Below, one piece after another: positions 1 to 64,000 of a DNA stretch of 64,000 nt. How positions within the stretch are numbered: position 1 is the first letter of the stretch; each line of letters starts with the position of its first letter. Location: assembly GCA_025361705.1 (NCBI GenBank), contig JANYJW010000052.1:1-64000 (forward strand). Direction: 5' to 3'. The stretch is from Gemmatimonas sp. (lineage in GTDB: Bacteria; Gemmatimonadota; Gemmatimonadetes; Gemmatimonadales; Gemmatimonadaceae). The notes beneath the pieces were generated by a model. That model had not been told where the DNA came from. It was given only the letters and a program-made list of their open reading frames with translations, and did no database searches. Made by a program: the position numbers and the translations under genes.

Positions 1-153
1 ATCGTTGCAGCAGATGACATGGGCTGGTCTCCGCGAAAGGGCGACAGCAACACCGTCGCCGGTGGCTCTGGCAACTCCGACTCGCCTCGTGAGGAGCTAA
101 CCCACGCAAGAGTCGGAGGCCAGCCCAGTCATATTTTCTAGCCCGCAACGCCT

Positions 154-699
154 ATGGCCCTTGTTGCCCTTCTGAAGGGAATTAACGTCGGCGGTCACCG
201 CGCCTTCCGCCCGAGCATGTTGGCGGAGGCACTGGACCGGTTCGGCGCCATCAACGTTGGCGCGGCGGGGACGTTCGTCATCCGCAAGCGGGTCAGCCGG
301 AGGCAGCTGCGGGCGGAGGTAGGCCAGCACCTGCCGTTCAAGGTGGAGATCGTGATTTGCGCGGGCCGCGACATCCTGAGTCTCGCGTCCCAGCAGCCGT
401 TCGCTGGCCAGCCAACTGGGCAGGCGGTCGTACCCTTCGTGAGCGTGCTCGCTCAGCGCAGCCGCTCGACAACTCGACCGCCCCTCGCCTTGCCACCGAC
501 CGGCCGATGGTGCGTGAAGGTTCTGGCCTACCAGCACCCTTTCGTTTTGGGCATATACCGCCGGGAGATGCGAGCGATCAGCTACTTGGGACAACTGGAG
601 AAGGTCGTTGGTGTTCCGATGACCGTCCGTAGCTGGAACACCATCCAAGCCATCGCCGACATTCTCCAGGAGGGGAAGCGTCGCCCCGTTGCGGGCTAA
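154..699 (+). CDS. DUF1697 family protein
   Basis: The 181-residue product opens with ALLKGINVGG, which matches the N-terminal signature of the DUF1697 family (ALLRGINVGG). The family is small, cytosolic and of unknown biochemical role. There is no signal peptide and no membrane segment. The length agrees with the usual size of about 170-185 residues. The ATG at 154 is the natural start because it begins directly at the family signature. The gene stands alone: the 153 bases before it hold nothing recognisable and the next gene begins about 280 bases downstream. The family assignment is good; the function is unknown. Confidence 0.75.
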   Translation: MALVALLKGINVGGHRAFRPSMLAEALDRFGAINVGAAGTFVIRKRVSRRQLRAEVGQHLPFKVEIVICAGRDILSLASQQPFAGQPTGQAVVPFVSVLAQRSRSTTRPPLALPPTGRWCVKVLAYQHPFVLGIYRREMRAISYLGQLEKVVGVPMTVRSWNTIQAIADILQEGKRRPVAG

Positions 700-981
700 C
701 CGAGGAGTTTTCAGGGACCCAGGCCGGTCCGACTTCAGTGAAATCCGCGCCGGGCGGCGGTGTGACCGCGACTCGGCCGCGCGCGACAGCGCCGGACGCC
801 CGCGTCGGCGCACCTTTCATCCGGCCGCATAACAACGTTACGATTGGCCGCTGCGCATTTCGGCAAAGTTGAGCGCCGGGTGGCGCCGGCCGCGCGGACA
901 TCGCAATTTCTCCGCGTTCCTCTTCACGGCGGTGACGCCCTCCCGCCGCTGCCCTGACTCCGTTCGCCACTCGAGACACCA
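700..981. other. Intergenic region upstream of the tricorn-like protease gene
   Basis: This 282-base spacer separates the DUF1697 gene from the tricorn-like protease gene. It is GC-rich. I see no RNA gene, no hairpin followed by a T-run, and no convincing paired -35/-10 promoter. Any promoter for the protease gene must lie here, but I cannot point to it. Confidence 0.4.
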
Positions 982-3900
982 ATGCTCCGTCGCTGCGCGC
1001 TCCTGCTCGCACTCGTCGGCCAAAGCGCCGTCGCTCAGGTTCCCCAGACTCCCCAGGCTCCCCAAGCCTCCACCCCGGGCGCCCTCGGCTTCTACCGCTT
1101 CCCTGCCATCCACGGCAACACCATCGTCTTCGCAGCCGAAGGCGACCTGTGGTCGGTTCCCACCGGCGGCGGACTCGCGCACCGCCTGACGACGCACGCC
1201 GCCGAGGAGAGCGATCCCGTCATCTCCCCGGACGGCAAGACGCTGGCCTTCACCGCACGGTACGAGGGACAAGCCGCCCTCTACACGATGCCCATCGCCG
1301 GCGGATCGCCCACGCGCTGGACCTACGATGGCGATGCGGCCGTCGCCACCACGTGGACGCCCGACGGCCGCCTGGTCTACCGCACCACGCAGTACGCGAG
1401 CATCCCGAAGAGCGAGATGGTGGAGCTGAACCTCGGCACCAACACGCGCACGCGGGTGCCGCTCGCCGGCGCCTCCGAGGGCTCGTACGACGCGTCGGGC
1501 AGGACCATCTACTTCGTGCGCCCGGGCTTCCACAACAACGTCACCAAGCGCTACACGGGCGGCACGGCTCGGCAAGTCTGGAAGTACACGCTGGGCGCCG
1601 CCGAGGCGGTGCAGCTCACTGGGCAGGACTACAATGGCGAGTCCCACTCGCCCATGTGGTATCAGGGGCGCGTCTACTTCGTCACGGATCGCGACGGCCA
1701 GATGAACCTCTGGTCGATGAAGGACGACGGCAGCGACCGCAAACAAATCACCAGGCACACGGGCTGGGACGTGCGCACGCCCAAGCTCTCGCCCGACGGC
1801 AAGATCGTCTACCAGCTCCAGGCCGACATCTGGCTGCTCGACATCGCCAGCGGCCAGACGCAGCTGGTCCCCATCTCGCTCGCCACCGACCTCGATCAGC
1901 TCCGCGAGCGCTGGGTGAAAGACCCCATCAGTTCGCTCACCTCGGCGCACCTGTCACCCGACGGCGATCGCGTGGTGCTCACGTCGCGCGGCCGGGTGTT
2001 CGTGGCACCGGTGAAGGGCGGCCGACTCGTGCGCGCCTCCACCAAGGACAGCGTGCGCTTGCGCGACGCGGCCTTCTCGTCCGACGGCAAGTCGCTGCTC
2101 GCGCTCAGCGACGAGAGCGGCGAGCTCGAGTGGGTGCGCCTCCCCGCCAATGGCGTGGGTCCCGACGCGGCGCTCACGACCAATGGCCACATTCTGCGCT
2201 TCCGCGGCGTCCCCTCGGGCGACGGCAAGTGGCTTGCGTGGAGCGACAACAACCGCGACCTCTGGGTGATGAATCTCGCCACGAGGGAGATGAGCAAGGT
2301 CTCCGAGAATCGCGAAGGCACGGGCGACCTCGCATGGTCGCCCGACAACCGCTGGCTGGCGTATGAAATGACGGCGCCGAACTCGTTCCAGCAGATCAAG
2401 CTCTACAGCGTGGACTCACGCACGAGCATCGCGCTCACGTCGGACCGCACCAACAGCAGTGCTCCGGCGTGGGACACCAAGGGCGAGTTCATCTACTTCC
2501 TCTCCGATCGCAACCTCCGCACGCTCGTCGGCGCGCCGTGGGGCAATCGCCGTCCCGAGCCATACTTCGACAAGGAAATCGAGATCTACCAGGTGGCGCT
2601 GCGCGCCGGCCTGCGCTCGCCGTTCCTCGCGAACGACGAACTCCACAAGCCGGCGCCCGCCGTCGCACGCTTTGACACCAGTTACGCCGGCCAGATGGGC
2701 GACAATGCAAGAGTGGCCCCGAAGAGTGACAGCGCCAAGGCCCGACCGAAGAACGACAACATCACGCCCATTACGATCGAAATCGACGGGCTGCAGGAAC
2801 GCCTTCGCCGCCTTCCGGTGCCGAGCGGCAATTACGGCTGGCTCGCGGCCACCGGCGACGCGCTCTTCTACACGTCGCGCGGGTCAGGCGCCGACGGCAA
2901 GACTGACCTGATGGCGCTGAAGATCAACAACGAGAAACCCGACCCGGTGGTGGTGCTCGACGCCATTCGATCGGCGGAGCTGTCGGGCAACAACAGGAAG
3001 CTGCTGGTGCGCAAGGACAACGCGCTGTACGTGCTCGACGCGCGTGCGGCCAAGGCGGGAAACATCGTCGACAGCCGACTCGACCTTTCCAGTTGGACGT
3101 TCAGCATCGACCCGCGTGACGACTTCCGCCAGCTCTTCGTGGATGCGTGGCGGTTGGAGCGCGACTGGTTCTACGACCCCAACATGCATGGCGTGGACTA
3201 CAAGGCCGCGCTCCGCAAGTACGGCGCGTTGGTGCCGCGCATCACCACGCGCGGCGAGTTGAACGATCTCATTGGATGGGCCGTGGGTGAGCTGTCGGCG
3301 CTGCACACCTCCGTGGGCGGCGGCGACCTGCGGCGCGGCGACGACAATGTGGCCGTGGCCTCACTGGGCGCTCGCCTCTTCCGCGATCCGGCCAAGGGCG
3401 GCTACCGCATCGACTACATCTACCGGGCCGATCCGGACTTCCCCGCCGAGCGTGCGCCGCTCGCGGATCCCGACCTGCACGTGAGGGTCGGCGACGTGAT
3501 CACCGCGGTGAATGGCACGAAGGTGCTCGCCGTGCAGGACATCGGCGAGCTGCTGCGCAATCAGGTGGGCAAGCAGGTGCTGCTGTCGATCGGCGACGGC
3601 GCCACGGCGCACGACATCATCGTGGAACCGATCAGCAGCGAGTCCAGCCTGCGCTACACCGACTGGGAGTACACGCGCCGCCTCGCCACGGAGTCGATGA
3701 GCGGCGGCGCGGTGGGCTACGTGCACCTGCGCGCCATGGGGAACGGCGACATCGACCAGTTCTACCGCCAGTTCACGCCGGCATTCAACAGGCAGGGGCT
3801 CATTCTCGACATGCGGCAGAACCGCGGCGGCAACATCGACTCGTGGGTGCTCGAGATGCTGTCGCGCAAGGCGTGGATGTACTGGAAGAACCGCGTGGGC

Positions 3901-4320
3901 GAGCCGTACTGGAACATGCAGGGCGCGTTCCGCGGGCACATGGTGATGCTCGTCGATCAGGAGACCGCGAGCGACGGCGAGGCGGTGGCCGACGGGTTCC
4001 GCCGGCTCGGGCTTGGCGCGGTGATCGGCGCGCGCACGTGGGGCGGCGAGATCTGGCTGAGCGGCACGAACACGCTCACCGACGGCGGCGTCGCGCGCGC
4101 GCCAATGATGGGTGTGTACGGCCCCGAGGGGCAATGGCTCATCGAGCAGGAGGGCGTGAAGCCCGACATCGTGGTCGAAAACCTGCCGCACGCGACGTTC
4201 AACGGGCAGGACGCGCAGCTGGACGCGGCCGTCGCGTACCTGAAGAAGAAGATCGCCGAGGATCCGCGCCCGGTGCCGGCGCCGCCGCCGTATCCGAAGA
4301 AGGCGCGGACCGCGCCGTAG
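982..4320 (+). CDS. Secreted tricorn protease homologue (S41 family)
   Basis: The 1112-residue protein begins with a cleavable signal peptide (about residues 1-19, ending AVAQ), so it is exported. Residues about 30-330 and 340-560 carry WD/TolB-like propeller repeats (ISPDGKTLAF, LSPDGDRVVL). A tricorn C1 region, a PDZ segment (about 815-880) and an S41 peptidase core follow. The likely nucleophile is Ser997 in TASDGE, matching the ASDG motif of archaeal tricorn, and His775 in SALHTS fits the catalytic His. The length is close to that of Thermoplasma tricorn. The family degrades oligopeptides; in bacteria the secreted forms are thought to recycle peptides in the periplasm. It appears monocistronic. 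Confidence 0.92.
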   Translation: MLRRCALLLALVGQSAVAQVPQTPQAPQASTPGALGFYRFPAIHGNTIVFAAEGDLWSVPTGGGLAHRLTTHAAEESDPVISPDGKTLAFTARYEGQAALYTMPIAGGSPTRWTYDGDAAVATTWTPDGRLVYRTTQYASIPKSEMVELNLGTNTRTRVPLAGASEGSYDASGRTIYFVRPGFHNNVTKRYTGGTARQVWKYTLGAAEAVQLTGQDYNGESHSPMWYQGRVYFVTDRDGQMNLWSMKDDGSDRKQITRHTGWDVRTPKLSPDGKIVYQLQADIWLLDIASGQTQLVPISLATDLDQLRERWVKDPISSLTSAHLSPDGDRVVLTSRGRVFVAPVKGGRLVRASTKDSVRLRDAAFSSDGKSLLALSDESGELEWVRLPANGVGPDAALTTNGHILRFRGVPSGDGKWLAWSDNNRDLWVMNLATREMSKVSENREGTGDLAWSPDNRWLAYEMTAPNSFQQIKLYSVDSRTSIALTSDRTNSSAPAWDTKGEFIYFLSDRNLRTLVGAPWGNRRPEPYFDKEIEIYQVALRAGLRSPFLANDELHKPAPAVARFDTSYAGQMGDNARVAPKSDSAKARPKNDNITPITIEIDGLQERLRRLPVPSGNYGWLAATGDALFYTSRGSGADGKTDLMALKINNEKPDPVVVLDAIRSAELSGNNRKLLVRKDNALYVLDARAAKAGNIVDSRLDLSSWTFSIDPRDDFRQLFVDAWRLERDWFYDPNMHGVDYKAALRKYGALVPRITTRGELNDLIGWAVGELSALHTSVGGGDLRRGDDNVAVASLGARLFRDPAKGGYRIDYIYRADPDFPAERAPLADPDLHVRVGDVITAVNGTKVLAVQDIGELLRNQVGKQVLLSIGDGATAHDIIVEPISSESSLRYTDWEYTRRLATESMSGGAVGYVHLRAMGNGDIDQFYRQFTPAFNRQGLILDMRQNRGGNIDSWVLEMLSRKAWMYWKNRVGEPYWNMQGAFRGHMVMLVDQETASDGEAVADGFRRLGLGAVIGARTWGGEIWLSGTNTLTDGGVARAPMMGVYGPEGQWLIEQEGVKPDIVVENLPHATFNGQDAQLDAAVAYLKKKIAEDPRPVPAPPPYPKKARTAP

Positions 4321-4324
4321 CCGA

Positions 4325-4354
4325 TTGACTTTATGCTACAAAGTACTCTACATT
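4325..4354 (+). promoter_or_regulatory. Possible promoter of the DUF4153 gene
   Basis: TTGACT (4325-4330), an 18-base spacer and TACATT (4349-4354) form a plausible sigma-70 promoter about 28 bases before the chosen ATG of the next gene. The spacer contains CTACAAAGTAC, which has the TAC-AAA-GTA near-palindrome a repressor could bind. This is an AT-rich island in a very GC-rich region. It starts five bases after the tricorn stop codon. Confidence 0.4.
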
Positions 4355-4382
4355 GCACCGCCCCCCGGTTCACGCAGACTCC

Positions 4383-5630
4383 ATGGCCATGCCGACCTCG
4401 TCCCAGCAACTCCGCGACTCGCTCGCAGCCCCCGCCGCGCTCGAGACCCTGTATCGCGAGGACGAGGCGGCGTTCCGCTCCGCGTTCGCCGATGTCGCCC
4501 ACGACGCTCCCCACTCGGAGACGGTGCGGGTCTGGCTCGCCCGCCTCGACTATCAGGCGCCGTCGCGCGCGTGGACTGGCCGTCCGTTCTGGACCGCCCT
4601 CGCCCTCGCGGTCGGCATTGCCCTGATCGTTCGCCTCCCGGCCCTCGTGCTGGGCACCGAGTGGTACTATGCGCGCCTGGCCCCGTCGTTCGTCATCTTC
4701 TCGGTCGCCGGCTACTTCTGGAGCATGCGCCGCGACCCACGCACGCTCGGCATCGGCGCGACGCTGGCCGTCATCATCGCCGCGTATGCCACGCTGCTCC
4801 CCGCCGGGCAGGCGCCGTCGGTGGTGATGGCGCTGATTCACCTCCCCATCCTCGTCTGGGCATTTCTGGGATATACCTTCGCCGGCGGTGACTGGCGCGA
4901 GGCCGACGCACGCATGCGATTCGTCCGCTATAACGGCGACCTGCTCATCCTCGTCGTGCTGGTGGGGCTCAGTGGCTTTGTCTTCAGCGGACTCACCGTC
5001 GGCCTCTTCTCGCTTATCACGAAGAACGCCGAGCAATGGTATTTTCCGAACGTCGGACTCATGGGCGCCGTCGCCGTGCCGGTTGCCGCCACCTACCTGT
5101 ACGACGCCGTGTTCAACGGACGCACCGGCATCGCCCCCGTGCTCGCGCGCGCCTTCGCGCCGCTCTTTCTCGTCATGACCACCGCGTACCTCGTGGTCGC
5201 GCTGGTCGGCGGGCAGAACCCGTTCGTCGACCGGCGTGCGCTCATCGTGGTCAACGGGCTGCTGCTCCTCGTGCTCGGCATGTCGGTCTTCTCTTTTGCG
5301 GAGCGCGGCGACCACGACAAGGCGGCGTGGTCCGACTACGTGAACGTCGCACTGCTCGCCGTGACGCTCGTTGTCGACGCGGTGGCCCTTGCCGCCATCG
5401 TCTTCCGCCTCTCGGAGCACGGCTTTACTCCAAACCGCGTCGTCGTCCTCGGCGCCAACGTGGTGATCCTGGGGCACCTCGTGCGGATGTGCTGGGCATC
5501 GCTCGGCTTCCTGCGCGGCCGGCACGACACGCAGGCCGTGCGCCAGGCGGTGGCGGGATATCTCCCCGTGTACGCCGGATGGGCGGCGCTCGTCGCCTTC
5601 GTGCTGCCGCTGGTGTTTCGCTTCACCTGA
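4383..5630 (+). CDS. DUF4153 family multi-pass membrane protein
   Basis: From the ATG at 4383 the product has 415 residues. A soluble N-terminal stretch of about 65 residues is followed by roughly ten hydrophobic segments. The pattern of paired helices with short loops, including the central GLSGFVFSGLTVGLF segment and the WYFPNVGLMGAVAVP segment, resembles DUF4153 inner-membrane proteins, whose role is unknown. An in-frame ATG at 4353 would add ten residues, but 4383 leaves more room after the putative promoter. It is transcribed away from the tricorn gene and converges on the acyltransferase remnant. Confidence 0.65.
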   Translation: MAMPTSSQQLRDSLAAPAALETLYREDEAAFRSAFADVAHDAPHSETVRVWLARLDYQAPSRAWTGRPFWTALALAVGIALIVRLPALVLGTEWYYARLAPSFVIFSVAGYFWSMRRDPRTLGIGATLAVIIAAYATLLPAGQAPSVVMALIHLPILVWAFLGYTFAGGDWREADARMRFVRYNGDLLILVVLVGLSGFVFSGLTVGLFSLITKNAEQWYFPNVGLMGAVAVPVAATYLYDAVFNGRTGIAPVLARAFAPLFLVMTTAYLVVALVGGQNPFVDRRALIVVNGLLLLVLGMSVFSFAERGDHDKAAWSDYVNVALLAVTLVVDAVALAAIVFRLSEHGFTPNRVVVLGANVVILGHLVRMCWASLGFLRGRHDTQAVRQAVAGYLPVYAGWAALVAFVLPLVFRFT

Positions 5631-5632
5631 GT

Positions 5633-5659
5633 CCGACGGCGGCGCACCAGCACCGTCGG
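5633..5659. terminator. Hairpin between convergent genes
   Basis: CCGACGG (5633-5639) and CCGTCGG (5653-5659) form a perfect 7-bp stem with a 13-base loop, directly after the DUF4153 stop and before the acyltransferase stop on the other strand. No T-tract follows, so termination on either strand is only plausible. Confidence 0.4.
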
Positions 5660-5679
5660 TCAGGAATGGCCGACGGCCG

Positions 5680-6357
5680 CTACAGCGCCTGCCCCCGCCC
5701 GCCCGTGAGCACCCCGTAAACGCGGGGTGCCATCTGGCGCAGCGATGCACCGACCAGCACGCAGAATGCCGTGATGGCTGTCGGCAGCAGCACGAACACC
5801 CACAGCCGGTGGTGCGGCATGCCCCCGACGAGCGGGAAGACCCAGATCATCGCGTAGTACACCAGCGGCACGTGCAGCGCATAGATGATGAACGAGAAGC
5901 CACTCAGCCAGACGAACCCGCGTCGTGCCATGGCCCAGCGCACCGCGTCGTCGACGCCGTACCACATCACGACCATGCCGAGGGCAACGACGGCCTTGTG
6001 CAGCACGAGCATCGCGATGGCGCGTTCCATCGTGGCCGCCGAGGGCCCCGACGCGAGATGCGGATCGTGGGCGAAGGCGAGCCACGACTTGAGGGCCGCC
6101 AACGACACCCACGCCGCGGCCGCAGGGCCCAGGCGCAGCCACGCCGGACGTGCCTCGATATCGCGGCCTGTCTTGCAGAGCCAGACGCCGAGCGTGAAGA
6201 AGAGGAGCCCTTCGCCCTCAAAGAACCAGGCACCGATGGTTGCCAGCCAGAGAACGCCCATTACGCCGAACGTCAGGCGCGGCCGGCGCAACACCGCGGT
6301 GCGGATCCACGAATGCCCTGAGATGGTGTTTCGACGCTCGCCCGTACCCATGCCCAC
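5680..6357 (-). CDS. Acyltransferase family 3 membrane protein, N-terminally truncated
   Basis: The 225-residue product has about six hydrophobic segments and the C-terminal hallmarks of acyltransferase-3 (OafA/NodX-type) proteins: FFTLGVWLCK and the late segment SGFSFIIYALHVPLVYY. Complete members have about 350-400 residues and about ten helices. The N-terminal half with the catalytic histidine region is missing here. The first codons lie in a GTGCCC/GGGCAC-rich micro-repeat (about 6345-6375), which may mark a deletion joint. It starts 19 bases after the MGH1-type hydrolase stop and may be read through from it. Enzymatic activity is doubtful; this may be a degenerate gene. Confidence 0.6.
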   Translation of the reverse strand: MGMGTGERRNTISGHSWIRTAVLRRPRLTFGVMGVLWLATIGAWFFEGEGLLFFTLGVWLCKTGRDIEARPAWLRLGPAAAAWVSLAALKSWLAFAHDPHLASGPSAATMERAIAMLVLHKAVVALGMVVMWYGVDDAVRWAMARRGFVWLSGFSFIIYALHVPLVYYAMIWVFPLVGGMPHHRLWVFVLLPTAITAFCVLVGASLRQMAPRVYGVLTGGRGQAL

Positions 6358-6376
6358 ACCGTGCCCGTGCCCGCAC

Positions 6377-9031
6377 CTAGGGCACCGCAGTCACGCGCAG
6401 GGACTCAATCAGCGCCGTAGACACGTGCCGATTCATGTTCTCATCCAGCGCCGTCCACGCCAGCGTCACCACATGCCGACCCGCTGACAGCGTGACGACG
6501 AGCGGATTGGTGTATCCCCAGTCGTCCCACCGCCCCGCCCCACGTTGCGGCATCACCAGCACACCGGCGTCGCGCCCGTCGACGCGCACCGTGCGCACCG
6601 CCGCCTTGTCCTCGGTGTTGATGGGGCCGCTGCCGTTGGCATAGCGCGCATCGAGTGCGAAGCGGCCCGCGTGCGGCACCGTGACCTCAAACCGCACCGC
6701 GTCTCGTGCGGCACGCTCGATGCGCACCGGCCCCGGCGGGGCGCCAACTGGACGTACCACCAGATCGGCCCCGTCCGCGATGACGCGCACCGGTTCGCTC
6801 AGGAACGACGACGTGCCGCTGCTGTCCAGCGCCGCCACCTGCATTTCGGTGAGCGTTGGCCCTGCACGCACGGGCAGCGATGTGGCGCGCACCGTGTCGA
6901 CGGCGCGCCCGTCACGTACCACGACATAGCGGACCGCGCCGGGAACCGCGGACCACACCAACGATGGTCCCGCGCTGTCCGCGCGCATCGTCACCCCGGG
7001 TGTCGCTGGCGCCACGCGCGCCGCCACGAGGCGCACCGTCGACGCCGGCCACCGGCCGTCGAGCTCGATATCGACGACATGCGCGCCGACGAGCGTCGCC
7101 AGCACCTCGGCCCGTGCCACAGTCCGCCCGTCAACCGCACAGCGCTTCACGCCACTTCCCGCGCCATGCACCCGCACCGTCAACACCGCGCCGCGGTACC
7201 GCACGCCGCGGAGCACACGCTCGCCAGCGTACGACGGAGGCACCATGGGCCGGAACACCAGCCGCTGCTCCTCGGCACGCATGCCAAAGAGCACGCGGTA
7301 CGTCATGGCGAGCGTGCCCGCCACGCTCCACAGCTGGCGGTCGGAGTTGAGTGCCGTCCCCTCGAAGTGGCCCGTGGACGCGACCATGTTCTCCTTGTTG
7401 GTGAGGAACAGCGCGGCGCCGCGCGCGAGCGACGCAAGCCCGTGTTCCACCGCCGCCGTCGCCCCGGCATCGGCCGCCGCCCACGTCCAGTACGCCGTCA
7501 CGAAGGGCCAGATGGTGGCGTTGTGGTAGAACGGCACATCGGCAATGAACGGCCAGAATGTCGGCGTACCGAACGGCACCAGCGGCGCAGCCTGCATCAC
7601 CCGCGCGCGCTGCGCCGGCAGCGTGGCGCCATACACCAGCGACAGCGCCTCGCCCAGCGCCTCGGCGCTCGGTGAGCGCGACAGCGCCACGCGACCGTAG
7701 CGGAACTGCGCGTGCCAGCCGAGTTGCTCCTGCCACAGGTAGCGCGACATGCCGGCACGCACCGAGTCGGCGCGCGCGTCCCACGGCCCCGCAGGCTCGC
7801 CAAGTGCGCGCGCCATCGCTGCCAGCACCCGATACGCGCCGTGGTGCACCGCGTTGGTGCCAAGCGCCTGCGACTGGTAGATGTCGGCCGGCTGCATCCA
7901 GCGCGGATAGCTCTGCTCGCGCCAGTCGAGAAACGATGACTCGCCGCGCACGAGGCCCGTGGACGCATCAAACGCGGCGTGCCGGTCGGCCACGGCAGAG
8001 CGACTGATGATGTCGTACGCCTGACGCAGCCAGCCGCGGTCGCCCGTCATCGCGTACACTTCCCACGCCGCCAGTGCCCACGTCATCCGGTCGGTGGAGA
8101 TGGGCCACGAGCCGCCCGTGCCGGTGTCCTGGATGATGCGCCCCGCCGAGTCGACCTTCATCATCAGGCTGGTGCGCGCCGCGTCGGGGGCGACGAAGGC
8201 GAGGGCAAGCACCGTGCTCAGCGCCACGTCACGCGTCCACACACCGGGCCACTTGGCGCCGGCGGCGAGGGCGCCGTCGGGGCGCTGCAGTTCGCGCAGT
8301 TCCTCGATCGACAGGCGATAGAGCGCGTCGAGCAGGGGCTGTGACGACGTCAGCTCGGGATGCCCGGACACGCCGAGCCGCCGCGCCCACATCGCTCGGC
8401 CGTCCGCGCCAAGCGGCCGCAGGTAGTCGGTGCGGAACGGCAACGTCACCTCGTAGATGCCATCACCGTCCGGGTCCTTGAGTTCCTGGGGCATGCCCGG
8501 CGTGTACCGGCGCACGTCCCACTGCAGCGGGTCGGTGTCGCCAATCACCCACACGCTCTCGAGCGCCGTCACGCGCGCACCGAGCGGTGGCGTGTACCCA
8601 CCCTGTGCGGTGATACTGCGCCGCACGGCGCGCATATCGAGACGGATGGTGACCTGCGCGACGCCGTCCTCGCCCTCGCGCGCATCCTCTGGTCGCGGCA
8701 ACACCGGCTGCGGCGGCACGCCAAACGCATACAGCGGCGTCACCTGCCGCCCGCCCTCCGGCCGCAGGTTGATGGTGTGCTCGATGCCAGGCGGGAACTC
8801 GTTGTCCACACCGTTGAGCGCGAACTTGAAGTGCACCTCGCGGGCTGCGCGCGGATAGTTGGACGTGATGGTGTCGCGGCCGTGCGCCGTCGCCTCGAAC
8901 CGCCCCTGGCGCACGCCGGTCGCCGTCATCTGGTAAGTCGGCGACGAATAGAGCACCGCCTGCGCGTGGAGTGGTGCGGCGGCAAGCGCGATGAGCGCGC
9001 CGCTCAACGCGCCCCAGCGTGGTGTCTTCAT
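6377..9031 (-). CDS. Secreted MGH1-type (glucosidase-like) glycoside hydrolase
   Basis: From the ATG at 9031 the protein has 884 residues; a GTG six bases earlier is an alternative, and GGGAG lies upstream of both. A signal peptide ends near LHAQA. An N-terminal beta domain (about 30-200) leads into an (alpha/alpha)6-barrel region (about 230-600). Motifs such as WPGVWTRDVALS and WPISTDRMTWALAAWEVY resemble the MGH1-like, GH63-related and debranching glucosidase group. A C-terminal beta domain (about 755-884, GRWDDWGYTN) looks like a CBM6/35-type module. As the fifth gene of the Sus-like locus it probably trims maltodextrins or alpha-glucans. The exact substrate is not certain. Confidence 0.75.
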   Translation of the reverse strand: MKTPRWGALSGALIALAAAPLHAQAVLYSSPTYQMTATGVRQGRFEATAHGRDTITSNYPRAAREVHFKFALNGVDNEFPPGIEHTINLRPEGGRQVTPLYAFGVPPQPVLPRPEDAREGEDGVAQVTIRLDMRAVRRSITAQGGYTPPLGARVTALESVWVIGDTDPLQWDVRRYTPGMPQELKDPDGDGIYEVTLPFRTDYLRPLGADGRAMWARRLGVSGHPELTSSQPLLDALYRLSIEELRELQRPDGALAAGAKWPGVWTRDVALSTVLALAFVAPDAARTSLMMKVDSAGRIIQDTGTGGSWPISTDRMTWALAAWEVYAMTGDRGWLRQAYDIISRSAVADRHAAFDASTGLVRGESSFLDWREQSYPRWMQPADIYQSQALGTNAVHHGAYRVLAAMARALGEPAGPWDARADSVRAGMSRYLWQEQLGWHAQFRYGRVALSRSPSAEALGEALSLVYGATLPAQRARVMQAAPLVPFGTPTFWPFIADVPFYHNATIWPFVTAYWTWAAADAGATAAVEHGLASLARGAALFLTNKENMVASTGHFEGTALNSDRQLWSVAGTLAMTYRVLFGMRAEEQRLVFRPMVPPSYAGERVLRGVRYRGAVLTVRVHGAGSGVKRCAVDGRTVARAEVLATLVGAHVVDIELDGRWPASTVRLVAARVAPATPGVTMRADSAGPSLVWSAVPGAVRYVVVRDGRAVDTVRATSLPVRAGPTLTEMQVAALDSSGTSSFLSEPVRVIADGADLVVRPVGAPPGPVRIERAARDAVRFEVTVPHAGRFALDARYANGSGPINTEDKAAVRTVRVDGRDAGVLVMPQRGAGRWDDWGYTNPLVVTLSAGRHVVTLAWTALDENMNRHVSTALIESLRVTAVP

Positions 9032-9058
9032 GGCCACCGGTCTCCCGCCGTCAGGGTG

Positions 9059-11098
9059 TCAGCGCGCCGGCACAATGCGAATCGCCTGCCCGCCCCCTGC
9101 CGCCATCGCAATGCGCAGGCGCGTCGCTGACGTCACCGGCTGCCTCGAGATGGTGATCGGCAGCGGGTTGTCGCGCCAATTCGCCCTGGGGCCATCGGCG
9201 TAGACTTCGGCCACGTAGCGGCGCCCCGGCGGCAGGAAGTCGAGCGGCACCTCCACCGTGCGCGCCTGCTCGTCCGTGATCGCCCCCACGAACCACGCGT
9301 CCTTCCCCTTGGCCTTGCGCGCCACCACCACGTCGTCGCCGATGCGCCCGTGCAACACGCGCGTGGTGTCCCAGTCGACGGCGACGTCGCGGATGAACTG
9401 GAATGCGGGCTGGTTGGCGTAGTTCTCGATGAGGTCGGCCGCCATCTGCACCGGCGAATAGAGCACCACGTACAGCGCCAGCTGCCGCGCCAGGGTCGAG
9501 CGCGGCCGCGCCTCCTCGGGCGTGCGCGCGCGGTTCGTTTCGCTGCGCGTGAGCAGCACGTTGAAGATGCCCGGCGTGTAGTCCATGGGGCCGGCCAGCA
9601 GGCGCGTGAAGAACAGGATGGTCTCGTGTTCCGGTGGATTGCCGCCTTCCCCGCCCCAGGCGTTGTACTCCTGCCCACGCGCCCCTTCGCGCGAGAGCAT
9701 GTTGGGCCACGTGCGCCGCTCGCCGGTATCCTTGATGGGCTCATGCATCACCACCGCAATTCCGTGTGTCGCCGCCGTCTCAATCACTCGGCGATGGTGG
9801 CGCACCATGTACTGCCCCTGATGATCGTGCCCGCCGGGATTGGCGGTGTCGCCCACGTAGCCTGTCTTGATGGCATGCACGCCCAGCCGTTCGTACAGGG
9901 CATAGGCAGAGTCGAGCTGCCGCTCGTAGTTGTCGACGAATGTCGCCGTCTCGTTGTGCACGATCAGCCCGACGCCCTTCTCCTTCGCGTAGCGCGCCAC
10001 GTCCGCGAGGTCATAGTCGGGATACGCCTGCGTGAACGAGAACGACCCGCCCGTCACCAGCCAGTTGCCGTCCCACCCGGTGTTCCATCCCTCCACCAGC
10101 GTGCCGCCCAGCCCGTTGGCAGCGGCAAAGTCGATGTACCGGCGGGCGTTCCCGGTGGTGGCGCCGTGTCGCGCGCCACTCGACCACGTCACCACGTTGA
10201 GGTGCATGCCCCACCAGATGCCGTCGTACTTCATCGGGCGAATCCACGGCGCGTCGGCCAGGCGGCTGGGCGGGTTGAGCTTGAGCGTCAACAGCGACGG
10301 CGCCAGCTGCTCCGGCGCGTCTGCCAGCTGCAGCGTACGCCACGGCGTCACAAACGGCGTGCGCCCCTTCACCGCGCTGCCGTCCTTCCAGCGCGTCAGG
10401 CTGGTGCGCAGCGTCCGGCTCTCGCTGCTCCCCGCGAGATACATGCCGGCGTAGTCCACGAGGTTGGCCTCGTGAATCACCACCTGCAGCCCGCCCGTGC
10501 CCTGGAGCGTCAGCGGCGTGTGCACCAGTGTCAGCTTGCTGATCGGCCCCGACGCGTACAGCATCTCCTGCCGATCATTCGTCGGCACGTTCGCCGGTAT
10601 CCACCACGCCTTCATGTCCTCGGCCATCGCGAACTCGGTGAGCTCGTCCATGATCTCGAAGTCCGCAAGATTCGGCTGCGCGGGCAGCTCGTAGCGCAAG
10701 CCAAGCCCGTCGTCGAAGACGCGCACCGCCACCCAGAACTCGCGCGCCGCGGGCGCCGTCTCCACCATCTTCACGCGCAGTTCGTTGTGCTGGTCGCGCA
10801 CCCGCGCCACCTCGCCCCACGGCAGCGCAAATGTCTCGTCGCCCGACGCGCGTGCGCTGTCGGCCACGCGCATGCCGGCACCAAGGGGCGGCGCGTTGCG
10901 GAAGGTGAATCCCAGGCGCGACGGTGTCACCACCGGGTGGCCGTCGCGCGCCACGGCCCACGTGAGGCGTCCGTCGCGGAGCGCAAGCGTGACGACGGTG
11001 CGTCCATCAGGGGAGGACACGGCGTGGCCCTGCGCGCCAAGCGCAGGGGCGAGACTGATGGCGAGCGCGGCAAGGGCCGCAAGGCGGAGCGAGGTCAC
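9059..11098 (-). CDS. GH97 alpha-glucoside hydrolase (SusB-like), secreted
   Basis: The true start is the GTG at 11098, which overlaps the alpha-amylase stop as GTGA and begins a signal peptide ending LGAQG. The product has 679 residues, the usual GH97 length. The N-terminal beta-sandwich includes SSPDGRTVVTLALRDGRL, and the catalytic barrel follows. Candidate catalytic glutamates occur in IVHNET, VMHEPIKD and GARGQEYNAW. They match the glutamate set of inverting GH97 enzymes such as Bacteroides SusB rather than the retaining branch. It probably releases glucose from maltooligosaccharides in the periplasm. The GTGA overlap implies translational coupling to the amylase. Confidence 0.9.
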   Translation of the reverse strand: MTSLRLAALAALAISLAPALGAQGHAVSSPDGRTVVTLALRDGRLTWAVARDGHPVVTPSRLGFTFRNAPPLGAGMRVADSARASGDETFALPWGEVARVRDQHNELRVKMVETAPAAREFWVAVRVFDDGLGLRYELPAQPNLADFEIMDELTEFAMAEDMKAWWIPANVPTNDRQEMLYASGPISKLTLVHTPLTLQGTGGLQVVIHEANLVDYAGMYLAGSSESRTLRTSLTRWKDGSAVKGRTPFVTPWRTLQLADAPEQLAPSLLTLKLNPPSRLADAPWIRPMKYDGIWWGMHLNVVTWSSGARHGATTGNARRYIDFAAANGLGGTLVEGWNTGWDGNWLVTGGSFSFTQAYPDYDLADVARYAKEKGVGLIVHNETATFVDNYERQLDSAYALYERLGVHAIKTGYVGDTANPGGHDHQGQYMVRHHRRVIETAATHGIAVVMHEPIKDTGERRTWPNMLSREGARGQEYNAWGGEGGNPPEHETILFFTRLLAGPMDYTPGIFNVLLTRSETNRARTPEEARPRSTLARQLALYVVLYSPVQMAADLIENYANQPAFQFIRDVAVDWDTTRVLHGRIGDDVVVARKAKGKDAWFVGAITDEQARTVEVPLDFLPPGRRYVAEVYADGPRANWRDNPLPITISRQPVTSATRLRIAMAAGGGQAIRIVPAR

Positions 11099-12684
11099 AA
11101 GCGTTGTCCCGAGTGCAATGCCACGGCGCCATGTGCGCCGAGGATGATGGTGATGCTGCCGTCTGCGGCGGCAGTGACCGTGCGGCCGGTGCACGCGGCG
11201 CCGGCCTTCGATCCCGAGAGAATATCGCAATACGACCCGGCGGCCAGCCCGGTCGCGATGGTGGCGCTCACGCTCGTCGTGCCGTTGTTGATGGCTACCC
11301 AGCCCTTGTCGCCGCGCGAGAAGGCCACGGCGTCCTTGCCGTCCTCCCACATGCGGCTGAAATCGGCGCCCGCCACGGCCCGGCGAAAAGCGACCATCGC
11401 CACAATCCACGGGTCGCGGTGCTCGCACACCCATTGGCCGATGACGGCACTCTCCATGCGGGCGGCACACGTCACGCTGGCGGCCACGGCCGGCGGCCCC
11501 GCGTCTCGCCCGGACTGCGAGCCACGGTCAAACGCATAACTCGACATGACCACGGGATACCCATACGGCTGGCCGAGCATCCACACGTTGGCGAGACGGT
11601 ACGTGTCCCCATCGCGATAGCCGATGCCGTCGCTGCGCTGCGTGTCATGGTTTTCGAGGAAGACCACCGCCTTGTCCGCCGGCATCAACTGCCAGGTGGA
11701 CGCGGCAAACGTCGTCAGCTGCGACACCCGCTCGCTGGTGGCGCCGCTGAACTTGGTGCCGACACCGCGGAACTTGAACTCGGTGATATCGGCCGCGCCG
11801 CCACTGGCATAGCCGAGGCCAAAGTAGTCGGCGGCGCGCACGGCCTCGGTGCCCGGGTCGATGACTTCGAGGAAGAAGAACGGGGCAACCCCGCCGTCGG
11901 CGATGCGCGTCCGGTTGACGCGCGCCACGATGCCATCAAGCTCCACGGGCTGGATGTGCTTGGCGGCGTCGATCCTGAATCCTGCGACACCAAGTCGCGC
12001 GAGCATCACCAGATAGTCGGCGATCTTCTGCTGCACGGCGTCCGAGCCGGTATTCAGGTCGGGCAAGCCCAGCAACTCGCAGTCCTGCACGTTGGCCGCG
12101 CTCTGGTAATTGTTGAGCGGGCACGCGGGATGGAAATCGGACGGCGCGTACAGCGGCGGATAGTTGTAGCGCGTGTACGCCGTGCCATTGCTGCCCACGC
12201 CATTGCCCGGCGCCATGTGGTTGATGACCGCGTCGGCGTAGATGTCGACGCCCACGGCCTTGCATCGCGCCACCATGTCGACAAACTGGGCGCGTGTGCC
12301 GCCCTGCGTGCGGTCAATCGAATAGCTCACCGGCCCGTACCGCTGGGCCCACGAGCCGTCACCCGGCACGTTGTGCTCCTCGGGCGGCGAGATGAGTGCC
12401 GCCCGGTACCCCGCCGGCGCGAGCACCCGCTCGCACTCCGACGCCACGTCGGGCCAATACCACTCAAACAGCTGCACAAAGGTGTCGCCGCCCGCCGCGT
12501 GCCCGCTGGCTCGATAGGTCGAGGCAAGCACGGGCCTGCCCGGCGGCGGGTTCCCGCCCTGCGGCGCAGGCCCCGCAGACGATGCGGCCCCGCCGCACGC
12601 CGCGACGAACACGGCGCCCAGCAGGGCCAACACAAACGCCCGGCCCGAGACAGGGCCTCGGACCGGGCGTCTGGTACTGCGCAA
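11095..12684 (-). CDS. GH13 alpha-amylase lipoprotein
   Basis: This 529-residue protein has an Arg-rich N-terminus, a hydrophobic stretch and the lipobox VFVAAC, so it should be lipid-anchored. GH13 motifs appear in order: DAVINHM (region I), GFRIDAAKH with the nucleophilic Asp (II), FLEVID with the acid/base Glu (III) and FLENHDTQ (IV). VQLFEWYWPDVASECE resembles animal and actinobacterial-type alpha-amylases. The initiator appears to be TTG at 12684, three bases after the susD-like stop. No better start keeps the charged signal-peptide region. It would cut starch at the cell surface to feed the SusC/D transporter. Confidence 0.9.
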   Translation of the reverse strand: MRSTRRPVRGPVSGRAFVLALLGAVFVAACGGAASSAGPAPQGGNPPPGRPVLASTYRASGHAAGGDTFVQLFEWYWPDVASECERVLAPAGYRAALISPPEEHNVPGDGSWAQRYGPVSYSIDRTQGGTRAQFVDMVARCKAVGVDIYADAVINHMAPGNGVGSNGTAYTRYNYPPLYAPSDFHPACPLNNYQSAANVQDCELLGLPDLNTGSDAVQQKIADYLVMLARLGVAGFRIDAAKHIQPVELDGIVARVNRTRIADGGVAPFFFLEVIDPGTEAVRAADYFGLGYASGGAADITEFKFRGVGTKFSGATSERVSQLTTFAASTWQLMPADKAVVFLENHDTQRSDGIGYRDGDTYRLANVWMLGQPYGYPVVMSSYAFDRGSQSGRDAGPPAVAASVTCAARMESAVIGQWVCEHRDPWIVAMVAFRRAVAGADFSRMWEDGKDAVAFSRGDKGWVAINNGTTSVSATIATGLAAGSYCDILSGSKAGAACTGRTVTAAADGSITIILGAHGAVALHSGQRL

Positions 12685-12687
12685 CGC

Positions 12688-14268
12688 TTAGTACCCCGTG
12701 TTCTGCTTCAGCTTCGGGTTCGCGATGAGCTCGCTCGCCGGAAGCGGATAGAGATCGCGGAACGCCTCGGTCACCTTGCCGGCGACCGTGTTGCCCTTCC
12801 ACTGCCACACGCCAGCCGTGCTGAACTGGGCGAAGCGAATGAGGTCGGTGCGGCGCGTCCCTTCCCAGAACAGCTCACGCGCACGCTCATCGAGGATGAA
12901 CGGGAGCGTCAGCGCCGCGTCGGCAATCTGGCCTGTCGTGTTGCCATAGGCCCGATCACGCAGCGCGTTGACATACGCCAGCGCCTGCGTGCGCGTGCCG
13001 CCCGCCCCGCGCACCACGCACTCGGCATAGATCAGATAGGCATCGGCGAGGCGGAACACCGGGAAATCGGTGTCCACGAACGTCGAGTTCTTCCCCTTGC
13101 CACCCGTGGACGTGGCGTTCGTGTACTTCATGACGCCCACGCCCTTCTGGTAGTCCGTCAGGTTCGTCATGCTGCCCGAGAATCCGTCGACCGTGAGCAA
13201 CGTGCCACGCTTGTCCGGGCTCGTCGGGCCGAAATTCGGGTACAGCGCGGCCACCGACGGCTTGGTGCGAAGGCCCCACCAGCCGCCGTCGATCCCGAAG
13301 TCGCCCGAGTTCATGTTGGCGCCCACTTCGGCATGAATCAGGAACGTCATGCCGCCCCACGTCTGGATCTTGTCACCGTCCTGCTGGATGGCAAAGATGA
13401 TCTCAGGCGAGGTGTTGTTGTCCGCCGAGAACATGCGACGGAAGTTGGCATCCAGGCGGTACGAGCCGGCGATCACCTTCTGCGCCTCGGCCAGCGCCTC
13501 GGCGTACTTCGCCGTGCCGCTGTAGACCTGGGCGTTCAGGTAAACCTTGGCGAGCAGCATCGCCACCGCGCCCTGGTCCACACGGCCATACTCGGCGCCA
13601 CCTGGCGCCGGCATGTCGTTGCGAATCGCGGTGAGCTCGGACACGACGTAGTTGAAGACGTCGGCGCGCGTAGCCTGCGCCGGCGCCGTCTTGCCCACTT
13701 CGTCCGTCTCCTTGACCAGCGGCACGCCACCGAAGAGGTCCATGGCGTGCCAATAGCTGTACGCGCGCAGGAAACGCGCCTCGGCGCGGAACTTGGTGAC
13801 TTCGGCCTTCGTCGCCGCCGACACGTTGCGCGATGCCAGCTTCGCGTCGGTCGTCTCGCGCAGGAACTCGTTCACCAGCCCGACCTGGAAGTAGATGCGA
13901 TAGTACATCGAGCCCAGGAACGAGTTGGACGACGCCCAGATCTGGGTGTTCAGTTCCTGAATCGGGCCGTCATTCCATGCCACGGCCGCCTCGTCGGTGG
14001 GCAATTCTTCCATCTGCCACCAGAGGCGCATGTACTGCGAGAAGCCTTCATCAAGGCCCGAGATGTCGCTGTTGCCGGCTGGGCCCTGCTGGCCGCTGAC
14101 GGCGAGGCCGGCGTAGATCTTCGCGAGGAACGCCTTGTACGACGCCTCCTCGGAGAAGATGTTGGCGCTGCTGACGCTGCTCTTGGGCGCCACCGTCGGA
14201 TCGGTGCACGCGGCCACGACCAGCAGCGCGCTGGCCGTGACGAGCATGGAGCGAATGGTCTTTTTCAT
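12688..14268 (-). CDS. SusD/RagB family nutrient-binding lipoprotein
   Basis: The ATG at 14268 has GGAG eight bases upstream. It gives a 526-residue protein with a lipoprotein signal (lipobox LVVAAC). The remainder is a typical SusD/RagB sequence: helical TPR-like repeats (FRAEARFLRAYSYWHAMDLF, GAVAMLLAKVYLNA) and the C-terminal signature FILDERARELFWEGTRRTDLIRF. SusD proteins form the lid of the SusC outer-membrane channel and bind the glycan. It lies 14 bases after the susC-like gene and three bases before the amylase, so one transcript is likely. Starch or maltodextrin as ligand is inferred from the neighbouring GH13 and GH97 genes. Confidence 0.95.
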   Translation of the reverse strand: MKKTIRSMLVTASALLVVAACTDPTVAPKSSVSSANIFSEEASYKAFLAKIYAGLAVSGQQGPAGNSDISGLDEGFSQYMRLWWQMEELPTDEAAVAWNDGPIQELNTQIWASSNSFLGSMYYRIYFQVGLVNEFLRETTDAKLASRNVSAATKAEVTKFRAEARFLRAYSYWHAMDLFGGVPLVKETDEVGKTAPAQATRADVFNYVVSELTAIRNDMPAPGGAEYGRVDQGAVAMLLAKVYLNAQVYSGTAKYAEALAEAQKVIAGSYRLDANFRRMFSADNNTSPEIIFAIQQDGDKIQTWGGMTFLIHAEVGANMNSGDFGIDGGWWGLRTKPSVAALYPNFGPTSPDKRGTLLTVDGFSGSMTNLTDYQKGVGVMKYTNATSTGGKGKNSTFVDTDFPVFRLADAYLIYAECVVRGAGGTRTQALAYVNALRDRAYGNTTGQIADAALTLPFILDERARELFWEGTRRTDLIRFAQFSTAGVWQWKGNTVAGKVTEAFRDLYPLPASELIANPKLKQNTGY

Positions 14269-14282
14269 GATGCGTTCTCCGC

Positions 14283-17246
14283 TCAGAAGCCGAGGTTGAG
14301 GCCAGTCGTGATGGTGCGCGAGAGCGGGTACAGGTTGTTGTCGATGCCGTTGACGCCGGCCATCGGGTCCACGCCGCTGTACTTGGTGCTCGTGAAGACG
14401 TTCTGGATCGCGCCGTACACGCGCAGCGACTTGAGCTGCGGCACATTCCGGAAGGTATACCCGACGCTGATGTTGTCGAGACGCAGGAACGACGCCTTCT
14501 CGACGTACAGGTCGGAGAAATACTGCGTGCTGGTGAAACCGTACTTGAGCACCGACGCGTGCAGGTTGGACGGCGCCTGCGTGCCCGTGAGCGAGCGGTA
14601 CGTGCCCTGGCTCGACGCCACGTTGTTGTAGACGTAGTTGCCCAGGTACATGCGGGCGGTCGCGGCGGCGTCCCAGTTCTTGTACGACACGGTCGACGTG
14701 TGGCCAAGGATCCAGGTCGGCGCGGGGCTCTTGTACGGCACCTTGTCGTCCTGCGTGATCGCGCCGTCCTTGTTCTGGTCGACGTACAGCTCGAGGTCCG
14801 TCTTGTTGCCCGTCACCGGCTTGCCGTCGGCGCCGTTCTTGTGCATGAACACGAGGAACGAGTTGATCGGCTTGCCCGGCATCAGCACCTGAATGGTGTT
14901 GCCGACGCCGCCCGAGATGCCGCCGACGAGAATCTTGTCGGTGCCCGAGCCGCTCACGGACTCGATCTTGTTGGCGTTGTGCGAGGCCGCAAAGCTGGCA
15001 TCCCAGCGCCACGGCGACTTCTTGCCGTCGAAGATCACGGCATTCACGCCGAGTTCCACGCCGCTGTTCTTCATGCTGCCGATATTCGTCGTGACGTAGT
15101 TCGACAGGTTCGTGCCCGCCGCCACCGGGACCGTGAAGATCAGGTCCTTGGTGTTCTTGGTGTACACGTCCAACGTGCCGGTCACGCGATTGTTATAGAA
15201 GCCGAAGTCGATGCCGAAGTTGGTCGACGCCGTCTGCTCCCACTTGATGTTCGGGTCCACCGCACTCGGGCGGATGGTGCTGACGAAGCTGTTCCCGAAC
15301 TGGTACATCGCCTTGCTGTCGCCGACCGTGTAGGTCGAGAGGAACAGGTAGTTGCCGAACGACTGGTTGCCGTTGACGCCCCACGAGGCGCGCAGCTTGA
15401 GGTCCGACAGCTGCCGGAAACTGGCCATGAACGGCTCGTCGATGACGCGCCACGCGGCGGCCAGCGACGGGAAGATGCCCCACTGGTTCCCCGCGCCGAA
15501 GCGCGACGAGCCGTCCCGGCGCACCGAGCCGGTCAGCAGGTACTTGTCGGCGAGCGTCACGTTGGCGCGGCCGAAGAACGAAATCAGCTTGCTCTCGTCC
15601 ACCGTCAGGTAATTCTGCTGCACCTGCGCGCCCGGCACGCCGTTCATGCCCAGCAGGTTCGTCGAGAGCTTCTCGGCGTAGAACGACGGATAGTCGCCGC
15701 GCGAGTTCTCGTACGTGTAGCCGCCGGTCACGTCAAACACGTTGCCGACGCCATTCAGCTTGCGCGAGTAGGTGCCAAAGGCCTCGAGCAGCGTGTTGGT
15801 CTGGCGAGGGTTGTTCTTGTCGAACCGGCCGCCGCGGCCGCCCTCGATGTCGAACTGCGAGTTGCTCGGCGAGAACGACGTGCGCGAGGACTGCGTGAAG
15901 TCGTAGCCCGTGCGGAGCGTCGCGGCCAGCCCTTCGATCCACGGCAGGTTGTACTTGGCCTCGATGTTGCCGACGCTGCGGTACACCGTGCCGCGGCTCA
16001 GCACCATGGCATAGTCGGCCAGCGGATTGTTGGCGCCCAGCCAGTCGGTCCACTGGAAATACGTGCCGTCGGCGTTGCGGATCGGCTGCGTCGGCGCCAT
16101 CGCCGTCGCCGCACCCATGCCGCCTGCCGGGTAGTTGTCGTCCGCCTTGCTCCCCTTGAGGTTGGCGCGGAACTCGAGCTTGTCGTTCATCAGCAGGTCG
16201 CTGTACGTCAGGCCCATCGAGGCGCGGCGAGAGTTCGTGCCGAGCACCACGCCGTCCTGGTTCAGGCTGCCAACCGACAGGCGATAGCGCATGTCCTCCT
16301 TGCCGCCCGACATCGACATGTTGAGATCCGACCCGGCCGCGCTGCGCGTGACCGCGTCAATCCAGTCGGTGTTGGCCGTGCCGAGCCGGGCGCTGTTCTC
16401 CGGCGCGTACTGCGCAACGGCCGCCCGGAACTGCGTGGCGTTCAGCATGCTCGGCTTCTTCACGATCGACGACGTCGAGTAGTTGCTCGACAGCGTGACG
16501 CTCGACGCGCCCGCCGCGCCCGACTTGGTCGTGATCATGATCACGCCGTTGGCGCCGCGCGATCCGTAGATCGCCGTGGCCGACGCATCCTTGAGCACCG
16601 TGATGCTCGCGATGTCGGCCGGGTTCAGGAAGTTCATCGGGTTGCGACCCGACGAGACGCCGCCGCCGACGCTCAGCGGGACGCCGTCAATGACGAACAG
16701 CGGCTCGTTGCTGGCGTTGATCGACGTGCCGCCGCGGATGCGCATCGAGATGCCGCCGCCCGGCTCGTTGTTGTCCACCACCTGCACGCCGGGAATCTTG
16801 GCCTGGACGAGCTGCTCCGGGCTCACGATGCGGCCGATGTTGAACTCCTTCTCCTTCACCATTTCGGCAACGCCGGTGCGGTCGCGCGTGTCGCGCGTGC
16901 CGTAGCCGGTCACCACGATGCCGCCCAACTGGGCCGCCATCTGCCGCAGCGTGAGGGCGACGACGGCGGGGGTTGCGGGCGAGGCGGTGACCTTGGCCGA
17001 GTCCGGCGCATATCCGATGCGCTTGGCGCGCAGGGTGTAGCTGCCAGCGTCGACGAGGATCGTGAAACGACCGTCCTCACGCGTAATCGCGCCGCGCTTC
17101 GTCCCAACGACCGTGACCTCGGCCCCGACAATCGGGCCCGATCCGTCGGTCGCCTTGACGGTTCCGGTGATTCGCGAATTCTGCGCGAGCGCCGGCTCGC
17201 TCACGCAAAGGGCTGCGAACAGAGCTACGACTCCGGTCCGCCACAT
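14283..17246 (-). CDS. SusC/RagA family TonB-linked outer membrane protein
   Basis: The ATG at 17246 is preferred over the GTG at 17255 because AGGAG lies eight bases before it. The product has 987 residues. A signal peptide ends near ALAQ. A carboxypeptidase-regulatory-like beta domain (about 25-110, ITGTVKATDGSGPIVGAEV) is followed by a TonB plug (VQAKIPGVQVVDNNEPGGG, GSRGANGVIMITTKSG) and a large barrel ending in the aromatic TTGLNLGF. SusC proteins import oligosaccharides with SusD and TonB energy. It is the first gene of the locus. No regulator gene lies beside it. Confidence 0.95.
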   Translation of the reverse strand: MWRTGVVALFAALCVSEPALAQNSRITGTVKATDGSGPIVGAEVTVVGTKRGAITREDGRFTILVDAGSYTLRAKRIGYAPDSAKVTASPATPAVVALTLRQMAAQLGGIVVTGYGTRDTRDRTGVAEMVKEKEFNIGRIVSPEQLVQAKIPGVQVVDNNEPGGGISMRIRGGTSINASNEPLFVIDGVPLSVGGGVSSGRNPMNFLNPADIASITVLKDASATAIYGSRGANGVIMITTKSGAAGASSVTLSSNYSTSSIVKKPSMLNATQFRAAVAQYAPENSARLGTANTDWIDAVTRSAAGSDLNMSMSGGKEDMRYRLSVGSLNQDGVVLGTNSRRASMGLTYSDLLMNDKLEFRANLKGSKADDNYPAGGMGAATAMAPTQPIRNADGTYFQWTDWLGANNPLADYAMVLSRGTVYRSVGNIEAKYNLPWIEGLAATLRTGYDFTQSSRTSFSPSNSQFDIEGGRGGRFDKNNPRQTNTLLEAFGTYSRKLNGVGNVFDVTGGYTYENSRGDYPSFYAEKLSTNLLGMNGVPGAQVQQNYLTVDESKLISFFGRANVTLADKYLLTGSVRRDGSSRFGAGNQWGIFPSLAAAWRVIDEPFMASFRQLSDLKLRASWGVNGNQSFGNYLFLSTYTVGDSKAMYQFGNSFVSTIRPSAVDPNIKWEQTASTNFGIDFGFYNNRVTGTLDVYTKNTKDLIFTVPVAAGTNLSNYVTTNIGSMKNSGVELGVNAVIFDGKKSPWRWDASFAASHNANKIESVSGSGTDKILVGGISGGVGNTIQVLMPGKPINSFLVFMHKNGADGKPVTGNKTDLELYVDQNKDGAITQDDKVPYKSPAPTWILGHTSTVSYKNWDAAATARMYLGNYVYNNVASSQGTYRSLTGTQAPSNLHASVLKYGFTSTQYFSDLYVEKASFLRLDNISVGYTFRNVPQLKSLRVYGAIQNVFTSTKYSGVDPMAGVNGIDNNLYPLSRTITTGLNLGF

Positions 17247-17318
17247 AGGGCTCACTCCTGGGGTGTTGGTTTAGTAACGATCACCCCCGGCCCGTTGGCT
17301 TTGCAGAAATGCCCGTAA

Positions 17319-17334
17319 CGCACATCACTGTGCG
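17319..17334. promoter_or_regulatory. Palindrome upstream of the Sus-like operon
   Basis: CGCACA-TCAC-TGTGCG is a perfect inverted repeat with 6-bp arms, centred about 80 bases before the susC-like start codon. In size and symmetry it could be an operator for a dimeric regulator. The locus encodes no adjacent regulator, so the binder would be elsewhere. I could not fit a convincing -35/-10 pair around it. Confidence 0.35.
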
Positions 17335-17407
17335 AACGCTGAACCAGGCAGGGGGTGCTTTAATGGTAGCAACTGCCAAGAGAAACGACAGCCCTTGCAT
17401 GCGTTCG

Positions 17408-17426
17408 GATGAGAGGGGTTCTCATC
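17408..17426. other. Hairpin downstream of the sulfatase gene
   Basis: GATGAGA (17408-17414) and TCTCATC (17420-17426) make a perfect 7-bp stem with a 5-base loop about 80 bases past the sulfatase stop. No T-run follows on the minus strand. It may slow or end sulfatase transcripts before the Sus-like promoter region. Confidence 0.3.
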
Positions 17427-17504
17427 ATCTCCGGCACTACCCTCCCGCCGAGCCTTCCGTCACCTCCCGCCGCAGCCATTGCCTGCCGGCACGCGGGCCC
17501 GCCC

Positions 17505-19046
17505 CTACGGAAACCACCCTCCGGGATTCACCTTCACCCTCGACTCCCAGTCCGCCATGAGCCGCTCCATACGAGCCACGACGTCCGGGTGGCCAGACGC
17601 GAGGTCGTACGCCTCCGTGGGGTCGGTGGCCAAGTCGTAGAGGTTCGGCCACGTCCCCAGATTGCCGCGGTCCTGCGAACCCAGCACGGTGGTCCGTTTG
17701 TCAATGGGCCGCGGAAACACATAGTGGTTGATGGACCGGTAGTACTTCCACGACCCCACGCGGATGCCTTCCAGCTCCTCGCTGTGGTAGAAGTAGAGCA
17801 CGTCGTGCGGGGTCTGCGTTGCCCGCCCAGTCATCAGGCCAATGATGTTCTTTCCGTCAACCGCGCGGTCCGAAGGCAGCTGGAGCCCCGCCAGTGGCAG
17901 CAGCGTGGGAAACAGGTCGATGTTCATGGCCGACTCGCGGCACGTCGCGCCGGCCGGGATCTGGCCCGGCCAGCGTGCAATCAGCGGCACGCGGTGACCG
18001 CCCTCGTAGCTCTGTCCCTTGCGTCCGCGCAGGCCCGCCGGGCTGCCGTTGTACCACGGCCCATTGTCGCTGGTGAAGAGCACCAGGGTGTCTTTGTCCA
18101 GTCCCTGCTGTGCCAGATGCGTCATCACCGCACCCACCGACCAGTCGAGCTCTTCCACCGCGTCGCCGTAGATGCCCGCCGCGGATTTCCCCTTGAACCT
18201 CTCGGAGGCATAGAGCGGCTGGTGCGGAAAGGTGTGCGCCAGATACAGGAAGAACGGCGCACCGTTGGCCGCATCAATGAAGTCGAGCGCTTCCCTGGTG
18301 TAGAGGCCCGTCAAACGCGCCTGGTTGGTGCCGATATCGTCTTCGAGGCGCGTCTCGCCGCGGTACAAGGCACACGGCACCATGTCGTTGCTGTGCGGCA
18401 CTCCGTAGAACGAGTCGAAGCCGTGCCGGCGCGGGTTGTATCGGGGCTCCTTGCTGAAGTCGCCGAGGTGCCATTTCCCCACCATCCCCGTGCGGTAACC
18501 GGCCACCTTGAGCGCTTCGGGGAGCGTGACTTCCTCGTCGGGCAAGCCGTTCACGTAACTCTCGTCCTGCGCGTCCACCGCACCCAGCCGGCCCAGCCAA
18601 TGCCAGAGGGTGATGTCGAGTTTGCGGGCCATGGACTCGCGCGACTGGTACAGGATGTAGTTGAGTCCCGAGCGCACCGGATACCGGCCCGTCAACAAGC
18701 CAAAGCGCGACGGCGTGCACACCGAGGCGCACGCGTCGTAGTCGGTGAAGCGCATTCCTGCTGTGGCGAGCCGGTCAATGTTCGGCGTACGGATGGCGGT
18801 GCTGCCGTAACAGCCGATATCGCCCGCGCCCAGGTCATCGCAGTTGATGAGCACGATGTTGGGCCGCTTGCCCGCAAAGCCCGGCGTGGGCACCACCGGA
18901 TGTGCCGACACCGTGTGGGCGCGGGCAAAGTCGGGACGCTTGGACGTGCCGAACGCGCGGACGCCACAGTAACCCGCCGCGCCGGCGACGCCTGTGAGCG
19001 CCGCCGCCTTGAGCACCGCGCGCCGGCTGAGCGGACGGGCGGTCAT
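17505..19046 (-). CDS. Tat-exported sulfatase (arylsulfatase type)
   Basis: The 513-residue protein starts with a twin-arginine signal (SRRAVLKAAALTGVAGAAG; RR at 8-9). The sulfatase signature is Cys110 in CTPSRFGLLTGRYP. This cysteine is oxidised to formylglycine by a maturase in active sulfatases, and none is seen in this window. LINCDDLGAGDIG provides the N-terminal metal-binding aspartates, and TSDNGPWYNGSP and MVGKWHLGD are further sulfatase motifs. The substrate cannot be read from sequence. It ends upstream of the Sus-like locus and follows the M28 peptidase gene by 37 bases. Confidence 0.92.
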   Translation of the reverse strand: MTARPLSRRAVLKAAALTGVAGAAGYCGVRAFGTSKRPDFARAHTVSAHPVVPTPGFAGKRPNIVLINCDDLGAGDIGCYGSTAIRTPNIDRLATAGMRFTDYDACASVCTPSRFGLLTGRYPVRSGLNYILYQSRESMARKLDITLWHWLGRLGAVDAQDESYVNGLPDEEVTLPEALKVAGYRTGMVGKWHLGDFSKEPRYNPRRHGFDSFYGVPHSNDMVPCALYRGETRLEDDIGTNQARLTGLYTREALDFIDAANGAPFFLYLAHTFPHQPLYASERFKGKSAAGIYGDAVEELDWSVGAVMTHLAQQGLDKDTLVLFTSDNGPWYNGSPAGLRGRKGQSYEGGHRVPLIARWPGQIPAGATCRESAMNIDLFPTLLPLAGLQLPSDRAVDGKNIIGLMTGRATQTPHDVLYFYHSEELEGIRVGSWKYYRSINHYVFPRPIDKRTTVLGSQDRGNLGTWPNLYDLATDPTEAYDLASGHPDVVARMERLMADWESRVKVNPGGWFP

Positions 19047-19083
19047 GGCCGCGCGTTAGCATGGCGCGCCGTCACCCACGCCG

Positions 19084-20871
19084 TCATCGCCGCGCCTTCT
19101 TGCGACCCGTCGCCACACCGGCGTCTCGCAACGACGCCTCGCGCGCCGCCATGAACTCGCTCCCTGCCTTCCACACGGGCCACCGGCGTCCGTTGGCCAC
19201 ATCCAATGCCAGGCGCAGCGTGAGCCGCGTGTCGTCCACGATGCCCGCCATGTCCCAATCGGGCTTCACTTCATCACTCGGCTTGTGATAGTCCCGCGCC
19301 AGGTACACGGCGCGCACGCTGTCGCCGTAGGTCGCGGACTTGCCGATGTAGTCGATGCCAGGAAACAGGAACGACACCGCCGGCACGCCGCCGCGCGCGA
19401 ACTCCAGGTGATCGGCGCGGTAGAAGTAGCCCTTTTCGGGTTCAGGGTCCGGCTTCACCACCCGGCCGTCCTTGGCTGCTTCGCGCGCCAGCACGTCTTC
19501 CAGCGACGTCTGCCCGTAGCCCAGGCTCACGATGGACCGCGTGCGCCCGAACGGATTCATGGCGTCCATATTGATGTCGGCGAGCGTGCGCGCCAACGGC
19601 ACCACCGGATGTTGCGCGTGGTACTTGGCGCCCAGCAGGCCCTGCTCTTCGGCCGTGACCGAGAGGAAGACCAGCGTGCGCCGCGGCGGCGTGGGCAGCG
19701 CGCGAAACGCCGTGGCCGCGGCGAGCATCCACGCCACGCCCGATGCGTCGTCGAGCGCACCATTGTAGATCGAGTCGCCATTGATCACGCGGCCGATGCC
19801 GAACGTGTCCCAGTGCGAGCTGAGCACCACGCCCTCGCCACGCACGACGGGGTCGGAGCCCTCGATCTTTCCCACGACGTTGCGCGACGTGATGCGCCGC
19901 ACGCTGTTCTGCACGCGGAACGTCGCCGACCCGTTGAGCGTCACCGGGCGGAACGTCCGCGTGCGCGCCTGCCGCTCGAGCGCCGCAAAATCGAGCCCGG
20001 CTGCGGCAAAGACCCGGCGCGCGGCATCGAGGTGGATCCACCCTTCGACGGGCGTGTGCTGCGGGCCTCCCACCACTTCAAACCGCTCGCGCACATTGGA
20101 CTGCACGACGCCCCACGCGTAGCCCGCGGGCCCCGTCTGGTGCACCAGCAGCACTGCCGCCGCGCCGTGGGCTGCGGCCGTCTCGTACTTGTAGGTCCAG
20201 CGGCCGTAATACGTCATGGCATTGCCGCGGAAGGTCGCGGAGTCGAGCCTGGTGCTGTCCGCCGGGTCGGGCACGGGTGGGTCGCCGATGAGCATCAGCA
20301 CGGTCTTGCCGCGCACGTCGACTCCCTTGAAGTCGTCCCAGTTCATTTCGGGGGCCGTGACGCCGTAGCCGACGAAGACGATGCCGGTCGCGTCGAGGGT
20401 GATGCTATCGTCGGCGCGCTGCGACCAGGCGACGATGTCGTCGAGCTGCGTGAGTTCCAGTGTGGTGGCGCCGAGCGTCATGCGCGCCGAGAGGCGTGAC
20501 GTCGTGCCGACCATGGGCACGGCCTGGATGAAGGTGCCGTTGTCGCCGGCCGGCGTGAGGCCGATGTCGCGGAAGCGGCGGCTCAGGTACGCCGTGGTCG
20601 AGTCTTCGCCGGCCGTGCCGACGCCGCGTCCGAGGAAGCGGTCGGAGGCCAACTCGCGGATATCGCGCAGGATCGAGTCGCCGTTGACGGAGCGTTCGAG
20701 CACGCGGGCGTCGGCCCGGGTGGCGCGTGCCGACGCGGCGCGTTGCGGATTGGCGCGCGACGCGGTGGCGCGAGGCTGCGCGGTGCGCTGCGCGGTGCGC
20801 TGCGCGGGCAGTGTGGCGGGAAGTGCGACCGCGGCGACGAGGAGCAAAGCGAGCAGGCGGGAGTTCCGCAT
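19084..20871 (-). CDS. Secreted M28 family zinc metallopeptidase with PA domain
   Basis: From the ATG at 20871 the protein has 595 residues, with a signal peptide ending LPAQR and a short RTAQ-rich linker. A protease-associated domain (about 150-330) precedes the M28 core. Metal ligands are visible in order: SHWDTFG (His, Asp), GALDDASGV (bridging Asp), TAEEQGLLG (catalytic Glu and ligand Glu), NMDAMNP (Asp) and RDYHKPSD (His). The family comprises co-catalytic di-zinc aminopeptidases acting outside the cytoplasm. Its start lies divergent to tRNA-Ser(UGA). It is one of four predicted exported peptidases in the window. Confidence 0.92.
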   Translation of the reverse strand: MRNSRLLALLLVAAVALPATLPAQRTAQRTAQPRATASRANPQRAASARATRADARVLERSVNGDSILRDIRELASDRFLGRGVGTAGEDSTTAYLSRRFRDIGLTPAGDNGTFIQAVPMVGTTSRLSARMTLGATTLELTQLDDIVAWSQRADDSITLDATGIVFVGYGVTAPEMNWDDFKGVDVRGKTVLMLIGDPPVPDPADSTRLDSATFRGNAMTYYGRWTYKYETAAAHGAAAVLLVHQTGPAGYAWGVVQSNVRERFEVVGGPQHTPVEGWIHLDAARRVFAAAGLDFAALERQARTRTFRPVTLNGSATFRVQNSVRRITSRNVVGKIEGSDPVVRGEGVVLSSHWDTFGIGRVINGDSIYNGALDDASGVAWMLAAATAFRALPTPPRRTLVFLSVTAEEQGLLGAKYHAQHPVVPLARTLADINMDAMNPFGRTRSIVSLGYGQTSLEDVLAREAAKDGRVVKPDPEPEKGYFYRADHLEFARGGVPAVSFLFPGIDYIGKSATYGDSVRAVYLARDYHKPSDEVKPDWDMAGIVDDTRLTLRLALDVANGRRWPVWKAGSEFMAAREASLRDAGVATGRKKARR

Positions 20872-21061
20872 GGTGGACGGCCCGGGTGGTGGGTACCGGC
20901 GAAAAGCTACGGAGTGTCGCGTGCGGCCGCGACGAGGTCTGGCGCCGGCGAGGTCGCGGGTCGGCCGCGCGGTGCGCTCCGAGGTGGCGCGGAGCGCGCG
21001 CGCGGGTGATTTTTCGGCCACGGCGGTGCGTCGCACGCGGAGCGGCATGCGTGCGACCCGA

Positions 21062-21148
21062 GGGCAGGTGGCAGAGTGGTTTAATGCTCCAGTCTTGAAA
21101 ACTGGCGAACCCGCAAGGGTTCCGGGGGTTCGAATCCCTCCCTGCCCG
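21062..21148 (+). tRNA. tRNA-Ser (anticodon UGA)
   Basis: GGGCAGG (21062-21068) pairs with CCTGCCC (21141-21147) as acceptor stem. The anticodon arm CCAGT-CTTGAAA-ACTGG presents TGA. A long variable arm (AACCCGCAAGGGTT) and the TTCGAATC T-loop show a class II serine tRNA. CCA is not encoded. Confidence 0.95.
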
Positions 21149-21241
21149 TCACGCGGCGCGTGGTGCGACGATTCAACGTCGCCCCATCGCGCCGCGTTTT
21201 ACGGACGCCCCACCACACTCACCAGAGCCCCGGGTTTCCGC

Positions 21242-22486
21242 ATGCGACACTCGCTCCGCGCCACGCGCCGCTGGCTGGCCGTCGGCCTCGTCGTCACCAC
21301 TGCCTGCGCCACCGCATCGCACCAAACACCGCAGGCTGGCACCGCACCAGCCGGCGCCCCTGCTGGCGCCCCAGCCGGCGCACCAGCTGCTGCCACGCCC
21401 GGCGCTCCGGTGCGACCGGGGGCCGCGCGTCCCTTCGGCTCCGGCTACAGCCGCGGCTTTCAGGGCGACATGGACTCCACGCGAGCGCGCCAGCTCTACG
21501 TGAGCAACGACCCCAAGGACCTGCCGCGCGCCAACTTCGACCAGCAGGTGCTGGCCAAGCAGAAGACGGACAGCATTTATGCGGCGCGGTTCGCCGGCAT
21601 CGCCGAGTTCCGGAAGGTCACGTACAAGAGCACGGCCGACGGCATGGTGATCCCCGCCTACCTGTTCGCACCGCTCAACAAGCGCGGCACCAAGGGCCAC
21701 GCGGCCATGATCTGGGTGCACGGCGGCGTCCACGGCGACTGGACGCAGAGCATGCTCCCCTTCGTCAAGGAGGCGGTGGATCGCGGCTACGTCATCATCA
21801 CGCCCGACTACCGCGGCAGCACGGGCTACGGCGAGACGCACTACATGGCCATCGACTACGGCGGCAACGAAGTGGTCGACGCGCTCTCGGCGCTCGAGTA
21901 CCTCAAGACCCTGCCCTACGTCGACATGGAGCGCGTCGGCATGATGGGATGGAGCCACGGCGGGTTCATCACCGTGTTGAACGCGACGAAGGACGCGACG
22001 CCTCTCAAGGCGGCCGCCGCCATTGTGCCGGTCACCAACCTGGTCTTCCGCCTCTCGTACAAGGGCCCCGGCTACCAGCGCGACTACGCCGCCGAGTCGA
22101 CCATCCGCGGCCTGCCGTTTGAAAAGCAGGACGAGTACATCAAGCGCTCGCCGCTGTACCACATCGAGAACCTGAACATCCCGATGCTGGTGCACGTCTC
22201 CACCAATGACCTCGACGTCAACTACGTCGAGGATCAGCAGATCGTCTGGAAGCTGCGCGCGCTCAAGCCGGACCTGTCGGAGACGAAGATCTATGTTGAT
22301 CCGGCCGGATGGGGTTCGTCGGTGGGGCACGCCTTCAGCCGCCGGGTCGACCCGGTGACGCTGGAACGCGTCGACTCTCCCGCGCAGATCGACTCGTGGA
22401 ACCGCACCTGGACGTTCTTCGAGTGGAACCTGCAGCCCGGCGAGGATCGCTCCAAGCCGGCACCGGCAGTGCGGGTCAACCCGTAG
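21242..22486 (+). CDS. S9 family prolyl-oligopeptidase-type peptidase, lipoprotein
   Basis: The ATG at 21242 gives 414 residues. A lipoprotein signal ends in VVTTAC, followed by an Ala/Pro/Gly-rich linker (about 25-60). The alpha/beta-hydrolase core carries the S9 nucleophile motif GWSHGG with Ser238. An oxyanion-type region (WVHGGVHGDW), a likely catalytic Asp in TNDLDVNY and His in SVGHAFSRR follow. Only the catalytic domain is present; the N-terminal propeller of full prolyl oligopeptidases is missing, as in short secreted S9 esterase/peptidases. It lies between two serine tRNA genes and appears monocistronic. Confidence 0.88.
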   Translation: MRHSLRATRRWLAVGLVVTTACATASHQTPQAGTAPAGAPAGAPAGAPAAATPGAPVRPGAARPFGSGYSRGFQGDMDSTRARQLYVSNDPKDLPRANFDQQVLAKQKTDSIYAARFAGIAEFRKVTYKSTADGMVIPAYLFAPLNKRGTKGHAAMIWVHGGVHGDWTQSMLPFVKEAVDRGYVIITPDYRGSTGYGETHYMAIDYGGNEVVDALSALEYLKTLPYVDMERVGMMGWSHGGFITVLNATKDATPLKAAAAIVPVTNLVFRLSYKGPGYQRDYAAESTIRGLPFEKQDEYIKRSPLYHIENLNIPMLVHVSTNDLDVNYVEDQQIVWKLRALKPDLSETKIYVDPAGWGSSVGHAFSRRVDPVTLERVDSPAQIDSWNRTWTFFEWNLQPGEDRSKPAPAVRVNP

Positions 22487-22559
22487 CACAACCCGTAGCA
22501 CACCTTTACAGCCCCCCACCACCCGGCCATCTTTCGCGTTCTGCGCACACAACGCGCAT

Positions 22560-22650
22560 GGAGATGTGGCCGAGAGGCTGAAGGCAACGGTTTGCTAAAC
22601 CGTCATACGGGCTTATACCTGTATCGAGGGTTCGAATCCCTCCGTCTCCG
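22560..22650 (+). tRNA. tRNA-Ser (anticodon GCU)
   Basis: GGAGATG (22560-22566) pairs with CGTCTCC (22643-22649). The anticodon arm ACGGT-TTGCTAA-ACCGT presents GCT. The long variable arm and TTCGAATC T-loop indicate a class II serine tRNA. CCA is not encoded. A nested hairpin follows at 22654. Confidence 0.95.
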
Positions 22651-22653
22651 TTG

Positions 22654-22689
22654 AGCGGGTCTGCTGGGGTGACACCCGGTGGGCCCGCT
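22654..22689 (+). terminator. Nested hairpin after tRNA-Ser(GCU)
   Basis: AGCGGG (22654-22659) pairs with CCCGCT (22684-22689), enclosing a GGGT-GAC-ACCC stem (22667-22677). It begins four bases after the tRNA. The position suggests a terminator or processing structure, although the following T-run is short. Confidence 0.4.
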
Positions 22690-22720
22690 TGGCATTAGGG
22701 GGTCGGTGCGCGCGGTGAGT

Positions 22721-22990
22721 GATGGCAGAAGGCGGATGGCGGAATGCAGAAGGCGGATGGCGGATGGCGGATGGCGGATGGCGGATGGCGGACAAACGAC
22801 TGTCGCCCGCAGATGCCCCTCCTGCCAGCACTCCGACGCGAGTTCAGTTGCGGCCTGCCATCCGCCATCCACCATCTGCCTTCCGCCATCCGCCATCTGC
22901 ATTCCGCCATCTCTATCTGCATTCCGCCATCCGCCTTCTGCATTCCGCCATCCGCCTTCTGCCATCCGCATTCCGCCATCCGCCATCTGT
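22721..22990. repeat. Large inverted array of CGGATGG/GCAGAAGG words
   Basis: The left arm (about 22721-22793) is built of the words GCAGAAGG, GGCGGATGG and GGAATGCAG. It includes five perfect head-to-tail copies of the 7-mer CGGATGG at 22754-22788. The right arm (about 22857-22990) is built of the complementary words CCATCCGC, CCTTCTGC and GCATTCCG, in irregular order. The 63 bases between are unrelated. Together the arms fill most of the 342-base spacer between tRNA-Ser and gltX and could fold into a very long imperfect hairpin. No gene is supported in this stretch. Confidence 0.85.
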
Positions 22991-22992
22991 AA

Positions 22993-24444
22993 ATGCCCAC
23001 TCCCCGCCTCCGCTTCGCCCCCTCCCCCACCGGCTACCTCCACGTCGGCGGCGCGCGCACCGCGCTCTTCAACTGGCTCTACGCCCGCCGCCACGGCGGC
23101 CAGTTCCTGCTGCGCGTCGAGGACACGGACAAGGCGCGCAGCACCGACGAGTCGACGCGCGCCATCTTCGAGGGGCTGCAGTGGCTGGGACTTGGCTGGG
23201 ATGAAGAGGTCGTCTATCAGGGCTCCAATGTTGCGCGCCACGGCGCCGACGCCGAGCGCATGGTGGCCAGCGGCCACGCGTACCGTTGCTTCTGCTCAGC
23301 GTTCGAGCTCGATGCGCGCCGCAAGCAGGCCGAGGCCGCCGAGGGCGCGTTCAAGTACGACCGCCGCTGCGACCGCCTCGACGCGGCCGAGGTCGCGCGT
23401 CGCGTCGCCGCCGGCGAGCCGAGCGTCATCCGCTTCCGCGTCCCCGAGGGGAGCACAGGGTGGACCGACCTCGTGCACGGCGACATCAGCTTTCCCAACA
23501 AGGACATCGAAGATTTCGTCATCCTCCGCTCCGATGGGACGCCCATCTACAATCTCGCCGTCACGTCCGACGACATCGCCATGCGCATCACGCTGGTGAT
23601 GCGCGGTGACGACCATGTGTCCAACACGCCCAAGCAGATCTTGCTTTACCGCGCACTGGGCGCCGAGCTGCCGCAGTTTGCGCACCTGCCGATGATCCAC
23701 GGCACGGACGGCAAGAAGCTGTCCAAGCGGCACGGCGCCACCGCCGTCGCCGACTGGCAGCACGAGGGGATCCTGCCGCAGGCGATGGTGAACTTCCTCG
23801 CGCTGCTGGGATGGTCGCCGGGCGGCGAGTTCAACGAGGTGATGCGCATCGATGAACTGGTGGCGGTATTCGCCGCCGACGGGCTGCTCAGGAAGGCGTC
23901 GGTGTTCGACCCCAAGAAGCTCGAGTGGATGAACGGCCAGCACCTGATGACGATGGCGCTGGGCGACCTCGCGCCACTCGTGGGCCGCAAGATCGCCGCC
24001 GCGGGCCTGATGCGTGAGATCGAACTGGGGCGCCGCCACGAGTGGTTCCTGCGCCTGCTCGACCTGCTGCGCGTGCGCGCCCGCACCGTGGACGACATCG
24101 TCCGCCTGGCGCGTCCGTTCCTCGCGGCCACCGTCACGTACGACGAGGCTGCGGTGGCCAAGGCGTGGAAGGAGATCCCCGAAACGCGCGCCCTGCTCGC
24201 AGCCGTGCATGACGCGCTGACAGCCTGCGCCCCGTGGGAGGCCGAGCCGCTCGAGGTGGCGCTCAAGACGCTCGCCGAGGCGCGAGGGCTGGGAACCGGC
24301 AAGGTGTTCGGTCCGATGCGCGTAGCGCTGACCGGCGAATCCAACAGTCCGGGCATGTTCGACGTTCTCATGGTGCTCGGCCGCGAGACGGCGTTGGCGC
24401 GCCTTACGGCGGCAATCAGCGAACTCGATCGACGCACCCTGTAA
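22993..24444 (+). CDS. gltX: Glutamyl-tRNA synthetase
   Basis: This 483-residue class I aminoacyl-tRNA synthetase charges tRNA-Glu with glutamate in the cytoplasm. The N-terminal RFAPSPTGYLHVGGARTAL contains the HIGH-type motif, and GKKLSKRHGATAV is the KMSKS-type motif. The C-terminal anticodon-binding helical bundle (about 320-483) is complete, and the length matches the family. The ATG at 22993 begins the universal PTPRLRFAPSPTG start. The inverted word repeat ends just before the ATG, leaving almost no room for an ordinary promoter or ribosome-binding site outside it. The LexA-like gene follows nine bases downstream. Confidence 0.97.
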   Translation: MPTPRLRFAPSPTGYLHVGGARTALFNWLYARRHGGQFLLRVEDTDKARSTDESTRAIFEGLQWLGLGWDEEVVYQGSNVARHGADAERMVASGHAYRCFCSAFELDARRKQAEAAEGAFKYDRRCDRLDAAEVARRVAAGEPSVIRFRVPEGSTGWTDLVHGDISFPNKDIEDFVILRSDGTPIYNLAVTSDDIAMRITLVMRGDDHVSNTPKQILLYRALGAELPQFAHLPMIHGTDGKKLSKRHGATAVADWQHEGILPQAMVNFLALLGWSPGGEFNEVMRIDELVAVFAADGLLRKASVFDPKKLEWMNGQHLMTMALGDLAPLVGRKIAAAGLMREIELGRRHEWFLRLLDLLRVRARTVDDIVRLARPFLAATVTYDEAAVAKAWKEIPETRALLAAVHDALTACAPWEAEPLEVALKTLAEARGLGTGKVFGPMRVALTGESNSPGMFDVLMVLGRETALARLTAAISELDRRTL

Positions 24445-24453
24445 CCCACGCCC

Positions 24454-25083
24454 ATGCGCGCCCCCCTGACGGTCATCGAGCAGAGCGTGTACCACTATCT
24501 GCTCGACCATCTCGCTGAACACACGTTTCAGCCGAGCGTGCGCGACATCGGCCGACATTGCCGCATCGCGTCAACCAAGAGCGTCACCGACCTGTTGGCC
24601 TCGCTTGAGACCAAGGGCTACATCGAGCGGGTCGCGGGCCGGTCGCGCGGCGTGAAGCTGCTCGGGCACGCTGGACCCGCGGGCGTGGTCCCCGTGCCGG
24701 TGGTGCAGATCGCCGCGGGCCAGCCGGCACCCGTGACCGAGCGTTGGCTGTCGCTGGATCGCACACTGGTACCGAGTGACGAGTGCTTTCTCGTGACCGT
24801 CAACGATGACGACGCCCGCGGCCTGGGCGTGCATGCGGGCGACCTGGCACTGGTGCATCCCGTGGCGCGCTCGCGCGACGGCGACACCGTGGTGGTGCGC
24901 GTCGGCGGCCAGGCACTGGTACGCACGATGGTGCGACGCGGGCAGGCGGTGGTGCTGCGCGCGGGCGAGGGCACGGACCCGCTGGAGCTCGGTCCGTCGG
25001 ATGACTTTGCCGTGCTGGGCGTGCTCGCGGCGGTCATTCGTCCGCCGGTCATTGTGTTGAACGACACCAACGACGCGGGGTAG
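24454..25083 (+). CDS. lexA: LexA-family repressor lacking both autocleavage catalytic residues
   Basis: The 209-residue protein has a LexA winged-helix domain (residues 1-70: VIEQSVYHYL, PSVRDIGRHC, SVTDLLASLETKGYI). A hinge has a preserved cleavage-type Ala88-Gly89 (VVQIAAGQP), and an S24 fold follows. Aligned with E. coli LexA, the nucleophile Ser119 falls on Asp120 (FLVTVNDDDARGLGVHAGD). The general base Lys156 falls on Arg157 (GGQALVRTMVR). Both changes are unambiguous in the DNA. The family represses SOS genes until RecA-stimulated self-cleavage; this copy should not self-cleave by the known mechanism. It lies nine bases after gltX and is probably cotranscribed with it. Confidence 0.85.
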   Translation: MRAPLTVIEQSVYHYLLDHLAEHTFQPSVRDIGRHCRIASTKSVTDLLASLETKGYIERVAGRSRGVKLLGHAGPAGVVPVPVVQIAAGQPAPVTERWLSLDRTLVPSDECFLVTVNDDDARGLGVHAGDLALVHPVARSRDGDTVVVRVGGQALVRTMVRRGQAVVLRAGEGTDPLELGPSDDFAVLGVLAAVIRPPVIVLNDTNDAG

Positions 25084-25102
25084 CCAAGCCGCTACGGCTT
25101 GG
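25084..25102. terminator. Perfect hairpin at the convergent lexA-like junction
   Basis: CCAAGCCG-CTA-CGGCTTGG is a perfect 8-bp stem with a 3-base loop, starting directly after the LexA-like stop codon. It overlaps the last codons of the opposing gene. It could terminate transcription in both directions, although no long T-tract follows. Confidence 0.5.
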
Positions 25103-25961
25103 CGGGGGCCGGCGGAGTGGTCGGCGGGACGTCCACCTTGGTCTGCGCTTCGCGGCGCTCGCGGTCCTTGCGCTCGCGCAGCGCCTTGACCGCGGCCTTG
25201 AATGCGTCATCGCGTGCCGCGCGGGCCGACTGCTCCTGGATTTGGCGCGACATCTCATTCATGGTGCGCTGACGTTCCAGCTGAATGGGATTGGCCTGCA
25301 CGTTCAGCGGCAGCATGCCCAGGATGGCCGTGGGAATGGAGAACTTGCCGAGGCGGATGTACTGCTGGTCGATGCCGAACTTGCGCCCCTTCTTGTCCGT
25401 GTACGTCCAGTCGCCAGGCGCGCGCTGGCCGCCCGTGGCGACCGCCACAGAATCGTTGAACATGCGGATCTTGTCGGCCAGCAGGTTATGCAGCGATTCG
25501 GCGCGCGTGGTCGGCAGCATGGGCGCCGACACCACTGGGCCCGTGGGGAGCCACAGGCGCGGATCGTTGTAGTCGGGGCGCATGCCGCGCGTGGGGCCAC
25601 CGCCGCCGATCATCGCGCCGCTGCCGCCCGCGTCGGCCGGGGTAGCCGGCGTGGTCGGCGGTGCAGGTAGCGCGCTTGGCGTCACCGCCGGGGACACAAG
25701 CGTCGGCGCCGGCTCGGCGGACGGCGTGCCGCGGTCGGGGCGGTTGTCGCCGCCGGCCTTGGCCGCACCCGACGGTTGCGCGGTGCGCGGCAGCGCGAGA
25801 AATCCGATGCGCTCCACCTGCGCCGGCTGCCCCCATTTGCTGAACAGCGAGTTCAGCGCGTTGGGCATCGTGAGTACCCGCAGCAGCGCGGCGCCGATCA
25901 CCACATGCAGGATGACCGAGACGGCGAAGGCCGATACGCCGCGCGGCTCTGCCGACTTCAC
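25092..25961 (-). CDS. Hypothetical membrane-anchored protein
   Basis: The GTG at 25961 overlaps the FAH-family stop as GTGA and gives 289 residues. One hydrophobic segment lies near the N-terminus (FAVSVILHVVIGAALLRVL, about 10-29). Next comes a Pro/Ala/Gly-rich linker (about 60-120). A folded region (about 125-225, WTYTDKKGRKFGIDQQYIRLGKFSIPT) and a charged helical tail (about 235-275, RKDRERREAQTK) complete it. The layout of one TM helix, a Pro-rich linker and a periplasmic domain recalls TonB/TolA-like proteins, but I see no TonB C-terminal signature. The function is unknown. Confidence 0.7.
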   Translation of the reverse strand: MKSAEPRGVSAFAVSVILHVVIGAALLRVLTMPNALNSLFSKWGQPAQVERIGFLALPRTAQPSGAAKAGGDNRPDRGTPSAEPAPTLVSPAVTPSALPAPPTTPATPADAGGSGAMIGGGGPTRGMRPDYNDPRLWLPTGPVVSAPMLPTTRAESLHNLLADKIRMFNDSVAVATGGQRAPGDWTYTDKKGRKFGIDQQYIRLGKFSIPTAILGMLPLNVQANPIQLERQRTMNEMSRQIQEQSARAARDDAFKAAVKALRERKDRERREAQTKVDVPPTTPPAPAKP

Positions 25962-26572
25962 GCCTGGGCGTCCACCGTGTTGCGCACCAGGCTGTAGCCC
26001 TCGAGTTCCACCTCGACCACGTCGCCGGCCTTGAGCGGACCGACCCCGGCTGGCGTCCCCGTGGCCACCACGTCTCCGGGCTCGAGCGTCATCACGTGCG
26101 AGATATAGCTGAGCAGGTCGGGAATGGCGAAGACGAGCTCGGCCGTGCTGCCGCGCTGCTTCTCTTCCCCATTCACCCGCGTCACTACGGTAATGGCGTC
26201 GAGCGGCGGCACGCCGGCCCACTCGGGGCCGATGGGGCAGAAGGTGTCAAAGCCCTTGCCGCGCGTCCACTGGCCATCGCTCTTTTGCAGGTCGCGCGCC
26301 GTGACGTCGTTGAGCGCCACTACGCCGCGAATGCCGGCCGCGCAGGCCGCCGGTGTGGCGCGGCGCAGCGTGGCGCCAATGACGATGCCGACTTCGCCCT
26401 CGTAGTCGACGCGCTGCGACGCCGCCGGCATCTCGATGACGGCGCCCGACGCGATGACAGCCGAGGGCGGCTTGAGAAAGAGCATCGGGGCGCTGGGCAC
26501 CTCGTTGCCGAGTTCCTTGGCGTGTTCGCGGTAGTTCCGCCCCACGCAAACGATTTTTCCGGGCCTGTTCAT
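25958..26572 (-). CDS. Fumarylacetoacetate hydrolase family protein
   Basis: The 204-residue protein has the compact FAH fold of FAHD1-type acylpyruvate hydrolases or isomerases: KIVCVGRNYREHAKELG at the N-terminus, PMLFLKPPSAVI, and the metal-binding VDYEGEVGIVIG with two acidic ligands. GFDTFCPIGPEW and SYISHVMTLEPGDVVATGTPAGVG complete the signature. Such enzymes hydrolyse C-C bonds of beta-dicarbonyl acids or decarboxylate oxaloacetate with Mg2+. The precise substrate cannot be assigned. It starts 18 bases after the helicase gene and overlaps the next gene by four bases. Confidence 0.9.
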   Translation of the reverse strand: MNRPGKIVCVGRNYREHAKELGNEVPSAPMLFLKPPSAVIASGAVIEMPAASQRVDYEGEVGIVIGATLRRATPAACAAGIRGVVALNDVTARDLQKSDGQWTRGKGFDTFCPIGPEWAGVPPLDAITVVTRVNGEEKQRGSTAELVFAIPDLLSYISHVMTLEPGDVVATGTPAGVGPLKAGDVVEVELEGYSLVRNTVDAQA

Positions 26573-26590
26573 GATGGCAAATCTACCCCG

Positions 26591-29092
26591 TCAGTCGGGA
26601 AAAGGTGCATTGGCATAAAAGTCGCGCAGCGTCTCGCGCAAGGACGCCCACGGGGCCACGACCCGGCGCGCCGGGGGGAGCGCGCCGAGCAGGTGGCTGC
26701 CGTACCCTTTGCGCAGCACGCGCGGGTCGCAGAGCACCACCGCGCCGCGATCGGCTGCCGAGCGGATGAGCCGGCCAAAACCCTGCTTGAGGCGAAGCGC
26801 CGCGTGCGGCACCATGTACTGCATGAAGCTGTCGCCGCCGGCGCGGGCAATCGCCTCACACTGCGCGGCGGTGACGGGCTCGGTGGGCACGCGGAACGGG
26901 ATGCGCGCCAGCAGCAGCGCGTGGAGCGCCCGCCCGGGCACGTCGACGCCCTCCCAGAACGACGAGGTCCCCACGAGCACGGCATTGCCGTGTTCGCGAA
27001 AGCGGCGCAGCAATTGATCGCGCGGCGCCTCGCCGTGCACCAGCAGTGGATACCGCGACTCGACGTCGAGTCCGCGCAGCGTGGCCGCGGCCTCGCGCAC
27101 GTCGCGGTGGCTCGTGAAGAGCAGAAAGACGCCGCCGCCCGAGACGTCGATCAGATCGTGCGCGGCGGCCATCACCTGACCAAAGTGCCCGCGGCCGTCG
27201 GTGTTGGGGGCCACAAAGTCGCTCGGCACGGCGAGCATGGCCTGCGACGGGTAGTCGAACGGCGACGCGAACTGGCGCGTCACTGGCTCGGTGCGTTCGT
27301 CATCGAGGCCGAGACGCCGCGCGATGAACGTGAACCCGTCGCTCGTTGCCAGCGTCGCGCTGGTGATGACTGCCGTCTCGAGGCGTACGAACAGGTCGTC
27401 GCGCAAAATGGGCGCGAGGTCGAGCGGCACCGAGGCGGCGCCCACGTTGCCATCGCCGGGACGCCGTTCGAGCCACCGCACCAGCTCGTTGGAATCGCGC
27501 CCGGCGCGCAACGCCCCGCGCAGCGCATCGGCCGAGTGCTGCAGGCGCCGCGACACGCCGCGAATCTCGCCGAGCAGTGGCGCCAGCTCCTCGGCGCGGG
27601 CCGGCTCCGTTTCGAGGCGCGAGCCCACGGTGCGCAGTCCGTCGTCGAGCAGCGCGATCTCGCGCAGCAGGTCGTCGAGCGCCGCACCGAGGCCTTGATG
27701 CCAGATGGGATCGTCGTCGAACGATTCGGTGAGGCGCACCTGCGGCTCGTCGCGCCCCGACAGCCAGACGTCGAGCAGGTCGCAGACGTTCTGCGCCTTG
27801 TCGCGCGCCGCACGCGTGCCGTCCACCAGCCGCACGCGCACGAGGTCGAGCGAGGCGACGCTCAGCAAATCGTTGGCCTGCGACAGCTTGCGTTCGAGCG
27901 CCGGGAGCAACCCCTTGCCCTTGCGCTCAAGGCGCGCGAAGAGCCGCTGCAGGCCACGCCGCGACACGGTGTGTCCCAGGTGGGCGGCGGCCGCGTCCTC
28001 AAGGTGGTGCCCCTCGTCGATGACGAGGCGCGAAAAAGCCGGGAGCACCGCCGCCTCGCTCCAATTGCCGCTGGCGCGACGCACGGCAACATCGGCCATC
28101 AGCAGGTGATGGTTCACCACAATGACGTCGGCCTCGGCGGCCTTGCGCCGCGCCGCAAAGACGAAGCAGGCGTCGAAGTGCGGGCAGCGCATGCGCGTGC
28201 ACAAGTCGCCCTCCGCGGCCACCTCATCCCACAGTTCGCTGCGCGGCGTGATCGGCAGGTCGGCCAGCGAGCCGTCCTTCGTCGTGGCGGCCCATCGCGT
28301 GATGGTGTGCAGTTCGTCAGCCAGCCCCTCTTCAAACAGCGAGTCCCCCTCGACACGCGCCGTCTCGAGGCGCTGCAGGCAAACGTAGTTGTGCCACCCC
28401 TTGAGCAGGGCAAACCGCACGTTCTGGTCGGTGAGCGCCTCGACGAGGATCGGCAGGTCCTTGCCGACGAGCTGTTCCTGCAGCGTGATGGTGTTGGTGC
28501 TGATGACGGTGCGTTCGCCATTGGCGGCCGCCCAGCGCAGCGCGGGCACCAGATACGCCAGCGACTTGCCGATGCCCGTGCCCGCCTCGAGCAGTCCGAT
28601 GCCGCCCTTGGAGTAGAGGTCGGCGATCGTCGCCGCCATCTCGCGCTGCGCCGGACGGTCCTCGAAGCGCCCGAGGTGCGCGGCCACCGGACCGTCGGCG
28701 TCGAGCAGGCCGGCCACGGCGTTGCGGTCGAGCGGATGCTCCGGTAGGTGCCGCGGCACTTCCACCACGACGTACAGGCGCGTGGCCTCGTTGTCGACAA
28801 TGGCAAACCCGATGCCGTCGTCGTGCAGCCGTGCAGCGACCTCGAGGTCGGCATCCGACGGATCGAGAACCCCCGACGGATGGTTGTGCACCAGCACCTC
28901 GCCGCGCTTGGCGAAGCCAGGGAGCGCCAGCACGCTGCGCGCGTCGCCGCGCGCGACGGCACGCGCGCTCACGAGGATGCCCGCCGTGTCCATGGTGCCC
29001 ACGAAGCAGACTTCGCGCCCGCCGGCAAGGTGGATGGCCGATCGCACTGCGCCTGCCGCGCGCGCTCCGATGCGCGGTTCGCCAGCGGTCAC
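26591..29092 (-). CDS. dinG: JAMM (RadC-like) domain fused to DinG/XPD-type helicase
   Basis: The GTG at 29092 forms a GTGA overlap with the preceding gene and gives 833 residues. Residues about 1-115 are a RadC-like JAMM domain with a complete motif: Glu27, then HNHPSG with His69 and His71, Ser79 and Asp82. Residues about 145-833 are an XPD/DinG-type helicase. It shows Walker A AGTGIGKS (170-177), four candidate Fe-S cysteines (238, 298, 303, 309), DEGHH (from 359) and the C-terminal QGFGRLIRSAADRG. The helicase should unwind 5'-tailed or R-loop DNA. E. coli DinG has about 716 residues and no JAMM domain. The metal site predicts peptidase or isopeptidase activity, but RadC-type activity is unproven. 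Confidence 0.9.
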   Translation of the reverse strand: MTAGEPRIGARAAGAVRSAIHLAGGREVCFVGTMDTAGILVSARAVARGDARSVLALPGFAKRGEVLVHNHPSGVLDPSDADLEVAARLHDDGIGFAIVDNEATRLYVVVEVPRHLPEHPLDRNAVAGLLDADGPVAAHLGRFEDRPAQREMAATIADLYSKGGIGLLEAGTGIGKSLAYLVPALRWAAANGERTVISTNTITLQEQLVGKDLPILVEALTDQNVRFALLKGWHNYVCLQRLETARVEGDSLFEEGLADELHTITRWAATTKDGSLADLPITPRSELWDEVAAEGDLCTRMRCPHFDACFVFAARRKAAEADVIVVNHHLLMADVAVRRASGNWSEAAVLPAFSRLVIDEGHHLEDAAAAHLGHTVSRRGLQRLFARLERKGKGLLPALERKLSQANDLLSVASLDLVRVRLVDGTRAARDKAQNVCDLLDVWLSGRDEPQVRLTESFDDDPIWHQGLGAALDDLLREIALLDDGLRTVGSRLETEPARAEELAPLLGEIRGVSRRLQHSADALRGALRAGRDSNELVRWLERRPGDGNVGAASVPLDLAPILRDDLFVRLETAVITSATLATSDGFTFIARRLGLDDERTEPVTRQFASPFDYPSQAMLAVPSDFVAPNTDGRGHFGQVMAAAHDLIDVSGGGVFLLFTSHRDVREAAATLRGLDVESRYPLLVHGEAPRDQLLRRFREHGNAVLVGTSSFWEGVDVPGRALHALLLARIPFRVPTEPVTAAQCEAIARAGGDSFMQYMVPHAALRLKQGFGRLIRSAADRGAVVLCDPRVLRKGYGSHLLGALPPARRVVAPWASLRETLRDFYANAPFPD

Positions 29093-30351
29093 GTCTTGTG
29101 CGGCTTCTTCTTGGCCGCTGGGAAGAGCACGTTGTTGAGAATCAACCGATAGCCCGGCGAGCCAGGATGCAGGGCGAGGTCGGTGGGCGGCGCGCCAATG
29201 TTGTGCTGCGGATCCTCGGGATCGTGGCCGCCAAGGTAGGTCCATGCGCCTTTGCCGAGGTCACCGTGGATGTACTTCACCCAGGGGGCGCCGTCCTCAT
29301 AGGCGAGCACGGTCACCGCGGGACGCAGCACGCCGCGCATGAACGACGTGGTGACCCCGTAGAAGTCGGGGATCACGCCCCGGTGATTCTGCACCAGCAT
29401 GGTGGCCACGGGGTCGAGCTTGGCCGAAAAGGCGAAGAGCTGGAAGTTGCCAAGCGGCTGGCGCCGTGCCGGCACGTTCACCTGATGGCCGTCGATGTCG
29501 CTCATGGCGTTGACGCCGGCCGACATCTCCAGGTGTGCCTTGGCCGTCGCCATGGTGTTGGCCCATTCCATCTTGTTGTCGGCGTCGGGGTCCATCGGCG
29601 TGCCGTCGGAGTACGGCGACGCGATGTCGACGTTCTGCGACGCGAGCGCGAGTTCCAGCGTTTCCGTGGCGCCGCACATGGCAAAGAGAAATCCGCCGCG
29701 GTCCACGAACGCGCGCAGTTTGGCGGCCACCACTTTCTTGAGCGCGGGAATCGACGCGTAGCCGTGCTTGCGCGCCGTCGTGAGGTCGCGTTCGCGCTGG
29801 TCGATGAACCACGGCGCGTCGCGATAACTCAGGTACAGCTTGTTGAGCTGCCCCGTGAAATCCTCGTGAAACAGGTGGATCCAGTCGTACTGCGACAGGT
29901 CCTGGCCGAGCACTTCGTCGTCCCAGACGCGGGTATACGGAATGCCCGCATAGCGCAGCGCGAGCGTCACCGCGTCGTCCCAGGGCGGCGAGTTGGGCGG
30001 CGAGTAGACGGCGATCTTGGGCGCCTTCTCCAGCGGCACCGCGTCGGCGTTGCTGTTGGCAATCACGTCGCGGATCGCGTTGACCGCCGCATCGCCCACG
30101 GCCTCAAATGCCACGCCGTCGAGCGCGGCACGGCGACGCACGAACGGCACGTCGGGCAGCAGGAACGCGCCGCCGCGGTAGTTGATGAGCCACTCCGCGC
30201 GCACGCCCTCGGTGAGCGCGTTGAACGTCACACCGTACGCCTTGAGGTGGTTCGTCTGTGCGTCGTCCATGGGGACGAGCAGGTGCTGCGCCCCGGCGCG
30301 CGAGGCGAGCAATGCGGTACCCAGCAGCAACCAACGCAGCGCTCTTGGCAT
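29089..30351 (-). CDS. Secreted protein of unknown function ('asparagine synthetase B'-labelled family)
   Basis: The ATG at 30351 follows GAGGGAGA and begins a clear signal peptide (LLLGTALLASRAGAQ), giving 420 residues. LLVPMDDAQTNHLKAYGVTF and AEWLINYRGGAFLLPD are characteristic of a Bacteroidota/Gemmatimonadota family often labelled asparagine synthetase B. No glutaminase or PP-loop synthetase motif is present, so that name looks wrong. A Rossmann-like region (RAFVDRGGFLFAMCGATETLELAL, Cys in CGAT) and the stretch YLGGHDPEDPQHNIGAPPTD are conserved-looking and may be functional. Its stop overlaps the helicase start by four bases. The function is unknown. Confidence 0.75.
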   Translation of the reverse strand: MPRALRWLLLGTALLASRAGAQHLLVPMDDAQTNHLKAYGVTFNALTEGVRAEWLINYRGGAFLLPDVPFVRRRAALDGVAFEAVGDAAVNAIRDVIANSNADAVPLEKAPKIAVYSPPNSPPWDDAVTLALRYAGIPYTRVWDDEVLGQDLSQYDWIHLFHEDFTGQLNKLYLSYRDAPWFIDQRERDLTTARKHGYASIPALKKVVAAKLRAFVDRGGFLFAMCGATETLELALASQNVDIASPYSDGTPMDPDADNKMEWANTMATAKAHLEMSAGVNAMSDIDGHQVNVPARRQPLGNFQLFAFSAKLDPVATMLVQNHRGVIPDFYGVTTSFMRGVLRPAVTVLAYEDGAPWVKYIHGDLGKGAWTYLGGHDPEDPQHNIGAPPTDLALHPGSPGYRLILNNVLFPAAKKKPHKT

Positions 30352-30359
30352 TCTCCCTC

Positions 30360-30478
30360 GGCGAGTCGTACTGCCTACCACGGATGGCGCGGATGTGACG
30401 GATCAACACGGATGGCGCGACGATGCACTAGAAGAGTAATCCGTGTCCTCCGTGGAATGTCCGTGTCATCTGTGGCAG
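30360..30478. repeat. CACGGATG/CCGTGT word repeat, inverted
   Basis: The left part contains ACCACGGATGGCGCGGATGT and AACACGGATGGCGCG. The right part contains ATCCGTGTCCTCCGTGG and GTCCGTGTCATCTGTGG, so the two halves are imperfect reverse complements. CACGGATGAACACGGAT-like words are common intergenic repeats in several phyla. The stretch fills the space between the TPR gene and the secreted-protein gene. I see no separate promoter inside it. Confidence 0.7.
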
Positions 30479-32257
30479 TCAGGTGCCGCTGGCATGTCCA
30501 CGGTCATCGGTCCATTGTCCCTCGTCCCGCATCGCCCGCATCCGCTCCAGTGTCTCCCGCGCCTGCGGCACCAGCGCGCTGTCGGGCCACGTCAGGATCA
30601 AATGCTCCAGGCGCGCCGTTGCCCCGTCGCGGTCGCCGCGTCGTGCCAGCACGCGGGCCCACTCGAGGTCGGCCTCCGGCGCTTCGGGGGACGCGGCACA
30701 CTGCGCGACAATGCGCGTCCACAACACCAGGGCGCGGGCCTCGTCGCGCCGAGCGACTGCCACGCGCGCTGCGAGTCCCAGCAGGAACGACGCGGCGTCC
30801 GGCACGGATTCCGCCGCCTGCTCGAATGCCCTCGACGCCTGCGCCGAATCGCCGCGGGCGAGGGCAAGAAAGGCGGCACCGATGCCCGGCGCGCGCGCCA
30901 GTCTTGCCCGTGAAATGAACGCGAGGGCCGTCACCACCTCGGGCGACTTTTCTTCCGCCGTGCGCAGGCCGCGCCGCGCGCCGTCCAGGTCGCCGTCGAA
31001 CAGCGCCAGCCAGCCCGACACGACGTCCTCGTCTTCGCCCCCGCCCTGAGCGGCTGCACGGCGCGCCCGCACCACGTCGCCGGCGCGGATCCACCCCCAC
31101 GCAAGCGACCGGGCGAACACCCGCCGCTGCGGTTCGGTTACGCGCGGACCATACGCCGCAATCAGTTGTTCGGCCTCCTGCACACGGGCGAGTTCCGCCA
31201 GGGCGCGCACGCGCAGTGGCAGTGCTTCGCCGGCGGCGCGCGTGCTGTCGAGGGCGGGTGTGGCGTCCGTGGCCAGACGCAGCGCGTCTGCCGCATCGCC
31301 ACCGGCCATCGCCGCCGATGCCGCGCGCACGGCGAGCGACGCATCGTGCCGCACGCGATACGCGGCCGCCAACGCGTCGCGCGCGGCGAGAGCGCCGCCG
31401 GCCTGTTGCGCCTCATCGGCAAAGTCCACCCAGGTTTGCGCGGTGCTGTCGGTGGGCGGCAGCACGCCGAGGACGCGCCAGGCGTCACGCGGCGATCCCC
31501 AGCGCAGTTCCAGCCAGGCGCGGGTGCGGGCAAGCGCGGCCACCACCGCCGCCGGCAATGCGCCCACCCCCTGAGACGCCCCCATCGGCGTTCGCGGTGG
31601 CGCCGCCGTCAGCGCCCCCAGCGCCGCACGTACGCCGTCGCGCGCCGCCGTGGGCGCACCCATGAGCGAATAGATCGCGGACTGGTCGAGGTATGGCTCG
31701 GCGAGCATCGCCTCGCGCCACGCGGCCGCGGCCGCGTCCCATCGCCCCATCGTCGCGTAGAGGTCGGCAAACTCGGTCGCGAACTCGCGGGCCCCACCGC
31801 GCGCCTGCACCGCCTGCTGCAGCACGCTGTCGGCCAGCGCGGCGCGGCGGTCGGTGAGCAGCAACCGCACGTATTCGCGGTACGGCGCGGCGTCTCCGGC
31901 ATCGAGGGCCCGCCAGTCGTCAAAGGCGCGGCGTGCGGCGGCGTCTCGCCCGAGCGTGCGCAACGTGCGCAACTGCACGCCGCGCAGCGTCGGATCGCGG
32001 GGGGACGCCCTCATCAGTGCGTCGAGCGTGGGCATGATCGAGTCGTCCTGTCCCAGCGCACCAAACGACCGCTCGAGCCCGAGAATCGCCGACGCCACGG
32101 CGCCCTGCGCCAACGCCTCGCGATAGGCGACGACCGCCTCGCGATACTTGGCGGCGTTTTCGAGGTCGATGCCACGGCGCAGGGCAGCTTCGCCGGGCTG
32201 CGCCTGCGCAGCAAGCGTGGCCGGCACCACGAGGAGCGCACCGAGCCAGCGACGCAT
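30479..32257 (-). CDS. TPR-repeat exported protein
   Basis: The ATG at 32257 overlaps the DUF4175 stop (TGATG) and begins a signal peptide (LGALLVVPATLAAQAQ). The 592-residue product is almost entirely Ala/Arg/Leu-rich helical hairpins of tetratricopeptide type, for example AKYREAVVAYREALAQGAVASAI (about residues 35-57), with similar units to the end (GDRDGATARLEHLILTWPDSALVPQARETLERM). Such proteins are scaffolds. The location after DUF4159 and DUF4175 genes suggests a role with them at the cell envelope. No catalytic motif is visible. Confidence 0.8.
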   Translation of the reverse strand: MRRWLGALLVVPATLAAQAQPGEAALRRGIDLENAAKYREAVVAYREALAQGAVASAILGLERSFGALGQDDSIMPTLDALMRASPRDPTLRGVQLRTLRTLGRDAAARRAFDDWRALDAGDAAPYREYVRLLLTDRRAALADSVLQQAVQARGGAREFATEFADLYATMGRWDAAAAAWREAMLAEPYLDQSAIYSLMGAPTAARDGVRAALGALTAAPPRTPMGASQGVGALPAAVVAALARTRAWLELRWGSPRDAWRVLGVLPPTDSTAQTWVDFADEAQQAGGALAARDALAAAYRVRHDASLAVRAASAAMAGGDAADALRLATDATPALDSTRAAGEALPLRVRALAELARVQEAEQLIAAYGPRVTEPQRRVFARSLAWGWIRAGDVVRARRAAAQGGGEDEDVVSGWLALFDGDLDGARRGLRTAEEKSPEVVTALAFISRARLARAPGIGAAFLALARGDSAQASRAFEQAAESVPDAASFLLGLAARVAVARRDEARALVLWTRIVAQCAASPEAPEADLEWARVLARRGDRDGATARLEHLILTWPDSALVPQARETLERMRAMRDEGQWTDDRGHASGT

Positions 32258-35200
32258 CAAGGCGTTGCCGGTGGCGCGCCCGCGTTGAGCCGCCGAAAGT
32301 ACTCCAGCACCGCACGCCGTTCCTCGGGCGCGAGCACCCTCAGCTCGTCCCACGACGGCACACGATACTTCAGCGCGTCCCTGCCGCGCGCGCTGCCATC
32401 CGGCGGCGCAAACGGCGACACCTTGTCACCCGGCTTCGACTCGCGCGGCCCCTGCTCGTCGCGCTCCTCCTGCTGCAGCAGGCGCCCGGCGTCGAGCATC
32501 TTGCGGAACAATCGCTGCTGCCGGTCGAGCGTGGCGGCATCGGCGCCTCCCGACTCGAGCGCCTGCGCCAGCGTCCGCGCCTCGCGCGCCAGTTCGCGCG
32601 TCTTGCCCGTCGCATCGAGGTCCTGCACATCGTCGAGCGCCTTGGCCACTGCGCGCTGCTGGCGCGCCAGCACACGCGCCTTGTCGGCCGAGGCCGCGTC
32701 GGTGGCCTGGCGGCCCTGCTGCGGCGCCGGGAAGAGCCCGGCCATTTGCGCATTCACCTCGCCCTGCTGCTGCGCGAGCTTCTGCAGCTCGGCGATCATC
32801 TCGGGCACGCCGCTCCCCGACTGCGCCCCTTCCACGCGCTCGCGGTCGCGCGCCAGCGCGCTCGCCGCCTGACGCAGCGCCTGCGCCGCGTCGCGCATGG
32901 CGCCCGCTTGCTGCTGCTGGCCGCCGGGCGCCTGCTGCGCGTTGTTGGCATCGCGCATCGCCTGATCCACGCGCTGCTGCGCGTCGCGCACCGCCTGCTG
33001 CGTGCCGGGCGACACCATGGCGCTCTTCTTCGCCTGATCCTGCAGGCGCTCGGCGGCCCGCTGCACGCCCTGCTGCAGCGCCGACTGTTGCGCGCGCATA
33101 TCGCCCGATTGTTCACCCGCACCCTGTCCCTTCCCCGCCTGCTCCGCCAACTGCTGCTGCTGGCGCGCCATCTGCATCATTTCCTGCACGGCCTTGTCGA
33201 GCGAGCCCGTGACATCGTTCTTCCACGCCGCCACCTGCCGCTCGCGCGCCTCGCCCAGTGACTGGCTCGCCTGCTGCATGGCCTGCGCCGCTTCCTTGCC
33301 GGCCTGTGCCCGCGCCTGCGGCGTGGCGTCCTGCTGTGCCGCCCGCTGCATCGCCTCGCGCGACGCCTGCGCCTGACTGGCCGCCGCGTCGGCTTGCCGC
33401 GCGCCGGCGTTGGCGCGCTCACGCTCGAGCCGCTGCTGCAGCTGCTGGATCTCGCGCGCGAGATCCCCGGTGCGCTGGGCGAGCGATTTCGCCTGGGCGC
33501 CGGCGCCCGAGTCGGCAAACTGCTGCTGCTTGCGCGCCAGCGAGGCCGCGTCCTCGCGCAGCGTCTTCATCTGGCCCTCGAGCGCTGCACGCTTGAGCAT
33601 TTCCGCGCTCTTCTCCAGCGCTTCACGCAGGCGCTTCTGCTGCTCGGCAAGGTCGGCCATCGATGCGCGTGTGCGATCCTGCGACAGCTCCTGCGCCGCC
33701 CCCTCCACCTTCTTCATCGCCGCCTGCAGTTCGGGCGTCAGCGCCTCGCGCAGCAACTTCTGCGCCTCACGCAGCTGCGCCTGCAGCGAACTGTCGAGCC
33801 CGCCCGCCGCCCGCAGCCGCTCCTCGAGTTCGCGCGTCGCCTCCTGCACGTCGCGCGACCGCTCGGCCATCTGCGCCTGCTCCCGCGCCAGCCCCTTCGC
33901 CTTTTCGGCCGCCTCGTACGACATCGCATCGGGCGCCTTGCGTTCGCCGGCCTTGGCCTGCTCGCTGGGCGTGCGCGCACGCGCCGCATCGCTGGTGCGC
34001 TGCTCCAGTTGCTGCTGCGCGCGCGCCGCCGCCACCGCCTTGCTCACCAGCGAGTCGGCCGCCGCGCGTGCATCGCGCCGCTGATCTTCAAACGCCGGCA
34101 CGCGCAACAGCAGTTCGCGGCTCTTGCCCGTCTGTCCCCACGGCGCGTCGTCGTGCGCGCTGGCCTGCACGTGCACCACATCGCCGGGCTGCAGCGCCAG
34201 CGCCGCGAGATCCACGGCCATCGCGCCGATGTATGACGGCGCGCCCCCGTCGAACAGCCGCTGCGCTTGCGGCGCGGTCGCGCGCCCATCGCCCCGCTGC
34301 ACCCAGACGGCCAACGTCACATCACGCAGTATGCGGTCGTCAGCGGCCGCCACCGCCACGCGCACGCGGCCGCTTGGAGCCACGCTCGAGTCGGCCATCG
34401 GCGACAGGAAGTCCACCTGCGGCGCCGAGTCGGGCACGACCTCCACCTGCAGCGGCGCGGGCAGATCGGCGATGGGCGCGCCCGCGCCCTCGGCATGCCA
34501 GACAAAGACGCCCGCGGCACGCGGCGTGAAGTGCCCGGTGAAACTGCGTCCGCTGAGTACCAGCGGCACACGCTCGCCCTCGCTGCCCAGCGACACCGTG
34601 CGCAGCGGTTCGGAGGCGCGCCCCGTGATCGTCAGCGCCGTCCCCTGCGGTACGCGGAGCACGGCCTCGGCGGGCAGCGTTTCGTCGGCACGCGCGAGGT
34701 ACCCCGGAAAGTGCGCGGCCACGGTGAGGTCGCCCACGAACGACCGCTCGGCGAGGCGCAGGCGCAGCGTGTCGCTCTCCGCGCGGCCGTCGGTGGCAAG
34801 CAGCGTGAGGTCCGCATCGAGCGGACCCACGCGCCAAGCGGCCGCACCACCGCGGATAGCGATCGTGGTGTCGCGCCACGCGCCGCCCGTTGCGCGCTGA
34901 CGCACCATCACCGCGCGCCGCCCCGCCGCATGCACCTGCAACACGGCCGTGTCGCCACGCAACAGACCCGCCGGCGGATCGTCAAACGTGATGCGCGGCA
35001 GCAGCGTGCCTGCCCACGCCGACGCCGGATGCAGCAGGGCGCGCCAGCCGTCGCCGTGCGTCGACGCCGTGATCGCCACCGCAGCGGCGACCACGGCCAG
35101 CCACGCGATGGCGCCAAGGAGTTGGCGCTGCGCCCGCCGGCGCAGCCGCGGCGCGAGCGGCCCATCGCCCAGCCGCGCGCCAAGCAGCGCGTCGGCGCGT

Positions 35201-35544
35201 GCCACGAACGGGCCGCCCAGCGGCGCAACCTCCAGCAGCGTGCGTGCCGCGCCGTCGCGCAGGCCGCGCTCTCCCTCAATGGCATGCGCCACCGCCGCTG
35301 GCGTGCGCTGCGCCAGCACCAACGGCCGCTGGCGCCGCCACCAGATTGCCACGAGCACGATGACCGCCAGCCAATCCGCGAATGGTGTCGCGCGCGGCAG
35401 CGTCAGCCAGCGCATGTGGCCCATGGCCAGCGCGCCCGCCGCCAGCACGCCAAGCGCTGCACCCGCGACGCGCAGCCCCATGCCCACACGCGTCAACTGC
35501 GCGTGCTGCGCGTGCTCGTGCAGGAGCCGCTCGACCGTTGTCAC
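32257..35544 (-). CDS. DUF4175 family membrane protein with long Gln-rich coiled coil
   Basis: The GTG at 35544 overlaps the DUF4159 stop as GTGA; the product has 1095 residues. Near the N-terminus are two hydrophobic segments (about 25-75) and another at about 145-165. Beta-rich, Ig-like regions occupy about 190-480. The second half (about 510-1010) is one of the most repetitive stretches in the window: Gln/Ala/Arg coiled coil such as AQQQLEQRTSDAARARTPSE. The C-terminus includes YRVPSWDELRVLAPEERRAV. DUF4175 proteins of this size occur in Bacteroidota near BatA/MoxR-type genes; their function is unknown. Confidence 0.8.
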   Translation of the reverse strand: MTTVERLLHEHAQHAQLTRVGMGLRVAGAALGVLAAGALAMGHMRWLTLPRATPFADWLAVIVLVAIWWRRQRPLVLAQRTPAAVAHAIEGERGLRDGAARTLLEVAPLGGPFVARADALLGARLGDGPLAPRLRRRAQRQLLGAIAWLAVVAAAVAITASTHGDGWRALLHPASAWAGTLLPRITFDDPPAGLLRGDTAVLQVHAAGRRAVMVRQRATGGAWRDTTIAIRGGAAAWRVGPLDADLTLLATDGRAESDTLRLRLAERSFVGDLTVAAHFPGYLARADETLPAEAVLRVPQGTALTITGRASEPLRTVSLGSEGERVPLVLSGRSFTGHFTPRAAGVFVWHAEGAGAPIADLPAPLQVEVVPDSAPQVDFLSPMADSSVAPSGRVRVAVAAADDRILRDVTLAVWVQRGDGRATAPQAQRLFDGGAPSYIGAMAVDLAALALQPGDVVHVQASAHDDAPWGQTGKSRELLLRVPAFEDQRRDARAAADSLVSKAVAAARAQQQLEQRTSDAARARTPSEQAKAGERKAPDAMSYEAAEKAKGLAREQAQMAERSRDVQEATRELEERLRAAGGLDSSLQAQLREAQKLLREALTPELQAAMKKVEGAAQELSQDRTRASMADLAEQQKRLREALEKSAEMLKRAALEGQMKTLREDAASLARKQQQFADSGAGAQAKSLAQRTGDLAREIQQLQQRLERERANAGARQADAAASQAQASREAMQRAAQQDATPQARAQAGKEAAQAMQQASQSLGEARERQVAAWKNDVTGSLDKAVQEMMQMARQQQQLAEQAGKGQGAGEQSGDMRAQQSALQQGVQRAAERLQDQAKKSAMVSPGTQQAVRDAQQRVDQAMRDANNAQQAPGGQQQQAGAMRDAAQALRQAASALARDRERVEGAQSGSGVPEMIAELQKLAQQQGEVNAQMAGLFPAPQQGRQATDAASADKARVLARQQRAVAKALDDVQDLDATGKTRELAREARTLAQALESGGADAATLDRQQRLFRKMLDAGRLLQQEERDEQGPRESKPGDKVSPFAPPDGSARGRDALKYRVPSWDELRVLAPEERRAVLEYFRRLNAGAPPATP

Positions 35545-36251
35545 GCGCCGGGCCGGCTGGTAACCGCGTACACGAACAGGTTCACGCCCATCTTCAGCGC
35601 CTTCTCGTGCAGGTCCGGCGGGTCGTCCTTGTAGGTCCCCACATCTTCCCACCCGTTGCCGAGGTCGCTTTCGTAGCTGTAGAACACGGCGAGCCGGTCG
35701 CCGATGAAGACGCCGAGTCCGCGCGCCGGCTTGCCATCGTGCTCGTGGATCTTTGGCACGCCCTGCGGAAAGTCGTACACGGCACGGTAGATGGGGTGCC
35801 GCAGCGGCACGTCCACGAGGTCGCGATCGGGAAAGACGCGCTTCAGCTCGCGGCGGAATGCATCATCCATGCCGTAGTTGTCGTCGGCGTGCAGGAAGCC
35901 GCCGCGCAGCAGGTATTCCCGCAGGCGCGTCACCTCGGCGTCGGTGAACCGGATGTTGCCGTGCCCTGTCAGATGCAGGAACGGATAGTCCCACAGCCGC
36001 TCGTCCATCAGGGTGACGCGGGCTTCCCTGGGATCGACGTCGAGCGTCGTGCGCTGGCGGATGGCCGCAATCAGGTTGGGCAGGCTCGACGGATTGGCGT
36101 ACCAGTCACCGCCGCCGTCGTATTGCAGGCGCGCCACCGCAAGGCGCGGCGCGGCAGCGGGCGCGCCCTCGGGCGACCCCGGCGACGACACGGGGCCGGC
36201 CGCGCCGGCCAGCAGGGGAAGCGCGAGGATGAGAAGTCGGAGGGGGCGCAT
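35541..36251 (-). CDS. DUF4159 domain protein, exported
   Basis: The 236-residue protein has an N-terminal signal peptide (LLILALPLLAGAAG) and the DUF4159 signature: VARLQYDGGGDWYANPSSLPNL, FLHLTGHGNIRFTDAE, GGFLHADDNYGMD, PLRHPIYRAVYDFPQG and GDRLAVFYSYESDLGNGWED. The domain resembles a glutamine-amidotransferase-like fold and occurs widely with DUF58, MoxR and BatA-type genes. The biochemical role is unknown. It starts three bases after rsmI and overlaps the DUF4175 gene by four bases, so rsmI-DUF4159-DUF4175-TPR form one likely transcript. Confidence 0.88.
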   Translation of the reverse strand: MRPLRLLILALPLLAGAAGPVSSPGSPEGAPAAAPRLAVARLQYDGGGDWYANPSSLPNLIAAIRQRTTLDVDPREARVTLMDERLWDYPFLHLTGHGNIRFTDAEVTRLREYLLRGGFLHADDNYGMDDAFRRELKRVFPDRDLVDVPLRHPIYRAVYDFPQGVPKIHEHDGKPARGLGVFIGDRLAVFYSYESDLGNGWEDVGTYKDDPPDLHEKALKMGVNLFVYAVTSRPGA

Positions 36252-36254
36252 GGC

Positions 36255-37130
36255 TCAGTCGTGGGCGAGCCGGTATGCCAGGTTGCGCGGCGCACCGTCG
36301 TCCTCCATCAGAACGCGCACCACGTCGCGAGCGCTCAGCCCCTCGGCACGCAGCGCCATGGCCCGCGAGCGCAATGCGTCCTCGTCGAGCGCCGGCGCCT
36401 CGCCGCCCTCCACCACGATCACCACCTCGCCGCGCGGCGGCGCCTCGCCGTAATGCGCGGCCAGCTCGCCCACCGTGCCACGGCGGAACTCCTCGAACTG
36501 TTTGGTGAGCTCACGCGCCACCACGGCGCGCCGCTCCGCGGCGCCGGCCGACGCCAGGTCGGACAGCGTGTCGCCCACGCGCGACGGTGCCTCGTACAGC
36601 ACCGCCGTGTGACGCAGCGCGGCCACTTCGGTCAGCAACGTGCGCCGCTCCGCGCCCTTGCGCGGCATGAAGCCGAAGAAGGTGAACCGGTCGGCAGGCA
36701 GCGCCGCGCCGACCAGCGCAGCGAGCAACGCCGACGCCCCGGGAATCGGCACCACGGCAATTCCTGCAGCCGCCGCCGCCTGCACCAGCCGCGCTCCCGG
36801 GTCACTGAGCAGTGGTGTTCCGGCATCGCTCACGAGCGCCAGCCGCGTCCCCAACTGCAGACGCGCCACCAGACTTGGTGTCGTGGCTGCTTCGTTGTGT
36901 TCGTGATACGACTCGAGCGGCGTGTGAAGATCAAAGTGGTGGAGCAGCGCACGCGTGTGCCGCGTGTCCTCAGCCAGGATCGCATCCACCGTGCGCAGTG
37001 TGTCAATCGCGCGCACGCTCAGGTCGCCGAGATTCCCGATGGGCGTGCTGACGATGAACAGCGTGCCCGCGGTCGCGCTCGCCTGCGCGCTCGCCTGCGC
37101 GCTCGCGGCGCCTACCACGACATCTTCCAC
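36255..37130 (-). CDS. rsmI: 16S rRNA (cytidine(1402)-2'-O)-methyltransferase
   Basis: The 291-residue enzyme uses SAM to methylate the ribose of C1402 in the decoding centre. Signature stretches are GTLFIVSTPIGNLGDLSVRAI, AEDTRHTRALL, VSDAGTPLLSDPG, PGASALLAALVGAALP and FFGFMPRKGAERR. The initiator is GTG at 37130, overlapping the previous gene by 19 bases; a GTG at 37118 would shorten the overlap to seven bases. The first 20 residues are an Ala/Ser/Gln repeat (SAQASAQASA) encoded by a GCGCTCGCCT-like tandem repeat, which is unusual for the family. Confidence 0.94.
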   Translation of the reverse strand: MEDVVVGAASAQASAQASATAGTLFIVSTPIGNLGDLSVRAIDTLRTVDAILAEDTRHTRALLHHFDLHTPLESYHEHNEAATTPSLVARLQLGTRLALVSDAGTPLLSDPGARLVQAAAAAGIAVVPIPGASALLAALVGAALPADRFTFFGFMPRKGAERRTLLTEVAALRHTAVLYEAPSRVGDTLSDLASAGAAERRAVVARELTKQFEEFRRGTVGELAAHYGEAPPRGEVVIVVEGGEAPALDEDALRSRAMALRAEGLSARDVVRVLMEDDGAPRNLAYRLAHD

Positions 37131-38095
37131 GGCAGCGCCTCAAACAGTCCCGCCGCCTGAAACAGGTGGCGGCGCGGCCGTGCGAACTCGGCCACCAGCA
37201 GTTCCGGCGACGAGTCATCAGGCAGCGGCACGTGCCACAGGGTCTCCGTGAGCCACGCCGCGATGGCCGCCGAGAGCGCCGGCGTCTCCACCACCGGGTC
37301 GCGCTGATTCGGGACCGTGAGCGACAGCCGCTCGAGCGCGGGGTGGCGTGCCATCAACTGCTGTCGCGCCCGCTCTGCCACGGCGAAGGCGCCATGCGCC
37401 CCGCCGTCTGACAGCCGGCGCACGATGCTGCCCACCAGGTCGCGATACGCGGCGATGAGCGCAGGCGCCGCCTGATTGGCGAGGATCGGCGGCACGTCGA
37501 AGCGGCGCGCGGTGCCGCCCAGCCTGAGCACCCGATCGAGCAGCGCGCGCACCCGCGTCGGCTCGTCGGTCGCCACCGACTCGTCCACGTAATAGCCGCG
37601 CAGCGGCATGCCGTGCTTGAAGACCACGTAGTTGACGCCATCCGACGACGCGATTTCCAGCAGACCGTCGAACAACGTGGCCATCATGTTGGCCATCAGC
37701 GCCGCGGCGTTATTGGTCGGCAGTTCGTCCGGCCAGGCGATCTCCGGCATGGTCTGCGTCTCGTACATGGCCGCGAGCTGCTCGTCCTCCGCCTCGTGAA
37801 AACAGATCTCGCCGTACTCGGCCGCGCTGGGCACCTTGGCGACCGCCTCGCCAATGGGCATCGCACGCCAGTGCTGGCCGTCCGCCGTCGCCGTGGCGTT
37901 CACCAGCTCGCCCTCTTCCATGTACAGAATGAGGAGTTCGTCGGGGAGCCAGATGGCGACATAGCCAAACACCCGCGCCGCGCGGTCGCGCTTGGCGTCG
38001 GTGAGCAGGTTCTGCAGGTGGACGTAGGCCAGCCGCGTGCGAGGCAGCAGCGCCCGAACCCTGGGATACCTCAGTTGTGTGGCGGCAACGGGCAT
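37112..38095 (-). CDS. Hypothetical cytosolic protein
   Basis: The 327-residue protein has no signal peptide or membrane segment. Visible features are RVFGYVAIWLPDELLILYMEEGELVNATATADG near residues 40-75 and FDGLLEIASSDGVNYVVFKHGMPLRGYY at about 140-170. The repeated pattern of a short strand, a gain/loss loop and a 'G' turn recalls DUF4388/PATAN-type domains of signalling proteins, but that is only a resemblance. I cannot name a function. The stop overlaps the rsmI start region, and a strong hairpin lies between its start and the upstream thioredoxin gene. Confidence 0.7.
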   Translation of the reverse strand: MPVAATQLRYPRVRALLPRTRLAYVHLQNLLTDAKRDRAARVFGYVAIWLPDELLILYMEEGELVNATATADGQHWRAMPIGEAVAKVPSAAEYGEICFHEAEDEQLAAMYETQTMPEIAWPDELPTNNAAALMANMMATLFDGLLEIASSDGVNYVVFKHGMPLRGYYVDESVATDEPTRVRALLDRVLRLGGTARRFDVPPILANQAAPALIAAYRDLVGSIVRRLSDGGAHGAFAVAERARQQLMARHPALERLSLTVPNQRDPVVETPALSAAIAAWLTETLWHVPLPDDSSPELLVAEFARPRRHLFQAAGLFEALPWKMSW

Positions 38096-38113
38096 GGCGA
38101 GGAGAGAAGGCGA

Positions 38114-38145
38114 AACCCGGGCATCCGCGTCGCGGTGCCCGGGTT
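38114..38145 (-). terminator. Hairpin terminator after thioredoxin
   Basis: AACCCGGGCA (38114-38123) pairs perfectly with TGCCCGGGTT (38136-38145), with a 12-base loop. On the minus strand the stem is followed by TTTCG. It lies 40 bases past the trxA stop and just before the next gene's start, so it should limit read-through. Confidence 0.65.
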
Positions 38146-38185
38146 GAATTGTGCGGCGGCGTCACCCGTTGCCGCAATCGGTCAG

Positions 38186-38515
38186 CTACGCCGAATGCAA
38201 CTGGAACTTGGCCGCGAGCGCCGCCTTGGGCACCGCGCCGATGACCTGATCCACCACCTTGCCGTCCTTGAAGAACAGGAGCGTCGGGATGGAACGCACG
38301 TTGAAACGGGCCGACGTCTTCTGGTTGGTGTCCACATCCATCTTGGTCACCGTCACCTTGCCCTCGTACTCCACCGCGAGCTGCTCGAGAATCGGCGCAA
38401 TCATGCGGCAGGGAGCGCACCAGGTCGCCCAGAAGTCCACCACTACCACGCCGGCGTGCTTCTCGATCTGCTGCTCGAAGTCGGCGTCCGTCACCTGCAC
38501 CAGATTGCCAGCCAT
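38186..38515 (-). CDS. trxA: Thioredoxin
   Basis: The ATG at 38515 with GGAGGC upstream gives 109 residues, the canonical thioredoxin length. The active site is WCAPC (residues 32-36) in VVVDFWATWCAPCRMIAP, and the cis-Pro motif is SIPTLLFFKDG. It is a cytosolic dithiol-disulfide reductant, recharged by thioredoxin reductase and NADPH. It is divergent to the methylmalonyl-CoA epimerase gene, with 87 bases between their start codons, and is followed by a hairpin terminator. Confidence 0.96.
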   Translation of the reverse strand: MAGNLVQVTDADFEQQIEKHAGVVVVDFWATWCAPCRMIAPILEQLAVEYEGKVTVTKMDVDTNQKTSARFNVRSIPTLLFFKDGKVVDQVIGAVPKAALAAKFQLHSA

Positions 38516-38602
38516 GTCCCGTGCCTCCGCCGCGACGGTGTCGCCCACCGCTCGCGCTCGATTAATGTTAGGCGCCCACCCTGCTGCCGGAGCACCGCCG
38601 CC

Positions 38603-39013
38603 ATGAGTACTCCACCCCGCCGTGGCACTCGCATCGCCCACATCGGCATTGCTGTGCGCGCCCTCGACGATGTCCTGCCCTTCTACCGCGACGTGCTCGG
38701 CCTGCCCGAGACGCCGCTCGATGATGCCGACGGTGCCCGCATTGCCGGTCTCGCCGCCGGGGACTCCCTCGTGGAACTGCTCCAACCCGCCGCCGCCGAC
38801 TCCCCCATTGCGACGTTCGTCGACCGCAAGGGACCGGGCATTCACCACGTCTGCTTCTGCGTCGATGATCTCGAAGGCACCTTGGCCAAGGCGAAGGCCG
38901 CCGGAATCACGCTCATCGATGACACGCCGCGCATCGGCGCCGAAGGCAAGCGCATTGCCTTCCTGCACCCGAAGTCGACAGGCGGCGTGCTCATCGAACT
39001 CACGGAATACTAA
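38603..39013 (+). CDS. mce: Methylmalonyl-CoA epimerase
   Basis: The 136-residue VOC-superfamily protein interconverts (R)- and (S)-methylmalonyl-CoA in propionate metabolism. Two beta-alpha-beta-beta-beta modules are visible. Metal ligands are likely His in RIAHIGIAV, His in GIHHVCFCVDD and Glu in GGVLIELTEY. KRIAFLHPKSTGGVLIEL is typical of mce. The length matches the family. The ATG at 38603 is the only start consistent with the conserved N-terminus. No mutase gene is adjacent in this window. Confidence 0.93.
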   Translation: MSTPPRRGTRIAHIGIAVRALDDVLPFYRDVLGLPETPLDDADGARIAGLAAGDSLVELLQPAAADSPIATFVDRKGPGIHHVCFCVDDLEGTLAKAKAAGITLIDDTPRIGAEGKRIAFLHPKSTGGVLIELTEY

Positions 39014-39058
39014 TCGGGGCGGCAAGGCCCGGGTTCCCCGAGTATTGACCGCCCCGAT
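39013..39058 (+). terminator. Hairpin overlapping the mce stop codon
   Basis: ATCGGGGCGG (39013-39022) and CCGCCCCGAT (39049-39058) form a perfect 10-bp stem around a 26-base loop. The first base of the stem is the last base of the TAA stop. There is no T-run. It separates mce from the convergent lipoprotein gene. Confidence 0.5.
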
Positions 39059-39074
39059 ATCTGAGATCACACAG

Positions 39075-39143
39075 CAGCCGTGCGCCGTACGCGCTACGCG
39101 GTCCGCGCTCCGCGAACGACTGTCTACCGTCTGCCGTCTCCGT
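39075..39143. repeat. GCCGTACGC-type repeat member 1
   Basis: This contains GCCGTGCGCCGTACGCGC and then CTGTCTACCGTCTGCCGTCT words. Read on the minus strand, GCGTACGGCGCACGGCTGC matches the element at 47641-47661 in 18 of 21 positions over the compared segment. It fills the mce-lipoprotein spacer and is one of six related intergenic sites between 39 and 49 kb. Confidence 0.5.
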
Positions 39144-39611
39144 TCAGCGCACGCCACTCGGCGGCGGCGGCGCACTCCGGGATGCGCCGCAGAATCCTTG
39201 ATCACGAAGTTGATCGAGCTCGAAGTTCTCCACATACCACCGGCCGCCCGGACCGCGCACGACCGTAAATGCCGGCGTTGCCTTGCGCATGAGCGCCGTC
39301 AGCTCCACGGGAATCCGCAGCCGCCCGGCCTCGCCCGGCCCAGGAACACCCACCGTGGCCTTTTCGTGCGAGAGGCACTGGATCATTATCAACTCGCGGC
39401 GTTCGCGTTCCTTGGTCGGTATCGACTTGCTGGCAGGACCGTCGGCCGTGCCCCAGAGGGCAGACATGCCCTGCAGATCCTTCTTCTGCGAGGCGGCGAG
39501 GAACTGCTGAATCGCCTCACTCGGCGACGCGGCGCCGCCGGCATCACCGGATCGTGCAAGGCTCGCGCAGGCGGCTAGGCAGGGCAGCAGCAGAACGGCA
39601 ACTCGTTTCAC
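39144..39611 (-). CDS. Small lipoprotein of unknown function
   Basis: The GTG at 39611 with GGGAG upstream gives 155 residues, with a lipoprotein signal ([14 protein letters not shown], lipobox LAAC). The mature part resembles a small NTF2-like or lipoprotein fold: [23 protein letters not shown], then [17 protein letters not shown], then [29 protein letters not shown] recognise no named family. It is divergent from pdxJ with only 46 bases between the starts, where a 7-bp palindrome lies. Confidence 0.75.
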
Positions 39612-39621
39612 CTGGCACTCC

Positions 39622-39638
39622 CGCGGACAGCGTCCGCG
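39622..39638. promoter_or_regulatory. Palindrome in the lipoprotein/pdxJ divergent spacer
   Basis: CGCGGAC-AGC-GTCCGCG is a perfect inverted repeat with 7-bp arms midway between the two divergent start codons. It could be an operator or a small RNA hairpin; nothing else in the 46-base spacer stands out. Confidence 0.3.
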
Positions 39639-39657
39639 CATCCTGAAGGGGTGGACA

Positions 39658-40398
39658 ATGGCAGCATCTGGCGGCGCGGCGTACCTCCGCCTGTTCATCA
39701 ACATCGATCACGTGGCGACCCTCAGGCAGGCGCGTCATGCCGACGAGCCCGACCCGGCCGCCGCGGCCGTCCTGTGCGAATCCGCCGGCGCGGACGGCAT
39801 CACCGCGCACCTGCGCGAAGACCGCCGCCACATCCAGGACGCCGACCTTGACGCCCTCGCGCGGGTGACCCGCACGCCGCTCAACCTCGAAATGGCACTC
39901 ACCGACGAGATGCTCGCCATTGCCGAACGGTTGCGCCCGCACCAAGTGACCTTGGTGCCGGAGCGCCGCCAAGAAGTGACGACTGAGGGCGGGTTGGACG
40001 TCACACGCGAGCCCGACCGGATGGCCGAAGGGCTGGCGCGGCTGGCCGCCGCCGGCATCCGCACATCGCTCTTCATCGACCCCGCACCGCGCATGATCGA
40101 CGCGTCCGCCGCCCTGCACGCGACCGCCATCGAACTGCACACCGGCCAATACGCGCACGCACCAGCCAACCCCGCCACGCTCGCGGCCCTCCGGGACGGC
40201 GCCGCACACGCGTGCGCACTCGGCCTCGCCGTGCACGCCGGCCACGGCCTCACCGTACGCAACGTCGGCCCCGTGGCGGCCATCCGCGACATTCAGGAAC
40301 TCAACATCGGCCACAGCATCATCAGCCGGGCCGTGTTCGTGGGACTGGAGGCTGCGGTACGGGAGATGAGAACTGCGATGGAGCAGGAGCGGCGCTGA
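39658..40398 (+). CDS. pdxJ: Pyridoxine 5'-phosphate synthase
   Basis: The 246-residue TIM-barrel enzyme condenses 3-amino-1-hydroxyacetone phosphate with deoxyxylulose 5-phosphate to form pyridoxine 5'-phosphate. Family motifs are [77 protein letters not shown] and [14 protein letters not shown]. The ATG at 39658 follows GAAGGGG. The DXP-dependent route also links to isoprenoid synthesis, for which ispE lies 3 kb downstream. A hairpin of the dispersed repeat family begins five bases after the stop. Confidence 0.97.
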
Positions 40399-40402
40399 AC
40401 AA

Positions 40403-40474
40403 AAGCCGTGAGCTGCAGGCCATACGCCGTACGATGGGCGGCACGGAAGACGTACAGCGTCCAGCCCACGGCTT
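40403..40474 (+). repeat. GCCGTGAGCTG repeat hairpin (member 2), possible pdxJ terminator
   Basis: AAGCCGTGAGCTG (40403-40415) pairs with the complement of 40462-40474, AAGCCGTGGGCTG, matching 12 of 13. The interior repeats ACGCCGTACG and GACGTACAGCGT words. It begins five bases after pdxJ and ends in CTTCCTTAA. It shares GCCGTGAGCTG exactly with the element at 47089-47099. Confidence 0.65.
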
Positions 40475-40573
40475 CCTTAATGTGGTCGTCGACACGGTTA
40501 CTGCCCCCCCTCCGCCCTCGTCTGATATGGATAGCGTTGCTCCCCCCGTTTCCGTCCCGTAACTTCTCCATCG

Positions 40574-42157
40574 ATGAGCAGCGGCCTCCTCGCCTTCTTC
40601 ACGCTTGAAGCTTCCGAGTACGTCGAGCATCTCGACGGACTCGTGGCCAAGGCCGCCGGCGGCACTCCCGATCTTGAGGGGTGTATCCGCAACGCGCGCG
40701 CCCTGCGCGGCAGCGCGACCATGGCCAAGGTGGGAGGCATCGCCGACGTGGCCGGGGCGCTCGAGCGCGTGACGCACGCGCTGCAGGGTGGCGGACTCTC
40801 GTGGAGTGACGCGCTGCGCGGCGCCTTTGTCGCCGCCATCGACGACCTCAAGATCCTCATTCGCGGCGTGCGCACCTGGGGCGACGCCGAGACGACGCGG
40901 GCCGCAGCGCGCGCCCACGAACTTGCCGCCTACGCGCCAGCGGCATCCACGGCCGGCGCCTCGGCGCCCAATGCCTCGATCTTCTTCGCCACCGAGGCCG
41001 CCGACATCGCGCGCCAGCTCCTGGCGTTTGCCGACAACCCGGTGGGCCCCGCGTCGTTCAGCGCCACGCTGCAGCGGGTGCGTGGACTGCGCGGCATTGC
41101 CCTGCTCAAGGACCTGCCGCCACTCCCCGAGGTGGTCGACACGCTCGACCAGGCCGCCAAGGCGTTCGAACTCGGCGGTGCAGTGACGCCCGCGCTCCGC
41201 ACGCTCTTCTCGACCGCGGCGCACGTGCTTGCCGATGGCAGTATCGCCTTGATGCGCGGTGACCGCCCGCGCACCAGCTCGCACGAGCTCGAGGCGTTCG
41301 TTGCCGCGGCCGGTGCCTTCGGCGCCGCCGCCACGTTCGACGAGATCGTGCCCATCAGCGCACTCTTCCCGGACGATGGCCAGCCGGGCATTGTGAGCGC
41401 CGCGCTCACGCCGCCCACCACCGCCGCGCAGCGCTTCCGCATGGAAGTGGTGAGCCACGCCGAGCACCTGCGCCGCCTGGTGGGAGACGCCACGGTGGCG
41501 GTTGACTCCGCGACGCGCGAGCGCCTGGCACGCGAACTTGCGTCGTCCTCGCGCGCCTTGTCGCGCATGGCATCGAGCTTCGGCGAATCGCCCCTCGCCG
41601 CCTTCTTCGAGGAGCAGCGCGCGCAGGCCACGCTGCTCGCCGGCGTCGCGCTCGACGCCCTCGAGCGCGCCTGTCGCCTGCTCGCCGCCCCGCACGGCAA
41701 GGGGACCGCCGAGATCCTGCGTGAGGTGAGGGGCGCGGGGCACGCAGAGCCCGTGCATCCCGCCGAACCCGTGGCTGGCGACATCGGCATCGCATCGCTC
41801 GCCCCGGAAGGTGAGCCATCGCTGGTCTCGCGCGGTATCGCAACGTCCGCCGCGACCGTCGCCAGTGCGGCAGGTGCCCCTGCGGGCGCCGCCTCCACCG
41901 GCCATGCGCTCAACGCGATGCTGGCAAGCGGCCTTGCAGGCCTCAGCGGTCTCGAGGACGCCCCACTCGCCGAACCCCTCGCGCAGGCCGACGACGGGGT
42001 GCTCGTGCCGATCGAGGATCTCGTGTATCGCGGCCGCGACGCGCTTGACCGGGCGATCGAACTGCGGGACCAGATGCGGACCGCCGGCGGCGTGCCAGAC
42101 GCCACGCTCCTCGCCGAGCTGTTCGATCTGCTCGAACTCGCCGCCACCACGGACTGA
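40574..42157 (+). CDS. Multi-Hpt-like helical protein lacking phospho-histidines
   Basis: The 527-residue protein is helical, with three segments resembling histidine phosphotransfer (Hpt) domains of CheA-type proteins. The Hpt motif AHTLKGSA is seen as ARALRGSA (Arg42), VRGLRGIA (Arg170) and SRALSRMA (Arg327). In all three, Arg replaces the phosphorylatable His. No kinase, response-regulator or CheW domain is attached. It may be a structural descendant of a CheA-like P1 array rather than a phosphorelay member. The flippase-like gene follows three bases later. Function unknown. Confidence 0.75.
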   Translation: MSSGLLAFFTLEASEYVEHLDGLVAKAAGGTPDLEGCIRNARALRGSATMAKVGGIADVAGALERVTHALQGGGLSWSDALRGAFVAAIDDLKILIRGVRTWGDAETTRAAARAHELAAYAPAASTAGASAPNASIFFATEAADIARQLLAFADNPVGPASFSATLQRVRGLRGIALLKDLPPLPEVVDTLDQAAKAFELGGAVTPALRTLFSTAAHVLADGSIALMRGDRPRTSSHELEAFVAAAGAFGAAATFDEIVPISALFPDDGQPGIVSAALTPPTTAAQRFRMEVVSHAEHLRRLVGDATVAVDSATRERLARELASSSRALSRMASSFGESPLAAFFEEQRAQATLLAGVALDALERACRLLAAPHGKGTAEILREVRGAGHAEPVHPAEPVAGDIGIASLAPEGEPSLVSRGIATSAATVASAAGAPAGAASTGHALNAMLASGLAGLSGLEDAPLAEPLAQADDGVLVPIEDLVYRGRDALDRAIELRDQMRTAGGVPDATLLAELFDLLELAATTD

Positions 42158-42160
42158 CCG

Positions 42161-43207
42161 ATGAAGCTGGGCGTTCGCGGCGCGCTGGGCATCGCCGTCA
42201 GTGCGCTGCTGCTCTGGTACGCACTCAAGGGCATCGATTTCGCGCAGGTGCTCGCCGCGCTCCGCGGCAGTGACCTCACGCTCTGGGCGCTGTGCACCGT
42301 GGCCTCGCAGCTCATCTTCCCCCTGCGCGCACGCCGGTGGCGCACCATTCTCGATCCCGTGGCGCCACGCCTGCCTTTCGGTCCGCTCTGGCGCGCGACC
42401 GCCATCGGCATGATGGCCAACAACGTGCTGCCCATGCGCGCGGGAGAGCTGGTGCGTGTCTTTGTGCTCGTGCGCGAGCGCAAAGACGTCCCCTGGTCGG
42501 CCGCGCTCGCATCGCTCGCCGTGGATCGCGTCTTTGACGCGCTCTGCGTGGTGCTCCTGCTGGTGGTCGCCATGCTCTCCCCCGACTTCCCGGCGTCGTT
42601 CGTCATTCAGGGACGCCCCGTGCAGTCCATCGCGTTCGTCATGGCTGGCGTCGTGGTGGCCGCGTTCGGTGGACTCTTCGCGCTTGCGCAGTGGCCACAC
42701 GCCATGGAGTCGCTCGCGGTGCGCATCACCGGCGCCCTGCTTCCCCGCGTTCGCGACCGCGTCGGGGCCTTGGTGCATGCGCTCGCGGCCGGGCTCGTCG
42801 TCGTACGCGAACCGGCGCGGTTTCTCGCCACGTTCGCGTGGGCGCTCGTGCACTGGCTCATGAATGCGCTCGCCTTCTGGTTCGGATTCCGCGCGGTGGG
42901 CATCGTGGCGCCGTTCACCGCCGCGCTCTTCGTGCAGGGCATCATCGTCATCGGCGTTGCGGTACCATCGTCGCCGGGCTTCGTCGGCGTCTTCGAGACG
43001 GCGGCCAAGCTCGCCCTGCCTGTGTACGGCGTCGACCCGGTGCAGGCCGTCACATGGGCCATCGGCTTCCACGTGCTCTCGTACATCCCCATCACGGTCA
43101 TCGGCGCCTGGTACTTCCTGCGCATGGGCGTGCATCTGGGAGACGTGCAGGCGGCACAGGTGGCGGAAAACCGGCGCATCACCGGCGAACACGAGGCCGT
43201 GCCGTGA
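42161..43207 (+). CDS. Flippase-like integral membrane protein (LPG synthase TM region / UPF0104)
   Basis: The 348-residue protein has about eight hydrophobic segments and the family marks SQLIFPLRARRWRTIL, AIGMMANNVLPMRAGELVRVFVLVRERK, ASLAVDRVFDALCVVLLL and GVAVPSSPGFVGVFETAAKL. The family covers the transmembrane domain of lysylphosphatidylglycerol synthase and related YbhN-type proteins, implicated in moving lipids or lipid-linked compounds. The C-terminal aminoacyl-transferase domain is missing. It lies between the Hpt-like gene and ispE, overlapping ispE as GTGA. Confidence 0.88.
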   Translation: MKLGVRGALGIAVSALLLWYALKGIDFAQVLAALRGSDLTLWALCTVASQLIFPLRARRWRTILDPVAPRLPFGPLWRATAIGMMANNVLPMRAGELVRVFVLVRERKDVPWSAALASLAVDRVFDALCVVLLLVVAMLSPDFPASFVIQGRPVQSIAFVMAGVVVAAFGGLFALAQWPHAMESLAVRITGALLPRVRDRVGALVHALAAGLVVVREPARFLATFAWALVHWLMNALAFWFGFRAVGIVAPFTAALFVQGIIVIGVAVPSSPGFVGVFETAAKLALPVYGVDPVQAVTWAIGFHVLSYIPITVIGAWYFLRMGVHLGDVQAAQVAENRRITGEHEAVP

Positions 43208-44100
43208 GCTCGGCGCGCGTCGCGGCGCAGGCCAAGGTCAACCTCGCCCTGCGCATCCTTGCCCGCGAAATTGGCGGCTTTCACCAGATCGAGACGCTCT
43301 TCCAGCGCCTTGCCCTCGCCGATCAGGTCATGGTGCGCGAGAGCGCGGGCCGCACGCTCGACGTGCGGTTCACCGATGCCACGCGAGCCGCTGACCTCGG
43401 CCCGATGGAGCAGAACCTCGCGTGGCGCGCCGCCGACGCGTATGCCGCCGTGGCGGGCTGGCCCAGCGGCTTCGCCATCGAGATCGACAAGCAGATTCCC
43501 GTGGGCGGCGGACTCGGCGGCGGCAGCGCTGACGCCGCCGCCGTGCTGCGTGCGCTCGACGCGCTCGCCCGTCGTCCGCTTGGCACCGCCGCGCTGATCG
43601 CAATCGCCGCGCGACTCGGTGCAGACGTCGCGTTCCTTGCGTCCGCATCGGAGCTGGCGCTGGCGTGGGGGCGCGGCGATCGCCTGCTCGACCTTCCGCC
43701 GCTCCCCGCAGCGCGCGTCCTGCTCGTCGTCCCCGATTTCGGCGTCAACACCGCACTGGCGTATGGCGCGCTCGCCGCGCGCCGCGCCGCGAGCAACGCG
43801 TCGGCGGGTGCCGCGTGGCGCTCGCCGCGCGCCATCGGTGGCTGGAGCGCCGTCGCCGCCGACGCGGTAAACGAATTCGAGGACGTCATCTTCGCGCTGC
43901 ATCCCCAGCTGGCCGCAGTGCGCGCGCAACTCGCGGTGCTCCCGCAGGCACGCATGGCGCTCATGAGCGGGTCGGGCTCGACGTTGTTCGCGGTGCTGCA
44001 TGGCGACACGGCGACACCGGAGCTGACCGCGTTACCCGCTGGCTGGCGCACGCTGCACACCGCGACCGCGCCGTGCGCACCGGTCGCGCTGGCCGACTAG
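43204..44100 (+). CDS. ispE: 4-diphosphocytidyl-2-C-methyl-D-erythritol kinase
   Basis: The GTG at 43204 overlaps the flippase-like stop as GTGA and gives 298 residues, the family length. AQAKVNLALRILAREIGGFHQIETLFQ is the N-terminal GHMP-kinase signature with the catalytic Lys region. PVGGGLGGGSADAAAVL is the ATP-binding glycine-rich loop, and MALMSGSGSTLFAV is the third GHMP motif. It phosphorylates CDP-methylerythritol in the MEP isoprenoid pathway in the cytosol. No other MEP gene is in the window. Confidence 0.94.
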   Translation: MSSARVAAQAKVNLALRILAREIGGFHQIETLFQRLALADQVMVRESAGRTLDVRFTDATRAADLGPMEQNLAWRAADAYAAVAGWPSGFAIEIDKQIPVGGGLGGGSADAAAVLRALDALARRPLGTAALIAIAARLGADVAFLASASELALAWGRGDRLLDLPPLPAARVLLVVPDFGVNTALAYGALAARRAASNASAGAAWRSPRAIGGWSAVAADAVNEFEDVIFALHPQLAAVRAQLAVLPQARMALMSGSGSTLFAVLHGDTATPELTALPAGWRTLHTATAPCAPVALAD

Positions 44101-44102
44101 GC

Positions 44103-44134
44103 GCGCTCGGGCGCTCGGGCGCTCGGGTGCTCGC
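44103..44134. repeat. 8-bp tandem repeat GCGCTCGG
   Basis: Three perfect copies of GCGCTCGG (44103-44126) and one degenerate copy (GTGCTCGC) start two bases after the ispE stop. The remaining 180 bases to tRNA-Gln are GC-rich, with one small hairpin region (GCCCGG...CCGGGC near 44225-44245). I see no gene or known riboswitch there. Confidence 0.7.
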
Positions 44135-44314
44135 CGGCGCTTACCCTGCGCCGCGGCGCATCGCACAGAGTCCGGGCCGCGCCGACCGATTCGGCCACCA
44201 AGGGTGGCACTGGCCGGTTGCCTGCCCGGGCGGAAAGCCGGGCGCCGGTGCGCGAACTCCCGTAGGCCATCGCGACTTCCGTTAGGTGTTCCAGCGTCAC
44301 TAGCTTTCTGTCGC

Positions 44315-44386
44315 TGCCCCCTCGTCCAATGGTTAGGACGCCGGTCTTTGGATCCGGTAATGGTGGTTCGAGTCCACCGGGGGCAA
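44315..44386 (+). tRNA. tRNA-Gln (anticodon UUG)
   Basis: TGCCCCC (44315-44321) pairs with GGGGGCA (44379-44385). The U1-A72 pair is typical of glutamine tRNA. The anticodon arm CCGGT-CTTTGGA-TCCGG presents TTG, with a T-T mismatch at the last stem pair. The T-loop is TTCGAGT. CCA is not encoded. Confidence 0.9.
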
Positions 44387-44562
44387 TTGAGACGAGGGAC
44401 GTGAGACGGGGGACGAGGGATGGTTGGAGCATGGCGCGGCGTTCCCACCACGTTTCCGCCGACGATCGCATCGCATTCCCTGACTTTTGCCCCTCGTCTT
44501 TCTGCGTTCGTCTCGCCGCGTCGCCTTCCATTTGGCCCTCGCTCCGGCCATCTTTCGCAGCT
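44387..44562. repeat. GACGAGGGAC word repeat upstream of prs
   Basis: The left part has GACGAGGGACGTGAGACG and GGGGACGAGGG. The right part has the complementary words CCCCTCGTCTTTCTGCG and TTCGTCTCGCC about 80 bases on. It is an imperfect inverted arrangement like the other word repeats of this window. The prs promoter must lie in this 176-base spacer, but I cannot identify it. Confidence 0.5.
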
Positions 44563-45516
44563 ATGGACGGACTGGCAGTACCTCTCAAGGGCTTTCGGGT
44601 CCTGACCGGCACGGCGAATCGGGCGCTCGCGGAAAGCATCGTGAAGCACCTGGACTGCGAACTCACCAGGGCGACTACCTCGCGGTTCGCCGACGGTGAG
44701 GTCTTTGCGCGCATTGACGAGAACGTGCGCGGCGCCGACGTCTACATCGTCCAGCCCACCAATCCGCCGGCCGAGAACATCATGGAGCTGCTGCTCCTGA
44801 TCGACGCGGCCCGACGCGCGTCGGCCGCACGGATCACCTGTGTGGTGCCTTACTTCGGCTACGCCCGTCAAGACCGCAAGGATCAGCCCCGCGTGGCCAT
44901 TGGCGCCAAGCTCATGGCCAACATGCTCACCGGAGCCGGCGCCGACCGACTGCTTGGCGTTGACTTCCACCAGCACGCGTTGCAGGGGTTCTTCGACATT
45001 CCCGTCGACCACCTGTATGCCGCCCCGGTGCTGACGGCCCACTATCGCCGGAAGAACCTCAAGGATCTCGTCGTCGTCGCGCCTGACGTCGGCTCGGCCA
45101 AGATGGCGCGCGGATTCGCCAAGCGCCTCGACGCCTCGCTCGCCATCATCGACAAGCGGCGCCCCGCGGCCAACGTGGCCGAGGTGGTGAACGTCGTGGG
45201 TGAAGTGGAAGGACGCGATTGCCTGCTGGCCGATGATATGATCGACACCGCGGGCACCGTCACGGAGTCCGCCAACGCGCTCAAGAAACTCGGGGCGCGC
45301 GACATTTACATCTGCGCCACGCACGCGCTGCTCAGCGGCCCCGCCGTCGAGCGGCTCCGCAATGCGCCGGTGAAGGAAGTGACGGTCACCGATACCATTG
45401 CCATTCCCGAGTCGCGGCACTTTCCGACGCTCAACGTGCTGTCCGTCGGCGAGCTGCTGGCCAAGGCGATTCGCAACACGCACGCCTACCAATCGGTGTC
45501 GTCGCTCTTTGAGTAG
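44563..45516 (+). CDS. prs: Ribose-phosphate pyrophosphokinase
   Basis: The ATG at 44563 gives 317 residues, the usual length. The enzyme makes PRPP from ribose 5-phosphate and ATP, feeding nucleotide, His and Trp synthesis. Motifs are TSRFADGEVFARIDENVRGADVY, YFGYARQDRKDQPR (ATP-binding flexible loop), VDFHQHALQGFFDIPVDHLYA and the PRPP-binding loop LLADDMIDTAGT. A longer reading frame upstream crosses the word repeat and tRNA region and is not coding. rplY and pth follow on the same strand. Confidence 0.97.
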   Translation: MDGLAVPLKGFRVLTGTANRALAESIVKHLDCELTRATTSRFADGEVFARIDENVRGADVYIVQPTNPPAENIMELLLLIDAARRASAARITCVVPYFGYARQDRKDQPRVAIGAKLMANMLTGAGADRLLGVDFHQHALQGFFDIPVDHLYAAPVLTAHYRRKNLKDLVVVAPDVGSAKMARGFAKRLDASLAIIDKRRPAANVAEVVNVVGEVEGRDCLLADDMIDTAGTVTESANALKKLGARDIYICATHALLSGPAVERLRNAPVKEVTVTDTIAIPESRHFPTLNVLSVGELLAKAIRNTHAYQSVSSLFE

Positions 45517-45529
45517 GAAATTGAAACAG

Positions 45530-45602
45530 CGGCGGCAGGCTGGACGCCATCAGCTACAGGTCGTCGGGCGCACAGCGTAAAGGCCACAACTTCTCTCGTT
45601 GT
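45530..45602. repeat. GGCTGGACGCCAT repeat member 3 and weak hairpin after prs
   Basis: GCTGGACGCCAT (45539-45550) recurs exactly at 48835-48846. CGCACAGCGTAAAGG is a further family word. The segment ends in ACAAC-TTCTCTC-GTTGT followed by TTTT (45586-45606), a short stem that may act as a weak prs terminator. Confidence 0.45.
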
Positions 45603-45708
45603 TTTGCAGGATGGCAGCACCCGGCTCATCGCCGGAATTGACGTGCGACGCCGGGCCGGACATTCCGGGAACCCCCGTAGCGCACATGAACTTCGCAAGG
45701 ATTTTTCC

Positions 45709-46416
45709 ATGGCCACTGCATCACTCGCCGCGACCAGCCGCGCCGACACCGGCAAGGGCGTCGCCCGCAAGCTCCGTTCCGCCGGCCGCATTCCCGGCGT
45801 CATCTACGGCCACGCACGCACGCCGCTCTCGCTCTCCATCGACACCCACGAGTTTGCGCTGCTGCTCGAAAAGGTGTCCTATCGCACGACCGTCTTTGAG
45901 CTCGCCATCGACGGCACCAAGGCCAACACGCTCATTCGCGAGATCCAGCGCCACCCGTACAAGAAGGAAGTGCTCCACGTCGACTTCCAGGAACTGGTGG
46001 CTGGCGAGAAGGTGACGGTCAGCGTTCCGCTGGCGTTCGTCGGCGCGTCGATTGGCGTCAAGGAAGGCGGCATCATCGACCAGATCATGCACGAGCTGTC
46101 CATCCGCGTTGACCCGATGCAGATCCCCAACCACATCGACGTCGACGTCACCGCACTGGCCATTGGCCGCTCGATCCACGTCGGCGATGTGACGGTGCCG
46201 GCCGGCATCGAAGTGCAGGACGACGAGGATGCGACCATCTGCACCTGCGCCGCGCCGAAGGAAGAGAAGGCGGCAGAGCCGGTGGAAGGCGCTCCGGTCA
46301 TTGCCGAGCCCGAAGTGCTTACCAAGGGCAAGAAGGATGAGGAAGGCGCCGAGGTGGCTGCCCCGAAGGCGGGCGCTCCCAAGGCGGTGGCTCCGAAGGC
46401 AGGCGCGAAGGCGTAG
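45709..46416 (+). CDS. rplY: 50S ribosomal protein L25 (general stress/CTC form)
   Basis: The ATG at 45709, with AAGGA seven bases upstream, gives 235 residues. The N-terminal L25 domain (about 1-95: RADTGKGVARKLRSAGRIPGVIYG, RHPYKKEVLHVDFQEL) binds 5S rRNA. The second CTC-type beta domain (about 96-185) makes it the long form. The tail is rich in Ala, Pro and Lys (APKAGAPKAVAPKAGAKA), a variable feature of this form. It lies between prs and pth, an order common in many bacteria. Confidence 0.95.
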   Translation: MATASLAATSRADTGKGVARKLRSAGRIPGVIYGHARTPLSLSIDTHEFALLLEKVSYRTTVFELAIDGTKANTLIREIQRHPYKKEVLHVDFQELVAGEKVTVSVPLAFVGASIGVKEGGIIDQIMHELSIRVDPMQIPNHIDVDVTALAIGRSIHVGDVTVPAGIEVQDDEDATICTCAAPKEEKAAEPVEGAPVIAEPEVLTKGKKDEEGAEVAAPKAGAPKAVAPKAGAKA

Positions 46417-46430
46417 GCAGCTTCCGCACC

Positions 46431-47087
46431 GTGAAGCTCGTCGTCGGCCTCGGCAATCCGGGCCCCGAATACGAGACTACGCGTCACAACGTCGGCTGGT
46501 GGGTCATTGACCACTTGGCCGACGTTTGGCGTTTTCCTCTGTGGCGCGCACGGCCGAATGCGTGCGCCGCGGACGGCCCCGTGGCGGGCCTTCGCACGCG
46601 CCTGCTCAAGCCGCTCACGTTCATGAACCTCAGCGGCGATGCGCTGGCGCCGTATGTGCACCGCCCGTTCTGGGCCGTCGGCAACGACCTGTTGGTCGTG
46701 GTCGATGACGTCGCGCTTCCCATCGGCGCATTTCGATTTCGCGCCCGGGGCTCGGCCGGCGGCCACAACGGCCTGCGGAGCATCGAGGAGGCACTGAGCA
46801 CACAGGACTATGCCCGGCTCCGCATCGGCGTGGGACAGGCCGCGCCGGTGCCCGGCGCGGTGCTCCGGGATTTTGTCCTTGGCGAGTTCACCGAGGATGA
46901 ACGCACCGTGGTGCGCACGTTGCTGCCGACGCTCACCGCCGGCATCACGACCTGGATCGGTGAGGGGATAGCCCCCGCGATGAATCGATACCCGGGGAAG
47001 ATCGTGGGGCCGCCGGGGGACAGCGGCGAGGCGGCGCCGTCAGAAGGCACGGACGAGCCGCAGCAGTCAGGTGAAGCGGCGAACTGA
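46431..47087 (+). CDS. pth: Peptidyl-tRNA hydrolase
   Basis: The 218-residue enzyme recycles peptidyl-tRNA released from ribosomes. GLGNPGPEYETTRHNVGWWV holds the catalytic His and conserved Asn. KPLTFMNLSG, VVVDDVALPIGAFRFRARGSAGGHNGLRSI and RLRIGVG are further family motifs. It starts with GTG, 14 bases after rplY. About 25 extra C-terminal residues (GEAAPSEGTDEPQQSGEAAN) extend past the normal end and look disordered. It converges on the four-helix-bundle gene. Confidence 0.96.
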   Translation: MKLVVGLGNPGPEYETTRHNVGWWVIDHLADVWRFPLWRARPNACAADGPVAGLRTRLLKPLTFMNLSGDALAPYVHRPFWAVGNDLLVVVDDVALPIGAFRFRARGSAGGHNGLRSIEEALSTQDYARLRIGVGQAAPVPGAVLRDFVLGEFTEDERTVVRTLLPTLTAGITTWIGEGIAPAMNRYPGKIVGPPGDSGEAAPSEGTDEPQQSGEAAN

Positions 47088-47127
47088 GGCCGTGAGCTGA
47101 ACGCTGCACGCCTTACGCCGTCCGCTT
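47088..47127. repeat. Left inverted repeat of the four-helix-bundle cassette (member 4)
   Basis: These 40 bases match the reverse complement of 47619-47658 at 32 of 40 positions by my hand alignment. Shared blocks include GTGAGC, ACGCTG, TACGCCG and CCGCTT. The repeat starts at the end of pth and supplies the stop codon and last few codons of the four-helix-bundle gene on the minus strand. Confidence 0.75.
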
Positions 47128-47526
47128 GGATTCCGGGGAGCGCCGGCGTTCCAGTGACTTCGCTGATGTCAGGTCTGATCTGACGCGGCGATCGAGGCCA
47201 CCGAGCATTTGGCGCACCTGGATGGCCCGCGCCTCGAGCCTCGCATATTGCACGGTGCTGAGCGCCCCGAGGTCGCGCGCAAGCAGCAAGTGGTACGCCA
47301 CCTCAAGCGCCGACGCACCCGCCAGCTGGAGGAAGCGCGCGAATTCCTCCTGCGAGGCGTGCGCGCACCCCTCCACGATGTTCGCCGGGATCGACGCGGC
47401 GGCACGGCGCAGCTGCGACACGAGCCCTGGATAGCTGCGGTCCGGAAGTCTGGCGGTCCCCCGGTATACCTCGAGAACCAGCTCGTGCGCCTTGGACCAG
47501 ACCGCGAGTTTCTTGAAGTCCTGCAT
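47113..47526 (-). CDS. Four-helix-bundle protein (23S rRNA intervening-sequence type)
   Basis: The ATG at 47526 begins MQDFKKLAVWSKAHELVLEVY, and the 137-residue product has the full S23/IVP signature: FKKLAVW, GLVSQLRRAAASIPANIVEGC, SQEEFARFLQLAGASALEVAYHLLLARDLG. Members are small helical proteins first found in intervening sequences inside 23S rRNA genes and related to the Avd protein of diversity-generating retroelements. Their function is not established. Here the gene stands alone between pth and ychF, inside a pair of 40-bp imperfect inverted repeats, one of which overlaps its 3' end. Confidence 0.9.
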   Translation of the reverse strand: MQDFKKLAVWSKAHELVLEVYRGTARLPDRSYPGLVSQLRRAAASIPANIVEGCAHASQEEFARFLQLAGASALEVAYHLLLARDLGALSTVQYARLEARAIQVRQMLGGLDRRVRSDLTSAKSLERRRSPESKRTA

Positions 47527-47618
47527 CGCCCCTCCCGATGCGCAGGAAGCTCGCACGAGTGCGGCGCATGGCATCACCAGACGATTGCGACCAGTTACCT
47601 TTCAACGCACTGAGGGAA

Positions 47619-47671
47619 AGCGGTCGGCGTACAGCGTACAGCGTACGGCTCACAGCTGCAGTTCTGTTCCC
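47619..47671. repeat. Right inverted repeat of the four-helix-bundle cassette (member 5)
   Basis: CGTACAGCGTACAGCGTACGG and flanks (47619-47658) form the partner of the left repeat, 93 bases before the start codon of the four-helix-bundle gene. The adjoining CTGCAGTTCTGTTCCC (47656-47671) is repeated in inverted form just after ychF at 48811 (GGGAACAGAAC). Confidence 0.75.
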
Positions 47672-47709
47672 AGCAGCTCCACGCCACCATACGCCCCGTC
47701 CAGACCCCC

Positions 47710-48810
47710 ATGCTCTCCCTCGGCATCGTTGGCCTCCCCAACGTCGGCAAGTCGTCGCTGTTCAACGCCATCACCTCGGCCAAGGCCGAGGCGGCCAACT
47801 ACCCGTTCTGCACCATCGACCCGAACATCGGCGTGGTGAGCGTGCCCGATCCGCGGCTCGACGCGCTTGCGGATGTGGTGAAGCCCATCCGCACACTCCC
47901 CGCCGCGGTGCAGTTCGTCGACATTGCCGGCCTCGTGCGCGGCGCGTCCAAGGGCGAGGGACGCGGCAACGCATTCTTGTCGAACATCCGCGAGACCGAC
48001 GCCATCGTGCACGTGGTGCGCTGCTTCGACGACCACGAGGTGACGCACGTCGACGGCGCCATTGACCCGGTGCGCGACCGCGAGACCATCGAGTTCGAAT
48101 TGGCGCTCGCCGATCTGGGCTCGGTGGAGAAGCGCCTCGACAAAGCCCGGCGTACTGCCAAGACGGGCGACAAGACGGCTGCCCTCGAGGCCGCCGCGCT
48201 CGAAAAGGCCATGACGCCGCTGTCCGAGGGCCGCGCGCTGTGGCACGTGGCGCTCACGCCCGAGGAACGCGCCTGGCTGCTGCCGCTGCAGCTGCTCACG
48301 CTCAAGCCCATCCTCTACGCCGCCAACGTCACCGACGCGGAGCTGAGCGGCGCCGAAGGCCCGCATGTCACCGCCCTGCGGGCCGCCATCGAGAAGGATC
48401 ACGAACCGGCGGAGGTCGTGACCTTTTCGGCCAAGATCGAGGCGGAGTTGTCGGAGCTGCCGGCCGAGGAGCGCGCCGAGTTCCTGTCGCACCTCGGCAT
48501 CGAATCGGCGGGCCTCGACCGCCTGATCCGCGGCGGCTATCACCTGCTCGGCCTGCAGACCTACTTCACGGCCGGCGAGAAGGAAGTGCGCGCGTGGACG
48601 ATCCACCGCGGCGACACGGCGCCGCAGGCAGCGGGCGTCATCCACTCGGACTTCGAACGCGGCTTCATCCGCGCCGAGACGGCGAGCTACGACGATTTCA
48701 TCGGGTGCGGCGGATGGAAGGGCGCCCGCGATGCCGGCGCGGTGCGCAGCGAGGGCAAGGACTACACCGTGAACGACGGTGACGTGCTGCTGTTCCGGTT
48801 CAACGTGTAG
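47710..48810 (+). CDS. ychF: Redox-regulated ATPase YchF (Obg-family)
   Basis: The 366-residue protein begins MLSLGIVGLPNVGKSSLFNAITSAKAEAANYPFCTIDPNIGVV, the diagnostic YchF G1 region. VQFVDIAGLVRGASKGEGRGNAFLSNIRETDAIVHVVRCF follows, and the C-terminal TGS domain (about 280-363) includes GLQTYFTAGEKEVRAWTIHRGDTAPQAAGVIHSDFERGFIRAE. YchF prefers ATP over GTP, binds ribosomes and is linked to stress responses. The gene is bracketed by inverted GGGAACAGAAC copies of the local repeat family. Confidence 0.97.
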   Translation: MLSLGIVGLPNVGKSSLFNAITSAKAEAANYPFCTIDPNIGVVSVPDPRLDALADVVKPIRTLPAAVQFVDIAGLVRGASKGEGRGNAFLSNIRETDAIVHVVRCFDDHEVTHVDGAIDPVRDRETIEFELALADLGSVEKRLDKARRTAKTGDKTAALEAAALEKAMTPLSEGRALWHVALTPEERAWLLPLQLLTLKPILYAANVTDAELSGAEGPHVTALRAAIEKDHEPAEVVTFSAKIEAELSELPAEERAEFLSHLGIESAGLDRLIRGGYHLLGLQTYFTAGEKEVRAWTIHRGDTAPQAAGVIHSDFERGFIRAETASYDDFIGCGGWKGARDAGAVRSEGKDYTVNDGDVLLFRFNV

Positions 48811-48915
48811 GGGAACAGAACCTGCACGCCATGCGCTGGACGCCATAGGCTGGACGACGTCCAGCCGCCAGCCTGCAGCCTGCAGGCTGCAGCGTAGCGC
48901 TTGCCGCTGCCGTAC
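48811..48915. repeat. GCTGGACGCC repeat cluster with hairpin (member 6)
   Basis: GGGAACAGAACCTGCACGCC is followed by GCTGGACGCCAT and a perfect hairpin, GGCTGGAC-GAC-GTCCAGCC (48848-48866). A run of CAGCCTGCAG words and GCTGCCGTACGCGCC complete it. It fills most of the 140-base convergent spacer between ychF and the CheW-CZB gene. The hairpin could terminate both. Confidence 0.65.
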
Positions 48916-48950
48916 GCGCCACTATCTCGCCGCCCGGCACGGCCCCCAGG

Positions 48951-49793
48951 CTATGCCGCCGCCGAGTAGTCCTGCGACAGCACCTCCAGGTCGAGCACCA
49001 CCACCACGGTGTCCTCGCGCTGCGTGCGTGCCGTGCCGACAATGGCGCCGTCGGTGCTGCCAAAGTCGAGCGGCAGCGCCGCGAGCGTGTCGGGCTTCAG
49101 CTTGTCGATGCCCTCGACCTCGTCCACGACCAGCCCCACCGACCGGTCGCGCACCTTGCTGATGACGGCGATCTCGCGTGACGACGTCAGCATGAGGTTG
49201 CGCGCGCCCTCAAAGAGGCTCACCAGACGAGGCAAGCTCGTCGCGCGCATCTGCGCCACCGTGTCCACCGCCGCTGCATGGCGGCCGTGCCGCATGTGTT
49301 CGGCGACGGTCGCCCCGGTGGCGTGCACCTCGGCGTGCGGCTCCGCGAACTGCCGCAGATACCACTCGAGCTCGAGCGTCGGGGCCTTGTAGGCGTCGTA
49401 CCACTTGCCAAATGCGCAGCCGTGTGGGTCGAGCGTGCGCGTGAAGTCGCGCCGCTCGCGCACCGACGCCTCGAGGTCGTCCACCCAGTCGTGGTGGTCC
49501 TGTTCGCGCGCCCGCAGCAGGTCGACCACCGCCTGCTGCTCCGCATGCACCGACTGAAGCCCGAGGCGCGTGCGCATGTCGACGACGATGCCCACCTGGC
49601 CGCGCATGGATGCGATGCCGCGCACGCACGGCGGCGCGTGAGGCACGTGGTGCGCGGCAGGAGCGCGCACCATTTCGAGGATGGAACCACTGGGCAGCGC
49701 CAAGTGCTGATCGCCGACGCGCACGAGCACCCAGAGCGCGTCCGAGGCCAGCGCGTCCGTCAGCGCCGGATGAATTGCAAGGATGGAGTCCAT
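48951..49793 (-). CDS. CheW domain protein with inserted CZB zinc-binding domain
   Basis: From the ATG at 49793 the product has 280 residues. Residues about 18-85 are the first half of a CheW fold (WVLVRVGDQHLALPSGSILEMVRAP, VRGIASMRGQVGIVVDMRTRLGL). Residues about 88-200 are a CZB domain with candidate zinc ligands His100/101, Cys126 in GCAFGKWY, His153 and His157. Residues about 204-272 complete CheW (REIAVISKVRDRSVGLVVDEVEGIDKL). CZB domains bind zinc and can sense oxidants such as hypochlorite. No other chemotaxis gene is near. It follows the lasso exporter by 52 bases on the same strand. Confidence 0.85.
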   Translation of the reverse strand: MDSILAIHPALTDALASDALWVLVRVGDQHLALPSGSILEMVRAPAAHHVPHAPPCVRGIASMRGQVGIVVDMRTRLGLQSVHAEQQAVVDLLRAREQDHHDWVDDLEASVRERRDFTRTLDPHGCAFGKWYDAYKAPTLELEWYLRQFAEPHAEVHATGATVAEHMRHGRHAAAVDTVAQMRATSLPRLVSLFEGARNLMLTSSREIAVISKVRDRSVGLVVDEVEGIDKLKPDTLAALPLDFGSTDGAIVGTARTQREDTVVVVLDLEVLSQDYSAAA

Positions 49794-49845
49794 ATCCCAA
49801 GCATCGGCCGCAGATCGTACACGCTGAACACCGCGCCCCAACCGC

Positions 49846-51612
49846 CTAGCCCTCGCTGCTGTCCAGCGCGATCACATGGTCGGCCGCGTTGCGTACCGCA
49901 TCGCGGTGCGTGCAGAAGACCACCGTGCACGTCCCCGACAACCCGCGCACGGTGTCCAACACGCGGTGTTCCGTGTCGGCATCGAGGGCGCTCGTCGCCT
50001 CGTCAAGCACCAACAGGTCGGGCGCGCGCAACAGCGCCCGCGCGAGGGCGATGCGCTGCCGCTCACCGCCACTCAGCATCACACCGCGATCGCCCACCGC
50101 CGCGTCGAGTCCACGCGGCAGGCGCGCCACGAAATCGCACGCCGCCGCCTCGAGCGCAGTCCACAGGTCGCCGTCCGTCGCGCCTGGCCGCGCAAAGCAG
50201 AGGTTGTCGCGAATGGTGCCGTGCATGAGCATCGGATCCTGCGCGAGGTACCCCACCCGCTCGCGCCACCGCGCGCCATCAAGCGCCGCCAAGGGCCGCC
50301 CATCCACCAATACGGCCCCGCATTCCGGATGCAGCAGCCCCAGCAGCACGTCGGCCAGTGTGGTCTTCCCTGCCCCCGACGCCCCCACCACGACGGTGAA
50401 CGCGCCGGCGGCGAAGTGCGCAACGGCGCCCGCCAATGCAGGTTCGGCGGCGCCCGGATATCGCACGGTGACGTCGTGCAGCTCGATGGCTGGGGCGTGC
50501 GCCGCGTGCGCCGCGGGAGCCGCAGCCGACGTGCCGCGCGGGCCGTGACTGCCGTCACCCGCGCTTGGGTGGTTCAAATTGACCTGCGCATCGCGCGCTG
50601 CTTCGCACCGGGCCAGCAGCGCCGTCACCGAATCCCACGAGGCCAGCGCCTGCGACAGCGCGCTCGCCAGTGACTGCAATTCCGCGGCGCGCGGTACGAG
50701 TCGCGCGTACACAAGCAGGAGCAGCAGCAAGGTGGCCGGCGCCAGATGCCAGCGCGTGACGCCGGCCTCGACGAACAGGGCCAGCATCACCACGCCCAGC
50801 ACGGCCAGCGCGAAACTCACCCACGCACGGCGACGCGCGTACTGCTGCGTCAACGCCGACCACGTGCGCGTGTCGCTCTCCACCGCCGCCACCGCGCGCA
50901 CCTCGGCGCCATGCGCGTGGATCATCTTCATGCCGTTCAACAGTTCACCGATGCGCGCAAACAGCCCGCTGCTCGCACCCAGCAGCTGCTCGCCATCCGC
51001 GCGCCCCGGCGCGCGCAGTGCGCGCGCGGCCACCAGCAGCACGCCACCCGCGAGCACCACCGCCACCGTGAGGACGGGCGACACGACCACGGCCACCAGC
51101 GACGCCGCGAGCACCACCGCGGCCAGCGAGACCGCCTGCAGCAGCATCAACAGGGCACTGTGCACGTCGTCCACCTGTGGGCCGATGGCATGCAAGAGCG
51201 CCGCTGGACGTTCGCCGGCAAACCGAGCCCACGGCATCCGCACGACGGCCTCGAACAGCCGTTCGCGCAATCGGCCCACCACGGCGGCCTCGAGACGCGC
51301 GTCCCACCAGGCAAGCAGCATCTGCAGTCCGGCGCGGGCCGAAATCACCGCGACGACCAGCGCGAGCATGCCCGGCAGGTTCGGCGTGACGCCGAGCGCG
51401 CGCAGAACACCATCCAACGCCACCGCCATGCGGTCGGGCGCGCCGTCGCCCACCGAAACGCCGACCAGCCCGAGCACCGGAACCAGCAACAGCAATCCCG
51501 CGCCTTCGGAGAGCATCAGCGCCAGCGATGCGACGGCGACCACCCGCATGGGAGTGCGATGCTCGCGCCACAGAAACCGGGCAAACGCGCCGAGGCCCTT
51601 CAAGCGCGCCAT
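49846..51612 (-). CDS. Lasso peptide exporter, ABC transporter (protein D)
   Basis: The 588-residue protein fuses a membrane domain (about 25-330, four to six helices, SLALMLSEGAGLLLLVPVLGLV) to an ABC ATPase: Walker A GASGAGKTT (410-418), signature LSGGERQ (513-519) and Walker B with DEAT (537-540). Such half-transporters export finished lasso peptides and give self-immunity. The ATG at 51612 overlaps the nucleotidyltransferase gene by 13 bases; the ribosome-binding site is weak, so translation may be coupled. Generic ABC multidrug exporters look similar, and the assignment rests on context. Confidence 0.88.
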   Translation of the reverse strand: MARLKGLGAFARFLWREHRTPMRVVAVASLALMLSEGAGLLLLVPVLGLVGVSVGDGAPDRMAVALDGVLRALGVTPNLPGMLALVVAVISARAGLQMLLAWWDARLEAAVVGRLRERLFEAVVRMPWARFAGERPAALLHAIGPQVDDVHSALLMLLQAVSLAAVVLAASLVAVVVSPVLTVAVVLAGGVLLVAARALRAPGRADGEQLLGASSGLFARIGELLNGMKMIHAHGAEVRAVAAVESDTRTWSALTQQYARRRAWVSFALAVLGVVMLALFVEAGVTRWHLAPATLLLLLLVYARLVPRAAELQSLASALSQALASWDSVTALLARCEAARDAQVNLNHPSAGDGSHGPRGTSAAAPAAHAAHAPAIELHDVTVRYPGAAEPALAGAVAHFAAGAFTVVVGASGAGKTTLADVLLGLLHPECGAVLVDGRPLAALDGARWRERVGYLAQDPMLMHGTIRDNLCFARPGATDGDLWTALEAAACDFVARLPRGLDAAVGDRGVMLSGGERQRIALARALLRAPDLLVLDEATSALDADTEHRVLDTVRGLSGTCTVVFCTHRDAVRNAADHVIALDSSEG

Positions 51613-52751
51613 CCCAACGCGCGTCCGATGACGCGCAGGGCGCGCACAGGGTATGCCACCGGCAGCAGCAGGTCGGGCAGCCGCGCCACATTGCGCTCCT
51701 GCGGCGTTGGCAACGTGACCGCCAGCACGAGGTATCGCGCCTGCGCCCAGCCTCGCGCAAGCCATTGCAGGTCGTAGCGTGGCGTCGACTCCGTGCCGAC
51801 ATCGGGCGCATCGGGCTGCTGCGTCAACCGTGCGCACACCGCGTGCGCGAGGCGCACCGCCCGTGCATCAGCGAGGGCGGCTTGCTGCAGCGCGCTCGGC
51901 ACCGTCTCGAGCGCCAGCAGCTCGCGCGCCACCAGCAGCGCATAGTGGGCCGCGCGACGCACCCGCCACGCGTCGGCGCGCTGGGCAAACGTATCCCATT
52001 CGAAACTCGGGCGGGTGACGGTGGCCACGAAGTCCACCACCCAAAGCAGCGACGTCCACGCGTGCTTCACGCCATGCAGGGCCAGCAGCACCGCGAGATC
52101 TTCGGGCGCAGGCACCAGCACGGTGCCACCGCCCAGGGCGCACGGGCGGGCGCGCGAGACAATGGTTGCCGGATCCTGCGGCCCGCCGTAGCGCGGCGCC
52201 TGGCAGCGCCAATGCAGCTCCACGGGCCAGTGGTCGCCGCGCACGAGTTGTGTGACGCCCTCCCATCGCGAATAGACATGCTCCTCTCGCGCTGAATACC
52301 CGTACGCCGACACGTAGCCCGCGGCGCGCAGCGCCGCGACCGCGCGGTCGCGATCGGCCTCCGCAATCAGCAGATCGAGATCGGTGAAGCGCCGCGCCCC
52401 CACATCGCCGTGCACATCCGCCGCCAGCGCCGGACCTTTGTAGGCGACCATGGGCACGTGCGCATCGCCGAGCACCTGACTGAGGGCCACGAGTTGTCGC
52501 GCGCCCGACAACGCGGCCACCGCCACGCTGCGTACCGCATCGGCGAGGACCGTGCGAACATCAGAGGGAACGTCCGCAGCCGGCAACGCGCGGGCCACCC
52601 ACCAGCCGACGTCGTGCGCCATGGCAAACCGCGCGACCGCCGCCCAGTCGCCCACGCGCGCAGCGGCGGCGTGTTGCACGCGCACCGCGTCCGCATCGCG
52701 CCGCAGGGCCGCACGCACGAAGTCCATGTCAGGTCGAAGCAAGGCCGTCAC
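51600..52751 (-). CDS. Lasso cluster nucleotidyltransferase family protein (N)
   Basis: The 383-residue protein belongs to the nucleotidyltransferase family found with lasso and other RiPP clusters. VPMVAYKGPALAADVHGDVGARRFTDLDLLI carries the DLDLL acidic motif of the fold. HWPVELHWRC and PAPEDLAVLLALHGVKHAW are further family marks. The initiator appears to be GTG at 52751. In Bacillus pseudomycoidin synthesis a related protein (PsmN) was reported to attach hexose units to a lasso peptide phosphorylated by the cluster kinase. A similar tailoring role is inferred here. It is 39 bases after the kinase gene. Confidence 0.85.
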   Translation of the reverse strand: MTALLRPDMDFVRAALRRDADAVRVQHAAAARVGDWAAVARFAMAHDVGWWVARALPAADVPSDVRTVLADAVRSVAVAALSGARQLVALSQVLGDAHVPMVAYKGPALAADVHGDVGARRFTDLDLLIAEADRDRAVAALRAAGYVSAYGYSAREEHVYSRWEGVTQLVRGDHWPVELHWRCQAPRYGGPQDPATIVSRARPCALGGGTVLVPAPEDLAVLLALHGVKHAWTSLLWVVDFVATVTRPSFEWDTFAQRADAWRVRRAAHYALLVARELLALETVPSALQQAALADARAVRLAHAVCARLTQQPDAPDVGTESTPRYDLQWLARGWAQARYLVLAVTLPTPQERNVARLPDLLLPVAYPVRALRVIGRALGWRA

Positions 52752-52790
52752 ACAGCAAAGATGTCGCCGAAACGCGCCGGGCGGTACAAC

Positions 52791-53768
52791 TCACCCGCCA
52801 GCCGGCGCGTCAGTCGGCTCGGCCACGGCGGCCCGCACGCACGCCACCAGGCCCCGCAACCGCGCCGGATCGGCATGGGGGACCAGCCGGCGCACACGCC
52901 GCCCGCGCAGCACGGCCTCGAGCGCGCGCAACTCCTGGCCCCGCATCCGGTCGTCCAGCAGGTAGTTGGCATACGTGTTTTCCAGCAGCGCCATGATCGC
53001 GTCGGCCGGCCGCAGTGACTCGACGTACGGCGCACGCGCGTCATCCGTCCGGTCCGCCAGCACAAACAGGTCGCCGAGGGGTGCCGGGTCCTGATGGAAC
53101 GGATGCTCGTTGCCGAGTGGCAGCGCCCGTTTGTCCCACGTCGGCGTGAGCTTGGGCAGCTGCCCGATGGTGCCAAAGAGCATGCGTTCGCTCTCGTCCC
53201 ATAACCGCAACAGACGGTACGACGGATACGCGGTCACCGCGCCCTCAACCACGCGCACCGCCACCACATCGTCCGCCAGCACCGGCACGCCCTCGCCGGC
53301 AAATGCGGCCGCCGTGGTCGACTTCCCCGCGCCACTCGGGCCCAACAGGGCCACCGCGCGCCCATCGATGAGCACCGCGCTCGCATGAAACGCCAGCACG
53401 GCGCGGAGCCGAAGCACAAAGCCGAGCAGCGGACCCAGCAGGTAGGTGGCGGCATCGTCGAGGCTCGACGGCGCGTGCCACCACCCGTGAATCGACGATG
53501 CCTCGCGATCGAGCACGAACTCCGTGCCATCGTCGTAGCGGAACCAGAAGCCGCGGGTCTCGTCGCGCCGCACCACCACCGACGGCGCGCCGGCGGCATC
53601 GGCCGGGCCGAGGTACATCGGCGGCGCCGCACTCCAGCCCGTGGTCTCCCGCGGCGGCCCCCCGAGCACGATGTCCACGTCCACGCGCGCACCCGCCGGT
53701 GCGCTGTCCAGCCCGTCGAGCGCGCGGTCGCAGCGGATCACCAGCCCGTACAGGGCGTACTCAGGCAC
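52791..53768 (-). CDS. HPr kinase-like lasso peptide kinase (K)
   Basis: The GTG at 53768 overlaps the cyclase stop by eight bases; the product has 325 residues. The C-terminal HPr-kinase-like fold shows FHASAVLI (126-133), Walker A GPSGAGKST (143-151) and LADDVVAV (164-171). NEHPFHQDPAPLGDLFVLADR occurs in the catalytic half. Homologues in paeninodin-type clusters phosphorylate the side chain of the C-terminal Ser of the lasso precursor. Both precursors here end in Thr, the likely acceptor. No HPr-type PTS gene is nearby, which argues against an ordinary HPr kinase. Confidence 0.88.
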   Translation of the reverse strand: MPEYALYGLVIRCDRALDGLDSAPAGARVDVDIVLGGPPRETTGWSAAPPMYLGPADAAGAPSVVVRRDETRGFWFRYDDGTEFVLDREASSIHGWWHAPSSLDDAATYLLGPLLGFVLRLRAVLAFHASAVLIDGRAVALLGPSGAGKSTTAAAFAGEGVPVLADDVVAVRVVEGAVTAYPSYRLLRLWDESERMLFGTIGQLPKLTPTWDKRALPLGNEHPFHQDPAPLGDLFVLADRTDDARAPYVESLRPADAIMALLENTYANYLLDDRMRGQELRALEAVLRGRRVRRLVPHADPARLRGLVACVRAAVAEPTDAPAGG

Positions 53769-55542
53769 GCCGCACCGCTTCGCGGGCCAGCCAGCGGTCG
53801 ACCTGCACCACGCGCCATGCGTCGACGACTTCGAACGGCGTCCCCGATCGCAGCACGTGGCGCACCGCGTCCACGTCCACCCACGGAGCAACGCGCGCGC
53901 TGATCGCCACGTCGGCACCGCCGCGGGCGCGCCACTGCGCCACGCGCCCTTCGATCAGCCCACCCAACGCCGTCTTGGGACGCGCCACCACGGCGTCCGG
54001 CAGTTCGCCGTGCGTCGCCGCGCGAAACAGACGCTTCTCCTGGCACCATGGCACCGGCGGAATGGCGAAGACAAAGCTCAGCACCCGCGCGTCCACCAAC
54101 GGAAAGGTGAACAGCACGGGCGCCAGCGTCGTAGACGGTGCGAGTGACTCGTACAGCGAGTCCCAGAGTGACGACGACAACAGGCGCACCGACCGCGGAC
54201 GCAGCGGATGGGTCGACGCCGGCCGAGGCGTCGGCGGCGCGACCCGACGCGCCGCGTCGCGCAGCCACGGCGTGCGATCGGCCTCGCCGCCCTGCCGCCA
54301 GCGTCGCACCCGGTCGCGCCACTCGAGGCCCACCCATGGACGGCGGCCGGTGTGTGCGGTGTACCGCATCCACGAGCCCACGACTTCGGTCAGCGGCTGC
54401 GAGCGCAGTTGCCCCAGCAGTGTCGGCGCCTGCAGCAGCGTATCGCCATCCTCGCCGTAGATGGCAATCGGTGCAAAGGCGGCCACGGCGCGCGAGCTCA
54501 CGCGTTCGGCCGCGATATCCGACGCGTCGAACGGCTGCGCCGTCAGGGCGGAGGCATCGTCGATATGCGCCATCGCAGGCGGCAGGTCGAGATCGATGAT
54601 CTGCTGTGGCAGCCCGAGCCGTTGGGCCACTGCCACCGACAACGTGTCGTCGTCGCTGGGCGCGAGGGTCGGATAGGTAAACGTGAACGCGTGCAAGGCC
54701 ACCGCGGGCGCGGCGCGGCGGGCCGCCAGGGCCAAGGTGGGCGAGTCCATGCCACCGCTCAGCAGGATCGATGCGCGGGGGGCCCGCAAGCGGTCACGCA
54801 CCGCGGCATCGAGCACCTCGCGAAAATGCGACACGTAATCCTCGTCGCGCCGATACCGGATGGGGCTGGGCACGGGAAACTCCCAGTGGCGCCGTACCAC
54901 AGGGGGCGCATCGCCGTCGCAGAGGAGCGTGTGCGCGGCGTCGAGGCGCCGCACGTCGCGAAACACGGTGCGCGACGGCTCGTCCACCCAGCCGAGTCGC
55001 AGGAGTTCCACCAGCGCGCGGTCGTGCAACTCGGCGGAGATGCCGGGCACACTGCGCACCACGTCGATGGTGCTGCCGACGACGATCACCGTGCCCACGC
55101 GACCCCAGAACAGCTGGCGGTTGCCGTGCGGATCACGGGCGCACACCAACCGACGCAATCGCCGGTCCCACACGATGCACGCATAGTCGCCCAGCAGATG
55201 CTCGGCCAGGCGATCATTCCAGCGGCGGTAGGCCAAGGCGACGAGTCGTGCGTCGGAGGCCGCGGCGAGCGCGTGGGGCGCATCGGGGGAGAGCGCCGCG
55301 CGCAACGCGTCGCGCGCATCGATGCGCAGCGTGCCGGCCACCAGCAAGTCGCCGTCGGCGAGCGGCAGGTCCTCGTCGTACGGCAACGGACGCGCGTCCG
55401 CGAGGTGTGCCAGCGCCACTTCGCCCGATGCGGCAATCGAAACGCGCCCCGGAATCGCAGGCAGCGATAGCCGGAGGCGCGTGGTCCACTCGGGAGCCAA
55501 GGGCGCGAGTGACAGATCGATCAGCGCGCCGAAAGCCAGCAT
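53761..55542 (-). CDS. Lasso peptide macrolactam cyclase, asparagine-synthetase-like (C)
   Basis: The 593-residue protein is of asparagine synthetase B type. The N-terminal glutaminase-like domain (about 1-200: LLGDYACIVWDRRLRRLVCARDPHGNRQLFW) starts MLAFG and so lacks the catalytic Cys at position 2. Ammonia release is therefore not expected, as in known lasso cyclases. The PP-loop ATP site is SGGMDS (262-267). It should adenylate the ring Asp side chain and close the isopeptide bond with the core N-terminus. It starts ten bases after the second precursor gene without a clear ribosome-binding site. Confidence 0.92.
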   Translation of the reverse strand: MLAFGALIDLSLAPLAPEWTTRLRLSLPAIPGRVSIAASGEVALAHLADARPLPYDEDLPLADGDLLVAGTLRIDARDALRAALSPDAPHALAAASDARLVALAYRRWNDRLAEHLLGDYACIVWDRRLRRLVCARDPHGNRQLFWGRVGTVIVVGSTIDVVRSVPGISAELHDRALVELLRLGWVDEPSRTVFRDVRRLDAAHTLLCDGDAPPVVRRHWEFPVPSPIRYRRDEDYVSHFREVLDAAVRDRLRAPRASILLSGGMDSPTLALAARRAAPAVALHAFTFTYPTLAPSDDDTLSVAVAQRLGLPQQIIDLDLPPAMAHIDDASALTAQPFDASDIAAERVSSRAVAAFAPIAIYGEDGDTLLQAPTLLGQLRSQPLTEVVGSWMRYTAHTGRRPWVGLEWRDRVRRWRQGGEADRTPWLRDAARRVAPPTPRPASTHPLRPRSVRLLSSSLWDSLYESLAPSTTLAPVLFTFPLVDARVLSFVFAIPPVPWCQEKRLFRAATHGELPDAVVARPKTALGGLIEGRVAQWRARGGADVAISARVAPWVDVDAVRHVLRSGTPFEVVDAWRVVQVDRWLAREAVRRA

Positions 55543-55552
55543 ATGCGTGTTG

Positions 55553-55738
55553 CTAGGTGCGCCGTGTTGGCCACGTCCCGCCGTCCGTCCGGCCCACGTT
55601 GTCCACCTTGGCCGTGACCTGCGCCACGGTGCCAAGCTGCGACAGGTACGGCGTCACCCAAGGGGCCTCGCCGCGTTTCACGCCGACCACCATCTGGCCG
55701 TGCGCCGACGAATCTTCGAATCCTGCGTCCTGCCGCAT
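55553..55738 (-). CDS. Lasso peptide precursor A2
   Basis: The 61-residue peptide has a leader containing Trp27-x2-Pro30-x-Leu32-x3-Gly36-x5-Thr42. This is the YxxPxLxxxGxxxxxT recognition pattern of lasso leaders, with Trp for Tyr. With Thr at leader position -2, the core is KVDNVGRTDGGTWPTRRT (18 residues; Lys44 to Thr61). Asp52 then sits at core position 9 for a nine-residue ring. AGGAG lies just before the ATG. It aligns without gaps to precursor A1 from residue 25 on, while residues 1-24 differ completely. Confidence 0.87.
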   Translation of the reverse strand: MRQDAGFEDSSAHGQMVVGVKRGEAPWVTPYLSQLGTVAQVTAKVDNVGRTDGGTWPTRRT

Positions 55739-55791
55739 GGCACTCCTCGCTGAATTTCCTCGAGTCGTCCGTAGGCGCGCACCGGGGACCC

Positions 55792-55977
55792 TTACGTCCT
55801 CTTTCTCGTCCCGATGCCACCATCACTGCGGCCAGCGTTGTCGACCCTGGCCGTCACAAGCGCGACCGATCCAATAAGGACAAGTCGGGGCCGCACCCAC
55901 GGCGCCAGGCCAGTCACACGGCCTCTGGGGCTCTCTTGCTCTGTTCGATCCGGACCGATATCTACATCGCGGGGCAT
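55792..55977 (-). CDS. Lasso peptide precursor A1
   Basis: The 61-residue peptide has the same leader pattern (Trp27, Pro30, Leu32, Gly36, Thr42). Its predicted core is RVDNAGRSDGGIGTRKRT (Arg44 to Thr61), with Asp52 at ring position 9. The core is strongly basic. GGAG precedes the ATG by five bases. A promoter at 56122-56150 lies upstream across a leader of about 140 bases. A1 and A2 are separated by 53 bases and look like a duplicated pair with diversified cores. Confidence 0.87.
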   Translation of the reverse strand: MPRDVDIGPDRTEQESPRGRVTGLAPWVRPRLVLIGSVALVTARVDNAGRSDGGIGTRKRT

Positions 55978-56225
55978 TGTTGCTCCATGCTCAGCGGACC
56001 AGTGTCTTCACTCGGACGAAGCGGCACGCCGCTCCATGTAACACTACCGCAATCGTTTGCCCCGGACAATCACCCGTCTTGGTGTGCACCGATATCGCGC
56101 ACGAGTGCTGTCACCGACTCAAAGTTATGCACTGTCACGGTATTGGTCAATAGGTCGCGTCACGCTCCATCATTCATAAAGCAGGCGGCAAGTCTGCTGC
56201 AGGACGCGAGCAAGCTGCCGTGGAT
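55978..56225 (-). promoter_or_regulatory. Lasso precursor promoter and 5' leader
   Basis: On the minus strand, TTGACC (56150-56145), a 17-base spacer and TAACTT (56127-56122) form a strong sigma-70-type promoter in the 248-base gap between the B2 stop and precursor A1. The expected start near 56115 gives a leader of about 140 bases. The leader contains GATATCGGTGCAC and a GCGGC-GT-GCCGC hairpin near 56020. This lets A1, A2 and the downstream genes be transcribed separately from B1-B2. Confidence 0.75.
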
Positions 56226-56678
56226 TCACGCTCCCCCGTCCGCACCGGTATCCGACCCGAAGATGGCAAGCGTAGTGTACCGATCGAGATCTGCGCTGTC
56301 ACCGGTGACCAGGATCCCCGCGCTCTCCACCCACGCATGCGCATCGAGCGGCCGCCCGTCGGGCGCAACGCCAAGCGACACACGCGCCCGCTGGCCCGCG
56401 CGCCGCAGCATCACCTCGGCCGTGAGCGCCTGTGGAAGGCAGTCACTGCCGGCGATTGAACGGGCCGCGCGGTCGACCGCGCGGCGGACGGCGCGCACCA
56501 CCGCCGCGTCGGGCGCCGCGGGATCAGCAGATGACCAGCGGTCAACGACCGAGCGGACGCTGGCGAACGGAAGTAGCCAGAGCAGGAGCCTGACCACCGC
56601 GAGGACCCCGGTCGCCTGCACGGCAAGTGTCCGTTCGCCGGGGGGAAGCCCGGCAAAGCTACGGAGTCGGGCCAGCAT
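56226..56678 (-). CDS. Lasso peptide leader protease, transglutaminase-like (B2)
   Basis: The 150-residue protein matches the lasso-type transglutaminase-like cysteine protease family. A hydrophobic N-terminal segment (LAVVRLLLWLLPF) is followed by the catalytic region with Cys80 in SDCLPQALTAEVMLRRAG and His114 in LDAHAWVE. YTTLAIF near the end is usual for the family. It removes the leader from the precursor, normally after a threonine at position -2. The ATG at 56678 overlaps the B1 gene by 20 bases, so the two are probably coupled. Confidence 0.92.
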   Translation of the reverse strand: MLARLRSFAGLPPGERTLAVQATGVLAVVRLLLWLLPFASVRSVVDRWSSADPAAPDAAVVRAVRRAVDRAARSIAGSDCLPQALTAEVMLRRAGQRARVSLGVAPDGRPLDAHAWVESAGILVTGDSADLDRYTTLAIFGSDTGADGGA

Positions 56679-56958
56679 CGCGCACCACGAGCCCGCGTGC
56701 CGTCAGGTCCTCGACGAACGCCAGCACCTCAGCCGCGCAGAGGTCGGCGGACACATCGTACTCTGCCGTCAGCGTCGTCACGATGTCTGACAGGCGGCGC
56801 GGGGTCTGCAGCAGCGCCCAAATGCGGGCGCCCACGGCGGAGACGCTGAAGTACATGCCTTCCTTCATGCCCAGGATGACGACGTCCCCAGTCAGATCGG
56901 CGGCGACCTGATCGTTGGAGACGGCGACGACGTCGTCGAGGGAGAGCGCGCGTGGCAT
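56659..56958 (-). CDS. Lasso leader-recognition protein, PqqD-like RRE (B1)
   Basis: The 99-residue protein has the PqqD/RRE fold signature: LTGDVVILGMKEGMYFSVSAVGARIWALLQTPRRLSDIVTTLTAEYDV and EVLAFVEDLTARGLV. The RRE binds the WxxPxL-type leader segment and presents it to the protease. A separate B1 gene next to B2 is the split arrangement found in many clusters. TATGCT (56973-56968) lies only nine bases before the ATG, so the transcript might be nearly leaderless, but the -35 is poor. It is divergent from the rpsF operon. Confidence 0.92.
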   Translation of the reverse strand: MPRALSLDDVVAVSNDQVAADLTGDVVILGMKEGMYFSVSAVGARIWALLQTPRRLSDIVTTLTAEYDVSADLCAAEVLAFVEDLTARGLVVRDAGPTP

Positions 56959-57022
56959 GAGCGTTCAAGCATAGCGTCCGGGGGCTGGGGGTGGCAGGCC
57001 GGAGGCCGGGCACGCGGCGCAT

Positions 57023-57081
57023 CCGCGGTCCTCGCACCGCGGTCCTCGCCCGTTGACCCCCGCAGCGGCCGAGTCTATGTT
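57023..57081 (+). promoter_or_regulatory. rpsF: Promoter of the rpsF operon with tandem 13-bp repeat
   Basis: TTGACC (57053-57058), a 17-base spacer and TATGTT (57076-57081) make a clear sigma-70-type promoter. Directly upstream, CCGCGGTCCTCGC occurs twice in tandem (57023-57035 and 57037-57049), a possible regulator or UP-like site. The transcript would start near 57088. Confidence 0.75.
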
Positions 57082-57122
57082 TCAAGGCTCAACACAACGC
57101 GGCCAACCGGGCCGCATCGCCT

Positions 57123-57149
57123 CCCCCTGCGTCGGCAACCCGCGGGGGG
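57123..57149 (+). promoter_or_regulatory. Leader hairpin before rpsF
   Basis: CCCCCTGCG (57123-57131) pairs with CGCGGGGGG (57141-57149) around the loop TCGGCAACC, ending 13 bases before the AGGAGG ribosome-binding site. rpsF leaders in other bacteria carry an S6:S18-binding RNA motif. This hairpin is in the right place, but I cannot confirm the motif by eye. Confidence 0.4.
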
Positions 57150-57178
57150 CTTCAACGACCAAAGGAGGATTGCCTCAC

Positions 57179-57541
57179 GTGACCCGTGAATACGAGGCGG
57201 TGTACGTCTTCGACTCGACGCTCGAAGACGCCGCCATCAACGACAAGATCGCCAAGCACCACGCGCTGCTCAGCGCCGAGGGTGAGCCGTCGCTCAACCA
57301 CTGGGGCCGTCGCCAGCTTGCCTACAAGATCGGCAAGCGTGACACGGGCTACTATGTGGTCGCCCGCTTCATGTGCGATGGCAAGGTGCTCCCCGAGTTC
57401 GAGCGTTCGCTGAAGCTCGACGACGGGGTGGTACGCTACCTGATTTCCATCCACGAACACGAGCTCGGCGCGCCGCCGATGACCGAGGAACAGCTCGCTG
57501 CCAAGCGGGCCCGTGACGACGACGACGAGGACGACGAATAA
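57179..57541 (+). CDS. rpsF: 30S ribosomal protein S6
   Basis: The GTG at 57179, with AGGAGG ten bases upstream, gives 120 residues. [19 protein letters not shown] and [32 protein letters not shown] are typical S6. S6 dimerises with S18 on the platform of the small subunit. The acidic tail (DDDDEDDE) is common in S6 proteins. An upstream in-frame extension to 57053 overlaps the promoter and is not used. The stop overlaps the rpsR start (TAATG). Confidence 0.97.
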
Positions 57542-57762
57542 TGCGCCGCCAGAGGAAGACCTGCCCCATGGACGAGGCCCGCATCCGCTTCGTCGACTTC
57601 AAGGACGAGCGGTTCCTGTCGCGCTTCGTGACGGACAACGGCAAGATCCTTCCGAGCCGCCTGAGCGGCACGTGTGCGCGTCACCAGCGTCAGCTGGCGA
57701 GCGCCATCAAGAAGGCGCGCTACCTCGCGCTGCTGCCGTACACCCGCGGACAGAATCCGTAA
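57541..57762 (+). CDS. rpsR: 30S ribosomal protein S18
   Basis: The 73-residue basic protein shows the S18 core: [55 protein letters not shown]. It binds 16S rRNA with S6. The ATG overlaps the rpsF stop by one base, and the DUF2232 gene starts immediately after its TAA. Only two cysteines are present (Cys8 and Cys45), fewer than in zinc-type S18 proteins. Confidence 0.97.
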
Positions 57763-58803
57763 GTGATTGACGCCGTCGTCGAGCCCGTGCCGCCGGCGGT
57801 CCCCCGCGAGCGCGGCTGGCGACAGGTCGTCGGCGGACTCGCACTGCTGCTTCTGTTGCCGGCCATCCCACCGTTCTCGGTGGTGTTGCCGATTTCCGAA
57901 ACGGCGCTTGTGCTGGTGCCCGCGCTCGCCGTGTGCGCGCTGGCAGGCTGGAAGGCTGGAGGTCGCCTGTACCTGGCTGCTCTCTGGGTGGCATTCGCCG
58001 TCTGGGTGGTCGGGGCGGGATCGGCTGGCACGGAGTACGCGCTCCTCGCTCGCGGGTGGGGCGTGCTGGTGGCGGTGGCGTTCGGCGTCTGGGCCGTGGT
58101 TTGGCCCGAGCGGTCGTTTCTCCCCCGTGCACTGGCAACGCTGGGCCTGGCATTACTGATCGGTGGCGTGACGTCGTTTGCGGTGCCCGGTGGACCGGCC
58201 CGCGTGCGGCAGGTGTTCGCCGCGGAAATGCTGCGGCGGTCGGATGCATTCGAAGCCGACTGGCGTGCGCGGGTGGCGAGCAAGGAGTGGCGGGACTACC
58301 GGGCGGCCAAGGCGAAGCAGGCCATCTGGTTTGAGGAGAAGCTGGAAGAGCAGCGCATCATGGTGCGGCAATCGGCCGAGCAATCGTCCGTGCTTTTTCC
58401 GGCCCTGTTGGCGCTGGAATCGTTGGCCGCGCTCGGGCTCGCCTGGGCGTTGTATCACCGCGTGGGGCGCGCCCGCATCGGCGCGCCGCTCGCACGCTTG
58501 CGGGAGTTCCGGTTCGACGACCAGTTCATTTGGGGACTGGTGATCGGGCTGCTGCTCCTCGTTGTTCCGGGCCTGGGCCCCTTGCGGGGACTGGGCGCCA
58601 ACCTGCTGCTGTTCTTCGGCGCCCTGTTTGGGCTGCGCGGAGCCGGCGTGGCGCTGTTCTACTTGGCGCCGGGGCGGGTGATGACGGTCGTTCTGGTCAG
58701 CGTGTCGGTGCTCTTTGCCGGCGCGGCTGGCGTGATCTTCGTGGGGCTCGGCTTGGGCGACACTTGGCGCGATTGGCGTCGCCGCGAGCGCCCGTCAACC
58801 TGA
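57763..58803 (+). CDS. DUF2232 (YybS-like) membrane protein
   Basis: The GTG at 57763 directly follows the rpsR stop. The 346-residue protein has about eight hydrophobic segments with a soluble charged helical region in the middle (about 155-215, WRARVASKEWRDYRAAKAKQAIWFEEKLEEQRI). DUF2232 proteins typically sit between rpsR and rplI, as here, and their function is unknown. The final hydrophobic block (LFFGALFGLRGAGVALFYLAPGRVMTVVL) is characteristic of the family. Cotranscription with ribosomal genes is likely. Confidence 0.8.
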   Translation: MIDAVVEPVPPAVPRERGWRQVVGGLALLLLLPAIPPFSVVLPISETALVLVPALAVCALAGWKAGGRLYLAALWVAFAVWVVGAGSAGTEYALLARGWGVLVAVAFGVWAVVWPERSFLPRALATLGLALLIGGVTSFAVPGGPARVRQVFAAEMLRRSDAFEADWRARVASKEWRDYRAAKAKQAIWFEEKLEEQRIMVRQSAEQSSVLFPALLALESLAALGLAWALYHRVGRARIGAPLARLREFRFDDQFIWGLVIGLLLLVVPGLGPLRGLGANLLLFFGALFGLRGAGVALFYLAPGRVMTVVLVSVSVLFAGAAGVIFVGLGLGDTWRDWRRRERPST

Positions 58804-58818
58804 ACGTTGGGGTTTCCG

Positions 58819-59262
58819 ATGGAAGTCATTCTGCGAGAAGCAATCGAAAAGCTCGGGCATCCGGGTGACATCGTGAAGGTGTCGGCGGGCTATGCGCGCA
58901 ACTTCCTGCTGCCGCGCGGCAAGGCGTATGAAGCCACGGCCGGCAACAAGACGCGCATTGCCCAGGAAAAGGACAGCCTCGAGGCGGCGGAGAACACGCG
59001 CCGCGCCGAGGCCGAAGCGTTTGCGGCGAAGATCGAACCGATCTCGCTGACGTTCGCCGCGCGCGTCGGCGAGGAAGGCAAGTTGTTCGGGTCGGTGACG
59101 ACGCAGGACATTGCGGCGCAGCTCGAAGCGCAGGGCATTCACATCGAGCGTCGCCAGATTGACCTGAACGAGCCGATCAAGGCACTCGGCGTGTACAAGG
59201 TGGGCATCCGCCTGCACGCCGACGTCAAGCCGGAGATCAAGGTGTGGGTGATTAAGGGATAG
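58819..59262 (+). CDS. rplI: 50S ribosomal protein L9
   Basis: From the ATG at 58819 the protein has 147 residues. The N-terminal rRNA-binding domain (MEVILREAIEKLGHPGDIVKVSAGYARNFLLPRGKA) is connected by a long helix to the C-terminal domain (GKLFGSVTTQDIAAQLEAQGIHIERRQIDL). The upstream in-frame codons to 58807 are unlikely to be used because L9 starts at MEVILRE. It is the last gene of the rpsF operon and is followed by a hairpin. Confidence 0.97.
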   Translation: MEVILREAIEKLGHPGDIVKVSAGYARNFLLPRGKAYEATAGNKTRIAQEKDSLEAAENTRRAEAEAFAAKIEPISLTFAARVGEEGKLFGSVTTQDIAAQLEAQGIHIERRQIDLNEPIKALGVYKVGIRLHADVKPEIKVWVIKG

Positions 59263-59283
59263 ACGGCAGGCGGCAGATGGCAC

Positions 59284-59313
59284 ACGGGAGACGAGCTTTG
59301 GCTTGGCTCCCGT
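59284..59313 (+). terminator. rplI: Hairpin after rplI
   Basis: ACGGGAG (59284-59290) pairs with CTCCCGT (59307-59313) and is followed by TTGTCG. It lies 21 bases after the rplI stop. The rest of the 298-base spacer to rsfS contains a duplicated GTATTCTG (about 59456 and 59479), which might include a -10 element, but no sure promoter. Confidence 0.55.
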
Positions 59314-59560
59314 TTGTCGTCACCGGATAGGCGCGCGCGGTCGCGTCATGGGGGGCGCGGCAGGTGGGGTGTCTGCTCCCGGGGCAGCGCCGTGTGCGAA
59401 CGGACCTTGTGATCCAAGCGGCATTCCCGCCATACATCATCTGGTCGGGCGTGGTCGTATTCTGCCGTACGCTGGCGTATTCTGTCGTGGTCGGTCGCAA
59501 TCGTCGCCAGTCACACGCGCTCCGGAACTTTCCCTCCGCTCAGGTGTTGCCTTCATAAAG

Positions 59561-59926
59561 ATGTCGCGAGTCACCTCCCCCAAAGTCATTGCCGAGCAGG
59601 CTCGGCGCGCCGCGATGCTGTGCGTCGACAACAAGGCCAACGACGTCGTGCTGCTCGACCTGCACGGCGTCACTGACATGGCCGACTTCTTCATCGTGGC
59701 CAGCGGCACCTCCGACACGCATGTTCGCAGCGTGGCGTCGCACGTCATCGCAACGATGGGCACGGCGGGCGTGAAGGCGTTCAGCGTCGAGGGGCTCGAG
59801 CAGGGACGGTGGGTGCTGGTGGACTTTGTGGATTTCGTGGTGCACGTGTTCCATCCGTCCATGCGCACGCATTACCAGATCGAACGGTTGTGGGGGGACG
59901 CCCCCGTGGTCGCCATCACTTCGTAG
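59561..59926 (+). CDS. rsfS: Ribosome silencing factor RsfS
   Basis: The ATG at 59561 gives 121 residues, the usual size. KANDVVLLDLHGVTDMADFFIVASGTSDTHVRSVASHVIATM and WVLVDFVDFVVHVFHPSMRTHYQIERLWGDA are the RsfS signature. It binds L14 and blocks subunit joining when nutrients are scarce. A longer reading frame extends to 59303, but the conserved region starts here. It stands alone before the large protease-barrel gene, which begins 13 bases later. Confidence 0.95.
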   Translation: MSRVTSPKVIAEQARRAAMLCVDNKANDVVLLDLHGVTDMADFFIVASGTSDTHVRSVASHVIATMGTAGVKAFSVEGLEQGRWVLVDFVDFVVHVFHPSMRTHYQIERLWGDAPVVAITS

Positions 59927-59938
59927 CCGGGAGCCGCG

Positions 59939-62900
59939 ATGCAGAGGGTCCGCCTGTTGTTCCTGTGCCTGTGCCTGTGCCTCTTCCCCGCCCTTCCGCT
60001 GGGCGCGCAGGGCTATTTCGGCCAGAACCAGGTGCAATTCCAGAAGTTCAACTGGAAGGTCCTCAAGACCGAGCACTTTGATATCCACTACTACCCGGAG
60101 GAGACGCAGATGGCGCGCCTCGCCGGGAGCATGGCGGAGCGCTCGTACGCGCGGCTGTCGCGCGTGATGAACTACCAGTTCAAGGAACGCAAGCCGATCA
60201 TCGTCTTCGCCTCGCGCGGCGCCTTTGCGCAGAACAACGTGTTCGGCGATCTGGGCGAGGGCACGGGCGGCGTGACGGACGCGCTGCGCCAGCGCAACAT
60301 GTTCTTCTTCACCGGTGATCTGGGCGAATCGGAGCATGTGCTGACGCACGAGATGGTGCACCAATTCCAGTACGATGTCTTTTCGCGCGGCCGGGCGGGC
60401 CAGGGACTCGACGCACTGCAGCAGCGCCAGCCGCCGCTCTGGTTTGCCGAGGGCATGGCCGAGTACCTGTCGGTCGGGCCCATGCATCCGGCGACGGACG
60501 GCGTGATCCGCGACGCCGCGCTGAGCGGCAAGTTCCCGACCGTCGAGGATCTCGAGCGCCGGCCCGACCAGTTCTTTCCGTACCGGTATGGCGAGTCGCT
60601 GTTCCGCTACGTGGGCGCGCGCTGGGGCGACGAGGTCATCGGCGAGATCATGCAGTCGACGCCGACGCTCGGCTACGACCGTGCGTTCAAGCGCCAGCTC
60701 GGCCTCTCGCTCGAGGAACTGGGCGGCGAGTGGAAGGACGCCATGCAGGCCCAGTACCTGCCGCAGGTGGGGCAGCTCGACCGGCCGCGCAAGATCGCCA
60801 CGTCGCTGCTGACGGAACGCAAGACGGGCGGCGTCATTCCCGTCTACGTGGCGCCGGCGTTGTCGGGCGACGGCAGGCACATCGCGTATATCTCGACGGG
60901 AAGTCTCGTGAAGGCCGAAGTCTTCCTCGACCTCTACCTGGCTGACGCACAGACGGGCAAGCGGCTGAAGCGGCTCACCAACAGCACGCTCAACCCCGAG
61001 TTTGAGGAGCTGCGCTACGCCTACTCGCAGAGCGCGTTCTCGCGTGACGGCAACCGGCTGGCGTTCACCGCGCAGCGCGCCGGGCGGGATGTCCTCTACG
61101 TGCTTGACGTCAACACGCGCCGCGTGCTGCGGCGCCTCGACACCGGTCTCGACGCGATGGTGGGTCCGTCATGGTCGCCCGACGGCACGCGCCTCGTGTT
61201 CAGCGGGCTGAGCGGCGGCATTTCGGACCTGTACGTCATCGACGCGGACGGCAGCAACCTGCGGCGCCTCACCAACGACGTGTACGGCGACGTGATGCCG
61301 GCTTGGTCGCCCGATGGCAGCAAGATTGCGTTTGCCAGCGAGCGCGGCCCGCAGACGCAGCTCGACGTGCTGCGGTTCGGCAAGTGGCAGATCAGCGTCC
61401 TCGACCTGGCATCGGGCACGATGACCGTGCTGCCGGGGCAGGCGGGCAAGAACATGAACCCGCAGTGGGCACCGGACGGCAAGACGCTGGCGTTCATCAG
61501 CGACCGCGCCGGCATTCCGCAGGTCTTCCTGTACGACTTCGCCGATCAGCAACACTACCAGCTCACGCACCTGGTGGGCGGCGTGCAGTCGGTCACGGAA
61601 AACAGCCCGGCGCTCACGTGGGCAGCAGACGCCGACCGCATGGCGTTCGTGTACTCCGAGAACAACACGTACACGGTGTGGCAGGTGTCCAACCCGCGCG
61701 CCCTGCGCACGGACGCGTACCGCGCGGCGCCGGTGGTGGCGCGCGCGGCGAACGACGTGACGCCGACCGACTCGGCGTCCATCCGCCGGGTGCGCGAGCG
61801 GGCGGCGGCTGAGGCGAACGTGAGCGCCATTGTGGCCAAGGTGGCGGTGGGCCGCGACAGCGTGATTCCCCAGCCCCCGGGTGCCGGGCGCGATCCGCGG
61901 CGGCAGTCGGTGTATCGCGGCGACGCGGGGCTGCGCGCCACCGACAAGCTGCCCGAGAATCTCGGCGCCGCGGGAACGGGCGTCAGCGTGGCGGTGCTGC
62001 TCGACAGCGCGGCGTTCGCCCTGCCCGACACGTCCAAGTTCGTCGAGAGCCGCTACCCCGGGCGGCTCCGTCCCGAGTACATCGCGCGCCCGCAGGTGGG
62101 CTACGCGCAGGACAACTACGGGCGTGGCGTCTACGGCGGCACGGCCATCGTGCTTTCCGATCTCGTGGGCAACAGGCACCTCGCGCTCGCCGGGGGCATC
62201 AACGGGCGCATCGAGGAAGCCCAGGTGTTCGCGGCGTACACGTCGCAGGGCGGACGCTTCCAATACACCGCAGGCATCCAGCAGCAGCCGAGTTTCTTCC
62301 TGCTCGGCGCCGCGATGACCCCGGTGAGCAGCACGCAGGCGATCCAGGAACAGGCACTGGCGCGCTACATCCAGCGCAGCGCGTTCCTCGCCGGGCTCTA
62401 TCCGCTCAACCGCTTCAACCGGTTTGAGTACGGGGTGAGCTTCAACAACATCGACCGGTCGCTGATGTTCATCAGCTACGGCGTGGACTACGCGTACGGG
62501 TACACGACGCAGACGGTGCTCGACAGCATCGTCAACATGTCGTCGCTCAATTTCGTGGCGCCGTACGCCGCCTACGTGCACGACAACACGATCAACGGCC
62601 TCACGGGTCCCATCTACGGCCAGCGCTACCGGTTCGAGCTGGAGCACGCCGCCGGCAACCTGAGCTGGACCAACTACAACGTCGACTACCGGCGCTACGA
62701 CGCGCTGCTGTTCAGCTACCTCACGCTGGCGACGCGCGTGCAGACGGCGATCTCGGTGGGCAGCGACTCGGCCGAGCGGAACTTCCCCAAGTACATCGGG
62801 CGCTCCGACCTCGTGCGCGGCTACGACCGCGAGAACTACTACTCAAGCGCGTGTGCGTCGGCGACGGCGGGCACCGACGGCGCGTGCTCGGCCACGCAGC

Positions 62901-63232
62901 TGCTTGGCTCACGCGTCGCCTTTGCCAACGTGGAACTGCGCTTCCCCGTGTTTCGCCCGTTCCGCTACCACAAGACGAACATTTCGTTCATTCCCATTGA
63001 CGGCCTGATCTTTGCCGATGCCGGCATGGCGTGGTCCAAGGGGCAGACGATATCGACCTCGCGCCCGGTCAACTACGACTGGAACACGCAGCGCTACCCG
63101 CTGCGCAGCTACGGGTACGGGTTCCGCGTCAACCTGTTCAACTTCGCCATCTTGCGCATCGACAAGTCGTACCCGCTCGATGCGTCGTCAAAGAAGGGGT
63201 ACTGGTTCTGGACGCTGGGACCGAGTTTCTAG
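59939..63232 (+). CDS. Zincin peptidase - TolB propeller - outer membrane beta-barrel fusion
   Basis: The 1097-residue protein has a signal peptide (LFLCLCLCLFPALPLGAQG). Residues about 40-270 form a gluzincin-like peptidase with HEMVH in LTHEMVHQFQYD and a possible third ligand in LWFAEGMAEYLSVG. Residues about 275-580 carry TolB/WD-type propeller repeats (SWSPDGTRLVF, AWSPDGSKIAF, QWAPDGKTLAF). Residues about 715-1097 look like an Omp85/surface-antigen-type barrel, with alternating aromatic strands and a terminal Phe (WFWTLGPSF). This predicts a surface-anchored metalloprotease. The physiological substrate is unknown. Confidence 0.85.
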   Translation: MQRVRLLFLCLCLCLFPALPLGAQGYFGQNQVQFQKFNWKVLKTEHFDIHYYPEETQMARLAGSMAERSYARLSRVMNYQFKERKPIIVFASRGAFAQNNVFGDLGEGTGGVTDALRQRNMFFFTGDLGESEHVLTHEMVHQFQYDVFSRGRAGQGLDALQQRQPPLWFAEGMAEYLSVGPMHPATDGVIRDAALSGKFPTVEDLERRPDQFFPYRYGESLFRYVGARWGDEVIGEIMQSTPTLGYDRAFKRQLGLSLEELGGEWKDAMQAQYLPQVGQLDRPRKIATSLLTERKTGGVIPVYVAPALSGDGRHIAYISTGSLVKAEVFLDLYLADAQTGKRLKRLTNSTLNPEFEELRYAYSQSAFSRDGNRLAFTAQRAGRDVLYVLDVNTRRVLRRLDTGLDAMVGPSWSPDGTRLVFSGLSGGISDLYVIDADGSNLRRLTNDVYGDVMPAWSPDGSKIAFASERGPQTQLDVLRFGKWQISVLDLASGTMTVLPGQAGKNMNPQWAPDGKTLAFISDRAGIPQVFLYDFADQQHYQLTHLVGGVQSVTENSPALTWAADADRMAFVYSENNTYTVWQVSNPRALRTDAYRAAPVVARAANDVTPTDSASIRRVRERAAAEANVSAIVAKVAVGRDSVIPQPPGAGRDPRRQSVYRGDAGLRATDKLPENLGAAGTGVSVAVLLDSAAFALPDTSKFVESRYPGRLRPEYIARPQVGYAQDNYGRGVYGGTAIVLSDLVGNRHLALAGGINGRIEEAQVFAAYTSQGGRFQYTAGIQQQPSFFLLGAAMTPVSSTQAIQEQALARYIQRSAFLAGLYPLNRFNRFEYGVSFNNIDRSLMFISYGVDYAYGYTTQTVLDSIVNMSSLNFVAPYAAYVHDNTINGLTGPIYGQRYRFELEHAAGNLSWTNYNVDYRRYDALLFSYLTLATRVQTAISVGSDSAERNFPKYIGRSDLVRGYDRENYYSSACASATAGTDGACSATQLLGSRVAFANVELRFPVFRPFRYHKTNISFIPIDGLIFADAGMAWSKGQTISTSRPVNYDWNTQRYPLRSYGYGFRVNLFNFAILRIDKSYPLDASSKKGYWFWTLGPSF

Positions 63233-63454
63233 GGGCGACGGACGACCTGAATTCCGGATTGCGATGCAGGATGACGATGTCGGATGGCGATGGCCGATGG
63301 CCCCGTGGATGTTCCGCGGGGCCATCGGCCATCAGGGGCCTCGTCCATGGGGATCCTCGTCCATCGGGGTCCTCGATCGGAATCGACCAGCGAAATCCTG
63401 AGTCCAAGTCCTCACTCTCTTTCGCCGCCCCTTCCACCCCGCCAAATTAGGTGG
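63233..63454. repeat. Spacer with perfect 17-bp hairpin and GATGGC/CCATCG words
   Basis: GATGGCCGATGGCCCCG (63289-63305) and CGGGGCCATCGGCCATC (63317-63333) form a perfect 17-bp stem with an 11-base loop. Around it lie GGATGGCGATGG, CTCGTCCATGGGG, CTCGTCCATCGGGG and GATCGGAATCG words. The stem is probably the terminator of the protease-barrel gene, 57 bases after its stop. No gene is supported in this 222-base stretch. Confidence 0.75.
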
Positions 63455-64000
63455 ATGCGCCGCTCCGCCCTCGTCCTCTGCTGCCTGCTCGCGGCCGCGT
63501 GCGCCAAGTCCCCTGATGCGGGGGCCACGGCGGGGGGGTCGGCGACGAGCGCTTCGGGCCCGGATGCCATTCTCCTGCGCTTTCCGCGCCTCGGCGGCAC
63601 GGCACGGGCGTACCGCTGGTGGCGCGACAGCAGCATCTGGACGTCGACGCAGCGTGCGCCGGCCGTCACCGACGCGCTGGCGTTCGACGCCCAGCAGGGC
63701 GTTCTCGTGGTGGTCGACGCTGCCCGCATGCCGGTGCGCGTGGACTTGCGCGTGGGGCGCGTCACCCCTGCCACGTCGGAGCGACTGCGCGCCATTGCGT
63801 CGGCCGATGGCTACTCGGTGTTCGGCGTCGCCCCCACCGGCGAGATCGTTCGGCTCACCAGCAGCGGCGCGTGGCGGGTACGCGCGCCGGCGCCGGTGCG
63901 GGCGCTGCTGCCCCTCCCCGACGGCGCGCTGCTCGTCCTCAGCGATGCCGCCGGTGGCGGCGTCACCATTCGCAAGCTGCATCCGCCCGAAGCAAAGATC
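63455..64000 (+). CDS. Lipoprotein, partial (runs off the window)
   Basis: The ATG at 63455 opens an uninterrupted frame to the window edge (182 codons). MRRSALVLCCLLAAACAKS is a lipoprotein signal with lipobox AAAC. The mature part is beta-rich, with repeats such as GYSVFGVAPTGEIVRLTSSGAW and ALLPLPDGALLVLSDAAGGG that suggest propeller-like blades. AGGTGG lies directly before the ATG. The C-terminus is not visible, so the family cannot be named. Confidence 0.75.
   Translation, partial: MRRSALVLCCLLAAACAKSPDAGATAGGSATSASGPDAILLRFPRLGGTARAYRWWRDSSIWTSTQRAPAVTDALAFDAQQGVLVVVDAARMPVRVDLRVGRVTPATSERLRAIASADGYSVFGVAPTGEIVRLTSSGAWRVRAPAPVRALLPLPDGALLVLSDAAGGGVTIRKLHPPEAKI

Follow-up and report, generated by a model that had tools for sequence, protein, structure and literature searches.

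A Gemmatimonadota gene cluster predicted to encode two tail-modified class II lasso peptides

Analysis of a 64-kb stretch of Gemmatimonadota DNA (hereafter, the window) showed what is probably a single gene cluster for making two lasso peptides of class II (cysteine-free), each modified at the end of its tail. The tail should carry a phosphate tag and probably a sugar. Gene content, protein families, motifs, the fold class of the kinase K and the conserved spacing in the precursors are established. The cluster type is already known; the predicted peptides depart from two usual sequence rules.

A wider proposal can be made tentatively. In the Gemmatimonadota lineage with the cluster between rpsF and ychF, the ring may be closed through the alpha-amine of residue 1 (Lys or Arg) and the terminal Thr may be phosphorylated and sugar-capped; other members may have 10-residue rings and an arginine-methyltransferase-like tailoring enzyme, the latter not present in the cluster of the window. 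As judged from sequence, the rpsF–ychF site, Lys or Arg at core position 1 and a mainly Thr terminal hydroxyl appear to be new, as do, in relatives, the cores that have their single acid at 10 and the arginine-methyltransferase-like gene. If the proposal is true, lasso cyclases tolerate charge at the residue that forms the ring, and perhaps rings of 10 residues, and the options for lasso engineering would be wider; lasso kinases include a clade whose main target is Thr; and a whole genus keeps a lasso pathway at a single housekeeping site, giving a chance to ask what benefit the producer has from it.

Organization of the cluster

Eight genes in the order B1-B2-A1-A2-C-K-N-D were located by an ORF check on the minus strand at positions 49846-56958 (Table 1), exactly as described in the earlier note, and both precursor ORFs contain the 61 codons before the stop that it had claimed. 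Its interpretation as a complete lasso peptide cluster agrees with the protein families and motifs found for enzymes and exporter and with the presence of two precursors; the identities of the HprK-like kinase and the NTP_transf_5 nucleotidyltransferase were supported, and the Gemmatimonadota host is borne out by the titles of related loci (Gemmatimonad- in 21 of 26).

Table 1. Genes of the cluster and the gap between B2 and A1, with positions in the window
Feature	Position	Strand	Product	Basis
B1	56659..56958	-	PqqD-like leader-recognition (RRE) protein, 99 aa	PF05402, PDB likeness
B2	56226..56678	-	transglutaminase-like leader peptidase, 150 aa, overlapping B1	NF033537, PF13471
gap B2-A1	55978..56225	-	no called gene	
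A1	55792..55977	-	precursor, 61 aa; predicted core RVDNAGRSDGGIGTRKRT, ring 1-9	leader motif, homologues in relatives
A2	55553..55738	-	precursor, 61 aa; predicted core KVDNVGRTDGGTWPTRRT, ring 1-9	motif and spacing as in A1
C	53761..55542	-	asparagine-synthetase-like lasso cyclase, 593 aa	PF00733, PF13537
K	52791..53768	-	HprK-like kinase, 325 aa	sub-threshold families, motif residues, predicted fold
N	51600..52751	-	nucleotidyltransferase-fold protein (NTP_transf_5), 383 aa	PF14907
D	49846..51612	-	ABC exporter, fused membrane and ATPase domains, 588 aa	PF00664, PF00005

The most likely starts are ATG 55542 for C, ATG 51612 for D and, for K, GTG 53768, overlapping the stop of C (the first in-frame ORF start is 53918). 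The sequence GAGGAG lies a few bases 5' of the ATG of A2. A promoter-like site at 56302-56274 (two sites found against 0.3 expected) was set aside as too weak.

Lasso biosynthesis enzymes and exporter

B1 matches PF05402 (64.2 bits; cut-off 23.4), and phmmer matches it to PDB 9x90 (2.6e-12) and TbiB1, 5v1u (8.6e-11). B2 matches NF033537, lasso_biosyn_B2 (86.7 bits, above the cut-off of 33), and PF13471 (85.4 bits), and its SDCLPQ and HAWVE motifs hold the Cys and His expected for the family; among PDB sequences no match was found up to E 1. C contains the domains PF00733 (87 bits) and PF13537 (50.7 bits) with the PP-loop SGGMDS, and has 40-70% identity to the relatives L002-L015. Export is represented by D, with PF00664 (42.9 bits) and PF00005 (96.6 bits). 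Placement of B1, B2 and C in lasso families by HMM, on which the earlier reading depended, succeeded for B2, while B1 and C matched the expected Pfam families and stayed below lasso-model cut-offs: B1 scored 72.4 bits with the lasso-specific NF033536, lasso_PqqD_Bac (cut-off 80), and C 156.9 bits with NF033535, the sole lasso cyclase model listed, which has an exception-type cut-off of 525.

A pattern-based motif check failed to find B2 in 6 of 20 loci; for C the misses were 3 of 36 loci, and for K 3 of 29. The six B2 proteins do have the Cys and His, the pattern being over-strict after HAW, and the three C proteins carry SGGIDS or SGGKDS. The catalytic motif of K is incomplete by pattern in two relatives, L058 (no His) and L063 (no Asp-Asp); in the third, L044, the gene is cut by the contig end.

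Precursors and predicted cores

The leaders of A1 and A2 read W(-17)xxP(-14)xL(-12)...T(-2), with motif positions -17, -14, -12, -8 and -2 at identical spacing; this is the YxxPxL leader motif with Trp replacing Tyr and with Thr at -2. Recognition positions at the same leader spacing are reported in the available text of PMC10368454. From the spacing to T(-2), 18-residue cores are predicted, beginning with Arg1 (A1) or Lys1 (A2) and ending with Thr18, and the only acid within core positions 7-9 falls at 9, Asp9 being the predicted ring acceptor in both.

Neither precursor was matched by the precursor models of Pfam and NCBIfam, which, like the scores of B1 and C below their lasso models' cut-offs, counts against the reading. 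The pattern [YW]xxPx[LVITAM]xxxGxxxxxT plus a tail acid at core 7-9, scanned in six frames, occurs exactly twice in the 64-kb window, as A1 and A2, and a set of 40 order-3 Markov versions of the full stretch yields it once; accordingly, two precursors are more than expected by chance. Relatives of A1 and A2 sit within the same cluster in same-genus genomes. Among 14 same-length motif-plus-core sequences from seven loci of the genus, nonsynonymous changes per site were fewer than synonymous ones in 86 of 91 pairs (median pN 0.36, pS 0.64).

Kinase and nucleotidyltransferase

Both family matches of K, to PF07475 and TIGR04352, are sub-threshold. Residues H127, K148, D165 and D166 are invariant across 20 aligned kinases, that of the window included, and the AlphaFold2 model (pLDDT 94.7) was matched by Foldseek to PEPCK (1.1e-7; TM by query 0.46) and HprK/P 1ko7 (1.2e-6; TM 0.25). 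These H-K-D-D residues and the predicted fold suggest that K fits the HprK/PEPCK superfamily, with a likeness at superfamily level only.

N matches PF14907 with 164.9 bits (cut-off 31.2); K105-G-P, R120, D124-L-D126 and E178 are invariant across 18 sequences, and the model has a pLDDT of 91.7. Its best Foldseek matches, FKRP (8.5e-3) and ANT(2'')-Ia (1.4e-2), with TM by query of 0.26 and 0.32, were too weak for choosing a donor. According to the available text of PMC9266682, pseudomycoidin does not receive its hexose(s) without PsmN; this is the one system from which an in vivo role of N is known and in which a host glycosyltransferase is not excluded.

In a tree of K made by a quick method from a sparse sample, the kinase of the window falls in a group of 30 rows, to which Gemmatimonadota contribute 28 and MAGs of other phyla two. 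The two Bacillota rows sampled, the kinases of Paenibacillus and Priestia, pair together (99*) apart from this clade, and no grouping of K with these Bacillota lasso kinases was found. The earlier note regarded kinase plus nucleotidyltransferase as a Bacillota set and its occurrence here as extending the class. Besides the position of K in the tree, the first claim is contradicted by the publication of both genes in Bradymonas sediminis (PMC10368454, available text), by their joint presence in a lasso locus on an archaeal (Halopiger) plasmid and by lasso kinases published for Proteobacteria (PMC8498205, available text). The second survives only weakly, for a phylum in which no description of such clusters was found among the literature matches listed; the gene pair itself is known outside Bacillota. 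Gemmatimonadota clusters are reported from Antarctic soil in an antiSMASH survey, the available part of which names no lasso peptide among them.

Terminal hydroxyl and target of the kinase

Both precursors end in Thr and not in the C-terminal Ser of the paeninodin and pseudomycoidin types. Within the kinase clade of the window the terminal hydroxyl belongs to Thr in 22 of 30 loci and to Ser in 7, so that Thr is not exclusive, and Ser and Thr were exchanged at least six times on the K tree. Across all K-bearing loci, Ser or Thr is among the last three residues in 65 of 67 precursors. Absence is confined to L115 and L140, a pair on the K tree; L140 has two C genes, and its K may therefore belong to the other cluster.

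The 116 Gemmatimonadota loci, selected by a C or B2 match, include 71 with K (>55 bits), of which 50 have a passing precursor and 21 do not, and 45 without K (15 and 30, respectively); to pass, a candidate needed both the exact Y/W(-17)-T(-2) spacing and an acid at core 7-10, and all others were dropped. A terminal hydroxyl was found in 48 of the 50 K-bearing loci and in 1 of 7 K-less loci away from contig edges (Fisher p 5e-6). Eight K-less loci with a precursor lie at contig edges and were counted apart (11 precursors, three with terminal Ser/Thr); their addition turns the K-less figure into 3/15. On the C tree K changes state once and only one independent pair can be formed; the Fisher p therefore gives no independent support, and the test was demoted.

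It is rather unlikely, although worth weighing, that K targets a non-terminal residue and that the terminal Thr serves threading or export. According to the available text of PMC10368454, BsfK, whose cluster likewise has both K and N, places its phosphate on Ser3 and not on a C-terminal residue, and other candidate hydroxyls are present in A1 (Ser8, Thr14) and A2 (Thr8, Thr12, Thr15). However, residue 3 is Asp in both A1 and A2 and Asp or Gly in 14 same-genus cores, never Ser or Thr, and Ser3 was rejected as the target on these grounds; moreover, [KR][ST] among the final five residues, and with it the terminal hydroxyl, is kept in 46 of the 47 motif-filtered precursors of the window-type group (L031-L065 and the window).

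Ring formation and threading

As residues observed at core position 1, a 2025 paper names Gly, Cys, Ser, Ala and now Asn (PMC12670498, available text); the available part of a 2026 review (PMC13352647) contains nothing on a charged residue 1 or on N. Lys1 and Arg1 are outside the named residues, which counts against the predicted core start. In the 47 window-type precursors Lys or Arg is present at this position in 19 (K13 T12 A7 R6 V3 S3 N3).

This unusual residue would be explained if B2 cut at another site or if a lysine side chain were the nucleophile, giving another macrolactam, and the distance between T(-2) and the acid can vary, since 16 of 90 motif-filtered precursors have their sole acid within 7-10 at position 10. 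An example is L038 9400-9675, from a cluster in which cores with the acid at 9 are encoded as well. Such a ring is improbable all the same: both anchors (-17/-14/-12 and -2) point to one core start, the residue at position 1 is variable, as expected if the alpha-amine alone matters, and A1 has Arg1 with no lysine before residue 16.

For the preferred reading, with a nine-residue ring on residue 1, we infer the chemical steps and their order, threading and any biological activity of the products. B1 would bind the leader via W(-17), P(-14) and L(-12); B2 would cut one residue past T(-2); C would adenylate Asp9, which would be attacked by the alpha-amine of Lys1 (A2) or Arg1 (A1); the tail would thread the ring, and D would export the product. 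Threading is invisible to sequence, and the peptides could be cyclized and unthreaded (branched cyclic RiPPs), but this is very unlikely, as B1-B2-C are the enzymes known to form lassos and the eight genes include no further RiPP cyclase.

Comparison with known systems

Published features of the known systems are given here from the available text of the papers cited. The psm cluster of Bacillus pseudomycoides, responsible for pseudomycoidin, is similar in containing the lasso set, an HprK-like kinase and a nucleotidyltransferase-like gene (PMC9266682), the profile match of N agreeing with the last. It differs in its published target, a C-terminal Ser, whereas the window has two precursors with Thr last and a K that the tree separates from both sampled Bacillota kinases. 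The paeninodin type (PadeK, ThcoK; SyanK of Sphingobium) shares the His-Lys-Asp-Asp kinase and the ABC exporter, and PadeK and ThcoK act on C-terminal Ser (PMC9266682); the window differs in its C-terminal Thr, the presence of N and the Lys/Arg core start. In the paeninodin-family locus of Priestia (L098) the gene order is C-A-K-B1-B2-D, unlike that of the window.

The bsf cluster of Bradymonas sediminis, a non-Bacillota Gram-negative, contains A, B1, B2, C and D with K and N and also adjoins ribosomal protein genes (PMC10368454). Its Ile(-2), Gly1, Asp8 and phospho-Ser3 are all absent from A1 and A2, which have Thr(-2), Arg1 or Lys1, Asp9 and Asp3. Metanodin (soil metagenome, Steroidobacterales) likewise has a non-canonical core 1, set by T(-2) and ring size (PMC12670498), but it is Asn1, and the word 'kinase' is absent from the main text of that paper. 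The locus on pHALXA01 of Halopiger xanaduensis (L092) combines B1-B2-C, K, N and an ABC transporter; it differs in being archaeal, in gene orientation and in a candidate core with the acid at 10 and ending APT.

Chromosomal site and relatives

The cluster adjoins the gene of ribosomal protein S6 (rpsF). Among genomes that have both markers on a single contig, 7 of 7 from the same genus carry it between rpsF and ychF, as do 8 of 22 from two further genera. The count used 141 rpsF genomes, 130 of 134 ychF genomes (in the four left out, matches were short or about 40% identical) and 24 of the closest C matches listed; some of the 100 genomes fall outside this C draw, so a C gene between the markers could be missed among the 85. 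The gene set recurs: K and N both exceed 150 bits in 62 of the 116 Gemmatimonadota loci, the window included. In four same-genus loci (L032, L034, L035, L036) the gap between B2 and A1 contains an arginine-methyltransferase-like gene, of which no significant remnant was found in the gap of the window (best E 3.0).

Distances of cluster genes correlate with those of ychF over 17 loci (Spearman 0.46 for C, 0.37 for K and 0.67 for N; at most two of 999 permutations as high). Recent transfer of the cluster from Bacillota, which the match of gene functions with the pseudomycoidin cluster might suggest, is extremely unlikely and was rejected, given the separate position of the Bacillota kinases on the K tree, the single chromosomal site across the genus and these distance correlations, together with a cluster GC of 0.67-0.72 inside the range of the window (0.64-0.73).

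Organization of the cluster

Eight genes on the minus strand, lying between ychF and rpsF (see table), follow the order B1, B2, A1, A2, C, K, N, D; the earlier note had given the same order, which was recovered from the open reading frames. Profile searches assigned B1 to the PqqD family; B2 exceeded the cut-off of NF033537 lasso_biosyn_B2, C contains glutamine-amidotransferase and asparagine synthetase domains, N matches NTP_transf_5 (PF14907; 164.9 bits), and D is an ABC exporter. Precursor models were not matched by A1 or A2 in the family profile searches. The claim that the cluster is complete is borne out, with K backed by motif and fold. Adjacent genes overlap in three pairs (B1/B2, C/K and N/D). 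A2 stops 10 bases short of C and K 39 bases short of N, and the largest intergenic gap, between B2 and A1, is 248 bases. The cluster is real and complete and follows known lasso logic, with three departures, namely, a predicted core starting with a charged residue, Thr as its last residue and one constant place in the chromosome; it is probably functional. A homologue of the CheW–CZB protein was seen, among loci L031–L091, solely in L036 and its duplicate L072.

Coordinates of flanking genes and of methyltransferase-like genes in related loci
Feature	Locus	Coordinates	Strand	Remark
ychF	window	47710-48810		one flank of the cluster
CheW and chemoreceptor zinc-binding (CZB) domains in one protein	window	48951-49841	minus	between D and ychF, directly downstream of D
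rpsF	window	ORF listed from 57053		other flank of the cluster
methyltransferase-like gene	L032	5126-6295
methyltransferase-like gene	L034	9319-10503
methyltransferase-like gene	L035	4771-5934
methyltransferase-like gene	L038	5460-6611

Precursors and predicted cores

Both A1 and A2 contain the leader motif W(-17)xxP(-14)xL(-12)xxxG(-8)xxxxxT(-2), and two placement rules concur on the predicted cores RVDNAGRSDGGIGTRKRT and KVDNVGRTDGGTWPTRRT, which begin with Arg or Lys and have Asp9 as the sole acid within positions 7–9. Across the six frames of the window, this motif followed by an acid so placed was matched twice, versus once in 40 Markov copies of the window. Regular-expression and profile searches found precursors of the same kind in most of the 35 other loci fetched around C; a strict filter was passed by 31 of 36 loci, including the window, yielding 47 precursors. 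In 86 of the 91 pairs among 14 same-genus sequences of motif plus core, pN was lower than pS.

The only acid within core positions 7–10 is at position 10 in 16 of 90 motif-filtered precursors, with exact leader spacing (loci L037, L038, L039, L040, L045, L047, L049, L050, L052, L055, L057, L058, L064 and L065); L038 and L039 each have position-9 as well as position-10 cores within one cluster. These sequences would imply either 10-residue rings or a shifted leader cut.

Lasso peptides with Leu1 and Trp1 exist. The 2025 metanodin paper presents its peptide as the first Asn1 lasso peptide and names Gly, Cys, Ser and Ala as earlier residues 1 (PMC12670498). Relative to this list, the predicted Lys1 or Arg1 would be new.

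Kinase K and protein N

Family matches of K were all below threshold (HprK_rel_A, 31.9 bits; Hpr_kinase_C, 21.8 bits). Residues H127, K148, D165 and D166 do not vary across 20 aligned sequences, and His-Lys-Asp-Asp is described as the lasso kinase signature (PMC9266682; PMC10368454). In a structure search with the AlphaFold2 model of K (mean pLDDT 94.7), the best PEP carboxykinase match had E 1.1e-7 (TM by query 0.46), and HPr kinase/phosphatase 1ko7 was matched at E 1.2e-6 (TM 0.25). These two groups form one superfamily, and the TM-scores of the model support assignment to the superfamily, not to a family. K is regarded as an HprK-like kinase because of the invariant residues and the fold match. 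In a pattern search of K homologues, the His motif was unmatched in the L058 kinase and Asp-Asp in that of L063; both loci have candidate precursors ending in Thr.

The predicted model of N (pLDDT 91.7) resembles nucleotidyltransferases; Foldseek gave no match at 1e-3 or better, the best being FKRP (8.5e-3) and ANT(2'')-Ia (1.4e-2). FKRP uses CDP-ribitol to transfer ribitol phosphate, which means that a fold of the N type is capable of more than nucleotidyl transfer. Such broader chemistry would suit the hexose of pseudomycoidin, attributed to PsmN in PMC9266682; the FKRP match is too weak for naming a donor.

C-terminal residues and kinase lineage

[KR][ST] occurs within the last five residues of 46 of 47 motif-filtered precursors of the window-type loci (L031–L065 and the window), the sole exception being an L052 precursor ending in GSFSMT. 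Ser or Thr is present among the last three residues in 65 of 67 precursors of loci with K and in 2 of 12 precursors of K-less loci away from contig edges. K changes state once on the C tree (1 independent pair), and hence this association represents one evolutionary contrast only. It gains weight from the K tree (a quick method with SH-aLRT support only, 69 rows), since at least six Ser/Thr exchanges occur there and the terminal hydroxyl is absent only in L115 and L140, which pair together.

The window K belongs to a 30-row set (support 90) with tails in Thr (22), Ser (7) or both (1). Another set, comprising 22 kinases of Gemmatimonadota (support 91), has Ser in 17/17 loci with a precursor, and the Paenibacillus and Priestia kinases pair together (99) elsewhere on the tree than the window set. 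Published work gives a C-terminal Ser as the lasso kinase target (PMC9266682, PMC8498205), and Ser3, with Thr accepted as well, for BsfK (PMC10368454). In the window's peptides the last residue, Thr18, would be the target of K.

Distribution within and beyond the phylum

The window's genome (2.97 Mb, 71 contigs) contains one C match. Alignment of C against named genomes gave 26 loci, 21 of them titled Gemmatimonad-; the remaining five were an unnamed bacterium and MAGs of Singulisphaera, Sandaracinaceae, a gammaproteobacterium and Rokuibacteriota. In the phylum scan, C matches, some of which must be ordinary asparagine synthetases, were found in 239 of 395 genomes, and the lasso B2 model matched 119 of 395, all above cut-off. 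The comparative set (35 loci from C places and 80 from B2 places) is part of all places found. Among 116 Gemmatimonadota loci including the window, C is present in 95, K in 67, N in 67 and both K and N in 62 (scores over 150 bits required for K and N). Therefore, lasso clusters with K and N are common in Gemmatimonadota and not peculiar to the window; clusters of this type turn out to be widespread in the phylum.

Lasso kinases have been described in Bacillota and Proteobacteria (PMC9266682, PMC8498205, PMC10368454), and K alongside N in Bacillus pseudomycoides as well as Bradymonas sediminis (PMC9266682, PMC10368454). A plasmid search uncovered an archaeal lasso locus, L092, on plasmid pHALXA01 of Halopiger xanaduensis, where K and N accompany B1, B2, C and an ABC transporter. 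The earlier note's view of kinase plus nucleotidyltransferase as a Bacillota set accordingly does not hold, given Bradymonas and Halopiger. The candidate precursor core of L092 has an acid at position 10. A search of open-licence literature for lasso peptides of Gemmatimonadetes, Gemmatimonadota or Gemmatimonas gave no paper on these clusters among the matches listed, which is weak evidence of absence.

Chromosomal site and variant clusters

Within the window's family, 100 genomes have rpsF and ychF on one contig, and C lies between the two markers in 15 of them (the window's genus, 7/7; further genera g2, 3/12, and g9, 5/10). In the other 85, where some C could be missed since the count drew on only 24 of the closest places, the median rpsF–ychF distance is 1348 bases (range 100–32043; <3 kb in 60/85). 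In all 10 same-genus genomes with C matches in the phylum scan, C is at most 3.2 kb from rpsF. Across 17 loci, distances of cluster genes correlate with those of ychF (Spearman coefficients: C, 0.46; K, 0.37; N, 0.67), values reached in at most 2 of 999 permutations. The simplest explanation is that the cluster was inherited and then lost within g2 and g9; it may also have been inserted repeatedly at the one rpsF–ychF site. Like the rpsF side of the window cluster, one end of the bsf cluster of Bradymonas sediminis adjoins ribosomal protein genes, according to PMC10368454; the resemblance may be a coincidence or may reflect a shared preference.

Despite the presence of B1 and C, B2 was not found in the fetched stretches of L038, L039, L043, L044, L052, L057, L060 and L061; for several of these, B2 is on another contig of the same genome. 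The L038 genome, G205, is absent from those matched by the lasso B2 model in the 395-genome scan.

Of the 116 Gemmatimonadota loci, 23 contain a gene for a protein of ~390 aa resembling protein arginine N-methyltransferases. K scores above 150 bits in 20 of these 23; for L044, L046 and L050 the available contig or fetched stretch is short. The L032 protein matched PRMT6 at 8.7e-17 (phmmer). The window, L031 and L033 lack the gene.

The same-genus locus L049, ordered C-A-methyltransferase-B1-B2-K-N-D from rpsF, has a core different from that of the window; its B2, K, N and D are 57–68% identical to the window's, B1 51% and C only 37%. This fits joint replacement of A and C, and the cassette looks modular, because C and core diverge far more than B2, K, N and D do. 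L050 has C and precursors like those of L049, and the enzymes found in its fetched stretch are C and part of the methyltransferase.
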